Positions 1 to 64,000 of a stretch of 64,000 nt of DNA are shown here, piece by piece. Source of the stretch: Apostichopus japonicus (lineage: Eukaryota; Echinodermata; Holothuroidea; Aspidochirotida; Stichopodidae); assembly GCF_037975245.1 (NCBI RefSeq), contig NC_092564.1, positions 16,942,984 through 17,006,983 on the forward strand. Direction: 5' to 3'. The notes under the pieces were generated by a model that did no database searches, had not been told where the DNA came from, and saw only the letters and a list, made by a program, of their open reading frames with translations. Position 1 is the stretch's first letter, and every line of letters begins with the position of its first letter. Position numbers and translations under genes: made by a program.

Positions 1-2274
1 CCACACTAGTAAGAGACGTTAAACTCGCAAAGAAGCAACGAGATGACATCACAATCCAAATATTGTGATCCAGTAAATGAAGTTTTATCATGCAACAAAG
101 TCGAAATAAGTTAACAAGCACCCGTGTAACGTTAGACACAAAGTATTAATTAAGCCGTGGGATGGGGGTTTGGGGGGGGGAGGGGTTCATCTAACCGTAT
201 GTACTATGTTCTTTTATTTTAATGCTGTAGTAGTATGTACGACGTAAGAAGTATTTCTTAATATGTTGGAATTATTACTACGTTTTCCGCGCGAGGAGCA
301 AATGTAACAAATTGGAAATTTTAAACTTATGGATATAGGCCTACTTATAGAAAGTTGTACGTTTACGCAATCCATCTTTCGAACGCTCTGTTGCAATACT
401 CAATAGGATAGAAAGGCATACCAAGTAGCTACAATTTTTACCAATCTTTAATTTATTAACATATTTTACTCACTCTGATCTATTAATACCGCCACCAATA
501 GACTCTTCCCTTCCCTTCTTTCTGCCTTTCTTCATGTTGTTGTCAATTCCTTTGCGAAATCACTATACAATACAGAACTTTGTGTAGTACATTAAAGATA
601 TTCACGTGTACGTTACTAGTCGGTTTCTGACTATAGTGGCTTTATACTGCGTAAAAGGTGGTAGGCAGCTACTTGATATATTATGTCAAGCACTATTGCA
701 GAGTAATCACTACTTCACATCCGTTTGGAAAGAGAAAAATTCGTATATTGACGGAAATGAATCATGGAAAACCTTTTTTAAAGTGTATATATACGTAAGA
801 AAGGGTATAGCAGGAGTATGTATCCTCATATTGCCAAAGCGAAAGTTCACGATTAATTGTCTGTTGGTGAAAGCTACCGGGAATCTTAGGAACCCTCATA
901 TCTTGCCAAAATATAGAATTCAACTTTATAAGAACTTTTTCATCTACCGTGCTGCAATTTACATTAAATTTGGTAATTTGGAACCTTTCATTTAATTTTT
1001 ACTAATTGTTTCACCTAGTTCTAGTAATGTACATAGTTTTAACGCTTTCTTGATGTGCAATCATTTCAACATCTTATCTATCATGGTTTTCATATTTATT
1101 TATTTTTAGTTTGACATGTGTACTCCTTTTTTATAAATACGCTATATTTATAGTGGTTTCAATAAATGAAATGAAAACAAAACAAACATAGTATAATAGG
1201 ATATGAGTAGTACATTGTGCGTACCACGCGAAAAAAACCCTACCTTTACACCAATCATTCCTCTTTATTCTCTGAAGACTTTACAAATTGTATTTACAAA
1301 AAATGGCAACTATTAAACTTTTATTAGAAAAGAAGATTGTAAATGTGAAATACTTAAGTTTAATCCCCCCCCCCCCCCGGCCGCGGTTGCTAATTTAACC
1401 ACCTATTTCTCTCTAGCCGTATCTCTATATCCCTTTGAATGTTTGTTTCTGTTCTTACATATATAGGGTAAGCTGTAAAAAACCTAGAAATTATTTGCGT
1501 GCTTTTTATGTTGCTATTCTGTAACAATTTGCACAATAGTGTGGATTGCCTTTGATATATTATTCAAAATAGATATTTGGTGACACCAATATTCCTGCTC
1601 AAAATTAGTTATTAGCCGTTCAGCTATATATCCCAACAATGATGTGGGTCCATCTAATGTTACGTATATACTATTTATAAAGATAATCATACTGCAACAA
1701 AAAAAAGGTTAGCTTTAAGCATGAACAAAACATCAAGTCTGCTACAAACATTATAAACATATATGTTTGTATTTAATAGTATTTACATATGATACAAATA
1801 TTATGATACAAATAATATTAGATACAAATATTATTAGATACAAATAATATTTTCACTACGGTGATTATGTGAGTTTAATTGCTTCAAGAAAAACAAAATT
1901 ATTTAGTCGGCTGTTATGCCATGGTAACATCATTCCTTCCCGGCCCTGTTGCCAGATGCTTTCACAAAATATCACCAAATTTGAAAAGAAAATCATGTCT
2001 TCTCCATGCATACAAAGTGCTATGTTTGTCGAGGAATGTGCATGGTTTTGACCTAAAGATGGAGACGCTTCCGGGCATTTTGGGAATGTCCCTTTAAGTG
2101 GCGCCTTAACTGTATCTTGTTGTTTTTCCCTTCTTTATTAGCCTTCTCTGTTTCTCTTGGTGATTACTAGCTTTGATAAACATTCTTGTTTTTTTTTTTT
2201 TCTGTAACTAAACCAGTTACTTATCATTTTGTGACACCAAAATGTCGATTACAATCAACTTGATAACAAAGTTG
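1..2274. other. Intergenic, no gene recognised
   Basis: This is AT-rich DNA with homopolymer runs: a G run near 170-185 and a C run near 1366-1378. Near 1795-1850 there is a short run of units close to 'gatacaaatattat'. The longest open frame (606-995, plus) has no start context, splice signals or family resemblance and looks like chance. At about 1950-1990 lies a fragment reading 'gccagatgctttcacaaaat', which recurs in similar form near 30.43, 52.40 and 52.60 kb, so it is a dispersed low-copy repeat. I see no gene. Confidence 0.6.
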
Positions 2275-2289
2275 ACAATGAGGCTATAC

Positions 2290-2640
2290 TTGCAGAGCAG
2301 AGTACGACAAACTAAATGTGAACTCGACGAGCAATACATATGTGATTCACTAAGCAGAGAAGATTCTCAAACCTGACGTCATAGATGCTAATGAATATTC
2401 ATAACTCAGTAAAGCAATACCAATACAGCCAATCCTCACGTGACAGTATTTCTCAAGAGAACCGTTTTGTACACAGTTTGATATGTCGAGCAATGCCATA
2501 TAGTCTTGGTGAGCAATAGCCCGAGTGACTATACGATAAGCTGAACTGGCCAACAAGTTAAGATCAGTGAGAGTGATGTTGAAGTAAACCAGAATGACTA
2601 CAACCTACTGAATCGCTCATTTACAAAATGAATTTGCATA
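2290..2640 (+). pseudogene. Decayed copy of the YxxLN/ITAM receptor tail
   Basis: On the plus strand this stretch aligns in pieces with the cytoplasmic repeats encoded on the minus strand at 5258-6045. Readable fragments are YDKLN near 2301, DVIDANEYS near 2377-2403, a second YDKLN near 2538, and NQNDYNLLNR near 2597-2627. They appear in the order expected for about one 93-residue unit but are separated by stops and frame changes (for example a stop directly after EYS, where the intact gene has EYSELN). It is therefore a dead partial paralogue in inverted orientation, about 2.6 kb beyond the 3' end of the live gene. No matching transmembrane exon was found to its left. Confidence 0.72.
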
Positions 2641-5203
2641 ATTAAAAAGTACAAAGACACTGACGGCATACTATATCAAGTATCGAGAGATTTGCCAGTA
2701 TATCTTCTTCTGTGTCTTAGCAGACGACATCGATTTTACATACTAATGGTAATTTTAAACCTAATGTACGGTGCCACATTGTGTTCTGAAATGAATTATT
2801 TTCATTGGACGAGAATTTATCATGAAAGTGATGTTTGTGATGTAAAAGTTCAACGGTATTTTACTTATTTTTGTGCGACAATATCGTCCCAGTTACTGAA
2901 ATCATAGTTGAGTATCGCTTTAGCAAACTTTAATGCCAGTACGTTGTTATATATAATCGTATAAGGCAGGTTTAATCAAGTCTCAAAATGTGGCATTTTT
3001 TTTAAATTTATATTTTGTTTTCTTATTTGGTATGGTTGCGTTACTTGGCCTGATTAGTGAGTGTTCGCTGATTTGACATGGGGTACGCTTGCGTTGTCTG
3101 CTTACTTTTGTATGATAGCACGTGATCACGTTTACTTTGTCTAATAAGGTTGTATTCACTGTTTTTCATAAGGTAAGGTATAGCATTCAACTTATTTACA
3201 GACGGAGGGCTCATTATATTTTTGCTTTCTAAAGGTGAACATCACGCCGATGACTCCCGTTGAAGTTCAGTTATCGCCGGGTAATGTATACCCAGCTTTT
3301 TGTTCGCAAAGTCGGGGTTTTCATGTAGTACGACAAAGTACAACGTACATGGTGTTTAGCTGTCCAATAAGACAGTTTTCACTAAATTATTTCATGAGGG
3401 ATAGTAAAGCGTTCCCATATCTGGTCAAGTTCCCTTCACGTTTCTTTAATATACCACGTCACGGAACACACTTGATCTATTGTCTTCCGTATGTTAGGTT
3501 TAGTCTAACTCTGGTATACGCTCGATCGATCATATACGTTATTGTCTAACAGGAAATAACAACACTGCAGTTTGTGCAAATTTACATGTTCAATTCGTTG
3601 AATATCACTGCTGCGTCATGACTTTACTTATTCTTTCAAACAACTTTGTTTTGATTGACCTCGTATACTCTCAGTGGACGCACAAACACAGTGAAGGATC
3701 GTATACGGTAGCTAACGCTGTTGCTCTAGAATAAAGTCAAACGCGTCAAGAACTCCATATATGGCTGACCACAATCATAGTAGAATAAGAGCGATTTATA
3801 GGAGACGCCATAGCATAGAAACCGACTATTCACTGCAGTTAAATACATGCGACAAGTTGATTTTTGTGTTGAAATACAAACTAAAGAAGCAAAAAATATA
3901 TAAATAAAATAGAAAAAAAATAAATTGAAAGAATGTGTATTATACTCAATTCCAGATAACAATTTCTCAAACTAAGACACTTCCGTAGATTAGGTCATCA
4001 AATGAACCATCAAGGGCACCGGCTGTGTTGATGCCAAATATGCTAGAAATTCAAATAATGGTCAGTCATTCTCCAGTTTTAACCACCATTTTACTTTACC
4101 CCCCCCCATCCCCTACACGCGCACTGAGAAATTAAATCATCTATGTTAATACTCCTCATATAATTTGAAATTACTTTGAGGGATCAGAGCCTCTCGTAAT
4201 TTCAGAGAACTAGTCTTTAAAACTTCTAGCAATTTTATTTTTAGGGTGCTAAAATTGGGGCCTAATATAATATACTGGTGAGCTTTCACTTATCGTGGGT
4301 AATGTACGTTGACGTTCGATTCTAAATCTTCCGTTGCCCGAACACATTTTCATATTCCCTGCAAATAGTAGATCGAAACCTTTCAACATTTGAGGTGAAT
4401 CAATTGAATTAAACTAAAGCATATTAACTCCACTGATTGTTATATGATTTGTAATATCAAGTTATATCGAAAACGTACAATTTCCTCACATAAAACTACT
4501 TTTGATATAGGTTTTGATGCGCTGTGTTTCATCACCAACTTTAAAGTACACGGTGAGGTTTGCAAAGAACTTCTCTTGTGAAACACATGTTCTGAACTCA
4601 AACTATGTTGTATCTGATATCTTCCTCTAAATATGCCAGGAAGCTGCCATTTTGTAAATCTGTGACGTCATAGTGCCACTATGATATGATTTTTTTTTAA
4701 CTTTCCCTCAGTTTTACTTTTCATATGTTTATTTTAAGAATGTTATAATATGGTTGCTACTGAAACTATTGCTATGATTAAGTCATGTTAATATATTCAA
4801 TATTGTAGATACAACATTTTCATTTCATTTTTTTGCAAGTTTGACCTTTAGACCTTATTTGATCAAATGACCTTTTTAATTCCACAAATGTAACATTAAC
4901 TCAATAGTACTATATAGGCTACATTATGAAATAGAAAATAAGAAAACTTTTCTGACATCTATTACCGTGTTTTTAATGCATTAAAAAATAGTGCGAAGGC
5001 AAATGGTAATGAATATCATCCATTGAGTGAATGCTGTTTGTATGAAGTTAAAAGAAGATGTGTTGGTCGCGTTATTAGAAATCACAGAAATAAACATTAT
5101 CTACAATTCACTTACATCCATCGGAAAGGGAATAATATGCGCATGTTCATTTTCTCATGGCGTGTTCTGATTGGACGAGGGTTTCAACATATTGTCGTTA
5201 ACT
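2641..5203. other. Intergenic, no gene recognised
   Basis: No coding exon is supported here. The 104-codon frame at 3235-3549 (plus) matches no family I know and lacks splice or promoter context. CRE-like TGACGTCA occurs near 4663. A minus-strand AATAAA (plus TTTATT near 4727) is the nearest plausible poly(A) signal for the receptor gene ending at 5258, but it is about 0.5 kb away and unproven. Confidence 0.5.
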
Positions 5204-5257
5204 TCAATACTCCCACTGATCTTGGCCTTGTGGTCAAGCTTGTCGTACGACGCTAAA

Positions 5258-6045
5258 TTAAGCTGATGTTATTTGCTCATTTAGTTCTGAATATTCATTA
5301 GCATCGATGACGTCATTTTGAGATGCTGGTCTACTTTCTCTGTTGAGTAAGTCATACGAGTTGCTCTTTGGGGTTGCATTCAGTTGGTCGTACCCTGCAC
5401 TAGTAGAGGCATTAACATTAGCTTTACTGGAAGGGTCACCTCTGTTAAGCTGATCGTATCCGACATCTTGGGGTGACGTCACCGCTTCAATACTCCCACT
5501 GAGCTCGGCCTTGTGGTTAAGCTTGTCGTACGATGCTGAAGCTGACGATATTTTCTCATTCAGCTCTGAATATTCATTAGCATCGATGACGTCATTTTGA
5601 GATGCTGGTCTACTTTCTCTGTTGAGTAAGTCATACGAGTTGCTCTTTGGGGTTGCATTCAGTTGGTCGTACCCTGCACTAGTAGAGGCATTAACATTAG
5701 CTTTACTGGAAGGGTCACCTCTGTTAAGCTGATCGTATCCGACATCTTGGGGTGACGTCACCGCTTCAATACTCCCACTGAGCTCGGCCTTGTGGTTAAG
5801 CTTGTCGTACGATGCTGAAGCTGACGATATTTTCTCATTCAGCTCTGAATATTCATTAGCATCGATGACATCATTTTGAGATACTGGTTTACTTTCTCTG
5901 TTGAGTAAGTCATACGTGTTTCTCTTTGCAGTTGCATTCAGTTGGTCATACCCTGCACTAGTAGTGGCATTAACATTAGCTTTACTGGAAGGGTCACCTC
6001 TGTTAAGCTGATCATATCCGACATCTTGGTGTGACGTCACCGCTT
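5258..6045 (-). repeat. Coding tandem repeat, 279-bp unit, about 2.8 copies
   Basis: The anchor 'gcatcgatga' recurs at 5301, 5580 and 5859, exactly 279 bp apart (93 codons). The two 3'-most units look identical by eye, while the third (5859 upward) differs at several sites, for example TAKRNT in place of TPKSNS. Because the unit is a multiple of three, copy-number changes keep the frame. Similarity continues past the stop codon into 5204-5257, so the array once extended further. Confidence 0.9.
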
Positions 6046-8789
6046 CATTCGAGGTCGAATCGGGTTCCAATGTATGGTAAAAGGGAGTTTTATTATTAGA
6101 TACCTCCTCATATCCCTGGCTGCCTCCTATATGTGGTTTTGGCTGATTTTTGTCAACCTCTTCATACTGGCCTGCTGAAGTATTTTTTGTTTCATTTCCG
6201 TTGCTTTTGGACTTAATTCCAGACTGTTTACCAGCATCAGTGTAGTTATTAAATGGCACTTCCGTTTCACCATTGGAATTGGTCTTTCCTTTGCCGGCTT
6301 CCAAATCTGTAAAATATGATATTTAATAAACATATGAAAGCTACAAAATACCCACCCTATATGCATTTGAAAACAGTTTCGCCATTAACGATCGTATCAC
6401 TTATTTATCTAATTTGATGGGAGAGGCATTTTTGCCCACTTACAACGAAGAAAAAGACACTTTCTCCTCATTTCAGTACGATTCAGTTGAACTAATCTAT
6501 AAAGATACGAGTATAGGACATACTGAACTCTGCTGCAGCACTACGTCACTGTACTTATACATTACCAAATATTACTGATAAACTGTGGGTCTTCTATACG
6601 AAGTGAGATTTAATTGACCTCTTATAAGAGCTATTTTAGTTGTGCATGTGTCCGCAGTACTGAGTGTAACTAGATAAATGATACAAGATTTCGGAACTGT
6701 ATTCTGATCACAACAATATGGCGATGCAACAAATAAATAGGTGGCACAATTGTAGAACAATAGACAGCTATACGTGATAATAGTCAACTAACGGTGGTCT
6801 TTAACAAAAGCGAGGGAGGCAAACACTATTTCCACCTTTTCATGTACGACTTGACCACAGGGCAGATGCGTGAAGTGATCGGGAGCATTTTTGGCAACAA
6901 AGCTTAAGTGTCAAGCAAATTTTATATGATGTCATAAATTGTTTTTAATTTCAGTCATATTTTGACCGACAGTTTGTTTAATTCGGTGAACAAGCGCAAA
7001 GAGTATTTTTCTCTTTCACAGTTCAACAGTGGTATTGATAATGATATTGATAATAATATTTACAAATACGTTTTCCTTTTACGATATCATAGTATTTCGA
7101 CACATTGGTAATATATCAACATATTGTCTTGTTTTATTGAAGCATCTTTCCTTTTCCTTTTCTTTTCAGTTTTCCCGCCATTTTTGCTTACTGTTCTTTT
7201 CCAGCCGGGTCTAGCTACCGTATAAACTCTGCAAAGTTCTCCAGCATGTTCACCTAATTCTTCAGTTCAGAGAAAGCAGCTATTTGGTTTTCTATAATTT
7301 TGGCTTTCTAAAACCCGTGCAATTTTTTTGTAACTTTGTAGCATTTGTCTTCGCAATCTACGATTATGTAATAGCCTGTTATCAAAGATGATTATAAATA
7401 GTGAATTCACAACTGTTAATTATTTACACCATAACTGCATCATGTCAAAAAACTATGATACATTTTTAGGAATGCGTACCTTTGACCTTTATTTCTTCGT
7501 TGCCACTCGTAGAGTTTCGATTCCTTCTCTTGCGATATCTGTTAAAAAAACAGAATAATATAAACTTTAGATTTCTAGAAACAAAGAATAAACACATTAA
7601 TTTACACTCAATTTCTTTGACATGAAACGTTGTTTACTTGTAAGTTAGAGTAATTTGTATATGCAGAAACGATGCAGGAAATAATGAACCCATTTCTAGA
7701 CTAGTATGTACTTATTTGGACTGACGTCATCACTCGTTGCTCGGGAGGTTTGTAGGTGAAAGCAAGCCGTTGCGAATTTTATTCCACGATTTGAAGTTAG
7801 AGTTGAATAGATAAGCTTATTATGTATGTCGTTATGGCATAGTGGGGTCAATCAGGTTGAGAAAATCATGGAAAAATGACGCAAAGTGCTGCTTTAAGAG
7901 CAGAGGACGGAATGTGCCATATATTTTGTACACAGTCATCTGCATTCTTGAACTCTAAACCGTAAATTGTCTTATATAATTAATCTCCTTTAATGCCTTA
8001 CACCTACATAAAAAAATTCTCAAGAATCTTGAGTTAAAAATATATTAACTATTATCTTTGTCCTTATACTGTATGCTCCAATGGAAGTTAGGAAGATAGG
8101 TTCAACCGGCGTTGGAAACTATAATGTTACCTTAGTCGTTATAACTATAGGAGATTGACCATAGGCATGATTAAGTCCAGTAATCGAGATAGGAAGAAAA
8201 CTTTTCATAGCGATCCTAAAATTGTGCAACTGATTATATTTGATGACTTCACGGTCACCTAACTATATCAAATTAACGTTAGTCAACGAGGGTCAAAGGT
8301 CGTCTACGTGTTAACAATGAATTGGACGAGCGGGTGAAGGCCATTACATTACAAGCAATGCAATATTAGCATCTGCATGGAGCATAGACTTACCTAGCTG
8401 TAGACTTCATCCAGTAGAAACCAATTAACATTAACAACAAGACGGCTAGAACAATGACTGGTATAGTCACCAGTACAACCAATCTTGATCCACTCTGGCC
8501 ATTACTTGCTACAGGTATGTATTTTGTGGTAACCTTTTCGTTATTCTGTGACGTCATAACTGCGGTGGTGCTAAAATATGTTGTTGGTGCCTCTGTATGC
8601 GTTGTATCTGTGGTCACTGTGGTGGTGCTAAAATATGTTGTTGGTGCTTCTGTATGCATTGTATCTGTGGTCACTGTGGTGGTGTTAAAATATGTTGTTG
8701 GTGCTTCTGCATGCATTGTATCTGTGGTCTTTGGCGAGCCACAGCATGTCGTTGTATTCTTTTTACTATCACCGTGACTGATAGCACTT
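5258..8789 (-). CDS. Single-pass receptor with Thr-rich stalk and multi-ITAM tail (3' exons)
   Basis: Three coding exons are supported, 5' to 3': 8789-8394, 7538-7480 and 6306-5258 (stop at 5258-5260). Acceptors CAG and donors GTAAGT and GTACGC frame them, and the junction phases agree, giving about 501 residues without the N-terminus. Order of parts: a short Cys-containing segment (TTTCCGSPK); three 19-residue mucin-like units of the type TTDTMHTEAPTTYFSTTTV; a roughly 24-residue hydrophobic helix (8400-8480) followed by WMKS; a basic juxtamembrane exon (RYRKRRNR); then a tail of 349 residues. The tail has two YEEV motifs, one YHTL and fourteen YxxLN motifs, most of them in 93-residue repeats. 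Each repeat holds YDQL-x8-YDLL, which fits the ITAM consensus YxxL/I-x(6-8)-YxxL/I. I infer a type I membrane receptor that binds SH2 proteins when phosphorylated. The ligand-binding ectodomain was not found, so its ligand and subfamily are unknown. Confidence 0.78.
8527..8720 (-). repeat. 57-bp coding repeat encoding mucin-like stalk
   Basis: Three in-frame 57-bp units encode 19-residue Thr-rich blocks (TTDTMHTEAPTTYF and variants) directly outside the transmembrane helix. Dense Thr with scattered Pro suggests an O-glycosylated stalk. The units differ at a few positions (HAEAP, HTEAP; YFNTT, YFSTT), so they are older than the near-identical 279-bp tail units. Confidence 0.85.
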
Positions 8790-9091
8790 CTGTTTTGAAA
8801 AGAAACAAGTAAACATTGAATATATTTCAACGAAGCCCATGGCAAATTCACGCATAGTATATATAGGAGCCTACGTATTGGGCTTAATGGCGGGCTTTGA
8901 TATGGCGTGGATTCCGCGAAAGGAGCCTTTGGGAAGGGAGAATGGCTGGCGAGGTTGCTCCCACAATTCACACAGTATAGTGTTATTTTCTCTTTCCCCA
9001 TCCAAAAATATCTCAATAACTCCAATACAGAGGTGGCGGATGAGGATTACATCGGTGGTGGAAGAGGGGTTTGAGGATGGGTGGGGGGGGG

Positions 9092-9341
9092 CAGTGGCGG
9101 AGCGTCCATACAGTCAAATGGACTGCTGGCTCCCTTTTCAGCTTTTTACTACTTTTTACTTATTCGCGATTATTGACTTTTTTTTATTGCGCTCTCATCT
9201 ACCTATTGACATTTGTCACATTTTGTTGGTTTAATTTTCTGACAAAATGGCGATGACACCTATTTATTCTTCGTTTATCTGCAAATTAGCAAGGCCCGGA
9301 AAGGGTCATTTCCTGCGATCTAGGAAGTATCTTTACTCAAA
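9092..9341 (+). mobile_element. hAT-type MITE, 5' part
   Basis: It starts with the terminal sequence CAGTGGCGGAGC and matches the complete element at 23246-23620 for about 250 bp, losing similarity after the 'tttactcaaaaa' segment. The right terminus is missing or too diverged to place, so no target duplication can be assigned. It lies in the intergenic or intronic DNA upstream of the receptor stalk exon. Confidence 0.75.
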
Positions 9342-10061
9342 AAGGGGGAGGGCGCTGGGTGGTAAGGGGTTAGGTACGTGGTAGGGGTTGGGTTCGGGCA
9401 AGGCAGGGCATACTGTCACGAACTTTTAGAGACGGTGAAAGGGGTTACTGTTATGTAATGTTATATAGTTTTAGTATCACGAAAGGAATAACTGAGATTC
9501 ATGTACTCTCTATCATAAAGGGCACTCTTATCTATATGGATAATGGGAAGCCGTCAGACGTTTCCATAACACTTCAGTTTACACTTCTCCCTGCCTCTTG
9601 GGTTTTCGTCGCCCAGCTTGTCACCAGCGGAATGTTTCGTTACTTTTGCCCACATTAGGCTATGTCTGGAACAATGACGCATTAGCCTTGCGTATGTATA
9701 CTCAGAATGCTCTGTCACAGACGCAACTTAAAACTGGTTAAAATGACGATCAGTCTTATAGTCTTCAACCCACCGACACTGCCCGCGGACTGTCCACGAT
9801 TTTCCACGAGTAACGACAGTCGAGTTACCGTCGGGTCGTGATCAAGAAAGACGTGCACGGAGGAGGGCATTACAAAATATTAAGGCGATTGGCAAGAAAT
9901 TACACTTCGGTCGATAAGCATTTCAATAAAGTGCCGGTGAACAGAAATAGAGCCACCCACAGTCCCTTTTCAACCAATACTTTCCTTCCAGGCTGATCAT
10001 GTTTCTACTATTGTCACTGCATCATGGAAGCTGTGCTACTGCTGAATGAGCCCGGGCGGAA

Positions 10062-10225
10062 CTTGCAATATTTGTAAATTGTAAATTGAAATATTATTTG
10101 TAAATATTTGTAATTATTAGTAATTATAAATTATTTGTAATTATTTATTATTTGTAAATATTTGAAATTATTAGTAATTATAAATTATTTGTAATTATTT
10201 ATTATTTGTAAATTGAATTATTACT
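10062..10225. repeat. AT-rich tandem repeat, about 54-bp period
   Basis: Units rich in 'ttatttgtaattattta' repeat with 'attagtaattataaattatt' at 10116 and again at 10170. The array immediately follows the donor of the candidate exon at 10246 (downstream of it on the minus strand). No coding or structural role is evident. Confidence 0.8.
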
Positions 10226-10245
10226 GCACCATGTCGATATCTTAC

Positions 10246-10319
10246 CTGTGCGGCCTGGCCCTTACACTGTGTGCTCCGCTGTAGCCAAGACTTCTCTTCA
10301 GTTCCAAGAAGGCATCCAT
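10246..10319 (-). CDS. Candidate upstream exon of the receptor gene
   Basis: On the minus strand an ATG in a good context (GCCATGG) at 10319 opens 24 codons plus two bases ending CAG, followed by a consensus donor GTAAG. The two trailing bases (AG) match the phase needed by the receptor exon beginning at 8789, where they would complete an Arg codon. The predicted start MDAFLELKRSLG is not a signal peptide, which is odd for a stalked membrane protein. It may be an alternative first exon, an exon of another gene, or a chance match. One phase agreement in three is expected by luck. Confidence 0.35.
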
Positions 10320-12349
10320 GGCAAAATACTTATTTCTAACTATATGTCAATTCTACAAAGAGACAAACCCTTTGATTGCCTATATATATTTAACCGGCAG
10401 CACACCAACTAAATACCGAAATGCTATAGTCTTGTTTTTGTGTGTGTGCTATTCGCGACTCTACACAATATTATCGAATAAACAGTTGAATCGTTTAAGT
10501 TGGCTAAAAACGTCTCTGGTTACGGAAGCCTTTAAAATACCGTTAAATTGTTAGTACATAACCGGATGAGACGTTAAACCATAGGTTGAATAATTTAAAT
10601 GGACTGATATCACTTATTATATGTCAGTTCACAGAAAAATGACGAGAGTGGGAAAACCAGACTATTTATTGGTAATACCAATGATAAAAATGTCATCGTC
10701 TGATTTAAAGAAAAAGTTCGGTTGCTGAAAGTTGATTGCTTCGCAAATACTAATGGATATTTTCTGCATCACTAAGTCAAAACCGCATCCTCATAACGTT
10801 TTGTACGGCGAAGAAATGATATTTTTATATATTTTTTAATATTATGTCTGGTATAATAGCGGAGTAATTGATTTCATCATAATTTACTTATTTACTTCAC
10901 TTATAATATAGGACTAAATGTCAAGTTACTTAAAGGGTGACGTTTTATTGAATGTTAAATATAATCATAGACATTGATATGTTTTACGTGCCTTGCACAC
11001 ACTGATACCTTACAGGGTAAAGTTATAAGTAAGACTGAATTGGCTTACAAAACTGCCATATATACACGAGCTAAAGGACATGTCACGTTTATTCAATCAA
11101 AACTTAATGTTTCTGTCACAAGAAAGCCTGACGGCAGCCAATCACACTCTATATACGTTTAAGAGTATTTACACACATCTACATATGATTCATGACACTA
11201 TGAGTGTTTGATATGTAGTCTCCAACGAACAGCGTGGATTTTACATTGTCTGTCTCTGGAACGATCCCTTTCATGGACACATTGCTCCTCACTGGTCTTA
11301 ATTACTCTCGGAAATCCCAGAAAATAGAGTTACATTACGTGGAATGACATTTTGGGAATGACTTATAGGAATGGATGACCATGGTGGCGAGGGGGGTGGG
11401 GGAAGGGGAAGATACGTCACTATATACATGAAATTGTTCGTTAACGTTACCAGAGCTCTTCCTTACCACGTACAAGTTCGTGACAAGAAAGTTTGCATTG
11501 TTGTTACGCACTACCGCCCATAACTTGCTAAATATAGTAGACAAAAAAAAGTATAAAAGAAAAAACGCATAAAAGGATCTACTTTGATATTTTGACGACC
11601 TTGGTATGACGAATTCACACTCACTGGAATTGACATTGTTGAAGTCCATAGGTTTGACGTCACTTAACCTATTTCTTTTCAAGGTGTTGGCTAATCCGAG
11701 CTGCCAGAATTGTATAGACAAATTAACAATATATATTATGGCTCTATATGATAACCCCCCACCCCGAAATCTAAGTACAGTACAGTACAGTGAAGGATTG
11801 AACTGAGTGTGGGTGAGGTGACATTTTTCTGAAATAGAATTGAAAATTTCAAACTGATTTTTGCAGCTACTCTTAGTTTTTGGCATAACAAAACCGGCAC
11901 CCAGACAGGACTTGGAAGTGACGGTACTCATTCCGAAAATTCTATAAATTTCTATAAAATCAGCATGTGAGTTACATCCCTCACTTTCAGTCAATTTTTA
12001 AAAAAATTTGCATTCAAATAATTGATCAACTGCAGTTTTCTTTCATCTAAAAATATTCCCTTTTACCCGGTCCCATTCTCCACCCTTCCACACCAACCTG
12101 ATGCTCACTGAGGGGGGAGGAAGAAATATTTTTATATATACAAGTTTGGACGTCAAATAGCGGATTCTAAGGCATTGTCAGACTATAAAATAGGCCTATA
12201 CTTAGATCTGACAGCAAAGTTGTAAAAAAATTGCTTTTGAAGTTTCGTGCGAGGTTGTTCTATATGATGCATGTCATACCTGTCAGATGTATAGGTGTAT
12301 TATCGTGCAGAATTGGCATGCTAAAGTTAACATACTTTTTAAGAAAATG
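10320..12349. other. Intergenic, one long unexplained open frame
   Basis: No gene is recognised. The notable object is a 219-codon minus-strand frame at 11335-11994, long for DNA of this composition. Its product matches no family I know, contains a hydrophobic stretch (FYAFFLLYFFLSTIFSKLW), and lacks an obvious promoter or splice context. A tandem 'gtacagta' doublet sits near 11775. I treat the frame as probably chance. Confidence 0.4.
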
Positions 12350-12523
12350 TCGCCCAGGAAAGAACCTGGGCACGAAAACCAAACTACCGAACGACTGATC
12401 CGCTCTCAACCCCAGTTCCCTTGCATCGGGACTGTGACTGTGTGATCATCGTCGGGTGTGCATCACCATTCCCCTCGAGAGGGAACAGATACTACACATG
12501 ATCTTAGCCAAAAGGCCGAGAAG
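12350..12523 (-). mobile_element. U2 snRNA-headed SINE-like element, copy 1
   Basis: On the minus strand the element opens at 12523 with CTTCTCGGCC TTTTGGCTAA and runs on through the GTGTAGTATCTGTTC branch-recognition region, about 40 nt nearly identical to the 5' end of U2 snRNA. After that it departs completely from U2 (no Sm-site or stem IIa-IV match). The unrelated body contains GATCACACAGTCAC and GGAACTGGGGTTGAGAGCGG and ends in a GCCCAGG-TTCTTT-CCTGGGC hairpin. A second copy at 40661-40817 shares both head and body, so this is a dispersed family and not a U2 gene. It lies about 1 kb upstream of GPATCH4. Confidence 0.75.
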
Positions 12524-13526
12524 TTAATGTAGGTACACTTAAATGGAAATTCAAACCAGGTAGCATATTGAGATCACAGGAACTGTGAAGGTTAAGATAT
12601 AATACCACTGTGCGCCCATGCATGGTGCCTGTCATCGAGGTTAATAAATCTGGATGAACTATCACACAGTAAAAACTCGTTGGTGACTGTACAGTTATGG
12701 TAATTTAAATACGCGGTATGCCTATAGAACTTGATTTTCTTGCATATATTTTGAGGCTACACGGATGATTCATGCTTCTAGTTATCACAGTAGGCACCAG
12801 TACGTATCTATTCTAAATAATTACTCAAAAAGAAAGTAGAAAAATTGCTACGGTACCTTCCATGATATACGTAAACAATTTACTGCAACATTAAATGTAT
12901 GCTGTGTTGGCCGCAAATATGCTAGATACTCAAATAAACTCCACAATTTTTTAGCTCTTTAAAAAACTTGATGCATAAAGAAATCATACCCTTTTCACTG
13001 CCAGGATGAAAATGTTTCTGAATTAATGGTACTATAGCATGACACAAGTAATGCAAGATATGTTAGTAAGGTCACATATCCTATTTTTGAAAGTTTTTTA
13101 TTCTAATATTATTTGCATGGCATTCATAATTTAGTAACAGCCGTTGTTTGATGAGTTTATAACTCAATTTTTAACACAAGCTGTCGTCATTAAATTTGAT
13201 ACAATCATCAGATCTATAATCCATCGAGCGATCTTTATTTTTAAATTTACCATATGGTAACAATTGTAAAAATAATGAAATCAATTTTTCTGATCGAGAA
13301 TATTGCATCCTTCGCGTTCCATAGACATTGAGTTCTTGCGCAATTATGACCACGCTCGTACAGCAAGTGCAATGAATTAAACCAATGTATAGGCTATATC
13401 ACATTACATGATTTTATCAACGTCAAGATCTCATTGCTTTCGGAAATTAGTTTGTTCGGTTTCTGTTCTTCCCTGGGGTTTTGGACGCCAACCTCAGTTA
13501 CATTGAAATATGCGTTGATTTAAAAA

Positions 13527-16500
13527 ATGACTAACTTTGAAAAGTATACTTTCGGCAAAAGACTCTTAGAAAGTCAAGGCTGGACTTCTGGTACTATTTC
13601 AAATATAATTGATACTGTGTCAGTGTGTGTGAACTGTGATAGCCTACTTACACTACAGTGGCCATAGCCACAATGTATTGAGACCTAGTCCTAACAGTAA
13701 CAATATCCTAGTCTTCATCCTCTGTAATATTATATGTGAGGGTAACACTTAAACCTCTAAGTTACATACAGTTATCACCAGTCGGACAAGCCTAGGTTAA
13801 GGCTAACATTTCATTGTTTAGACTACCCCTCTGCCTAGTTAATATAATTAAGTACATATTACTATTATTTCTAATACACTTGTAAGTTGTATAGTAAAGG
13901 CTTCGTAATTGACGCACCCCCGTAATTGACGCACCTTCAATTATAACTAGCAACGATACAGCAGGCCACCTAAACTTTTTGCAGTCAAGCATAATTACAT
14001 ATTCATGAGTTTGAATCCATTTCAGCTATTTGCTGACCAAATTGTGGTTTCTATTAAGCTTTTACCACCCTCCCCCCAGTTTTACACGTATTTTGGACAT
14101 TTGGAAATCTTACTCCCAAAAACTTACCAAAATTATTTCAATATGATACAACTACTCTCTGGGACCTGACCTGTCTGAGCCAAGAGGTTCAGAGCATAGC
14201 AAACAGCATCCAAAGTCAATGGATGTATACTTAGGCCTACTCTACAGTTAGCTTATCGACGAATGTGTCAATTTAGGGGTATGAAAGAACTTGACACAGC
14301 AGACATTTTGTGTTCAAATTCTTCTCAATTGTACGTTGCGTAGGCACAGAACAATAAATATTTTGAGATCATTACATTTGTGAGGAACTACACATATGAA
14401 AAATGCATGCAGTTGAGTGATTTTGATTTTATGTTGACAGACATCGTCAATCCAATCCTTAAGTGCGTCAATTATGAGCCCACCATGCTACTTGTTGTAG
14501 TGGGTAGTAACTGTGAACATTTTCTTTCAATAGTGATTACTGTACTAATCATTCCAGCCGTAAATACCCCTCTCCCGACCATTTAACATATCATGTAAAG
14601 TACTCTATAGCCTAAAGGTAACATGGACTGAACTGCATCCACTAAACAGCTTTGTGTTTGACTGGAATGGAACAAGCTAAGAGCTATACATAAGCTATCA
14701 AATCATTTTAAAATGCTTTAGTTTGGCTGTTCTGTAACCTCCTTTTAACTTGGTGTTGTGTCCTTAATATAGGAACGGAAACAACTTTTTGATGCAAACG
14801 GTATAACCTTGTTTTAATTGGTATGGAGCACACTTTTTAACTGCCAAGTGCTTCCTGTCTTTTACAGTTTAAAGCTATTATTTTAAGCTTAAAATCCAGA
14901 TGAGCTAAAGTTTTAAATTGTGCAGTAAACTTTCAAGCCAAGTTCAGGGAAACTTCCACAACAACTAACAATAACTCTATCAGTCCCAACATAAATTTCT
15001 CCTACACCCCCCTCCCCTGCCCCCCTTCCCCCCACCTTGCCAAATGATTCCATAATGTGCACATTCTACCATTGTGCAGAATACAGTGTAACTGATCGAA
15101 ATAAAATGGTATTGTGAAAATATATTAATATTGAACTGAAGAGTATATGAGTGAAGTATAATTTGTACATATACTGTAGTATCCGGCTTTAGGAATCACA
15201 AATGATTTCGAGTTAGTCAACATCATGTTTGATCTCTAGAGTAAGGCAAATATGTTACCAAAACAGAACTAGTATTGTTCGATACAGGTGACAAATGCCT
15301 ACAGTGGAATAACGACCTTCCTGACCGGTTTTGAACCTCTGGACATACAATCAGCTTCCATAGCCTTGTGGTTAGGGTGTCCACATATAAAGTGGGAGGC
15401 CCGGGTTCGAATCCTATATATATATATATATATATATTGTAAATGCTTTCTCATTAGGTTGACACCTGTCTTCATTGTACTTCAAATTCTTTCAGGTAAG
15501 GGACTCGGGAGGAATGAATCGGGAATTGCAGAGGCCTTAAAACCAAGTCTTAAATTTGATAAAGCAGGGGTAAGTTGACAAATGTTGCCATGTAGCAACT
15601 GTTTGAATTAATTTTGACACATTTGCTACAGTTCACAATTGAAGATGTTGAGAATTATTCAACCTTTTTCAGCATTGTGGAATATTAGATGGCGCCACCA
15701 TTAGAAACTGACGTACAAACTTCTTAGAAGCAAGTGGTACCATTCATTACTCACTGCTACAGTACTGTCCTTAAATCTTCAGAGTTCACAAACAAGTAGT
15801 CGCTGATTGTCTTTCAGGAACTTAGATCAATTGCAATTTTATTTTTGATTTGTTTTGATAAACTGTCCATTTTTAATAATTACAACTTTTACAAGGTATT
15901 TTTGAGATACAGTATATCAACTTCATCCTTACCAAATCTTTAAATTGTTACATATGGGACGTTCAAAGTTGGAAATAAATCTATAAATCTATTTAGCATA
16001 ATCAATTAAATAGCAAAACTTTAAAGCAGTTATCAAAAGTTTACAAAGGATGGGTCATTAACATTCCCAATGTGTCTAAAATTACATTTACTGAATGCAC
16101 TTGTAACTGATAAAACTTCAAATGTCCCTTTTTGTACGTCACACCCATATAATTAACTATAGATGCAAATTATGCACAAGTAATTAGAACCTTAACTTGT
16201 AACATTTCAAGAGATCTCTTTGGGAAATCCAAAACTTCAGACCTACATATTGCTTTAAAGTGATACCTACAGTTCCAGCTATTTGAATGGTTTTTAAATT
16301 TTGAGGTGCAAAGGGGACAAAAGCTTGGATTTGCCCGACTGAACGCTATGCTCCTATAGATCGCATTCACAAATTACAATACTCAAATATTTTGTCTCGT
16401 GTTGGTGAATTTGCTGAGTATGGATATTACTGTCCAACGTGGGCGTAAAATGTTAACAAAGAAAATGTTATACCGTCCTAGTTTAACTGTTAGGTTCCTA

Positions 16501-19500
16501 CAGTATATATCACTGTGTTTATAAATCAGTGTGTGAGTCACCGTAGATACATTAGCCATGGTGTCGGCCCGTACGGTGACTGACTAACTGCCCGAAAAGG
16601 AGATCTACATCGATGGTAAACTTACATAAATTTACAGTAGTTACAGTATGTACACTGATCTTCTACTTCCAACTTTCGCAGTCATTACCTCCCTTTGACA
16701 ATCGTACAGTATACATATATATATATAAATATATAGATAAATATATATATATTAATGAATGTGTAGCAAGTGGTATGACAGATATATAGTAAATAGATAA
16801 AGAACAACACACCAGGAAAATTCCACTTCACGACCGGTTTCGTCCTTTTGGGACTCATCAGGCGAAGGTAGGAATCAGACCCCCGGATCTTGTGTCACAA
16901 ACGGAACCCCCGTTCTAAAAAGAGTGGTTATTCTGTGTATATTGTCATATTCAAAGCATCAGGGGTGCACTCTGGACAATCATAACACTTGGGCTATATG
17001 CCCTCAATGACAGTTACTGATACTACGCCAATTTATACGCATTCACACACTAGTAGAATCACTGTGGTAGAGTGGTACTGACTTCGGTTTGTGAACTAAA
17101 TCCAGGGGTTCGATTCCTACCTATATATGTAGCCCTGCGCTTGTTTGTCAGGTGCTCTTTCTGTAGCTTTAAATTGAACAGCAAAAAGTGCCAAAAATAC
17201 TATTTGGATAAAGAATATAAGATGTCATTTACCGGTAAGCAGGTGCAGTACTACAGAGACCTTTATAACGATATGTGCCCTAAAATGTCTGTTAGGTTTT
17301 TGTGTTAGCAAGTTGAGCCATATTCTCAATAAATTTAACAAACAGGAAGCATATATGCAGTAATAGCACACACTATGAGGAGGTTTGTTTACTTCTGAAC
17401 ACTGATTCACCCACATGTCAACCGTCACCCCACTCCACTTCCCCCCATAACCCCAATCCAACCCTCTCCTCCAAATATGGCGAATATTAGATTTTGCTAA
17501 TTTTGATTCTTCTGTTTCAGGTTGGACATAATAAAGCAGATGACCTTTGCTTTAACTGGTGGGACCATGTCTACAAGAAAGCTGCTAGTAACATCATAGT
17601 GGAGAATTTGGAGGTATAAATTTACATCTTTCAACTGGTACATTTTCTAGGGTAGTCGAAACGAAGATTCAGTACCATTGACATAGTGGTAGTTGAATAA
17701 TATATCGGTTCTTCTTGGAAGCATATAACATTCAAGTTGCTGATTTAAAGGTCTACTGTATGGACCCCAACTATAGCACGCTATCATGGAAAGTTTCTTG
17801 AGATTACGTAATCGACCTGGCTTGTTCATAAACTGAACTAGTCTGCAAGGCCTGCCACATACTTTTTCTTGTATGAGGGTCTTTGTGTGAACGCTGTTAT
17901 GATTAACTACACTGTAGACATGAACATATTTCCACACAGTCTTTACACAATGGCCTAGTAAGAAGCTATGCTGGCTAATCGTTGAGCCAGAGGTCTATTT
18001 ATGACCATGGCAGGTCAATTATGTAATCACAAAACATTCCTAGCTATAGCGTGCTATAATTGGAGCCAATAAAGCAGATCTTTAAGAGGTTAAATTTGCA
18101 ACTGTTTCTATTGCATAAGTTTTCCTAACATATAAAATATCTAGCGCAAAACTTTATAGGCATTTCGTTGAATATTTATGTGTCCCAACTGTTATTTAAA
18201 CCCACGAGACAGTACATCAACATAAATAAAAAATTATGCCAAGCTTTATAATACTCTTGCACAGCAGAAATACAGCCAGTTGGGAACATTTAAAATTCGC
18301 AATGCTTTTACCACTCTATACTGTCCTCCCATATCGTGCTTCAAAGCACTCATACTGACAGTATGAATGGTTCTTAATTGTTAAATCTGATAGTTTGCAG
18401 GATGTCTACGCTGCTCATACTGTCAGTACAAGTGCTTTAAACTATGTCATGAAAGTACAGTCTATAAGAAAAAAAAGTGTGGGTGCAGAAATTATTATAA
18501 TAATAATAATCAGCAGTTATTTTTACGACGCTTCAGCGACCACAAATGTGGGAGAAACCTGGGCTTATGAATTACAACTTACACGTCGGGTGGCTTTCAA
18601 TTAAACATTTGAACTCAAATTTGAAATCTTTTCAATTAAGAAAGTCATTTCAGATGGGAAAAACCGTAGATTGCTCTTGGATGGAAAAACCCACTTTACT
18701 TTGACCGGGCTGGGTATCGAACCCAAAACCTCCCGATTGCTAAGCCGCATTGCTTGAAATGCCACCGGCCACTGGGCCACAGCACCGGCACTTACTGCAA
18801 TTATATCTGACCATACAGTATTTACATATGAACATTTTGTGCAGGCCTAGCTTCAACACACTTATGTGCTTTTATACCATACTGCACTGTATCTAATATC
18901 CTATATGACCTAAGTGAAAACTATACCAAAATTTAGCCCAGGTTTTTGCTTCTCGGTTCTACTTACTTCACATTTAGTGTAATGTACCTACATCTTATAA
19001 TTGTTGCAAGCCGCTGCGGTAACGGTCCACATTCAGCACAGGCCTTTAACACCATCACAGTGTGTTAGATACATGTACTGTGATGTATCGTATTCCATAA
19101 CAAAACATACTGTATACAGTGGACATACAGTGTGCAACTTGTGCCAGATTGCATCTTCTTAATACTTAAATAATAAATATATTCCAAAGTTGTCACTGGT
19201 TGCCCTAGGACACAATGGAAAAGGTGGCATGTTGTTGTTTTTTGGCTTTTTACATATTTACTGCATTGGCCACAATACATCATTGTATTACTGTATGTAA
19301 GCGAACTACTCAGCACAGTGATACTCTGGTACTGTTAAGCATTAAGTCTATCTCTTCTACAGGCTATTACTCTCTGCCACAGGCAAAGAAACAATGATTA
19401 CTTTAAGTTTTGACTAGTTTCTATATTAATGAATCATCTTAAGTTACTAAAACATTCTTTGCTCTGTTTTTTGGCAGGATGGAGTTGAAATGAAGCAAAT

Positions 19501-21715
19501 AGAAGACAATTCAGATTTGATAACCACCAAGAAATGGAAACTAAAGAAAAAGAAGAAGAACAGAAAACAGTCCTCCTTACCAGAGAATAAACCCCTAAAA
19601 TATGGTATATTTATGAAGGTTTGTATATATTTTTTGTTTTGTTTTATGGTGTCTCCACATGAGACAGATGTTCCACCTACCCTGTAAAGAAGAGGAAGGT
19701 AGAAAAAAATCTTGTTAATTATGATTGTTTGTACGATGTATTACCCTTTCCTTTCTAGGATAAAGATGGCACTTCAGATACTGCTCGTTAAATATTGTTG
19801 TACTAGAACACTACCTTTATTATACAAGCTTTGTTTCCAGTATCACTAATCTGTTCATTTCTGCTATGAAAACACAAAAAGACAAAATAACAAAGGAAAC
19901 TGTTCTCATCAAGAGATTGCTGAGTGAAGAAGGTCTGTGCCACCATGTCAGTGGGAGTGACAACACATCCTCTGCTAACAGTGCCTTTCTTGCATTTTGA
20001 GGTCCACAGTCATTTAATCATTTAGAAGGGGAGCAGTAAACGAGGTATAAAAATCTGTTCATTACAGGTCTTCATATAAAGTGTTCTGAAGGGAAAGAGA
20101 GCACCCCAGATAGATTGCTGTCTAATTTCAATTCCTCGAGCATTTTGTCCAGATTCTTTCTCTGATAGAAATTATAACTATCTGAGAAACTGAAATAGTG
20201 GTTTTGTTACGTGACTCGTTTTTTAACTTATTCCTTAAATTATGTTTTGACAGAGTTCAGTCCTCACAAATCATGGAGAGATAAAAGATGAAACAAGTCA
20301 ACCGTACTCTGACGATGACGGTCAAGATGGAGATGATGATGATGAATTGCCTCATCGGGCAGACCTAGATGAAACCCTCCTCAAGGCATGCGAAGGTCGC
20401 ACAGCCCACAAGTAAGAGATACGTTTGGTACATCAGATTCAAGGTGTGAAGGGGAATAATTACTAAGCCTCTTATTAATATTTGCTCCATTCATTTCAGC
20501 CGTGACACATTTTAGAATCAGTTGAAAGTTCCGAAAACAACTTCTGCAAGAAGACCATTTTGTAGTATAGAGACACCAATGAGGTCTGTTGCAAGAAGTT
20601 TTAATAGATGTAGGAGCATGCCACTTTTAAATGGAGAATTATCTACAGGAATTTTGTCTGACTCATGGAACTGCTACTTGTTTTCTTTAAGAAGTGATCA
20701 AAGAATAGTTTAAAATATTGGCAAACTTATATAACGTAATGGCTCCCTACTTAATGCTTGGATAAATTTCATATTTAGTGTGCAGCCCTCTCGACCTTAT
20801 TGCATACAAAAATACTATTGTTATTGTAGTGGTGGTTAAAGGTCATTACATGGCAAGATGTGAATCATAAATTTTGTTGATGAGATACCTTGTTAAGTAC
20901 AGCTTAGGTGAACTTATGTTTAGTGTGTTTATATTGTTTTTTTGTAGCGGTCAAAGATCATTGGAGGTTAACACAGGGCAAACTCTGCAAAAAGAGGAGC
21001 TTAACAATGTGATAACTACCTCAGTGAAGCTTGAACTTTATATAGTATGTGGGTTCACCTATAGTAAGTACAAGAATTCTACCTATTGCTGTCGAGGTCA
21101 AAGGTATTTGAGGTCACCAGACATCAAAGATCATCTGAGGTCAAGATAAAAAGAAAAAACCTTGTAAGGAGGACAGGAGGTCCACAAGAGTGCAAGAACT
21201 TGAGATCTTGTCGGCATTGTTTACAAGTAAAAATGTTCTCATTCGAAATGTGGCAAGGAATCAATATTAGCCAATAATTGGCTTTCTGTTTTCTCTCTGC
21301 TAGGGGTGCTAGGCATGGACTTACTGCAAGTGGAAAGTTAATGAGATTAGAAGCCCAGGAGAATGGAGTTGACATCATCAATTTAGCAGTAGCAGAGAAG
21401 AAGAAAAAGAGGAAGGTACACGACCACGAGATCTCAACTATCCCCAACAGCAAAGATGTAGGAAGGGAAGAACTACTTCAAGAAAGAAAGAAGAAAAAGA
21501 AGAAAATGAACAGAAGTCAAAGTAGAAACAAACTAGAATCCAAGATATCACAGAGTGTGGGAAATGGAGATCATATAGGGCAATGTGGACATTCAGAGGT
21601 TCATGAAGATACAACGAATGTAGTGTTAGAAAATCAAGATGATCATATAAATACAACGAGTGAGAACGTTCGTAAAAAGAAAAAGAAGAAGAAACACAAA
21701 AGAATAAGCAAATGA
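13527..21715 (+). CDS. GPATCH4: GPATCH4, G-patch domain protein 4
   Basis: Six coding exons: 13527-13590, 15496-15569, 17521-17613, 19478-19618, 20254-20411 and 21304-21715, with phases 1,0,0,0,2 consistent and 313 residues in total. The G-patch spans exons 1-3: LESQGWTSGKGLGRNESGI matches the family core GWxxGxGLGR...GI, and VGHNKADDLCFNWWDHVYKK matches the conserved continuation. Exon 5 carries an Asp-rich stretch and then DETLLKACEGRTAHK, strongly like vertebrate GPATCH4 (QACEGRTAHK). Exon 6 starts GARHGLTASGKLMRLEAQE and continues as Lys-rich nuclear/nucleolar-targeting tracts (KKKKKKHKRISK at the C-terminus). Family knowledge: a nucleolar G-patch protein; G-patches bind and activate DEAH helicases. 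The start was chosen because this ATG opens the only frame that splices into the G-patch. It is shorter than the human protein, mainly in the repetitive Lys/Glu tail. Confidence 0.93.
13905..13934 (+). repeat. 15-bp duplicated motif in GPATCH4 intron 1
   Basis: 'cgtaattgacgcacc' occurs twice in tandem here, and 'aattgacgcac' recurs inverted near 14465-14478 ('gtgcgtcaatt'). All copies lie within intron 1. No function is assigned. Confidence 0.6.
15350..15416 (+). repeat. tRNA-like fragment followed by (TA)n
   Basis: An A-box-like 'tagccttgtggttagggtgt' and a B-box 'gggttcgaatcc' are separated by tRNA-like distance, with a CCAC/GTGG stem where the anticodon arm would be. The piece runs directly into a (TA)n tract (15415-15440). 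Lacking a closable acceptor stem, it is a SINE head or tRNA pseudogene and not a functional tRNA. It lies in GPATCH4 intron 1, just upstream of exon 2. Confidence 0.6.
16826..16867 (-). ncRNA. Type I hammerhead ribozyme
   Basis: Read on the minus strand, stem I is CTTCGC (16867-16862) pairing with GTGAAG (16831-16826). The core CTGATGA is followed by stem II GTCC-CAAAA-GGAC, core GAA, and stem III ACCGGT (16838-16833). The cleavage triplet GTC puts the scissile bond between 16832 and 16831. All invariant core bases are present. The loopless, self-complementary six-base stem III is the minimal form known from Penelope-like elements and retrozymes, which usually acts as a tandem dimer. It lies antisense in GPATCH4 intron 2. 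No second copy or reverse transcriptase was seen nearby, so it is probably the terminal remnant of such an element. Confidence 0.9.
17056..17122 (+). repeat. tRNA-like SINE head
   Basis: A-box-like 'gtggtagagtggtactgact' and B-box 'ggggttcgattcc' are in tRNA spacing, and a short TATATA run follows, as at the fragment near 15.4 kb. No acceptor stem closes, so it is most likely a tRNA-derived SINE head. It sits about 190 bp from the hammerhead ribozyme, on the opposite strand. Confidence 0.55.
18489..18790 (-). mobile_element. tRNA-derived SINE (family A), near full length
   Basis: On the minus strand the head contains A-box-like 'gtggcccagtggcc' and B-box 'gggttcgatacc' with an intervening arm. 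Then follow a roughly 200-bp body with 'gaaagccacccgacgtgtaa' and 'ggtttctcccacatttgtgg', and a tail ending 'aataactgctg' plus (ATT)n. The same body end and tail appear on the plus strand at 31104-31222. It is inserted in GPATCH4 intron 3. Confidence 0.82.
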
Positions 21716-23230
21716 CGATATCGTGTAAATAATTTCCATAACATTTAATTTTTGTTATTTAATATTTAAATAATATATGAATGCAAATGAAGGTACAACA
21801 AATACATTATTCAACAACATGGAGCGGCTTTTGTGATAATTGTGTCATCTCTCTTGGTGTGTCATTCCGTTTTGCTTATCATCAAACACCAGGTAACATT
21901 TTGTCATCGCCAGTGAAGGATAGAGATACTTGTTAGCACACTATATAGCTGTTTGTATTTTATTGTGAGTCTGTGAGAAGTAATGTGTCATTCATTCATC
22001 AACAAAGCATTTATTTAATTTATTCTAATTCTAAATTAATTCTAATTTTGCTTGTTATCAGACACAGGAACCTGTTTATCTTCATCCGTGAAGTTACAAA
22101 TAAAGTAATGCACAAGGAGTGTCAGCATTAATTTTAAAGTGCTCACATAATTTTTTACAGAGACCAAAAATATAGCATAAAAAGCCCTCAGAAGAGTATC
22201 CATTTTACTGCTTTTAATGTTATTGCACACATGTCTGGGTATGATGAACTTTTGTCAAATTAAACTACAATTTCATGTTTCTACTCATGATTCTTTTATT
22301 TGTTTTATCGCCAATTGTGTACAATGGGAAAGGAAGTCTCCTATAAAGTCTTAAAAAGACTTAACATGGTAGGAGACTCCCGGGAAGAAAAGAAAAATGC
22401 ACAAATATAAATAATACAGTATATATGTAAGGATTAAATATACAGTACTTATATCCTAATGATGCTGAGATGGATACGTGAATAGATTATATAATACTAG
22501 TACGAGTTAATAAATTCCCTTTTCAAATGTCTGGTGAATGTGGGTTTTGAAGTTATAGACTTCAACTTTTTTGATAGATCAATCCAAATTTGTATTGCTC
22601 TATTACTCATGTTACATAGAATGCTGTACTCCCCTCCTCTCCCCTAACCAGTATACTGCTAAAATCACAAAAGTTATGGAAAGTTTGTACAATAAATCTA
22701 ACTTCCAGTTAGTTTCTACTAGGACACACTGTCCACAAGAATAAACTTAACTAAAACACACACAACTTCATAAAGTAAAATTGATCAAAATACATTAAAG
22801 AGCCAATTTTTTATGCTAAGTTCAACTTGCTAATAACAGGCAACGTCTCAATAAATTATGGCAGGAATTCAGTTTTTGCTCGCGAAAATGTATACGTACT
22901 CTGAAAGACTTCCACAGTACCTGTCCCTGTATTATTTTGATGAAAACTTTGACCTTTGACGCTTTCATTACACCATGGCAATAAACTTTAATTGTCAAGT
23001 GTCATGGCTTCCCTATAAGCAGGTTAAAATCGTACTTCAAAACTAACTCTCAAGTTAAAACAGCTGCTTGAATTTCAATTATTAGTAAAAAAATGCAAAA
23101 ATGTTATTGCACTTCCCTCCAGACTGATAAATGGTCTACACTGGAAATATTGTGCCAATGAGAAAGGTGCAATCAGCTGGTAATTGAAATTATCAATTTT
23201 ACGACACATCCAGCCAAATCCTTCAATTGC
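21716..23230. other. Downstream of GPATCH4; convergent intergenic DNA
   Basis: AATAAA at 22099-22104, about 385 bp past the GPATCH4 stop, is a possible poly(A) signal. An imperfect hairpin lies at 22335-22378 (arms 'agtctccta' and 'taggagact', inner arms 'aagtctt' and 'aagactt'). No coding exon is supported. The Rieske-DUF455 gene ends on the opposite strand at 25014, so the two genes converge. Confidence 0.5.
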
Positions 23231-23245
23231 AAAAGTGGGCCAATG

Positions 23246-23620
23246 CAGTGGCGAAGTGTCCATTCAGTCAGGGGGGGCGGATGCCCCCCCTGATGGACTC
23301 AAACGGACTTCTGGCGCCCTTTTCAGCTTTTTACTACTTTTTACTTATTCGCAATTATTGACTTTTTTTATTGCGCTCCCATCTACCTATTGACATTTGT
23401 GTCACATTTTGTTGGCGATGACACCTATTTATTCTTCGTTTATCTTCAAATTAGCAAGGCCCGGAAATGGTCATTTCCGGCGATCTAGGGATTATCTTTA
23501 CTCAAAAAATTTGTGTACGCTCCGCACCAACCTGTGGTGGCGCTCCGCTTAGATAGTGTCGAAAGCGCCCCTACAGACCATTTTCTCCCCCCTTGACCAA
23601 TACCCCTAGCTCCGCCACTG
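23246..23620 (+). mobile_element. Complete hAT-type MITE with 8-bp target duplication
   Basis: Its termini are CAGTGGCGAAG and CTCCGCCACTG (imperfect inverted repeats). It is flanked by exact 8-bp duplications GGCCAATG at 23238-23245 and 23621-23628, the hallmark length for hAT transposons. It is 375 bp long with no coding capacity. Its right part holds the block 'tgtacgctccgcaccaacct' followed by 'gtggtggcgctccgcttaga', which recurs in different elements near 51.55 and 52.05 kb. A truncated relative is at 9092-9341. The perfect duplication suggests a fairly recent insertion. Confidence 0.92.
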
Positions 23621-23785
23621 GGCCAATGCTGGGTGATTTAACGATGGTAGAAACATATAAGGTCATTCTGAGAATCACCGATTTTCTAGATGTGTGAAAC
23701 AGTTGTTGGTCACAAAGAATTACAAATTGCTCACCCAATTATCGACATCCAACACTAGCAAATAACCATACAATATGTTCTTGTT

Positions 23786-24580
23786 TCAATAAGATATGTG
23801 TTAAGGATAAGCATTCGTTTGTACATTGAAATGAATATCATGTTGGATATTTATCTAATTAGACCTCACTCTTAAAAATAAGGTGAATTTATTTCTGTAC
23901 ATATCTGCTTAAACATTCATGAGATTTGAATGAAATAGATTGCCAACAGCCCAATGAATATTCAATAAGATACATGTGAAGGATAAGCATTCCTTTGTTC
24001 ATGGTTATGCAATTCCTGTTGGATATCCTTATAATTCACCAGTGCTTTTAATAGTTTTTCGATCTCATATTCCTGTTTTTATCTGTTTTATATTGTTCTG
24101 TCGTGTTGGTTTTTAGGTTCTAATTTCAATTGGAATTTTCACTTTTTAGCATTCAAATTGTAGTTTTTGTAGTCAATCTGTTTTATCGCTTTTCGCTGCA
24201 CCAGTACTTTTATTAGTTTTTCGATCTCATAGTCCTGTATATTTCTGTAGTTGGTATTTTGTATTTACTGTTTTTTCTTTTTATTGTCTTATGGCATTGT
24301 ATTTTCTAGATTGTTTGTAAAGCGCACAGATGCATCGTGCGTAGTGCGCTATATAAGATTTTATTTACATTTACATTACATAATTAAACCTCACTGTTAA
24401 AAATAAAGTGAAAATGAAATAGATTGCCAACAGCCCTATGAATATTCAATAAGATACATGTGAAGGATACGCATTCCTTTGTTCATGGTAATGCAATTCC
24501 TGTTGGATATATCCTTATAATTAAACCTCACTGTTAAAAATAAAGTGAAAATGAAATAGATTGCCAACAGCCCTCCCTAT
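23786..24580. repeat. About 140-bp tandem repeat, three copies, one interrupted
   Basis: Three units share 'aataagatacatgtgaagga', 'ttcctgttggatat', 'taaacctcactgttaaaaat' and 'gaaatagattgccaacagcc'. The first unit is the most diverged. The second is split by the element at 24037-24379; removing that element restores the continuous 'ccttataattaaacctcac' seen in the third unit. Confidence 0.8.
24037..24379 (+). mobile_element. LINE/SINE-type insertion with 'gcgctatataa' 3' end
   Basis: The element splits a tandem-repeat unit and is flanked by ATAATT at 24031-24036 and 24380-24385. Its 3' end 'gtaaagcgc ... gcgctatataagatttta' is the conserved tail hairpin seen in many animal LINE 3' ends and their SINEs. 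It is internally dimeric: 'cacca' plus 'tagtttttcgatctcata' occurs near 24037 and again about 162 bp later. It has no coding capacity. A different element with a similar tail is at 49775-49825 on the minus strand. Confidence 0.7.
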
Positions 24581-24858
24581 GTATAGGCAGCATAATGCAT
24601 GGTGTGGGACTATGTTATAAAAGTATCTGTTAAATAAAGAACACTTACTTTTGGACCAAAATCAACATCAAGTTCCTGCTATGAGATAAGTATCTACACC
24701 GCATTCTGCATGCAATGACAGAAAATTAAGCAAACAGAACTTCAAGGAAAAAAAGTTTGCCTAAAGAACCTATTGTGTGCTTGTAATCATGTTTGATTAC
24801 CTGAAAACAATAATTGGGACATGACATTGGGCACCTATAGATGACAAATACAATTTTT

Positions 24859-24864
24859 TTTATT
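24859..24864 (-). promoter_or_regulatory. Poly(A) signal AATAAA for the Rieske-DUF455 gene
   Basis: Minus-strand AATAAA lies about 150 bp past the stop codon at 25014, a usual 3'-UTR distance. No transcript evidence is available. Confidence 0.5.
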
Positions 24865-25013
24865 CTGCATAAATTTAATACCTCATACACAATATTTCTG
24901 CTCAGTAATGACCCTCTCGTTGTTTCCTCAATGAGCTATTAAGAAATTATCTGTCCTCCAAAATGGGCAGCTCATGATAAAATCCAAGATCCATCAAAAA
25001 CATCCGACATCTT

Positions 25014-28000
25014 TCATGGGTCTTGGTTTGGTTTCATCAAAGGGATATACCACTAAAATAAATGATCAAAAGTAAAAGAACACATTTCATCATCCTGTGA
25101 GAAACTTGGAAATTGAAATGAAATCTGCATTGCATCCAAAAATGTAGCATTCCCACTAATAGGCAAAAGACGCCTTCAACATATTTGTAAACATCTGCCG
25201 TGCAATATTATACAACACACTAACATGATTCCTCTACATGATTTATAGATATTAGTGTACACCTTCTTCCCCACCAATTCTTTCAACCTCTCACAAAGTA
25301 TTTGTTAGCAAACCAGCTTAGACATAATTCATTATCTAAATATGCCTCTAAATTGTTTATTTCCCTCCCTTAAAATAGAGATGGTTTCAATGACACCCAG
25401 GGCAGTTCCCCCTCCCTTATAAATTCTTTGATTTCCCCTCTGGCCCTCCCATAAATGTGCAGGCCCCACCTAAATCAGTCGGGGAAACTGTTTAAATCTA
25501 TTATTATTTACTAGCACAAATCTTACCTTTGTAGAACTACTTATTTAGACGTATAGTCACAATATGCGTCAGAAAGGACTATTAAATATCTAAAATGACT
25601 GACTTTGTTTTCAGTAATTTGATGCAATCAACTTCCAACAGATTCTGTTACTATAGCAAATCAAGTGTTAACACAAACAAGTAATAAAATAAGGCATCAA
25701 CTTCAACGGATTTCAATGGAATTGTAGTAAAGCAATTCCTACGTAATTGCACAACACAAGACTATATGTACTGGAAAACTGATTCATTCTGTAGTATTAG
25801 TACAACAGCATGAGTACCATTAAAAGTAGGAGCAGAATATTAATTGGCAGGAGTATGAGTGTTTAAACAAGGCTCATAGCTTGAGTTCAAGTATGTGCTC
25901 TGCATTAGTTAGAAAACATCTATTGCAAAATGCTCCACTGCTTTGAGTATGCCACTACATGTAATGATCCTATAGAATACGAATACATAGTACAGGTCTG
26001 AGTGTGTCACTACAGGTCACAATGCTATGGAATACCAATACATGGTACACAGTACATGTTTGAGTATGCCACTACAGGTAACAATTCTATAGAATACGAA
26101 TACATACAGTAGTACAGGTCTGAGTATGTCACTACAGGTAACCATTCTTATAGACGACGAATACATAGTACAGGTCTGAGTATGTCACTACAGGTAACAA
26201 TTCTATAGAATACGAATACATACAGTAGTACAGGTCTGAGTATGTCACTACAGGTAACCATTCTATAGACGACGAATACATAGTACAGGTCTGAGTATGC
26301 CACTACAGGTAACAATTCTATAGAATACGAATACATACAGTAGTACAGGTCTGAGTATGTCACTACAGGTAACAATTCTATAGAATACGAATACATACAG
26401 TAGTACAGGTCTGAGTATGTCACTACAGGTAACAATTCTATAGAATACGAATACATACAGTAGTACAGGTCTGAGTATGTCACTACAGGTCACAATGCTA
26501 TGGAATACCAATACATGGTACACAGTACAGGTTTGAGTATGCCACTACAGGTAACAATTCTATAGAATACAAATACATAGTACAGGTCAGAGTATGTCAC
26601 TACAGGTACGACTCTATAGAATATGAACACATACTGTAGTACAGGTCTGAGTATGTCACTACAGGTAACCATTCTATAGACGACGAATACATAGTACAGG
26701 TCTGAGTATGCCACTACAGGTAACAATTCTATAGAATACGAATACATAGTACATAGTACAGGTCTGAGTATGTCACTACAGGTAACTACTCTATAGAATA
26801 TGAATACATAGTACATAGTACAGGTCTGAGTATGTCACTACAGGTATTAAACTATTCTATAGAATAGGTAGTACATAGTGCAAGTCATGATTATGCCACT
26901 ACAGGTAACAATTCTATAGAATACAAATACATAGTACATGTTTGAGTATGTCACTACAGGTAATAACTCTATAGAATACAAATACATAGTACAGGTCTGA
27001 GTGTGTCACTACAGGTAACTACTCTATAGAATATGAATACATAGTACACAGTACAGGTTTGAGTATGCCACTACAGGTAACAATGCTATATAGAATACAA
27101 ATACATAGTACACACTATAGGTCTGCTCATAGCAGCCAACTATATAGGCTCAGCAATCATGGTGGCATTTGATATGTATCTGAATAGATGACCCTCACTG
27201 GCAACAAATCTAGTGGAAAAAACTACCTCTTTGGTCATTCCAGCTATACTTCTTCCTTCTTCATTAAATGGAGGCTTCAAGAAACCTCTGAAAAAAAAAA
27301 ATTAACAAACTGAATGACAAGAAATGTTAGAATTAACATGAATGTGGTATCAACATTTCTCTACCATTACCAATCCCAATGAAAGGGTTCAGACTGATCA
27401 GTATTAACATGTAGTAATGATATGCATGTATTAGTAATTTCAGATATAATCAGGGTTGTTGATTTTTTTGATTTTTTTAAAAAAATCAAAAAAATCGGAT
27501 TTTTTTGATTTAAATCAGATTTTTTTGATTTAAATCGGATTTTTTTGATTTTTTTAAAACCACATTTCAGTTGGACCCCATTGTTGCCTACATTATCACA
27601 TATATGCACCCATATCCACCCAGATCATTATATCCCCACATTGGGGATATTATGGTGTTGATCACTTTCAATTTGACCACATGTGACCCACTGCAGTGGC
27701 CATTTAATTCATCCAATTTGAACAAAACAAATGAGAGCAACGTATGGTGGTACCAAAAGTTGGTGGTGATCTCATATAGTTCCTGATATTCTCCCATTTG
27801 GCTTTTAAACACACTGTGATTGCTATGATGTGGGGATATACGTTGGCGGTTTAACGCCAGCTGATGTCTAGTTTTAATATATAAGCCTTATAGGCCTATA
27901 ATATATTCAGAATACTTTGCAGGCTAATTAAACCTGGGCCCTGGGCCTCAATCAATTTCCCATTGAACACACATGACCTAAGGCTACTGCAAGTCTAAGA

Positions 28001-31000
28001 ATACCAATTCCAGTCATTCACTTGGGGAGCTTGTTTGTGCAAGCACTGTGGGCCTAACACTTCATAGTTTATCCATCAATATACACAGGAAATACATTCT
28101 GGTCCACTCCACTAGTGATAATTGGAGATTACACTAACACCTATTGTATTCTGGGGTGTTGTTTGAGCACTTGACTTATGAATTGAAGTGTCATGACTCA
28201 TGCCTAAGACACCTTGTCCATTGGGCCTATTGATTGTGCCATGGATGGAGGTACCTCCATAATTGTACACAGATCACATAGTGACCACTAGTCATCCAGT
28301 GAGCTCATTGCACTATATCATAATCACATGGACATAGCAGAACATTGCCAAGCCTTAGTCTTATCATATCTCAGCTAGAACACACCTAAATACAGTATGT
28401 CTGGTAGGAAACAGGATGCCATTTGGCATCATTTCAAGAAAATACCATCCAATACCATGACTGGGTGCCGTGCGAAGTGTAACAACTGTGGGCATGAATT
28501 GCAAGGTCTTGTGAAGAGGATGAAAATTCACTACAACAAGTGCTCAGGGAAGGAAGATGAAGGTGGTGCAAGTACTTCAACGCCTGCTCATGGGGATACA
28601 ACTGGATACAATGAAAGGAATGGTCACCTCCTGTCTATCACCACTGAGTTGTGCCGCAACAAAACCAACCATGCAATACATCACTCAATATATCATATGC
28701 ATGCATACAACTTTCATGGCATCAAAATATAGCAAACTACATTCCTGATTTTGTAGGGTTTAGCTACAAATTCCAGCGTAATGAGTATGGAAATTTAGTG
28801 TGTGAACGAACTACAGTGTACAGTATGTCTGGTTCAAGTAATCTAGGCCTAGTAATTCTGGTACCACAGAGACTGGAAATAATGAGGGGGATAGCCTGAA
28901 TGTCTTACAATAAATTATTGTGTGTACTCTAATATAGAATTGGTGATTTGCAATGATTTCAAGCAACTATTCACATAAAAAATGGAAAAGTAGTAAAAGT
29001 GATTTAAATCAGTGATTTTTTTGAAAAAAATCATCTGATTTAAATCGCGATTTAAATCAGTGATTTTAATCAAGGTGATTTAAATCAAACAACCCTGGAT
29101 ATAATTACTTGTTAGTCATGTAACCTGGTTGTAAGTGTACATCTCTTTCAGCACAATCCTTACTTGGGGAGGAGGGGGGGGGGGCACACATTTCTGATCA
29201 CAATTTAGAAAAAGGTTAATAATCAAAATTGCCAAGAGATTAGAACCGATACTCAGGAGAGCATCTGAATGCCTTAAAAAGCTGGGACACCTCTTGTTAA
29301 ACCCAGAGAGTTGACATCTTTACATTATGGAAAGACTGTTACAACTGTTAAAGTTACTGAATTAACTGAATTAACAACTGGTCATTCACATTCATATGAT
29401 TTCAATCGTACATCTCAATATGACAGTATTCAGTAATGCATATTCATATGATTTTAATTGTAAATCACAATATGGCAGTATTCACAACATGATCGCTAAT
29501 CTCTCACCTGAAGTGTCTCCGTACAAGTTCATGAAACTTTGGAATACAGTCAATTTCTGGCTCAGAGTGTTTGCAGATGTAAGTGAACCATTTCATGCCA
29601 GCTGCAACATGGGTAATCTCATCGGTGTAAATGACTTCTAGCAACTTGACAGATTCTGTGTCCTCTTGTCTCCCAAATCTGGCTTGTGTGATTGGATGGA
29701 CATCCAACCCTCTGAAAGAAGACGATAGAGATAAAAAAAAACAAAGTCACAAACCTGGAAAGCTTATATCTTACACAGAATGGAATGTTTTAGATACAAG
29801 GTTCTCAATTGGTTTGGCATCTACAGCCCGGGGGGGCTAGGGCCAATGAAGAACAGTTATAGGGAGTATCACCATTGACCTCACTACCAGCATGGTTAGG
29901 ACTTGGGTTCATTTACTGTCTGTTGACTTTCCCTGAGATATCACTTTCACACTTTACTATGATGAGCGCATCAGTGAAATGTTAACATGCCCCTCTGGCT
30001 TTTACAGATCCTATTGCCTGGCTGACTCCCTGCAGATTGGCTTCTCCCTCATAAACTCCCACCAACCCCAGGTTGAGATGGATGATCTGAGGAGGAGTGT
30101 AGTGACCCTCTAAATTTTGAGAACCAGCTTTTGTATAGAATTAGCCATTTTCTCATTGTGTGCAGCTTTCGATGGGTTTTCCTTCTCCAACTATGATTTG
30201 CCTCTCTGATATTTGTGGTTACACCTTGCCTATCCTTTACACGTCAATGTTCGATGTAGCATCCTCTACGTTGCTTAGTGGAGGTACCACCATAGTGTGC
30301 CAAAGCTTTGGTTTACCTGAGCAAACTGATCCAAGGAAAAGACATGTGCCACCAATGTGCCACACTATATGGTGTGAAGCTAATGATGCTAATGTATAAT
30401 CAATGACCATCAACATTTTGGTAGATGTTACCAGATGCATTTACAAAATATCACAAAATTTGAAACATTCATATTTTCGCAATAAAAAATGCTATGAGGA
30501 TACAGTTTTCACCTACATACTCAGAAAATTTTCAACAAATTTGCTAATTGCACCCACATGCTATGTGAGGGTATAAGTACTGCTAGGGACTCAAATTACA
30601 TGCATACTGAGAATTTCTATACCTTAAAATGGGTATATAGTCTGGTGGTTGAAGTTAATTGTTTGAAATTCTGTACATCCTTTGGTCAAAACTACATCCC
30701 CAAAGCAATTTGTATGGCAAAGGTATGATTTTGGTGATATAGTTTGGAATCCATCTGGCAACAGAAGAGTGATGGGCAATTGAGTTTTTTCCCCCCTTTA
30801 TGACATTTAAACCACATTGTCTTTAAAGGAAGCTAACATTTCCACAATATAGTTGCATTTTGATAAACTTTTAAATTCTATGCAAACATTCCAACTGTGT
30901 CAGGTTTGAAGGAGAAGTCAAAGAGAAGATTACAATAGGAATGACAACGAAAGTTTCCTAAAAAGTAAGAACACCTTTTGAAGATGCCATGACAGGTAAT

Positions 31001-34000
31001 ACTAACTGTGATTATACTTCTTGAGAAAGGGAATGTTTAGCCTGTCAAAGAGGTTTAATACAGTCAATGACTTGCTATATTGAAAAGACCCAAAATGTTG
31101 GATTGGAAGCCACCCGATGTGTAAGTTGTGGTTGTAAGTTGCAGGCTTCTCCCACATTGGTAGTCACTCGAGCATCGTAAAAATTACTGCTGATTATTAT
31201 TATAATTATTATTAATAATCAACCATATCTGGAATTAAGGAAAAGATATCATGTGCGATAGAGTTTTTCAATCAAGAAAATGACTTTTCTCTCTAAGGTG
31301 AGAGCTACTTTGTCTGCTGCTGTCACCAGAATTATACATTTTCAAGTCCGAATTACGAAAAAGGAAAAGAAAGAAAGGAAAATAGAAAGGTGCTGCTTAA
31401 TACCTAGCTTCATGAACCATATGAACAATGGCTAGTCGTGCCAGAAGTGAACAATTTGTCTCTTCCGCAGAATGCCATAATCCTGGAGAAATATATAAAT
31501 GAAAGAGAACAATGTATTAATAAGATCCTGTTTATGTTAACACCACTACATCATGAAATACTATCTGTTTTTTCTTTTCATATTTTCAAGGTAAAAAAAT
31601 TAACAGTGGTGTTGACAGTGAAATTAATGCCGTGATTCATTCAGCATAATTTGCAAAGCTCATCTCTGTTACAGAAAAAAAAAATTGTAATAAATGTAGG
31701 AGAACATAAAACAATGGAAAACACAAAACAAGAGGAACATGTAACTCGATGATGTCATATGTAGACTTGTTCAAGTCTTTGATCAAGCCTTGTGTGGGAA
31801 GGACCATTTATTTTGTGATACTTCCCAAATAAAATAAGATTTCCCTTCTGTTTGGGTGAAGTTTTTCATGACAACTAATTGCTATCGCATTGATTAACCA
31901 GAGAGGAAACACCTCCCAGCAGGTTACAGTGCCTTTCAATACATTACATATGCAGCACAAGTGTAATTTGCAAGCTACTAACCCTGGCTGAAATTAATAC
32001 TGCAGATGAAGAGCAGTGTCAATCTAAACAGAGTCTGTGCTTCAACTCATTTGATGTTTAGGTTCTGGAGAGCGTATTTGATATTTTCACATTTTGCCCT
32101 CTGCTGAACCTAATGAACTTTGACCTCCACCCAAAACAATAGTGTTCTTGTACTCATTATAGGGAAGCCACATGCAAGATATGTCGGCCAATACAGTTTC
32201 CGATCATGTCACGTTTTGCGAGGTGTGTACATTGAAAAACAGGTGACACAGGAACAAAGGATTTTAATTAATTTAACTTTGTGTCAGTCTTAAAACTACC
32301 TCGGGCGAAGATTAAGCGTAATGCAGGCTGAAGCCATTCCACGTCTGTGGAATTATTTCGGAAATCCTCAGAAGAAGACCTTTGGAAATAATCTGTACAA
32401 AGGATTCATTTGATCAAGATGCTTAACTTAATTAAAATGCGACAACCTAACTCATCTGACAAACCTCCGAAAAGATTGAAAAAACTCCACACAGGAAATT
32501 GTTCGAGATTTCCCTGAGGGGTTTATGTAGAGTGGTGGTGTCATCTATTCAGGTACGAAGACTCAATCGAACATGACTTTAATAATCGAGATGTTGGGAT
32601 AGGATCACTATACAAAGGGTACTGTAGCACCGATCACATACATGATGTTATTTGGAAGTGTTAGCTCAGTGTTCAATGCCGGTGCCTTCCAATCATAAGG
32701 TCCCGGTTCGAGTCACTCCAAGATTAATGTATGTCGTCCAGTTACAGAGTTGCTGACAATTCATGATCATGGACGTGAAATATTAATCTAAGAGACTGAC
32801 TTCAGTCAGCTTGCGGCTTTGATAAGCCAATGAGGCTTCTTCGCGAGTTCCTGCTAGCAGGAGGATCTAAAATACATACATACAAATACATACATACATT
32901 GTAGAGGTTTCCAAAGGATATATCACAGCATGAATGAAATATATTAACAGAAAAGATTAAATCATTTTGATACCAATGTATTAGGCAAGGAATAATTGTG
33001 TGAAGTATTTACAATCAGCCACCATATGCTTTCTGGTAGCGTGGTGTTATTCAACAGCTTTCGAGAATCATCACAGCATTAAAGAATTGACATTTACAAA
33101 AGAATATAACAGCAATATATATATAAAACAAAAGACCAAAAGCAAGCACCTTCCAAGTTGATTCCAAGCCAAAAAGAAAAGAAAGACCTACTCACCATTG
33201 TGAACAGGCAAAACTCCAAAATGGCTTCCTAGTTCCTTAAGTCTTCCTTGCAATAGGTTGAAATGCTATTACAACACACACATACATATACACACAAAAG
33301 GAAAGATACAACAACAAAACATTAGAATGATCCTGTCATTTAAAAGTAATGTGGGATGGTATATACCTTAACTTTGAGATGCTATTAGAGGACAAATGTT
33401 CTATTAAAGAAGAATAGTAGTCAATGATTGTTTTTTTCACCTGTGTATGTTTAGTTAATATATCATTCAACTACATCATTTCACCAATGGCTTGTTACAT
33501 TTTTGCCAGAACGAGAAGCGTTCAAAGATCTTGATTCAAAACAGTCAAAGTAAGGAAATATTTACCGAACATCTTGCATGTGGTATAAGTTTCTATGTAT
33601 AATTCTGATATTAAATGAGATATTAAATATCAGTGTGCCAGTACAGTATACAGAACTGACGTTTCTTTCTTTCACTGTTTTTAAATTTCAGTCGTTTTTT
33701 TCCCTTTGGGCTGTTGGTGTAGCAATTACATCGACAAAGAGTTAACAGTACAGCTAGCAACAATGACAACTTGACTGTGTCTGTCAGTACAGCTACATAA
33801 CTCAGTAAGTATGTACTGTAAGAAGAAACAGAAAGTTACCCTCCGTCAAAATACTTTGTTTACATGACCTGCGTACAGCAGATCTGATCATAATTGGTAG
33901 TTTTAAGATGGAAGCTGTTTTTTTTTTTCTTTTGTTATGTGAAGGAAAGAAGAATAGCATGATAGTGTTTAGAGAGTTTAAAAAATTTGGGTACCGCACT

Positions 34001-37000
34001 GCTCCTCTAATCTTCGACCAAGGTCATGTTTATCACTTCCTCTTTGCTCTATCTAACAAAGTTCCAAAACCTTACTTTCAACTAGTGTGACACTCTTTGC
34101 CACCACTCTGCGCCATGTTCGTGCACATGAATTTGCTATTTGTTTAACTAATCAAGTTCAGCAAAAACTAATTAAATGGTTTTGCCTGTACCATAATCTG
34201 AAAACAAAAGAAAATCCCATACTTTGCACATTTTGATCTTGTTCCATCTTTGGATACAGTTTTTCATTTCTTTATTTGACCTCTGACCTCCAGGAACAAC
34301 AAAATAGGATGCTGATAACCACTTGGATACAAGGTCTACATTCAAATAGAGCTTTACATCGTTGATTTTATCATATTTGGCATTTAGACTTCTGTTGATC
34401 TCAAATGACCTTTGACCAGCCATTGAACAACAGATGAATTTACATGTCAACTGTAACACTGTAACTTCATTTCCAATTTAAATTATGAACAGAATGAATT
34501 TTTACAGAAGACAAAAGAGAACAAAATAACCGATACATTCTTCCAAAAATTACTGTACCTTTGCTTCATCGGCGGCGACCTTCACAAAATCTGTGAAAAA
34601 ATCTCTGGGTAGGTACGTGCTACCCTCTCCAATCTGTATACGTGAGAATCTTGCTATGACATCCCAGGAGAGGTCTATTGCCCACTGCTCGATATTAGCC
34701 AAGGAATGTAGTACACTGACCCTGCTTGCCTGGAGCATGATAGAAGATATGAAATATGTAATATTAAAATATTGTTGACGTTATAATTATAATAATAATG
34801 ATAATAATAATAATAATATCAATAATAATAATAATAATTATAATAACAACAACAATAATATTAATAATATTAATATTATTATTTCAGTAGAGGATTTGCT
34901 TAATTTGTCCTATTATATCTAATAAATAGCCTATTATGCCTGGCATGACGATAACAATTTTTCCATGTAAGGTTTATATACCAACAGTATAGGGTTGGCC
35001 TTTATGGATGATACGCAAGGTTATAACCTTTAGCAAGCCTAGACTAAATTGTTCATATTCATTTTGATCAAGAACAGAGAACATTATTCCCCAAATGCTT
35101 ATTCTTGGTTTCAACAAATGTTTTGGCTTTCAGGCACAAAATTTCAATTTTGAACTTGCTGTATTGAGCTGCTCAATATGTGCCCAACCTCAAAAACGTC
35201 TGTATGATTACTTAAAACAACACACGATACTGCGATTGTATTTTGGGCCGGAGCCGGTGGTTGTTGGAAATGGGAGGTGGCTGGAGGAAAGGAACATGCA
35301 TAGAGGGGTGGGGGGGGGCACTTTATTAATTCTTAATCAGCGAGTACACCAATGTGTAATATTTGATGAGAATTACTGCTTCATAGTTCCTGCCCTCTTT
35401 ATCCCTTTTCCCTTTCCCCATTTCCCTTTCCCATTCATTTGCTGTGGCTAACAATAGGAATTAAGATAACCAAGGACACATCTTTATGTCTTACCAAGGG
35501 GTTCTTTATCAAACAGCAAGTTGAAATATGATATTCAAAAAAGACAATCTGACCTTCGTCCCTGCTTTCCCTCGTTTAATTTTCCCCGGTTCCAAGACCG
35601 TGAGTCCTTCCTGTCTGTGGGGTTGGCTTGGTGGTGTGCAGGATCCGACCTCCTTGATGTCACCAGCAGTCCATCGTTCTTGGACCTCGTGCGTCAGTCG
35701 CACCTGCAATGATAGGAGGGTCATGATAATGAGGAACATGAAAATTAAAATAAATATATAAACTGTTTGTTGGAAATTTCAAAATAGAGATGCAAAGTTG
35801 GGGTGAAAGTGGAGAAAGACAGGGGAAAGATATTGCTTTTTTCGATATTCCCCCAACACAGCCCTGTCTCAGCCAATATTAGAAAACTTTGCCCTTTGTT
35901 CCTTTCTATTGAAACCAAACATTGATGAAAAGCTTAATCACAGTTTATAAAGGCATTGAAACTTTACCTGTTTTGGTATTCTAGTTTCAGCTTGTGAAAA
36001 CAAGGAAAACAAACCTTTTCGTGTGGATCTGATGTCATGAGTATCCTTACAGCCCAATCGCAGAGTGAATCTGAATCCGAAGCTACGATGGCAGGTGGGA
36101 CGGCATCTACAGTACATACGGGAAGATTTATTTACATGACTCTGGCAGTAATCAAGGGAATACTTATATGATGCTTTTATAGTTACTGTCACAAACATTT
36201 GATGATAATCTGATTAATATTATTTACCTCATTTTGGAAACATTTTACCAAGTTGGAAGAACATTTCAGATATGTAAACTATGGATTGCATGGGAAAGAA
36301 AACTCCACCTTTCATAGAAAACCAGTCGTGGTTTGAACCAGGAACTAGGTTCCACTACTTTGGTGGCAAAATCTTTATCAACTTGTAAACTTAATAATCA
36401 TATCACTGGTTTAATCATATGATCCTATAAAATCAAGTAATAACTAGCCCAAGCGAAGACAATGACAATGAAACCTTAAGTACACTCATCCCCCTTTCCC
36501 CAACAACCCCCCCCCTTCCCACCCAGCTTATGCCTTTGAGCTGTGCTACTGAAAGAAAACTCACAGGTAAAACATTTCTAGAAGAGGCAATGTCTTTCTT
36601 TTACAGCATGGAAGCTGAAATTGGGTGAGAGGGCAAGTTCGATGTTTGGAGAGAGGGGTTGGATGTCTGAGGTATGGGAGTTGGATGAAAGAGGAGGGGT
36701 TGGAAGATTGGAGGGGGGTTGGAGCATAGGCGGCAGTTAGTAAAGTGTTTGTCAATGAACTTTCATTGAAGAATAGTGAAACCAAAAGCTGGTTCAAGAG
36801 GAGGATAGTGAGGAAATGGTAAAAAGGAGAAACAGATTTGAATAAGTTTCAATTATGATTGGAAGTGATATTGCAGGGGACCAGTTCATTTCCAGGGAGG
36901 AAATTTAGGAATCATGATCAAAATTTCTCAACGAGTCTATGAACTACGGAAGTGAGTAAAGTCAATGATATGAACCTTTCGCTTTCTCTTCCTGCTCAAC

Positions 37001-40000
37001 TTCTTGAGATGAAGATGTGATGAGTTCTGAAGAAGTGTTTACGTAGATCTTTCCTTCCAGTACTTTAACCGTGTACATCTGTTGCTATAAAGAGAAACAG
37101 AAGTCAAGAAACAAAAAATCAGTGATTTTGTATAAAAGGAACTGCAAACAGTAAGCCAAAAATGGCATCAGTAATAATGGTAGCAGATTTAGCAGAGAAG
37201 GCATTGCCTGTGTGTATGTTTATGCCATGAGAACCTGAGAAACAAAGATGTCACAAAGTTAAATACATACCATACCGATACATGTTTCAAAACTGTCAAA
37301 TGACTGTACAAGCAATAAGTGATGCATAAGTATGTAAATATCTAATCTTTTGTCCTCTCTTTCTGTATTTTCCATTGTCCTCATTATATTCTTTATCTGC
37401 AGTGTACAAGTCCTTTTATGTGTGTACTTCTATCCAGAACATTCTTGGGAACTTATGGGGAAAGGATTAAAATAAGTATTGCACTTCTGTTTTTCGCCTT
37501 TTGAATCCAACAACGGTATAAACGATAAGTAAATATCCTTAAGAGTAGCAGAGAAAATATAATATGTACTCACTGTGCACTTTGTATGATAATTCTGAGA
37601 TATTTTGTTCATATTTGCTGGAAATAAAATATACTGTATGAATGCTATGAAACATGAAAATGAAATTTTGAAACAAGTTTTGTAAGTAAATTTGAAACTA
37701 TATGATAAGTTTCAATAGGCGCTGTTTAGTGTTTGTGTAACTTTGAAGCTCAGTGAAACTAATATTGATTTGGAAGGTTTAGATTCTCCTTGAACAATGA
37801 ATATCCTGGTGCAATATAAAACGGTTTTTAATGCCAAATACAACACAAAGACAAAAAATTATTCTTTCCCCTTCACAGTTGAATTTGCGAACCTGAAGGC
37901 CTGTTGGAGAGCTACCATCTTCTAGATTAAATGAATATCCATGCCAGGGACACACGATTGATATTCTACCTCCAATGTCCTCAATGTCACCTAAATCCAT
38001 TGGACCACCTGTAACAAAAAACCAAAAAACAAAAACAGTATACAGTTATATATGTTAAACATAACCGGCATTTTCATTTCCATACGATGTTGACATTGGT
38101 AAAAGAGTTCACAATAACACTTTTAACATTAAATTTGCAATCATATTGAGGGATATTGCAGTTCCAGACAATGTGATACTTTCATGGAAAACAAGAATGG
38201 TTCACATTGTTCATTGAAACCTCATCTCCATAGTCTTTTCAGTAACTGCATATATTGCTGATGGAATGGAACCTACATTAGTTGGGTAAACTCTCAATTC
38301 TTCCATGGTCACAGTGAGAGTTCAAAAAGTTTCTGTTGATTTTTTCTTCTTGATACATTTGAAATATTTGTTTAGCTGTTGAGGTTCTCTGCATGTAGAA
38401 CTTCATAAAAAAGGCAACTGTGTTGTAGAAATATTACTTACCTCTGTGAATAAGTGAGTTAAATATTATCCTGAAAAACAAACACATTTTCAACTGTATA
38501 TTATTCACTCTGTTGTTGCCTGATGTTTTCAAAACATGAAACCAAGTTTGAAAACAAGAAAACAAATTTATTTGTCATGCAAAATATTTTGAGGATTTTG
38601 GGTTTGCATTATATTGTAGATGCAGAAAAATTCTAGCCGTTTCATTGATCAATCATTTTCAGCCAACTAAAGATTCTTTTTACTCTCTCTTACCAGCGTG
38701 TGGACATGATGCATCCATGGCAAAAAATTTGTCGGGTGAAACAAAAACAATAACCATGTCTTCTCCATCTTCTGAAGAAATTCTGAAAGTAAAAATATGA
38801 CAATTAAGTCATGCAGCAGTTTTGAAACAGATATATTAAGCTGTTAGAGAGAAGCTAAGAACATTAAATACAATAAGGCTGCACCACTTGGCGGCCTTCG
38901 TACAGCATAATCACAGTTGTGATCCTAGAGCCAAACCATTTTTTCTAGGTACAATTAATACATGAAGTTATACTTTCTGATTAGCCAACTTTTATGCAGA
39001 TAAAGAAGAAGAAGAATCCTTCATGTGAAGAAGAGAAGGTTTGGAAATGACACGCTAGGTAGAGAAGGTTGTTTTAATAGGCCTTCTGGGTTGTCCCACT
39101 CATTGAACATTAAAGGATGAGTCTAAGCTCACAATTAAATTTGATTTGTTGTAATCATAACAAAAGATCAACCTACTGTTTGTTGTATATATTCCTCATC
39201 ACTAAAAAGTTTTTCAGAATCGAACCTTTTCTGTAAGTTGGTGACACTCATGAATTTAAGTAACTTGGCAGCTTTGCAAATAATTCACTCTTGGTGTGGG
39301 AATTGCCTTGTGTAACATTTTTTTGAACGGTGTAAACAGTAAAAACAGATAGTTAGTTGAACCTACTAAAGGTAGCCAGTAAAGGCCCAAAATTATGGCG
39401 TGCTATAATTGCTATAAGTTTTCATAAGTACTTTTCTGGAGGCCTTTACTCTCCAAATTGTTCTCAGACATTTTTAAGGAACACACAAGATGACTGAATG
39501 TCCCAGTGAGGAAAATTTCCCCGTAGGTTGTAATATGAACAGTTTGAGAATTTTGACCAAAGGTGACCATATTTGAATATCTAGCATATTTGGGGCCAAT
39601 ACAGCATACAAATACACAGACCATTAGGTCAATTCCTGAGATGCAATGCAAAAGTCAATTGGCAAACATTTGATAGTTTTACTAAGTTGATACTACTGTA
39701 CATGCACTACAACTTCATAACTATATATATAGCAACCCCAAATCTGAAACAATCAATGACCATTAACAGTAACGTTTGCACTGAGGAGGCAACACCATCA
39801 GTAATTTAGAGTTAAAAGAGCATCCTAGAAATTTAAATGCTATTTTAATGCCGAACATCTTGAAACCAGAATAACTGTATATTTGACAAATGAGTAGCAC
39901 ACAAATTTGTCATTTTTCTTTTTCTTATGACATATCAAGACTAAATTCTGCCAAGTCATCCTTTTCATAGTTAATTGCATTTTATGTTTGGTGGTAATTT

Positions 40001-40285
40001 TATGTCATTCTGGCCAGCCCAATATACTTACTAACAAACTACCGAAAAGTGAGGGGTGAGAAAACAATATCAGCAATATGTCTACTTGGGTGGCTCATTC
40101 TCATCTGGAGCATCACCTAAGGAAACTGCTTAGGTGAGTTAGGCCTTGATCACACTTAATTAAATACTGTACCTTGTACACTTCTTTGCCTTGAAATTTT
40201 CCACTGTCCCAATACATTGCCAACGATTGGAGTCAACAACTTCCTTCAACGCTGTCACTAAATCTGTTGAAAATTCTTGATTCAT
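25014..40285 (-). CDS. Rieske [2Fe-2S] plus DUF455 ferritin-like fusion protein
   Basis: Twelve coding exons, 5' to 3': 40285-40173, 38782-38694, 38008-37893, 37078-36976, 36106-36015, 35703-35554, 34729-34559, 33265-33196, 31482-31404, 29711-29508, 27287-27227 and 25052-25014. All junction phases fit, giving 428 residues. Residues about 20-120 form an RFESD-like Rieske domain with cluster ligands C64-P-H66 and C87-P-W-H90 (CPHAGG, IVCPWHGYSF). Residues about 142-428 match DUF455, including ARFSRIQ, DEAKHFNLLQGRLKELG, ARLAIVHMVHEARGLD, DEITHVAAGMKWF, FLKPPFNEEGRSIAG and WYIPL. Likely diiron ligands are E235, E276xxH279, E326 and E359xxH362, the ferritin-like E/ExxH/E/ExxH pattern. No signal peptide is visible. 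By family analogy it is a soluble redox enzyme, the Rieske centre perhaps feeding electrons to the diiron site; its substrate is unknown. The last exon codes only twelve residues. Confidence 0.92.
25960..27125. repeat. 60-bp minisatellite, about 18 units
   Basis: Units contain 'tagtacaggtctgagtatgt', 'cactacaggtaac' and 'tctatagaatacgaatacat'. Successive units at 26341, 26401 and 26461 are exactly 60 bp apart, while outer units are shorter or carry changes (cgacgaatac; aatgctatgg). The array fills the 3' half of the last intron of the Rieske-DUF455 gene, between the exons at 27227 and 25052. Open frames across it are artefacts of a period divisible by three. Confidence 0.95.
27451..29097 (+). 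mobile_element. hAT DNA transposon derivative with BED-finger frame
   Basis: The termini are CAGGGTTGTT and AACAACCCTG, with subterminal arrays of 'gatttaaatc' and 'gattttttt' on both sides. Exact 8-bp duplications GATATAAT flank it at 27443-27450 and 29098-29105. The 1647-bp element lacks a DDE/RNase H-like transposase body and hAT dimerisation domain, so it is an internally deleted, non-autonomous copy. It retains the BED-finger coding start described separately. It is inserted between the last two internal exons (29508 and 27287) of the Rieske-DUF455 gene, in antisense orientation to it. Confidence 0.93.
28397..28732 (+). CDS. BED-type zinc finger, hAT transposase 5' exon remnant
   Basis: The 111-codon frame opens MSGRKQDAIWHHFKKI and contains W10, F13, C28-x2-C31 and H45-x3-C49, the BED finger pattern, with the usual CGHELQGLVKRMKIHYNKC context. 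BED fingers form the N-terminal DNA-binding part of many hAT transposases. Here the rest of the transposase is absent; after about residue 60 the frame loses any family likeness. It could give a DNA-binding-only product or be non-functional. It lies inside the 27451-29097 element. Confidence 0.8.
   Translation: MSGRKQDAIWHHFKKIPSNTMTGCRAKCNNCGHELQGLVKRMKIHYNKCSGKEDEGGASTSTPAHGDTTGYNERNGHLLSITTELCRNKTNHAIHHSIYHMHAYNFHGIKI
31104..31222 (+). mobile_element. SINE family A, 5'-truncated copy
   Basis: Matches the 3' body and tail of the element at 18489-18790: 'gaagccacccgatgtgtaag', 'ggcttctcccacattggtag', 'aaaattactgctgatt' and an (ATT)n/(AAT)n tail. The head with the Pol III boxes is missing, typical of incomplete target-primed reverse transcription. 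It lies in the intron between the 31404 and 29711 exons. Confidence 0.75.
32656..32900 (+). mobile_element. tRNA-derived SINE (family B), copy 1
   Basis: The head has A-box-like 'gtgttagctcagtg' and B-box 'ggttcgagtca'. The body includes 'atgtatgtcgtccagttaca', 'tcatggacgtgaaatatt', 'cttgcggctttgataagcca' and 'gagttcctgctagcaggagg', with a (CATA)n tail. It closely matches 63725-63960. It is inserted antisense in an intron of the Rieske-DUF455 gene. Confidence 0.88.
34785..34882. repeat. (AAT)n-type microsatellite
   Basis: An imperfect run of 'aataat' and 'taataa' units, with 'aacaacaac' interruptions, lies just upstream of the 34729 exon in transcription order. It resembles the tails of nearby SINEs but has no attached body. 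Confidence 0.8.
38442..38470 (-). other. Candidate unproductive microexon in the Rieske gene
   Basis: A 29-nt stretch is bounded by a strong acceptor (TTTTTCAG) and a perfect donor (GAG/GTAAGT) between the two Rieske exons. Its inclusion would place an in-frame TAA directly after the first half of the cluster motif. Direct joining of the flanking exons gives CPHAGGP as in RFESD, so the productive mRNA must skip it. It could be a regulatory poison exon or a decoy. Confidence 0.35.
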
Positions 40286-41462
40286 TTCTACCATCAGAAA
40301 AAACAATAAAAACAAGAGAGGCTGGGTTGTAATGGTAAATGCACAAGAGGTCTACAATAATGTAAGAAATGCAGTTGTTACATTCAAAACTAACGTTAGT
40401 GATGCCTGGTCTAAGTGATAACGTTACAACTTACAGTAGCCAAAAGTTAGTCTACTGTAGTTGCCGAAATACTATAGTTACTAAGGAAAGAACACTTCGG
40501 TTCTTTGTCTCTCCAAGCTATGTGCTTTGATAATTTAGGGCCTGATTTTTCAATTCAGCTAAGCCGACAAAGCTTTAAACAGATTAAACTATACGTATTC
40601 CAAATGTAAAATTGACAGGCTTCACGGTTGAAATAAATAATATACTTTGTAATGAAAGTAATCCAGGAAAGAACCTGGGCACAAAAAACCAACAACTGAA
40701 CCGCTCTCAACCCCAGTTCCTGTGCTGGTGACTGTGTGATCATAGTCAGGTGTGTATCACGATTCCCCTAGAGGAGGAACATAATGCTACACATGATCTG
40801 AGCCAAAAGGCGGAGAAATGGTTGAAATACCTATTATATATATAACATTAGGCTAGGCCTAAAGTGCACTTACTGTGCAATGTATAGAACTTGAAGGCTG
40901 GTATGCATTTGTTAGGACTAGTTAGTAGTTACACGAGAAACGATATTAGAGATAGATATTAGACTAGTTCTTGTCATAATATGTTCGATTGCAACAGAGA
41001 TACCGGAGTAAATGACTTAATTTTTATCCAAATACCGTTTTAACATTGACACTTACTTAAATTTATTACTCTGCATTCAAATCGTGCTGCTTTACTTCAC
41101 GCTGGCTTGTTGATTTCATTTCACAAGATCACAAGGCTAATGGGCATGGTAATAGTTCAATACATACTGTAATGCACTGTCCATTAGATTCATTGTAGAA
41201 AATAAACTTTATTACATTATATCGGAGCTACATTTCTAAAATAATAAACGTGATCGTAAGATCTTTTGGTTCCCTCTTGGTCGTATTGTTAATAAAACTA
41301 AAGTTAAGGTTCTTAAGATAGACAACAGATTTTTCTAATTTCGCTAAACTGCTCCCTATGTTCTTTTCATCAAGTTTGGCAGGATACGAGCGAGAGAGTT
41401 ATCTTAATCTTAGCCTTATTTAATTCTCATTCTCAACCAGTCAATCTTGCGAGAGTTCAGCT
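40286..41462. promoter_or_regulatory. Shared upstream region of divergent Rieske-DUF455 and MTX2
   Basis: The two start codons are 1177 bp apart on opposite strands. The Rieske-DUF455 side has an acceptor-like TTTTTTCTGATGGTAG just before its ATG, suggesting a spliced 5' untranslated exon further right. No TATA box is evident at either side. The second U2-headed element lies inside this region, so a repeat has been inserted between the two 5' ends. Confidence 0.55.
40661..40817 (-). mobile_element. U2 snRNA-headed SINE-like element, copy 2
   Basis: Minus-strand head TTTCTCCGCC TTTTGGCTCA and then GATCATGTGTAG, similar to U2 but more diverged than copy 1. The body is shared with 12350-12523: GATCACACAGTCAC, GGAACTGGGGTTGAGAGCGG, and a terminal GCCCAGGTTCTTTCCTGG arm. 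Body conservation outside U2 shows a real repeat family. It sits between the divergent Rieske-DUF455 and MTX2 starts. Confidence 0.75.
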
Positions 41463-44400
41463 ATGATGGCGTCCTTGGTTGAAGAGGCAGCACAAATACA
41501 TGCTCAAGGTGACATTTAATTCGCTTGCATTACTATAAATTTATTATAATTTGATTTATCAAATTACACTCTCTCTTACTCCTAGCCTAACGTAGTGGAT
41601 GGTCTAACTCGTACTGTAGACCTAAGCCTAGGCCTACATTGTCTCAACTATACTGTAGGCCTGCACATCTAGTGCTACAGTAGACTACAGTGATCGGACT
41701 TAAGTCTTATCTTGGTGCAGGTACAACCAATGTTAATTCTATTGTTGAACACTACCTAGCATTAGCTTCCAAAGAATGTTCAACTTGTCTTACCTAAAAT
41801 TAATAGGCCATTACTGCTTGCTATACGTTGTTTAGGCTAGCTAGTAATACTGCAATCCAAAATTGCAGTGGTATGGAGAATATTAGACATACAGTAGTTA
41901 GGCTTCACAATTTAAGGATGTAAGTCTTGTCAGAAAAACTGTTCTTGGCAGCATTTAAAGACGACAGCAATTTGTATATACAAGGTTGATTTAGACTGGC
42001 TTTTCTCAACAGGTAGGCCTAATCTAGTCAAGTTTGCACAGTGATATCATTGATTTGTGACATACAGTACTGACTGCACATTGCACAAACTTGTCTCATT
42101 TGTTAAAAAACAATTTTGCATACACTGTGCACAAATGTGTGTAGTTAGAGCTAGGGATGCACCCGATATCCGGTTCCGGTTCCGGCCGGATATTTTTCAA
42201 AATCCGGCCGGATCTTTTTCAAAATCTGGCCTGAATCATCCCTTAAAAAGGTGTTGGTATTAACTAAAATCAATGTAAACTATTTCCAAAAATTAATAAA
42301 AACATTCAAAGTAAGGAAAAATTAGGTTTAACATGTTTAATTTAATTTTCTCAATGGTCTGACCCACTGTTTCTAAAGATCAACCAAAACAATACAACTT
42401 CTGTAATTATATGAAGCTATATACAACAAATACAGTTTGCAGTGAAATCATTTCTTGCAGCCTTCATCAGTTTAATATTGTAGTTATTTCATTAAAGAAT
42501 GTAGATTACACCACTTCAAGTCATATTTAATCTCATAAATGGGGTCTTAATTTCACCTTCTTTATAATATGCATATACCTCACCTAAGATTTGCTCCTTG
42601 TTTCATACTTCTACTTCTTATTAATGATTTTCTTTTGTGTTATGAAAAAATCCGGTTCCGGCCGGATTTTATCCGGCTGGATTTCACGTACTATCCGGCA
42701 AAATCCGGTTCCGGCCGGATCCAAAAATTTGGATCCGGTGCATCCCTAGTTAGAGCAATATTCTGGTGGCTGATGTTGATTGTTTAACGAAAATGCTGAC
42801 AAATTCTCTGTACCTGTCAGATCAAAACCACATGCCTGTAGCCTCATAACATTTTGTATGATGAAGCTAGGATTTTTTTCATTTTGTGATATTTTTTATT
42901 GTTAGTAATGCTATCATGGCATTTGAAATGAAAATGCCTGTTTTACTTATCTTTATAATATTGAAATCACTTGATAATAATATTCATTTAAATACACAGA
43001 AGAAAACAATTTTTCTACATATTACAAATGTACAAAAAAGTACAAATGGGTTACAATGTCTGTCACCTGGATTTCCCTTTCATGACTTATGACCTCTAAT
43101 TAAAATTACCATTCATGGTTTTCTTTTACATATCCATTTTGTGTTTTGAGTGTCTAAGATTATATCAAATTTTAGTTTGTTTCCTCTTTTTGTTCTTTTT
43201 TAATACTATGGTAGGGCTGGAGAGCAACTTACAAGGAGGAGGCATTGACGAAGAGCTGGAACTATATCAACCCTTTCAAAGTAAGAATTGTTGTCACTTC
43301 AATGAAGCCATGCGAATGAAAGTTTTCAAGTTAACGTCCACCGCCCTCATGCTCCAAAGGGTCCCGGTGAAAAGTTTCATTCCTTATGAAAAATTTCATT
43401 ATTCACACGAAAACGAGCCCCAAGACATCAAACCCCTGTACAAAGGCATATTATGAATTGATCGCACTGTATCTACAATACATGTTTGCATTGCAGTAGT
43501 TTCCAAACCTGATCTACATCAGTGATATATGGTTTAACCGTAGATTCTGAATGACGTTTACCTTTGATGGATAATGAATCTTTTAAATGGGTTTTTATCT
43601 TTTATGGAAGTGTCAATGGCAACTTTGTGAAATTAACAAATTATGTTCGAAAGTTATAATCTGTCAGCTTTGCATACATTGCATACATTAAGCTATCCAG
43701 CCTAATGTATCGTGTTTACTTGTAGACCTTGATGGATCACAAATCCAACATAGAATCTTATTGGATTGCCTTCACATGAACAAAATATGTAATTGCCCTA
43801 TGAAAGCCTATGTAGAGTGGTTTTGTCAATTAAGTAGCACTAAATACTGTACGTTTAGTCGTTTACTGTATACTGGGTTTGCACTGAAATCCTGGAAGAA
43901 ACTTGCTATTATGTACTGAATACTGGATAAATGAAACAAAAAAGCTTTCATTCCCATAACTGGTATCAAATATAGATCTGTACCAACAAATAGTCCTTTC
44001 ATCAACAACACAGTATCCAAGGTTGAAATTCAACACCCTTTTTTCCCTGATACAGTCTAATGCATCACACGTTACGGTGTAGGCATTAAAAGTGTATTAC
44101 AATTTTCCTGTTAAATATTGTAAGTCATTTAAGGAGCTGATTACATGTGCTAGACTTGATGCAGTCCAGGCGTCGAAATACAGGCCATATACTGGCTATT
44201 CAAATGCAACTGTGGATTTCACTGTTTGCGAGTATAGTAAGAACGACAGCCTTGCATTTTTCTGCCAGTAGACTTTAGAATGTAAGCACATGATAAATCA
44301 GTTAACAACCGTGAGTCGTAGAATCAGCATGATTGCCATACCTAAAATCCTGCACAATAACTGATGTGTGTTGTTATTTAGGAAAATGTCAACTACAGGT

Positions 44401-47400
44401 GTGAACTTGATTTTTAACCAGAAGGTTCTTTCAGTGGCTAAAACTCTGGAATTCTAGGCCAGTGTTCAGGTAGTCAGGACACTTTGATTGATGAGCATTG
44501 TTTCATCTTCCAACTAATGAGTAATATTCAGTATTAACAAGTTCTTTCATCTGCTTCTCTCCAGAGGATCAAATAACTTTACCCGAGGAAGTTCAGTGTA
44601 TGGCAGTCAAGACTCTTCTTCATATGTGCAAAATTCCGTTTTCTCTCAGATTGAGGGCGAATGCAGAGAACATGTCCCCATCAGGTATGATACAATAAAG
44701 GCTCGACTTATCTAAACACTGGCTTGACATGTTTGTGCCCTTTTAAAATATTATATATTCCACTTTTGATTGTTGAATGTTTATTGAAACCAGTATAAAT
44801 ATAATAATAAAACTTATTTATAAAAATATTTTCAGGATTTCTTTACAATTCTGCCAAAAAATTCTCTGTTTGTTCAAAGAGGATGGCCAATGTGCCGTTG
44901 GGGCAACATGTGAAGAAACATCCAAGTGGGCTGAGTGAAAACAAGTGAAAAGTTTTTTTAAGATCATCTTAGTTTAAGAAACTGTCCTTATACTGTAGCA
45001 AGTTACAGTATGTTTAAGTTATTTTCAATAAGGTGTATTTTTTTATCTACCACCTTTCCACATGAGTCGTAACTATAAGATGGTCAGGAATTTCCGAGTG
45101 TAGCAATGCTATTTAGTTTCTACTCACTGTTTAGTATTTGTTGACAACTCCTGTCTATTATTCTTACAGGTGGAGTACCTTTCATCAAAGTTGGACCCCA
45201 GATTGTGTCAGAATTTGATCCTATCGTTGAATATCTTGACTTGAAGGTAAGGTTGAACACATTCATCAAAATCAAAACATGAATAATTCCCAGAGTTGTC
45301 TCAATAAAAAAAAATTAAAAAGTTGTACATAATATCAAACAACTGGGGTTGAGATAACTTTGTAAGATCATTAAAAGTAAGCTGTTTGTGCCTGAGCGGG
45401 GTTTTGTTCTATCAAACAAAACTAAATTTACAGCAAATGTTTTTACCCTTTTTATTTCAATATCATTTTAAGATTGCATAAGAAAAATAGTCACACTAGT
45501 AAATTACACTCGTCCGGCTATTGTCAACGCATTATTCCCCTCCCCTTTGTAGATGACCATTCAGTTAGTATAGAATGTGAATGGCTGTAGTGAGGCACTA
45601 AGGAAAGTCTAATTTGAAAAATTTGTTACTTCCCGTAGGGTATTTCCCTGTCACGTGAGCTCAGCGGTTCTCAGAGATCTGAAATGAAGGCGTATATGGC
45701 ATTGACTGTCAATAGACTATACAGTGCAGAGGTAAGAAAGAATTTCTGTCTCTTTATCATGAATACTGTCACTCGCATATATACTGTTTCCTATTTTCAT
45801 TTTTTTTTTGGTGGGGGGGGGAGGGAGGGTGTAGGAGAGGCAGGATGGTGGAGAGGGAAATTGAAGAACCATGAGGAGGTGGATTGAGCAAGGGGGAAGG
45901 AAATCAGCAAGGGGATAAGTAAGAAGAGAGAGCTTTGTAAAGAAAAGGCGAAAGAGTTAAAACAGAAGTAGATGTTTTGCATGCAGCTGTAACAGAACTG
46001 CTAATGCATTTTGAGATGTGTTCTGTGTGGTTTGTAGGTATTTGTTGCTTGTGCTGAATTATTTAAAAACATGACATACTAGTACAAACTGCATAGTGAT
46101 GTAAGAAAAAATTCTGATGGTAAAGTCCTAGTTGGACTCCTTTTTTTGTAAGTGTTTGTGGAGAACCAAACTGTGATACTCCCTGACTAGTCTCTTCTTT
46201 TGCTCAAGTCAGTTAATTTTTTATCTTCCACTTGTGGTCATCATTTCTCAATCCTGGTATAAACAGGTTTACCTCTCCTGGTGCTGTGAGACGATTGCCA
46301 ACAAGGTAACGAAACCAAGGTATGGTGCACCGTATCCCTGGCCGTTGAATAAACTACTTCCTTGGTACAAGCAACGGGAGGCCAAGAAATATCTCAAGGT
46401 CCAAGGTTGGCTGGAAAAATCTCAAGATGAGGTCTGTAAAGATGATCATTGGAACACTTAATGAAATTATGAAGAAGTGTTAGAGGACCTATCAACCCCC
46501 CCCCCCCCCCCCCTTGTTCTCTCCATCCTTTCTTATAACCTTGCTCATTTCGTTTTAAAACTTTCCCCTAAGGCACAGCTGGTCATCTTGAATCCTCCCT
46601 TTTCCAGCTAACAATTTTGTAACAGCTCCACGGCTGTTTGATTCCTGAAGACTTCTGCTTTGGGTTTATATGTCCCACATTGCAGACTTCATTATCATTT
46701 TCTGCTGAAACTGTGAAAGAATTAAATTATTTGATAGCATTTTCAAAATATGCAGAGCAGTATTCCCAATAAGGAGTTCTTTCTTTCCGAGTGATCATGG
46801 TTAATTGTGTGTGTATGTGTGTTTTCTTATCTCTGTGTATATTGTAGTCAATCGACTTGCTTTAATTGAAATATACAGGGTACGTTCTTTGTCATATCAT
46901 TCCCAGTGTTATAGATAACTTTGAAATGTCACTGTGTACATTTTTTGGCGTTCTTGACGCTTAAATCCAATTAATTTTTTTTCTTCTTCTTTTCCGTAGG
47001 TATACGAGGAACTCAAAATGGCATGTAAAGCTCTCTCTGATAAGCTCGACGACCAGTATTACTTTTTTCTGGACAGGTAAGCTTTGTCACTGTAACGTAT
47101 GTTGTGTGTTTGTATGTTGTATGTTTCAGGTCATGAGCTTTCTTTCTTCCATTGAAGCTCAAATTTGAAAATTTTGTAATTTTTGTATAATTTTGAAAAT
47201 TCTGCCTTATGATGTTTGAGAACTTGTGGTAAAATGGAAGGTGCTGTGATGTAAAATTGTTCTATATTTTGCACCTTTAACATAATGTTGAAGAAATTTT
47301 GAATGTCTAGGTTGTACCGCATAAACGTGTTATATATAAATGTACTGTACACTAGTATTTTTATTTTTAATATTTCTGTCTGCCAATTGGGGGAGGGGGG

Positions 47401-47680
47401 GAGGGCGGATGGTAATCCACACCATCTGATTTTGTGCTCGATCAGTATGTTTGGTTGGACCCCTGCCTTGGGTTCATTGAGACCAATGTTTTTTTTCTTC
47501 TTGTTTCAAAGGCCTTCAGAGCTGGATGCTCTAGTGTTCGGCCACCTCTACAGTCTCCTGACGTTTCAACTTATAGATGACAAAATGGCCGACATCGTCA
47601 ACAGCTTCCCAACTTTAACCAGATTTGTTGAGCGGATACAGGAAAACTACTTCATAGCTCCTGAGATGGACGATGTTTAA
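41463..47680 (+). CDS. MTX2: Metaxin-2, mitochondrial outer-membrane import factor
   Basis: Eight coding exons: 41463-41508, 43215-43280, 44565-44684, 45170-45246, 45639-45731, 46267-46431, 47000-47076 and 47512-47680, all in phase, encoding 270 residues (human MTX2 has 263). Diagnostic segments are LYQPFQ; HMCKIPFSLRLRANAENMSP with SGGVPFIKVG in the GST-N-like metaxin domain; RSEMKAYMALTVNRLYSAE; RYGAPYPWPLNKLLPWYKQ; and ELDALVFGHLYSLLTFQL in the GST-C-like domain. Family knowledge: metaxin 2 is a peripheral outer-membrane protein that pairs with metaxin 1 and the SAM50/MICOS assembly in beta-barrel insertion; it lacks its own membrane anchor, as here. Two adjacent in-frame ATGs (41463, 41466) make the exact start uncertain by one residue. 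Intron 1 contains a 597-bp hAT element. Confidence 0.95.
42152..42748 (+). mobile_element. Non-autonomous hAT element with 8-bp target duplication
   Basis: Inverted termini TAGGGATGCACC and GGTGCATCCCTA are followed by subterminal 'ccggttccggccggat' repeats on both sides. Exact 8-bp duplications GTTAGAGC lie at 42144-42151 and 42749-42756. It is 597 bp with no transposase frame. The many copies of 'tccggccgga' could act as transposase-binding sites. It is inserted in MTX2 intron 1. Confidence 0.93.
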
Positions 47681-49774
47681 CCTCCACATGAACAGACATC
47701 TTAGACGTAAACAACTGAAGTATTTTTGCCGTTGATGTCGCTAAGACCCGGTTGTAAACCGGGAGCCTCCTGTGCCGTAAGGAAGACCTACCTAAAGTTT
47801 GCGTGGCTATCTGCGTGGTATATCTCGTATGCATTGTTGGAGAGATACAGACCGAGCAACTGCTTACCTTATAGCTATGTGCATGCTATTTAACGAGAAG
47901 AGTTTCATTAATCACGAGAAATCATCGAGTGAATATTTTGCATGTCTTTGTGCTAGCCTGGGCAATTGAATGGCTATGTGCAGTGTAGATTGCAGACCTC
48001 ACTTAATATGTCGTAAAAAATATGGAAAGAAGAATTGCATGGCTACGTGCTGGCTATTAATGATAAACTTTGCTTGTATATGAGAACAAGAATATATATT
48101 CCCATAGAGTAGTAGTATATGTTGCTTGAAATTTTTGGTATGAGTGAACATTTGAACTTCTTAGAATATCTGGGGCAATACAGAATATATAGTCAACATT
48201 TTATGAAGCAATTATAGGGAGAAAAAAGTTAACGATGTCAGACCTGATCAATTAGCGATATATGTTCAGATGTGGCTTTAGTTGGTTACTCGAGCCAAGC
48301 CTCACCAAGGTTTCCATTACTGTGACTCAGAAATATATTATAATAACAAAGTTTGGATGATATCAACATATGTTATAACTCTTGACTGTTGTCAGAACTT
48401 CCAAAATGACCGAAGAGACTCCAAGCAAAGACTCGTTATTTATGCCGCCTTCTCGTCGACATGTGTGTGTTTGTTGCTCAGTCATACTAAGAAGAAATTT
48501 ACAAGAAATTTGACATTACGACTACCTCTTGGTTCTTTTTGCTGTTGTGGTTGATGATATTGTTAACTTTTCTTGGTGTGGTTCATTACTCAGAAAAAGC
48601 ACAAGACAGTTGGATTAGCAGTTATCATTAAAATCTAAAGGAAATGGAAAAGACCAGAGTGTGGTTTGCTTCAGTGTTGGCCACTCTGGGGGAGGGGTGG
48701 TGTAGGGGATAGCCGATTAGTGCTATGGTAATGAATTGGCCAGTTCAACCTTTAGCTTTAACCCTAGGTAAGGTGTTTCCAAAATTAACAGGAGGGCTGA
48801 TCCCCCCCCCCCCACAGTCCCAGTACCCATGAATGGTTAGACACCAGTTGTATTTAACTGCTTCCGATGCATATGCAACACGTAGGGATACCTTAAGCCA
48901 TTATCCAATAACATATTTCATAGCTACTTGTTCTATCATGCTTTTCAGTATAGTTTCTATCCTAGGACTATAAAAAAATTGGGATACGCAATCCTTGGCC
49001 GTTAAGGAGAGCCCTAGTCTTGAGGTCTTTAAAACAAGATTGCCCATGCATTGTTACTAGCACTGCTGCGCTGCGTGGGGTTTTTAACGAGTATTTAACA
49101 GAAACAGAAACAAAAGTAGCACTGTATCCTAAGGCTTTTGGAAATAATGGATTGATTTATAAGTGGGAGGAGCCTTATAATGAATGAATTCATTCATTCA
49201 TGGAACGCCACCGTTTTTTCTTTACCCGTATTGTTATGGATGCTACCAGGCAGCCTACATGCTGCTAACATAAATATATATCTTCGACTTGGAGGAAAAG
49301 TGACAAATGTTACATCTCATTAAAGCCCCTGTTGAAAGAAAGTCAATATTTTCAACCTGTCGAAATCCTATTAGCATATCCCTTGATTTTTTCGATGAAA
49401 TTTTCTTTTATGTGGCATGAACAAGTCGGTGAGTGTCAGAAGTTGAACCACCATATTGGAACATTTTATAGTGACCCTGTAACAAGCTATAACTGTTATA
49501 TTACTGATACCCAAACGATTCCATGTTCAGTTGGAGTGGAATCGCTTAATTTTCTTAGGAGAAATGTCGCAGCATGTAGGGAAATTTTCCCCCAAAATAG
49601 CGTTTAGGGGAGTTCCAATCAGTGAACTTAAACCATTTCCGACTGCTCCGTGTTCTACGCAACCGTATAAAATGTAGGCTTTTGAAAATAGAACTAATGC
49701 ATAGAATATCATGCGGAATGTAGGTGAAATAGGAAAGGTTAAATAGTAAATATGTCATAGGATGAAACGGCATA
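47681..49774. other. MTX2 3' UTR and intergenic DNA
   Basis: No canonical AATAAA follows the MTX2 stop closely; ATTAAA near 48628 is a weak candidate. A segment with 'aatgaattggccagttcaac' and 'taaccctaggtaagg' at about 48730-48775 recurs at about 53308-53352, so it belongs to a dispersed repeat. C-rich and G-rich homopolymers occur near 48685 and 48800. No other gene is recognised. Confidence 0.5.
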
Positions 49775-49830
49775 TATAATAATAATAAGAAATATTTATA
49801 TAGCGCATAATCAGCAAAGCGCTTCACAAA
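49775..49830 (-). mobile_element. LINE/SINE 3' tail remnant
   Basis: On the minus strand: 'gcgctttgctgattatgcgc' then 'tatataaatatttcttatta' and (ATT)n, the conserved tail hairpin plus microsatellite end of a LINE-type element. No upstream coding region was identified, so it is a short, 5'-truncated copy. Confidence 0.6.
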
Positions 49831-50454
49831 TGTAATACCGAAAAACAAATAGTAACAAAAACCTAAGTATTAAATATATAGAACTAATAAGGCATAAAAT
49901 GTAAAAAGCCTAAAGCAACAATATAAAAAAAAAACGTACTAAACGATTATAAAAAACCCTAAACGCATATAGTCCAGAACAAATTCAGAAGTATGTAAAT
50001 AGTAAAATAGTTATAAAAAAGAATACACAAAAGATGAAATCATAGTCAATGTATAAATATAATTAAGTATGAGAAACTATAGTACAGTATATATTACAAT
50101 AATTGTATTGTTAACAATAACAACAACAATAGTAAAAAAAAACAAAGAAGAGAGAGAGAGAACGTCCAGGAAACAAGACAATTTCAAGTGGCACGTCAGA
50201 TGACGGGAACTTTAGTCACATTTTATTTTCCTCTCATCGGTTTGAATACTATTTGGTTCTACTCTCTGTGAAAAATATAAAACAAATTCGTATATCTCCC
50301 TTGAAGTCTTAAATTTAGTAACGTCACAATAAGCATTGATGTTTACAAGAGACAGTCTGTTGGTTTAAGTTAAAGAGATATACTGATGGCACTGGTAGAC
50401 GATATAACGCTTATCTTAGATAAATAATCCACACTGCGAATTGAGATCCTATTA

Positions 50455-50863
50455 CAGGGTTGTCCCTTGAACCTACGGCTCGCGGGCCACAGTCCGGCCC
50501 GCCGCAGGGTTGCGTCAGGCCCGCCAGAGATGCTCTACGGTGTGAAATTTAGTGAGCAGATTTATTGATAACAATTTGAAGCTATATAATCAATCATTCG
50601 AACAATCTGGGTCCAAAAAAACTGCATACAGGTCAGTTTGTGTGACACTCTCTCAGCGGAGGGGAGAGGGGGGGGGGGTGTCGGCTGGACTTTATTCATC
50701 TGTTTTATCAGGAAGGAAAATAAATCAGTGCGCTCCGCGCGCAGTGCTCACATTTTGTTGCCTTGGGCTTCGCGCAAAAAATCGAGCGTAGGGTTCATGC
50801 GGCCCCCTCCTTCATCATAATCATTCCATGTGGCCCTCCTCTGCAAAAGGTTGGACAACCCTG
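50455..50863 (+). mobile_element. Non-autonomous hAT element
   Basis: Starts CAGGGTTGTCC and ends GGACAACCCTG, followed inward by 'cggcccgc' and 'gcggccccct' segments typical of hAT MITEs. Flanking 8-mers TCCTATTA (50447-50454) and CCCTATTA (50864-50871) differ at one position, consistent with an aged hAT target duplication. It is 409 bp without coding capacity. Confidence 0.85.
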
Positions 50864-50907
50864 CCCTATTACAATGGCTCGTTCCTAACTCGAGGTGTGA
50901 TTTAGCT

Positions 50908-52133
50908 CATGGGCGGCGATCCTGGGGGGGATGGGGGGGATATATCCCCCCCATGAAAATGGGTGGAGGGGATGTAATACACCATATCCCCCCCACCAAA
51001 TGCCAGGAATAAGAATATTTTCATGCCTTCATTTATGCATCATCGTGAATGTACGGCTCTTTTTAGCTTCATTTCTCGCCTATACCATAAACGCAGTGCG
51101 ATCTTTTCAAATAAACCGTCTTTATAAAGCAAGAATAGTTGACTGTAGGCTTCATTGGCCCTATAACAACAAAATGTATTATTGCGCCCACGGTATTGAT
51201 ATAGTACATATATGCACCCTCATAGTATTCATATAGGCCCTATAGTAGGCCTACACACGTACATGTTCCCTCGAACAGCTGAGAATCTCATGTTACCAGG
51301 GTAATGCTTAATTAGGGGCGTCGGAGCGGTTCGCCGGAACAATATTCACGGCGCAAAAAAAAAGGAGAAAAAAGTAGCACTAAGAAGAAAAAAAGGCAAA
51401 AAATAAAGAACCAAAATGAAAACATACTTCAAAATGTGTTTCAGAAGATTAATCGGGTACAAAACCAGACAAGGGAGAATGCACAGAAGAAAAGCTCGGG
51501 AAGTGCCATTTCCTGCAATCTGGGAGGCATTTTTTCAAAATTTTCTCCATTACGCTACGCGCCAACCAATGGTGGCGCGTAGCGTAGTTTGACCTTCCAA
51601 ACGTCCTCCACCCCCCCCCCCCCGATAATTATGGTAGATGGCCACACTCTGATCTTCCGTACCAATCCCAAATAGCTTCCGACGCCCCTGTTAATACACG
51701 TATGTTTCACCTGGATGCCCTAGCAATCGGTACCTAGGAATGTAACTATGTGTAATTGTGTATTGCATGTGTATAGGCCTATAATAGCCTGCATGAGGCC
51801 ATTTTCTTCATTGAATAATATAAAGAGCTCTCGAACATTCTAACGTAGCGCCTGAAACAAGATTGACAGGGGCAATTTTCCCAAAATAACACCCGAAATT
51901 AAAAAAAAAGTATTTTGGATCCTGATTATGAGATATTTCGGACATGAAATCCCTATTTTAAAGTTGGGTATATGCCGCTTGGAAACCTCGGCAAGTGCCG
52001 TTTCCGGCCATCTAGAGGGTTTGTAAATCCCAAAATTTTCTTGTACGCTTCGCGCCAACTCATGGTGGCGCTACGCTTAGATAGTCAACAAGGTCATATC
52101 CCCCCCACTCGGAAGTACGGATCGCCGCCCATG
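50908..52133 (+). mobile_element. hAT-like element carrying a nested insertion
   Basis: Termini CATGGGCGGCGATCC and GGATCGCCGCCCATG are perfect 15-bp inverted repeats. Exact 8-bp duplications ATTTAGCT flank it at 50900-50907 and 52134-52141, indicating a hAT-type insertion. The 1226 bp include another complete element at about 51313-51690. Near its right end is 'tgtacgcttcgcgccaactc' followed by 'atggtggcgctacgcttaga', a block also found in the MITE at 23246-23620. No transposase frame is seen. Confidence 0.9.
51313..51690 (+). mobile_element. Nested MITE with long internal hairpin
   Basis: The termini read AGGGGCGTCGGAGC and GCTTCCGACGCCCCT. They are flanked by TTAAT on both sides (or TTAA, depending on where the ends are set), so the superfamily is ambiguous between a degraded hAT and a piggyBac-like TTAA insertion. 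Inside, 51551-51586 is a perfect 14-bp stem (TACGCTACGCGCCA with TGGCGCGTAGCGTA) around an 8-nt loop. It lies within the 50908-52133 element and is therefore younger than it. Confidence 0.75.
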
Positions 52134-52399
52134 ATTTAGCTGAATGTTACCGAGTTCGGCTGGATATTACCCTCCCTTACTCCACGACAGTGGGTCACAT
52201 TAGTTCATTTGTGATGTCACAACAGTCTGCGATGTCATCACGGTATGGATGTTCTTCGAAAGTTTTCCTATTGTTTATCGCTTTATTGATTTATCCTTGG
52301 AAAATGTAACTTCATTTGTGGAGCGTATCATTACCTACCAATTGTTCTATTGTTAAAGTTGATTTTCTATTTTAAATGCATTACATCATTCCCTTTGCT

Positions 52400-52785
52400 G
52401 TTGCAAGATGCATTATCAAAATATCAACAAATATAAAACAAGAAATTTAAAAAAAATTATCTTTTAGCACACAAAATACTATGATGACGAGGTTTTTACC
52501 TATACATGTGCAGACAATTTCGATCCTTTTTTTTCCCTTTCAAAACAGTCCACTTGAACCAGCAGAATATCCCTTTAATATATTCATCTGATTTGTTGCC
52601 AGATGCATTATCAAAATACCACCAAATTTGAAAAAAAAAATAAAAAATCTTATCTTTAAGCACACAAAATACTATGATGACGAGGTTTTTACCTAAAAAT
52701 GCAGAAAATTTCGATCATTTTTTTTTCCATTTCAAAACAGTCAACTTCCACCAGCAGAATCCCCCTTTAATATATTTATCTGATT
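52400..52785 (+). repeat. 195-bp tandem duplication
   Basis: Two units starting at 52400 and 52595 share 'agatgcattatcaaaata', 'cacacaaaatactatgatga' and 'cgaggtttttacct', ending with 'ccagcagaat'. Shorter relatives occur near 1950 and 30430, so the unit derives from a dispersed repeat that duplicated locally. Confidence 0.8.
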
Positions 52786-54300
52786 TATCTTCTGTTTTGA
52801 TCTTTTTGATGATTATGACTGCTCATGTGGGCCCCATCGATCTTCTAAGGGACCCTCGAGCAGTCATCATAACAACGTCCATACCGTGTAACGTGCACGC
52901 TCTTATGTTATCTGAGTTCAATTCTACTCTCGGAATGAAGAGTCACATTAAGTTAGGTTTATCTCGTCGTCTGCGATTTACAATTCACTCTTAGAGCGAT
53001 TGTCTGTAGATTATGTAAAAGAAAATTAATAATAATACTAACACATGTAGTATTATTGCAAAGTACCGTACCTTCATTTCGTGGAGGACTCGAACATTTA
53101 TTGTACGCTTAATAAGTTTGACCGTTCTATACATGTACAATCAGCCATGTGTAAATACTGATTAGTGTTGAGAAGGGAAACAAAGTTGGCTGGAGGTATA
53201 TAAAACGCTCGCGAACGAGTAGGGGCCGGGCGGAACAAGCGGAAGGAGGGGAAAGTATTATTGGACCGAGGAGGGGAGAATGGCTATGTAAGTGCTATAG
53301 TAAATATTAATGAATTGGCCAGTTCAACTGTTACCCTTAACCCTAGGTAAGGAAAGGTGCTATGCACCGAAGCCTATAATTGACCAACTAAAATGCATAT
53401 TTTCAAATGAGGAGGGAGGAGGGCGTAAATGGTAGATATCAAGGGTATATAAAATTAGATATCAAGGGTAAAGAATTACTTAGTCGGTATTTTTTCCAGT
53501 ATTATGCAGTTTGTAATTATTACAGAAGACACATTAATTCTATGAACTGATGTACAGTGTTCGAAATGAGAAAAAGTTACTTAAAATGTTTTTTTTTTAA
53601 CATAGCTGTGATAATAAAACACTGTATTTGTAATGGAAATTTGAAGTACACAGCACTGTAGGGGAGGACATGCACAGTAATATAAAATAAGGGACACATA
53701 GGCTACAGCAAGTATCCGGAATTCATACAGTGCATATTCTTTTAGTATGACTCAATTTTACATATGGTTTACAGCGTTTTAGCTCCGGTTTACTTTCACA
53801 ACATCTAAATATAAAAATGATTCTTTTTCTGAATCCTGGAATATCCTCGTTAGTTATTACAAGTTATGTCCACGGAGGCCGTCTGGAGATACTGCGTTTT
53901 GGATATTGTGACCTCTTTCTATAACTGATTTGAATATTGATCCCTCCAAAAGTACAAAACTGGTTTTTGTAACTTAAATGATTAAAAAGGATGTTCCTGT
54001 GGGTGAAGACCACTTGGCTGACAAAAATTGTAATATCAATTGTCTGCATCTTTAGGCAAAAACCACATTCTGACAGCATTTTGTATACGATGTGTGGAAA
54101 CGAATTTTCAAAAGTTTGGTGCAAAAAAAAAGAAGAAATCCCGTCCCAAGTCCAACCCCTCAAAAGAAATAGAAAACTTCGAGGAGGCATCCTACACGCC
54201 GTCCTTATAATCGACACTGGCAGGCACACCATCTACTCATTTCATTAGCCATGCGATCATCAGACAACTCAAGAGTCCACCGGACCGTGACACAGAGCAC
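52786..54300. other. Intergenic, no gene recognised
   Basis: The second copy of the 'ggccagttcaac' dispersed segment lies at about 53308-53352. Open frames at 53864-54232 (minus) and 53991-54248 (plus) overlap each other and match no family I can name, and neither has splice signals in phase with a partner. A G-rich purine stretch occurs near 53215-53285. Confidence 0.45.
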
Positions 54301-54302
54301 TC

Positions 54303-54304
<2 letters not shown>

Positions 54305-54382
<78 letters not shown>

Positions 54383-54452
54383 GTATATGTATATCTATAT
54401 ATATATATATATATATACATACATACATACATACAAACATACATACATACAT
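54305..54452. repeat. (TA)n and (TACA)n microsatellite
   Basis: About 60 bp of uninterrupted TA dinucleotide is followed by TATG/TATC variants and a (CATA)n run. The open frames of repeated Ile-Tyr across it on both strands are artefacts. Confidence 0.97.
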
Positions 54453-54459
54453 ATGCATA

Positions 54460-57400
54460 AATATATGTAACGGTACATCTTTTATATAGGTATACCGTAT
54501 CCTTCTTGTGTATACACATTCTTCAGTTGGTCATGTCTATTTCTTCAAAATGCATCAACATGCAAAATGCAGATATAAAGATACAATTCGCGGAAGAGAG
54601 GCGGTATATTAACAAACCATTACAAAACGAACGGAATGATCTTAGTCCTGCAGCAGAAATAAAGAAAGAAAAAGAGGGTCCAGAGGGATTTTCTTTGATG
54701 TTATTAAAGTTTCACTTTAACAGTAAAACCTGTAATACCTCCTGACTTGGCAACCAATCCTCACTGACCGCCCGCCCCCTTAGCTTTAAAGACGATGTGT
54801 GTTTACGTAAAGGGGCCTTGTATTCTATTCAAAAAGCAAATTGCAGAGAGCGTAAAACAATAAGAAAGGAAAGTGAGTTAGACTTGTAATATATGACTTT
54901 AAAATCGAAGTTGTGACAACAAATGGCGACCGGTAACAACAGTTTTGTTTTTTCCCTCTTTTCTTATCTTTTGTATCGTTGGCAAGTTATTATTTTGAGG
55001 AGGCCTATGGTGACGTCACATAAATGTCACATCATGTCAAATGGATGTGATGGGATCGTTCTCACTTTCAGTTTATAATGGAAGGTTATGTCGTAACTTA
55101 AGCTTAGTTCAGGTTTAGTTGGTTCGTTGTATATAGATGCATAGTACAGTGAACATCACAATGTCCGTAGCAAGCAGCGGTTATATCTTCCGGGTTGGGG
55201 GGGGGGGGGGTAGGGGATGGGAGAGGCGGTTAAACTTAAAGGGGTTGTGGATGATCTGATTTGAAGGAGCTAACCGCAAAGTTGCCTCGCAACGTTCTGA
55301 AAAATGACTCATATGTACATTCCGTGTCACAAATCCCAGTATGTGAGTGTTTTCAACAAAAAGACTCTTCAACTATCAATTAATTTTCGTAAACAGGGTA
55401 TTTTTCTTTTCAAATAACAAAAGGGTACTTTCTAGTTACACGAAAATTTTTATTACCGAAACATGGAGACATTTCTAATTTTGGAAAACAAGGTTAGTTT
55501 TCAGATTTTTCACAAAGCTGGGCAGAGGAAGGAGCACGTTTTCCACATGTATCCCGGACTCCGGGCCCTCAGTAGTGACGTAGGCTAAGCAGAAAAGTCT
55601 GATAAATAGGGTAGGGACGGGGTCGTTGAAGTTTAATGACAGTAAATAAATTAATGTTAAAGATTGGTTAATCAGGCATGCAGCCCTCTACCCTACCCCC
55701 CCCCCACCCTCGAAGGGCAGTCTGCAGATTATTTGAAAGTGCTATGTTACCATCCATATTCGTCATAGAGTATCCTTCTCTTGGAGAATGAGTGAAGTGG
55801 AGAGGAGAGGAGAGGAGCCCTCAAATTTAATCTTAAAGACAAGAGAGTATGACGATAACATTTACTATAAATATCACACGTTCGAGACGAAATATATGTT
55901 GTACTCTGCAATATACATTTTATTTGATCTTTCTATACCAAACAAACCCCAATACACGTTAAAAACTTTGGCATTTAACCTTCCTTTCTTTTTGTCTTGT
56001 CTGAAAGCGTGTAATAAATTTAGTTTGGCTAACATGAGGCCAACATTTTACCACTGTCACGTCCGGATTTTAAAAAGTCATCACTTGTTACGTGCTGATT
56101 AATACGATAAATAACTAAATGTTTTACTGAGTGAGAAGCATGGCACATAAAATGAATCCCCGGATACAGAATGGTAATTATCTGTTACATATAGTTCTGT
56201 TTCGACATGTTATTTAGATCACGTCATAGTACGAGGACAAAGGTTAATCTTCAAGGCGAATTGAAGTCAAGATAAAAAACAAAACAAAATGCACTTTAGA
56301 TATAGGCATTGTTACGTCATTCATAAAACTCGTACTCGTACAGGACCAACAATGGTTCTGCTGTCTCTGTTGATCTCCGTGATCATGTAGTATGACGTCA
56401 TAACATTTCTTATGAATATTCATGCTTGCCTCATTAACTCAGGTAACATTTTCCTTAAATCTTCGAAGTTAAAACTGCGACAACAGTAAGTGTTTATTCT
56501 TAAACATCCAAACAGAAAACTGTTTATTTGTGTGTTTGTTTTATACTCCGATAACAAAGATGACAAGAAGACGAAATAAAAGTGATGAACGAAATTATTA
56601 TGATGACGTATTTGTACACACGAGATGATAACAAGGTCAAATAATAAAAATACTGTTAATCTGTGTGTTATATAATTTTTTCATATTGTTATTATCTTTA
56701 GAATAATACAATTGTTTTGCGACCATAATGACGTCATATATAAACGACGCTGTGCGATATTAATTAAGCCGTCTGTTTCTTGAAACAAATGAACTAAACA
56801 TGTGCCAATTAACGCTTAAACCTGCAAACACCTGCATAAACATTTTAACCATTGATATTTTAGTTTTCATATGTAATAAAATATGAATCAATTTTAATAA
56901 TGTTTGATATGGCGTGTTTAAACTTGTATAAATGATATTCGATTTTTGGTTAATTTTGGTGTAGTTTTTTTTTCTCACTTTTAATATGCCCCTTGGTTTG
57001 ATTCGTTTTGTTGTTCTAAAATGAATCTTTGTATTCCATGTTATTAATTGATTGACGTAGATTTTAATTGCTAGATTTTAATTGGTAGAGATATCGACCA
57101 CAGAAAATAAATAAAGATAAAACAACAACAACAACAACAACAAATATTGAACAAATGTAACCAATAGTATACGTTCATTTTTATCCATAACAAAAGTACC
57201 GCAATAAGCACACCTTGTTGACGCCCTCTGTTTTGAGGTATTCTCTGAAATAGGACGACTTTAAACGGAACGAGGAACAACAAAAATTCTAGATTAAGAA
57301 CGAAATATTTTTCTCCTCCTTCTACGTCCTTGCCATATTCCTCGTCTTTCAATCTTCTTTCGTGGTTTACTTATGCCTCAAGGAGTCCGATCTGTAGCAA

Positions 57401-58020
57401 AATATAAAATATTATGATAAGAAAAAATGAAAACCAAATAAAAATAGAAAATAATCATTTAAAATTATAATTAGAAATGAATATCTTATCAGGGAACGAT
57501 ATGACATACTTGACAAATGATTGCATAAGTTACGGTATTATATAACCTTTTTACTTATTTTTAATATTTTTTTAAAATACTTTTCTATATATTTACATTA
57601 ACATCAGTAACGGCTATACCAAATATTCAGAAACAGTAAAAGTACAGGTCACTTGGATATTCAAATGTAATGTCAGGAAGCATCTTTATCACCAACTTTA
57701 AAAAAAAACACAGTATAACGGAAAAAATATTGAAGTTAACCCTCCTGAATGCTTGAGAATAATTAAAAAAAAAAAACTCCAATAAAGCAGTATTCTGAAA
57801 ACCTTTGCTAGAATTTGTGCGTATACTTGTGACTTTTCAACCAGCATTTTGAATTTGGTTAACAGTTTCTGGAAATTTGGCTAAATCTATCTCCCCATCT
57901 TCCCCCCCCCCCTTCCCTATTTAAATGAAGATTCCAAAGTTAACCCCCGAAGATATTGGACATTCCTTAACTTTCTACTTGGTTTAGACATTTGGTTTAG
58001 ACATTTTAAGTGGAAAACAA
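54460..58020. other. Intergenic, no gene recognised
   Basis: It contains a G run near 55197-55211, CRE-like TGACGTCA at about 56393, and generally AT-rich DNA. Two short segments with splice-like borders on the minus strand (near 57387-57367 and 57262-57232) are compatible in phase with the exon at 59105-59258 but are too short to establish. No known family is recognised. Confidence 0.4.
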
Positions 58021-58026
58021 AATAAG

Positions 58027-58125
58027 TGTTTTCTATTGTCATTCTTCTCTCTATTGTCATTCTTCTCTCTATTGTCATTCTTCTCTCTATTGTCATTCTT
58101 CTCTCTATTGTCATTCTTCTCTCTC
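58027..58125. repeat. 18-bp tandem repeat, five units
   Basis: 'ctattgtcattcttctct' is repeated five times without visible divergence. The six-residue periodic frames on both strands are a by-product of the 18-bp period. Confidence 0.95.
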
Positions 58126-59104
58126 ACCGGTTTTTATTTGTTTACTCTTTTTCGTGTTTTTTTTCTTGCCATTCAGACGAACTCTTCATTTAGCGGCAGT
58201 ATTTCCGGACTTCAAGTTAAAGTCACAAACAGGAAAGACCATGGAAACACAAACCAAAGATAGTGATAACATTTGCCAACTGATTCTAATGTTCAATTGG
58301 TCACGTGATTTTGACACTAGGTTATATGCCGAGCGCAGTATCGGCATTTGAAATGAAACATACACTAAACGTGTGAGCATGTGAGTCTTATATCCACCTT
58401 ATTATCCATATTCCCTCATTAGGACCTATCCATAGGGAATATTCCTCATTGTGTGTTAGGATATATGCGCAGAAAGTGTGGTCATTAGTGTTCATTGAAA
58501 TGTACTTTCTAAAGGAGACATCTTTGACAATTAAGCCTAAAAATTGCGATAATAAGGATTTGTACTGATCATCGAAATTTTTCGAAGAGCATGTTACGTA
58601 TAAACTTGATTACTAAGAAGACACTGCGCGAATATAATACATAACATGTAGACTGTAGTAAATAAGTGTTAAGTACACACCACGGTACATTCGAAAGACA
58701 TTTGTGGGGTTTCTGAAATTTCAGAAATTCATGCAACGATTTCTGTTCCTAAGAGATTTGATTGATAGAACTATATAGCAATAACATACAAACAAATATC
58801 TTTAATATGTTTGTTGAATTTTAATTTTTACATCCGTTCTGTTGGTATTATCATATCGTGTTCTTCAGCCAGTCGGGACAATTTCCTAATGCTAATTCCT
58901 CTCTACTCCAATATCATGCTTCAAAGCACTGGTGTTGACAGTATAAACAGTTCCTAACCTTGATCTGATAGAAACATGATATTCATACTGCTCGTACTGA
59001 CAATATGAGTGCTCGGAAGCCGTACATTGACACTACAGTACATATTTTTTTTGTGTCCCAACTGGGTGTGTACATGTGTGACGTAACATTGAATATTCAT
59101 TTAC

Positions 59105-59258
59105 CTTGAAGAGTATTGTGAACATTGATAAATTCCACCGTCATTGATCTTGACGCATATGATGTCACTGTTACCAAAGATAGGCAGTTCTAATTCTGAT
59201 GGCATATGCTGGGGGGAGTCATATCCGGGACTTTCAGAGGTATCTATTCCGAGTACGT
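59105..59258 (-). CDS. Orphan candidate exon, Tyr/Ser-rich segment
   Basis: A 154-bp open segment is bounded on the minus strand by a pyrimidine-rich acceptor ending ATATATAG and a donor AAG/GTAAAT. In the open frame (phase 1 in, phase 2 out) it reads DVLGIDTSESPGYDSPQHM, then SELELPIFGNSDIICVKIND and GGIYQCSQYSS. The mix of acidic, Ser and Tyr residues resembles the cytoplasmic part of a signalling protein, but no family is recognised and partner exons are unproven. Confidence 0.4.
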
Positions 59259-59399
59259 CTATATATGAAGAAAATAAAGAAGAAGAAAAAATTATACACT
59301 GTGATGATGTCATCTGTATAGTCAATAATTGGTATCATAGCACATATAGACTTATGATAGGTACGCGCGCGTTGTCACTCAATTGCCATTTCACATGAC

Positions 59400-61160
59400 T
59401 TTAATTTATGCAAAGGAAATAAATTGATACACACTGAATTACTGTTATACCACAACTAATACACATTTGAAGTAACACACCCCACCCCCACCCCCACTAC
59501 CACAACCACATAAAAAAAACACAAATCGAACCCCTCACCCTTCACTCATAGCCCTACATCGGCAAAATAATAAGAATAATAATAATGATAGAACGTAAAA
59601 TTAATTCAAAGTCTAAATACAGCATGTAAAGAGTAGACCCCCAAATACTGAAGCAATAAATTATAACTGATTTTTTTTTTTTTTATCGAGCCAACCGTAT
59701 CAGGTCAGTTGAATTCATCCTGTCTTTGGTCCCTATTTGTTAACCTTATTTATTCAGAGCTATCATACTGAAGACTTATACTCATGACGTTTGTTGCTAT
59801 GTAAACATTACAGATGCCTCAAGGGGCCATTTGTATACGTATAATTATCATCGGTAGCGACTGTTTGTTCAACTTAACCACGTATCAATCTGAACGAGTG
59901 GCTTTTCTTTTTCTTTTCCCCTTTTTTTTGGTGGTAAAAATCGTGGCTGTGAAATTTAATCGAAACGTGCTGATAAGCTGGTTTGATCTCTTCACGTGTG
60001 TTAGGTCTTCTTCTCTCTTTACAGAGCAAACCATGAGAGGTTGTATCAATAATTGTTAAGTAATGAATTCCCATTATCTAGTTCATTTTACCCGGCATGG
60101 TATATTTAAATGTCACATGTCATATGTAGAGAGAAAACCTACGTATATTTATTTATATATAGGCCTATATATATCTATCTATCTACCTATCAACCTATAC
60201 AGTACAGATCACGAACGATTCAAATGGATGGAGGTTCGTGCATGGAGATGAACCAATCATAGAAACCGGTTGTAACTGGCTGAGAACTTGTGAAGTGATT
60301 GCTTTAAAGGGCCTTTCAAGTACTAGATTTAAAGCATTCGTGCCTAAGTGTTGCACAGAACGTCTCGCTCGAATTCATAACATTCCATCTGTAGATTTTT
60401 TTTTTTTTGTAACGACATTATAAAAAAAAGGAAGTCTACCCAATCTCTCTGACATCATAGCAAGTACAACAAGTGGGTTCTTTGAATAAGAAGAAGGAGA
60501 AGGGTAGAAAGAAAAAAAAACGAAATTGAAAAGAGAAAAAAAAGGAAGATAAACGTCAAGGAAATATCACTTTTTACATAATGAAATTGTAGACAACAAA
60601 TGGGCTAAAAGGAGGCCAAGCTAGCCAAAAGTTGGCGATTTTTATGTTAAAATAATCGATTCTGCACTCATCTAAGGGGATGTACTTGAGATAAAGACGT
60701 CAGAAGGAACACAGATGTAATGCAGGAGCACGGGCTAACACCCAACGATTGACCACGGCGAATGCGGGGAGATAAAGCCCCACTCGTTACCGCAGGCGAG
60801 CGCAGCGCTCGTCTCCTCTTATCGAGGTCAGTGTTGAACGGAAGAAGGGGGGTATCGTGGGCCTCATCAGACGCCGTCTTAAATATCGGTCCTTGTAAAA
60901 TAACAGTTAAAAACTGGCAAGCTATTATACCAAACAGATTCCCCCAACTGATGCCAATGTACGCACCGGCGACACAAAACCCCAAAAATGATACAATTCA
61001 ACAGGTTTGTGATATTAGACTGCATGTGGGTGTCGTTCATATAATAAAACAATTAAACAAAGTATTACATTTCCAAGCTCTAAACTGAACTGTAGGATAT
61101 AAGTGTTTCATTTATCTCTGCCGATATTTTGTGGTTATCAAAATATGGCTTTCACAAGGA
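59400..61160. other. Intergenic, no gene recognised; local GC-rich patch
   Basis: Microsatellite-like TATC/TATA runs lie at 60145-60195. A GC-rich patch (about 60725-60870) stands out from its surroundings. It includes a minus-strand frame (60668-60985) with a hydrophobic stretch and then TASDEAHDTPLLPFNTDLDK, but no family match or convincing exon borders. Confidence 0.4.
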
Positions 61161-61200
61161 CGGGGTGGGGTGGGGTGGGGTGGGGGTGGGGGAAGGGGTG
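61161..61200 (+). repeat. G-rich (GGGGT)n tract
   Basis: At least six runs of four or more G in about 40 bp satisfy the simple G-quadruplex pattern on the plus strand. No gene lies nearby to suggest a regulatory role. Confidence 0.85.
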
Positions 61201-63700
61201 AACGAAGCAATATGTATGTAAACCTACATCATCATGGCACATTGTGGGAGTATTTTCATTATTCATATTGATGTTCGAAGTATTTTACTTTTTTTCATGA
61301 TCTAATAAGTTTTCGACCAATTAAAAATGTTTTAACATTAACTTGTTTACAATATCTTAACTGTTACACCGCATTCACATGGTGATAAATGTCTTTGAAA
61401 AGTGTGACTTGCTAATAATATAAATGTAAAATTTGAGTAGAAGATTGTTACAAAATATATTCATACGTTTGCAATTAAAATTTAGAAGTACAAAAAAAGA
61501 GAGCATCGATTGATGTGGCCAAATTTCTGTGAGAACTGCTTTGCTCAATTCACGTAAACTTTTGGGAGAGAAAGAGTCACCAACTTAAATATACTCATCA
61601 ATATAGACGTCACAAACTGGCCATTTTTTGGGGCAATATTTTGAAAGTTATGTTTCATTTAGTCAAAATAAAATTGCAGTGCATCACGCAAACAAAAAAC
61701 ACTCTTCGAGATTTTTTGCTTTTAATTTTAGTTTTTTTTTAAAGTTAAATAGCGAATAAATTGTTATAACGATTTATTTTTTCGGGGATCCTATCCTATT
61801 TGATATTTTTGGTTTTATTGGTGACGGTGATGTTAAGTGCTAACCGAACTCATAAAGGGCAGTTGATATTTGCGATATCCAGCTATTGTATCGCTTGAAG
61901 ATTGAGGTTATTCTTTCATTTTTGTTCACTTTCATTATTTATTAAACAACCGTTTGTTCATCTATAGTTATTTTTTCTGTTCTTGTCTTGTCTTTCTCTT
62001 TGTAACGTGTCATCCGTGCAATTTACTTTACTTTGTTAATTATTTACGTAAGATTTATGGCGTCATACATATTTTTACCATTCGATGGATATAAGGGGAT
62101 TAGAAATATTTTAAATATCCTTTTTCTGTTTAATTGCACAGTAAAGTGCCTTAATAATAACTTCCAATCCTTCTGTGAACTATAAAGGAAAGGACGTATG
62201 TCCATGGAAATATCACGTGACAACTTCCTGCTTAATTGATTATACTTAAGTCTCGTAGACTCCGTATCAACAACAACAACAGCAAAAATACATGTTGATT
62301 GGTCCCAAAGGGTTTACCAAACTCACTAGTTTGATGTTTTATGGAGAATAAAGGTATATTATAAAAAAGTCAAATAGTTTATACGCCCTCCGACCTTAAT
62401 TTCAAACGCCATGCTCTTTTCCAATGTACTTGACGATTCCATTCAATTCGGACGTTAATTTGTCGCCCAAAAACTCTTTATTACTCATTGTAAGTTTTGA
62501 CAAACCCATGATTAAAAAAATTTTTTTTTTCTTCTTTCACGAATTTGAAATCTTAACGGCTGTTCCAATGTAAACATATGTATTGCTTCAGAACGATGGA
62601 ACATTGCTGCAACCCTTCTCCCCCTCCCCCTCCTAAACACACACACAAGCACAACAGTTTCATTGTTTTCTTTAAATGAAAATACAGAAAAAGTCTGGAC
62701 GTTTATATCTTGAAGGGAACAGGAAATAAATATCTACATATAAAGATCAATGTAGATAATTCCATAAAAGTCTAAATCTCTATCTAGATAATTAGTCGGT
62801 AAACAAAATGGTCACATGTAAGCTTCACACGGTTTTATTGCGCAGTACATATGGTTCATCTGATCATAAATCTAACGGTTATTTATCACTACTGAATAGG
62901 AATCAAATCAAACTTTGTTCGTCAGAAAAAACATATATATTCTTCATTATAGCTTGTAGTGGTTATCATTAATAACAGCCAGGACTCATTTGGGTAAATG
63001 GTAAATTTATTAGTAACCGTGACTAGTTTGAGAGTAACCTTATATGTTTTAGTAATAGACAATAAAATGTCATGTAATGAGAACTATATATAAGCTGCTC
63101 ATGTGAAAACAAGAGATTCGAAAAATACGACAAACACAGATAACGCAACAACCAGAACTACCTTGATTGCAATGAGTACACACAATATTGCTTGGGTGAG
63201 TCTGAGCACTTCATGTGTATCGAACCAAACAAAATTTCTTCGCCCTCCAATTCCCGTGGAAAAATATCAAATCGTCAAATCATCAAATCGTCAAATCATA
63301 CTTCAGTAATTTAAACAGTTATCAGGGACTTTATTGAAGCTTGTGGATCCGTGCAGTTGAAGTTTCCTTGTAAGCAATACAAGTCCCAGTACTCTTTTCT
63401 CGTAGACACATTTTTATATTAATAAATATAGTATATATGAAATATACCATATCATATACATATAGTGATGCAAAACCCAATCAACAGCTTAAATTACTAT
63501 TTTAATTTAAGATCAACGTTCACAATGACGTCACCAAAGCTTTGACATTGTTTATCAACTCCCTCCCTATGAACCGTTAATACCAGGTCTTTCGTTTTTA
63601 TCAACCATCTGTAAGTAGCTTTTAAACTGCACTATTATGATTATTTCGCGTCATTGTGACGTCATTATGAGGCGGTTGTTAATTCATAACGAGGAGTGTT
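61201..63700. other. Intergenic, no gene recognised
   Basis: AT-rich sequence with A/T homopolymers, C-rich 'ccctccccctcct' near 62620, and a short 'atcgtcaaatc' repetition near 63270-63300. Reading frames are all short and unsupported. Confidence 0.5.
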
Positions 63701-63724
63701 ATCTCAAGGAGTGTTAGCTCATAG

Positions 63725-63960
63725 GAGTGTTAACTCAGTGGTTAATGCCGGTGCCTTCCAATCATAAGGTCCCGAGTTCGAGTCACTCCAATATTAATGT
63801 ATGTCGTCCAGTTACAGAGTTGTTGACAATTGACAATTCATAATCATGGACGTTAAATATAAATGTAAGAGACTGCCTTCGGTCAGCTTGCGGCTTTGAT
63901 AAGCCAATGAGGCTTCTTTGCGAGTTCCTGCTCGCAGGAGGATCTAAAATACATACATAA
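63725..63960 (+). mobile_element. tRNA-derived SINE (family B), copy 2
   Basis: Head 'gagtgttaactcagtgg' and B-box 'gagttcgagtca', body and (CATA)n tail as in the copy at 32656-32900 with few differences. Immediately upstream (63693-63724) the first bases of the head, 'ggagtgtta' plus 'ctca', are repeated twice more at 16-bp spacing, an unusual 5' duplication. Confidence 0.88.
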
Positions 63961-64000
63961 TATATATACATAACGACACAGCTTTATCTGGTGACGTCAC

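Follow-up and report, generated by a model that had tools for sequence, protein, structure and literature searches.

The window, a stretch of 64,000 nucleotides of Apostichopus japonicus DNA, carries on its minus strand an apparent gene, here called g1, of which a chain of three exons could be assembled. The stalk and transmembrane exon (8394..8789, 396 bp) is entered and left in phase 2, with acceptor ttttcaaaacag and donor gtaagt. It encodes a Ser/Thr-rich stalk (42% S+T over 101 aa), with three mucin-like repeats of 57 bp (19 aa) at 8559..8729, which precedes the hydrophobic segment RLVVLVTIPVIVLAVLLLMLIGFYW. A basic juxtamembrane exon of 59 bp follows (7480..7538; phase 2 in, phase 1 out), and then the tail exon (5258..6306), which contributes 348 aa after a split codon and ends in a TAA stop codon at 5258-5260. 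The splice sites are ordinary, the phases run 2, 2, 1, and the chain reads through without a stop. The g1 protein is predicted to span the membrane once, with the tail on its inner side.

A tail built from tandem tyrosine repeats

The g1 tail holds 18 tyrosines, 17 of which lie in YxxL (15) or YxxV (2); our count of 14 YxxLN and two YEEV motifs agrees with an earlier note on this DNA. Most of the exon belongs to a tandem array (unit 279 bp, that is 93 aa; 3.0 copies; 5202-6047). Units 1 (5762..6040) and 2 (5483..5761), placed by arithmetic and by the array, have the 93 residues that the note had given to every repeat, whereas unit 3 (5261..5482, by arithmetic) is truncated to 74 aa by the stop codon, past which recognisable repeat DNA runs on untranslated (5202..5257). 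The sequence and its minus-strand translation bear out the three YDQL-x8-YDLL pairs that the note had placed at 5903..5950 (YDQLNATAKRNTYDLL), 5624..5671 and 5345..5392 (YDQLNATPKSNSYDLL in both), and all three fit, as it had held, the ITAM consensus YxxL/I-x6-8-YxxL/I given in the available text of PMC12058738. The second pair that it had described, YSEL-x10-YDKL, is present, but in only two whole copies (5798..5851 and 5519..5572), the third repeat being cut by the stop.

Repeats 1 and 2 differ at 11 of 279 nucleotides (dN/dS 0.033/0.069), and repeats 2 and 3 at 5 of 222 (0.012/0.063, from few changes). Because the repeats are near-identical, the three pairs are not independent; judged by their sequence, the three “ITAMs” of g1 are one cassette, recently triplicated. 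Neither YxN nor YxxM occurs in the g1 tail. These are the Grb2- and PI3K-type sites, respectively, and the tail therefore lacks both types. NPxY is also absent from it.

Paralogues and the search for an ectodomain

Protein searches of the animal's own genome (671,581,487 bases in 35 contigs) identified at least three further open tails bearing YxxL motifs, all on the minus strand; because only the best candidates were scored, all paralogue counts are lower bounds. Two adjoin g1 on contig C4, namely g2 (C4:16938624-16939313, window -4359 to -3670) and g3 (C4:16929598-16930260), and one lies on another contig (C9:14715917-14716483; hereafter the C9 copy). The C9 copy and g2 share the three-exon layout of g1, with a juxtamembrane exon of 59 bp and identical phases; their transmembrane exons measure 696 and 339 bp, respectively, and their stalks are Ser/Gly- or Ser/Thr-rich. 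The hydrophobic cores of g1, C9 and g2 contain no charged residue by eye, and C9 has an Arg only near the inner end. The tail, juxtamembrane and stalk/transmembrane exons are thus splice-compatible in three of the four copies, g1 and C9 having been translated through and g2 judged by its phases. For g3, a hydrophobic segment lies in a candidate exon with the same end phase, about 1.4 kb upstream of the tail. Sequence comparison also revealed decayed relatives, namely pieces of tail and 3' flank of an oppositely oriented copy in the window (2230..3422, plus strand), two places on C21, and two on C23 that give short, weak matches.

The cassette with its x8 and x10 pairs is present as a single copy in C9, as roughly 1.5 copies in g2 and as three copies in g1; in the second, partial unit of g2, an x10 distance replaces the x8. 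The most diverged paralogue, g3, has four adjacent YxxL/I pairs, none of them at x6-8.

The earlier note had also described a receptor with a mucin-like stalk and a single transmembrane helix. The phase-matched exon chain and the two paralogues built alike support this part, but ORF, signal-peptide and Pfam scans did not find an ectodomain. A search for an ectodomain exon shared between paralogues, by ORF blastp, blastn and donor-anchored peptide alignment, returned nothing convincing beyond the tail, the stalk/transmembrane exon and the 3' flank; in the peptide alignment, 3 pairs exceeded the score limit, fewer than the 57 from the control strand, where more peptides were available. A strict scan for a signal-peptide exon joining the stalk in phase 2 yielded one candidate, discarded as low-complexity. 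The many single candidates of a relaxed scan were also set aside, none being alike between paralogues by eye; those with strong donors, near 13992 in g1 (phase 1) and near 14720926 in C9 (phase 2), are uncorroborated. Among 30 hand-picked upstream ORFs, Pfam detected no EMI, EGF or Ig-type domain, and a fibrinogen exon alone passed the cut-off. A fibrinogen-type ectodomain for C9 was rejected, because the last exon of the upstream same-strand gene (EGF-like and fibrinogen-C exons) has its own stop codon, and that gene, which limits the room upstream of the C9 copy, was taken as separate. Tail and stalk also gave Pfam hits below threshold, the best being Psg1 on the stalk at E 1.9e-5; we judged them composition noise. 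The window ORF 16173-16373 gave two sub-threshold zinc-finger hits. The family may have a short, mucin-like ectodomain or one that evolves fast.

Constraint and spacing of the tail tyrosines

We aligned the tails of g1, C9 and g2, leaving out g3 because it is too diverged. Of 141 gap-free columns, 43 are invariant, including all seven tyrosine columns (Fisher p = 1.7e-4). Two more tyrosines, those of YTDA and of the second YEEV, are common to g1 and C9; they fall in gaps of g2 and outside the seven columns counted. The dN/dS values are 0.352/0.743 (g1-C9), 0.471/1.023 (g1-g2) and 0.425/1.234 (C9-g2), and we read dN below dS in all three pairs as a sign of moderate purifying selection. From one conserved tyrosine to the next, g1/C9/g2 show distances of 29/37/32, 21/21/21, 22/22/23, 12/12/12, 21/19/26 and 14/14/14; those of 12 and 14 are kept in all three, even though the identity of g1 to the other two is 53% and 44%.

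How much the spacing itself says was examined in 20,000 shuffles each of one g1 unit, the C9 tail frame and the g2 tail. With single residues shuffled, the share of trials containing a YxxL/I-x6-8-YxxL/I pair was 0.66, 0.87 and 2.05%, respectively; with YxxL/I kept as blocks, an x6-8 pair appeared in 51, 42 and 59%. Since 42-59% of block shuffles give such a pair, what stands out is the density of motifs, to which the spacing by itself adds no evidence. Additionally, seven gap runs placed at random miss both close pairs with P = 0.22, so that finding no indel within either pair is not significant. The block shuffle and the gap test led us to reject spacing as proof of an ITAM. The earlier note had described “three tandem, spacing-perfect ITAMs”; with one recent cassette behind all three, x6-8 pairs this frequent among block shuffles and no such pair in g3, that description is not supported.

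A proposed Syk-type partner and the possible role of the tail

At a cut-off of E 0.001, an SH2 search of the genome returned 82 matches, many covering part of an exon and some containing stops; frames were examined in 20 stretches covering 24 of the 82. One exon (C2:25161429-25161662) is an N-terminal SH2 domain of Syk type (SYK E 1.7e-34, ZAP-70 4.6e-33): its top 11 PDB sequences are all SYK or ZAP-70, and the next family, ABL, follows at 2.1e-14. The best match of a second exon (C2:25156000-25156137), on the same strand and about 5 kb away, is the C-terminal SH2 domain of SYK (E 6.4e-14). The phosphotyrosine-pocket arginine is present in both alignments (LLRES; VRER). The genome thus appears to encode Syk-type tandem SH2 domains, in a gene known here by its SH2 exons. 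According to the available parts of the sources, invertebrates have a single Syk-like gene plus SHARK (PMC10253181), Syk is among the egg transcripts of Patiria (PMC11593052), and invertebrate Syk accompanies CARD-CC/Bcl10, which is taken there as a sign of ancient upstream ITAM receptors (PMC5978004).

A Pfam search gave no link to vertebrate ITAM chains. Pfam has an ITAM model, but the tail's hits at E up to 1, eight in number and all below threshold, do not include this family; nor did Pfam find homology to the vertebrate chains CD3 (CD3-zeta included), FcR gamma or DAP12. A charged residue in the transmembrane segment is a feature of vertebrate ITAM adaptor chains. Unlike CD3-zeta, g1 has a transmembrane core without charge, a long Ser/Thr-rich stalk, and copies that are near-identical by recent duplication, two of them with an extra x10 pair; the likeness lies in the three YxxL/I-x6-8-YxxL/I pairs per cytoplasmic tail (PMC12058738, as far as its available text goes).

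Several invertebrate receptors are comparable in part, as the accessible portions of the papers describe them. The oyster proteins CgCLec-TM1 and CgCLec-HTM are also membrane receptors of a marine invertebrate, reported to signal through Syk via a tyrosine motif of the tail (PMC13027682), but they combine a half-ITAM with a lectin domain, whereas g1 has many paired YxxL motifs and no lectin domain was found for it. Draper and MEGF10 have an ITAM that Shark or Syk recognises (PMC4503800, PMC8092387), to which the ITAM-like g1 tail may be compared; however, Draper, MEGF10 and CED-1 have EMI/EGF-like ectodomains and NPxY, whereas the g1 tail lacks NPxY and the searches for g1 turned up no ectodomain of that type. 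Botryllus FcoR and the Hydractinia Alr candidates are locus-clustered membrane proteins with YxxL-type, hemITAM, ITIM or ITAM motifs, and the available text on them does not describe a triplicated cassette like that of g1 (PMC12065747). FcoR further differs in its Ig and sushi ectodomains, none of which was seen for g1. As to the earlier note's word “undescribed”, the papers listed by our literature searches on ITAM and related terms name no echinoderm ITAM receptor of the g1 kind, and the portion of PMC9505182 at hand holds nothing on echinoderm ITAM receptors.

Taken together, the g1 protein may work like an ITAM receptor. We put at about even the chance that g1 belongs to a small echinoderm family of receptor-like single-pass proteins with ITAM-like tails, and that its tail would feed Src-family kinases and Syk. 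In the mechanism we propose, clustering of the ectodomain would lead Src-family kinases to phosphorylate the tail; YxxL-x8-YxxL pairs phosphorylated on both tyrosines would then be bound by the tandem SH2 domains that this genome's own Syk-type gene encodes. More cassettes would offer more docking sites, as in CD3-zeta, except that here they would sit in the tail of the receptor itself. The motifs, the splice-compatible exons, the conservation between paralogues and the Syk-type SH2 exons are observed, whereas membrane topology, phosphorylation, Syk docking and an immune role are presumed. For the activating or scaffolding role that the earlier note had inferred, the constraint on the tyrosines and the Syk-type SH2 exons speak in favour; the spacing, which is not improbable, and the distant paralogue, which lacks the pair, do not.

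The tail might instead be a multi-phosphotyrosine scaffold or an inhibitory tail, in which each YxxL motif would separately recruit a single-SH2 protein or an SHP-type phosphatase and the x8 distance would be incidental. Transmembrane scaffolds of the LAT type are single-pass with many tail tyrosines, as g1 is. YxxL density alone often yields x6-8 pairs, g3 retains YxxL without the spacing, and the 82 SH2 matches, exon pieces and some with stops as they are, would suit such a reading. So would the loose ITIM consensus, which is matched by VGYDQL in all three g1 repeats, by VDYDQV, TSYDIL and ISYDSL in g2 and by SSYDIL in C9. However, the ITIM-type residue preceding the first repeat tyrosine is not kept in C9, and g1, C9 and g2 all retain the x8 pair as well as the x10 pair. 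Moreover, where LAT-type scaffolds have YxN sites, g1 has paired YxxL, and without YxN and YxxM its tail offers no Grb2- or PI3K-type site. We regard this alternative as possible but rather doubtful.

YxxL and YxxV also fit the YxxPhi signal, and a single YxxPhi is enough for sorting. All but one of the 18 tail tyrosines are therefore compatible with an endocytic or sorting tail, in which unphosphorylated YxxL motifs would be read by clathrin adaptors; yet where one signal suffices, 14 YxxLN motifs and kept pair distances are left unexplained, and we consider such a role unlikely. It is more improbable still that g1 is a gene in decay, or a pseudogene, left with an open tail by recent tandem duplication. 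The stop within repeat 3 with repeat DNA past it, the decayed relatives in the window, on C21 and on C23, and signal-peptide scans that established no first exon would agree with decay, but the frame is open across three exons with intact splice sites, and dN is below dS between paralogues, between repeats 1-2 and, from few changes, between repeats 2-3.

Under the preferred reading of an ITAM-like receptor family, we tentatively suggest, as a possibility that we ourselves hold to be doubtful, that the family signals directly via Syk and tunes its output by gain or loss of the 93-residue ITAM cassette, perhaps polymorphic in its number between animals, and that it is a candidate echinoderm receptor upstream of Syk and a CARD-CC/Bcl10/MALT1-like pathway. 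HemITAM lectins feeding Syk are reported from oysters in the accessible part of PMC13027682; if the g1 tail binds Syk, it would provide a concrete echinoderm receptor for testing. The purpose of several ITAMs per chain has no clear consensus yet, according to the available text of a 2025 review (PMC12058738). If the suggestion is true, the three paralogues, whose cassette numbers are 1 (C9), about 1.5 (g2) and 3 (g1), would form a natural ITAM-dosage series; if the g1 tail binds Syk, comparing them would be a natural experiment on the use of several ITAMs in a single chain.

Repeated sequence within the window

Window positions 2230-3422 (plus strand), between the window gene g1 and its adjoining paralogue g2, contain fragments of a further copy of the tail with its 3' flank; this copy has decayed and runs in the opposite orientation. 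Window 58858-59068 matches C9:14715621-14715842 at 79%, a segment of the 3' flank of the tail of the C9 paralogue, which is a related gene on another contig; a tail copy adjoining this segment was looked for and none was found. The match is perhaps a mobile piece within the 3' flank. Additionally, window 25944-27107 is occupied by a tandem satellite (about 20 copies of a 60-bp unit).

Surroundings of the C9 paralogue

Fibrinogen-C-type exon sets neighbour one another upstream of the C9 paralogue (C9:14731202-14734187 and C9:14749407-14753413); two of the sets include EGF-like exons, and one set contains in-frame stops.

SH2 exons of the genome

The SH2 exon at C10:3199574-3199807 may, as we assume by resemblance, be part of a Shark/HTK16-type kinase. 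Eleven SH2 matches on contigs C4, C9, C14, C19 and C20 score alike (46.6-53.3 bits), each with an open frame of 133 aa. They constitute an amplified SH2 exon family, which we take by resemblance to be Fer/Fes-like.
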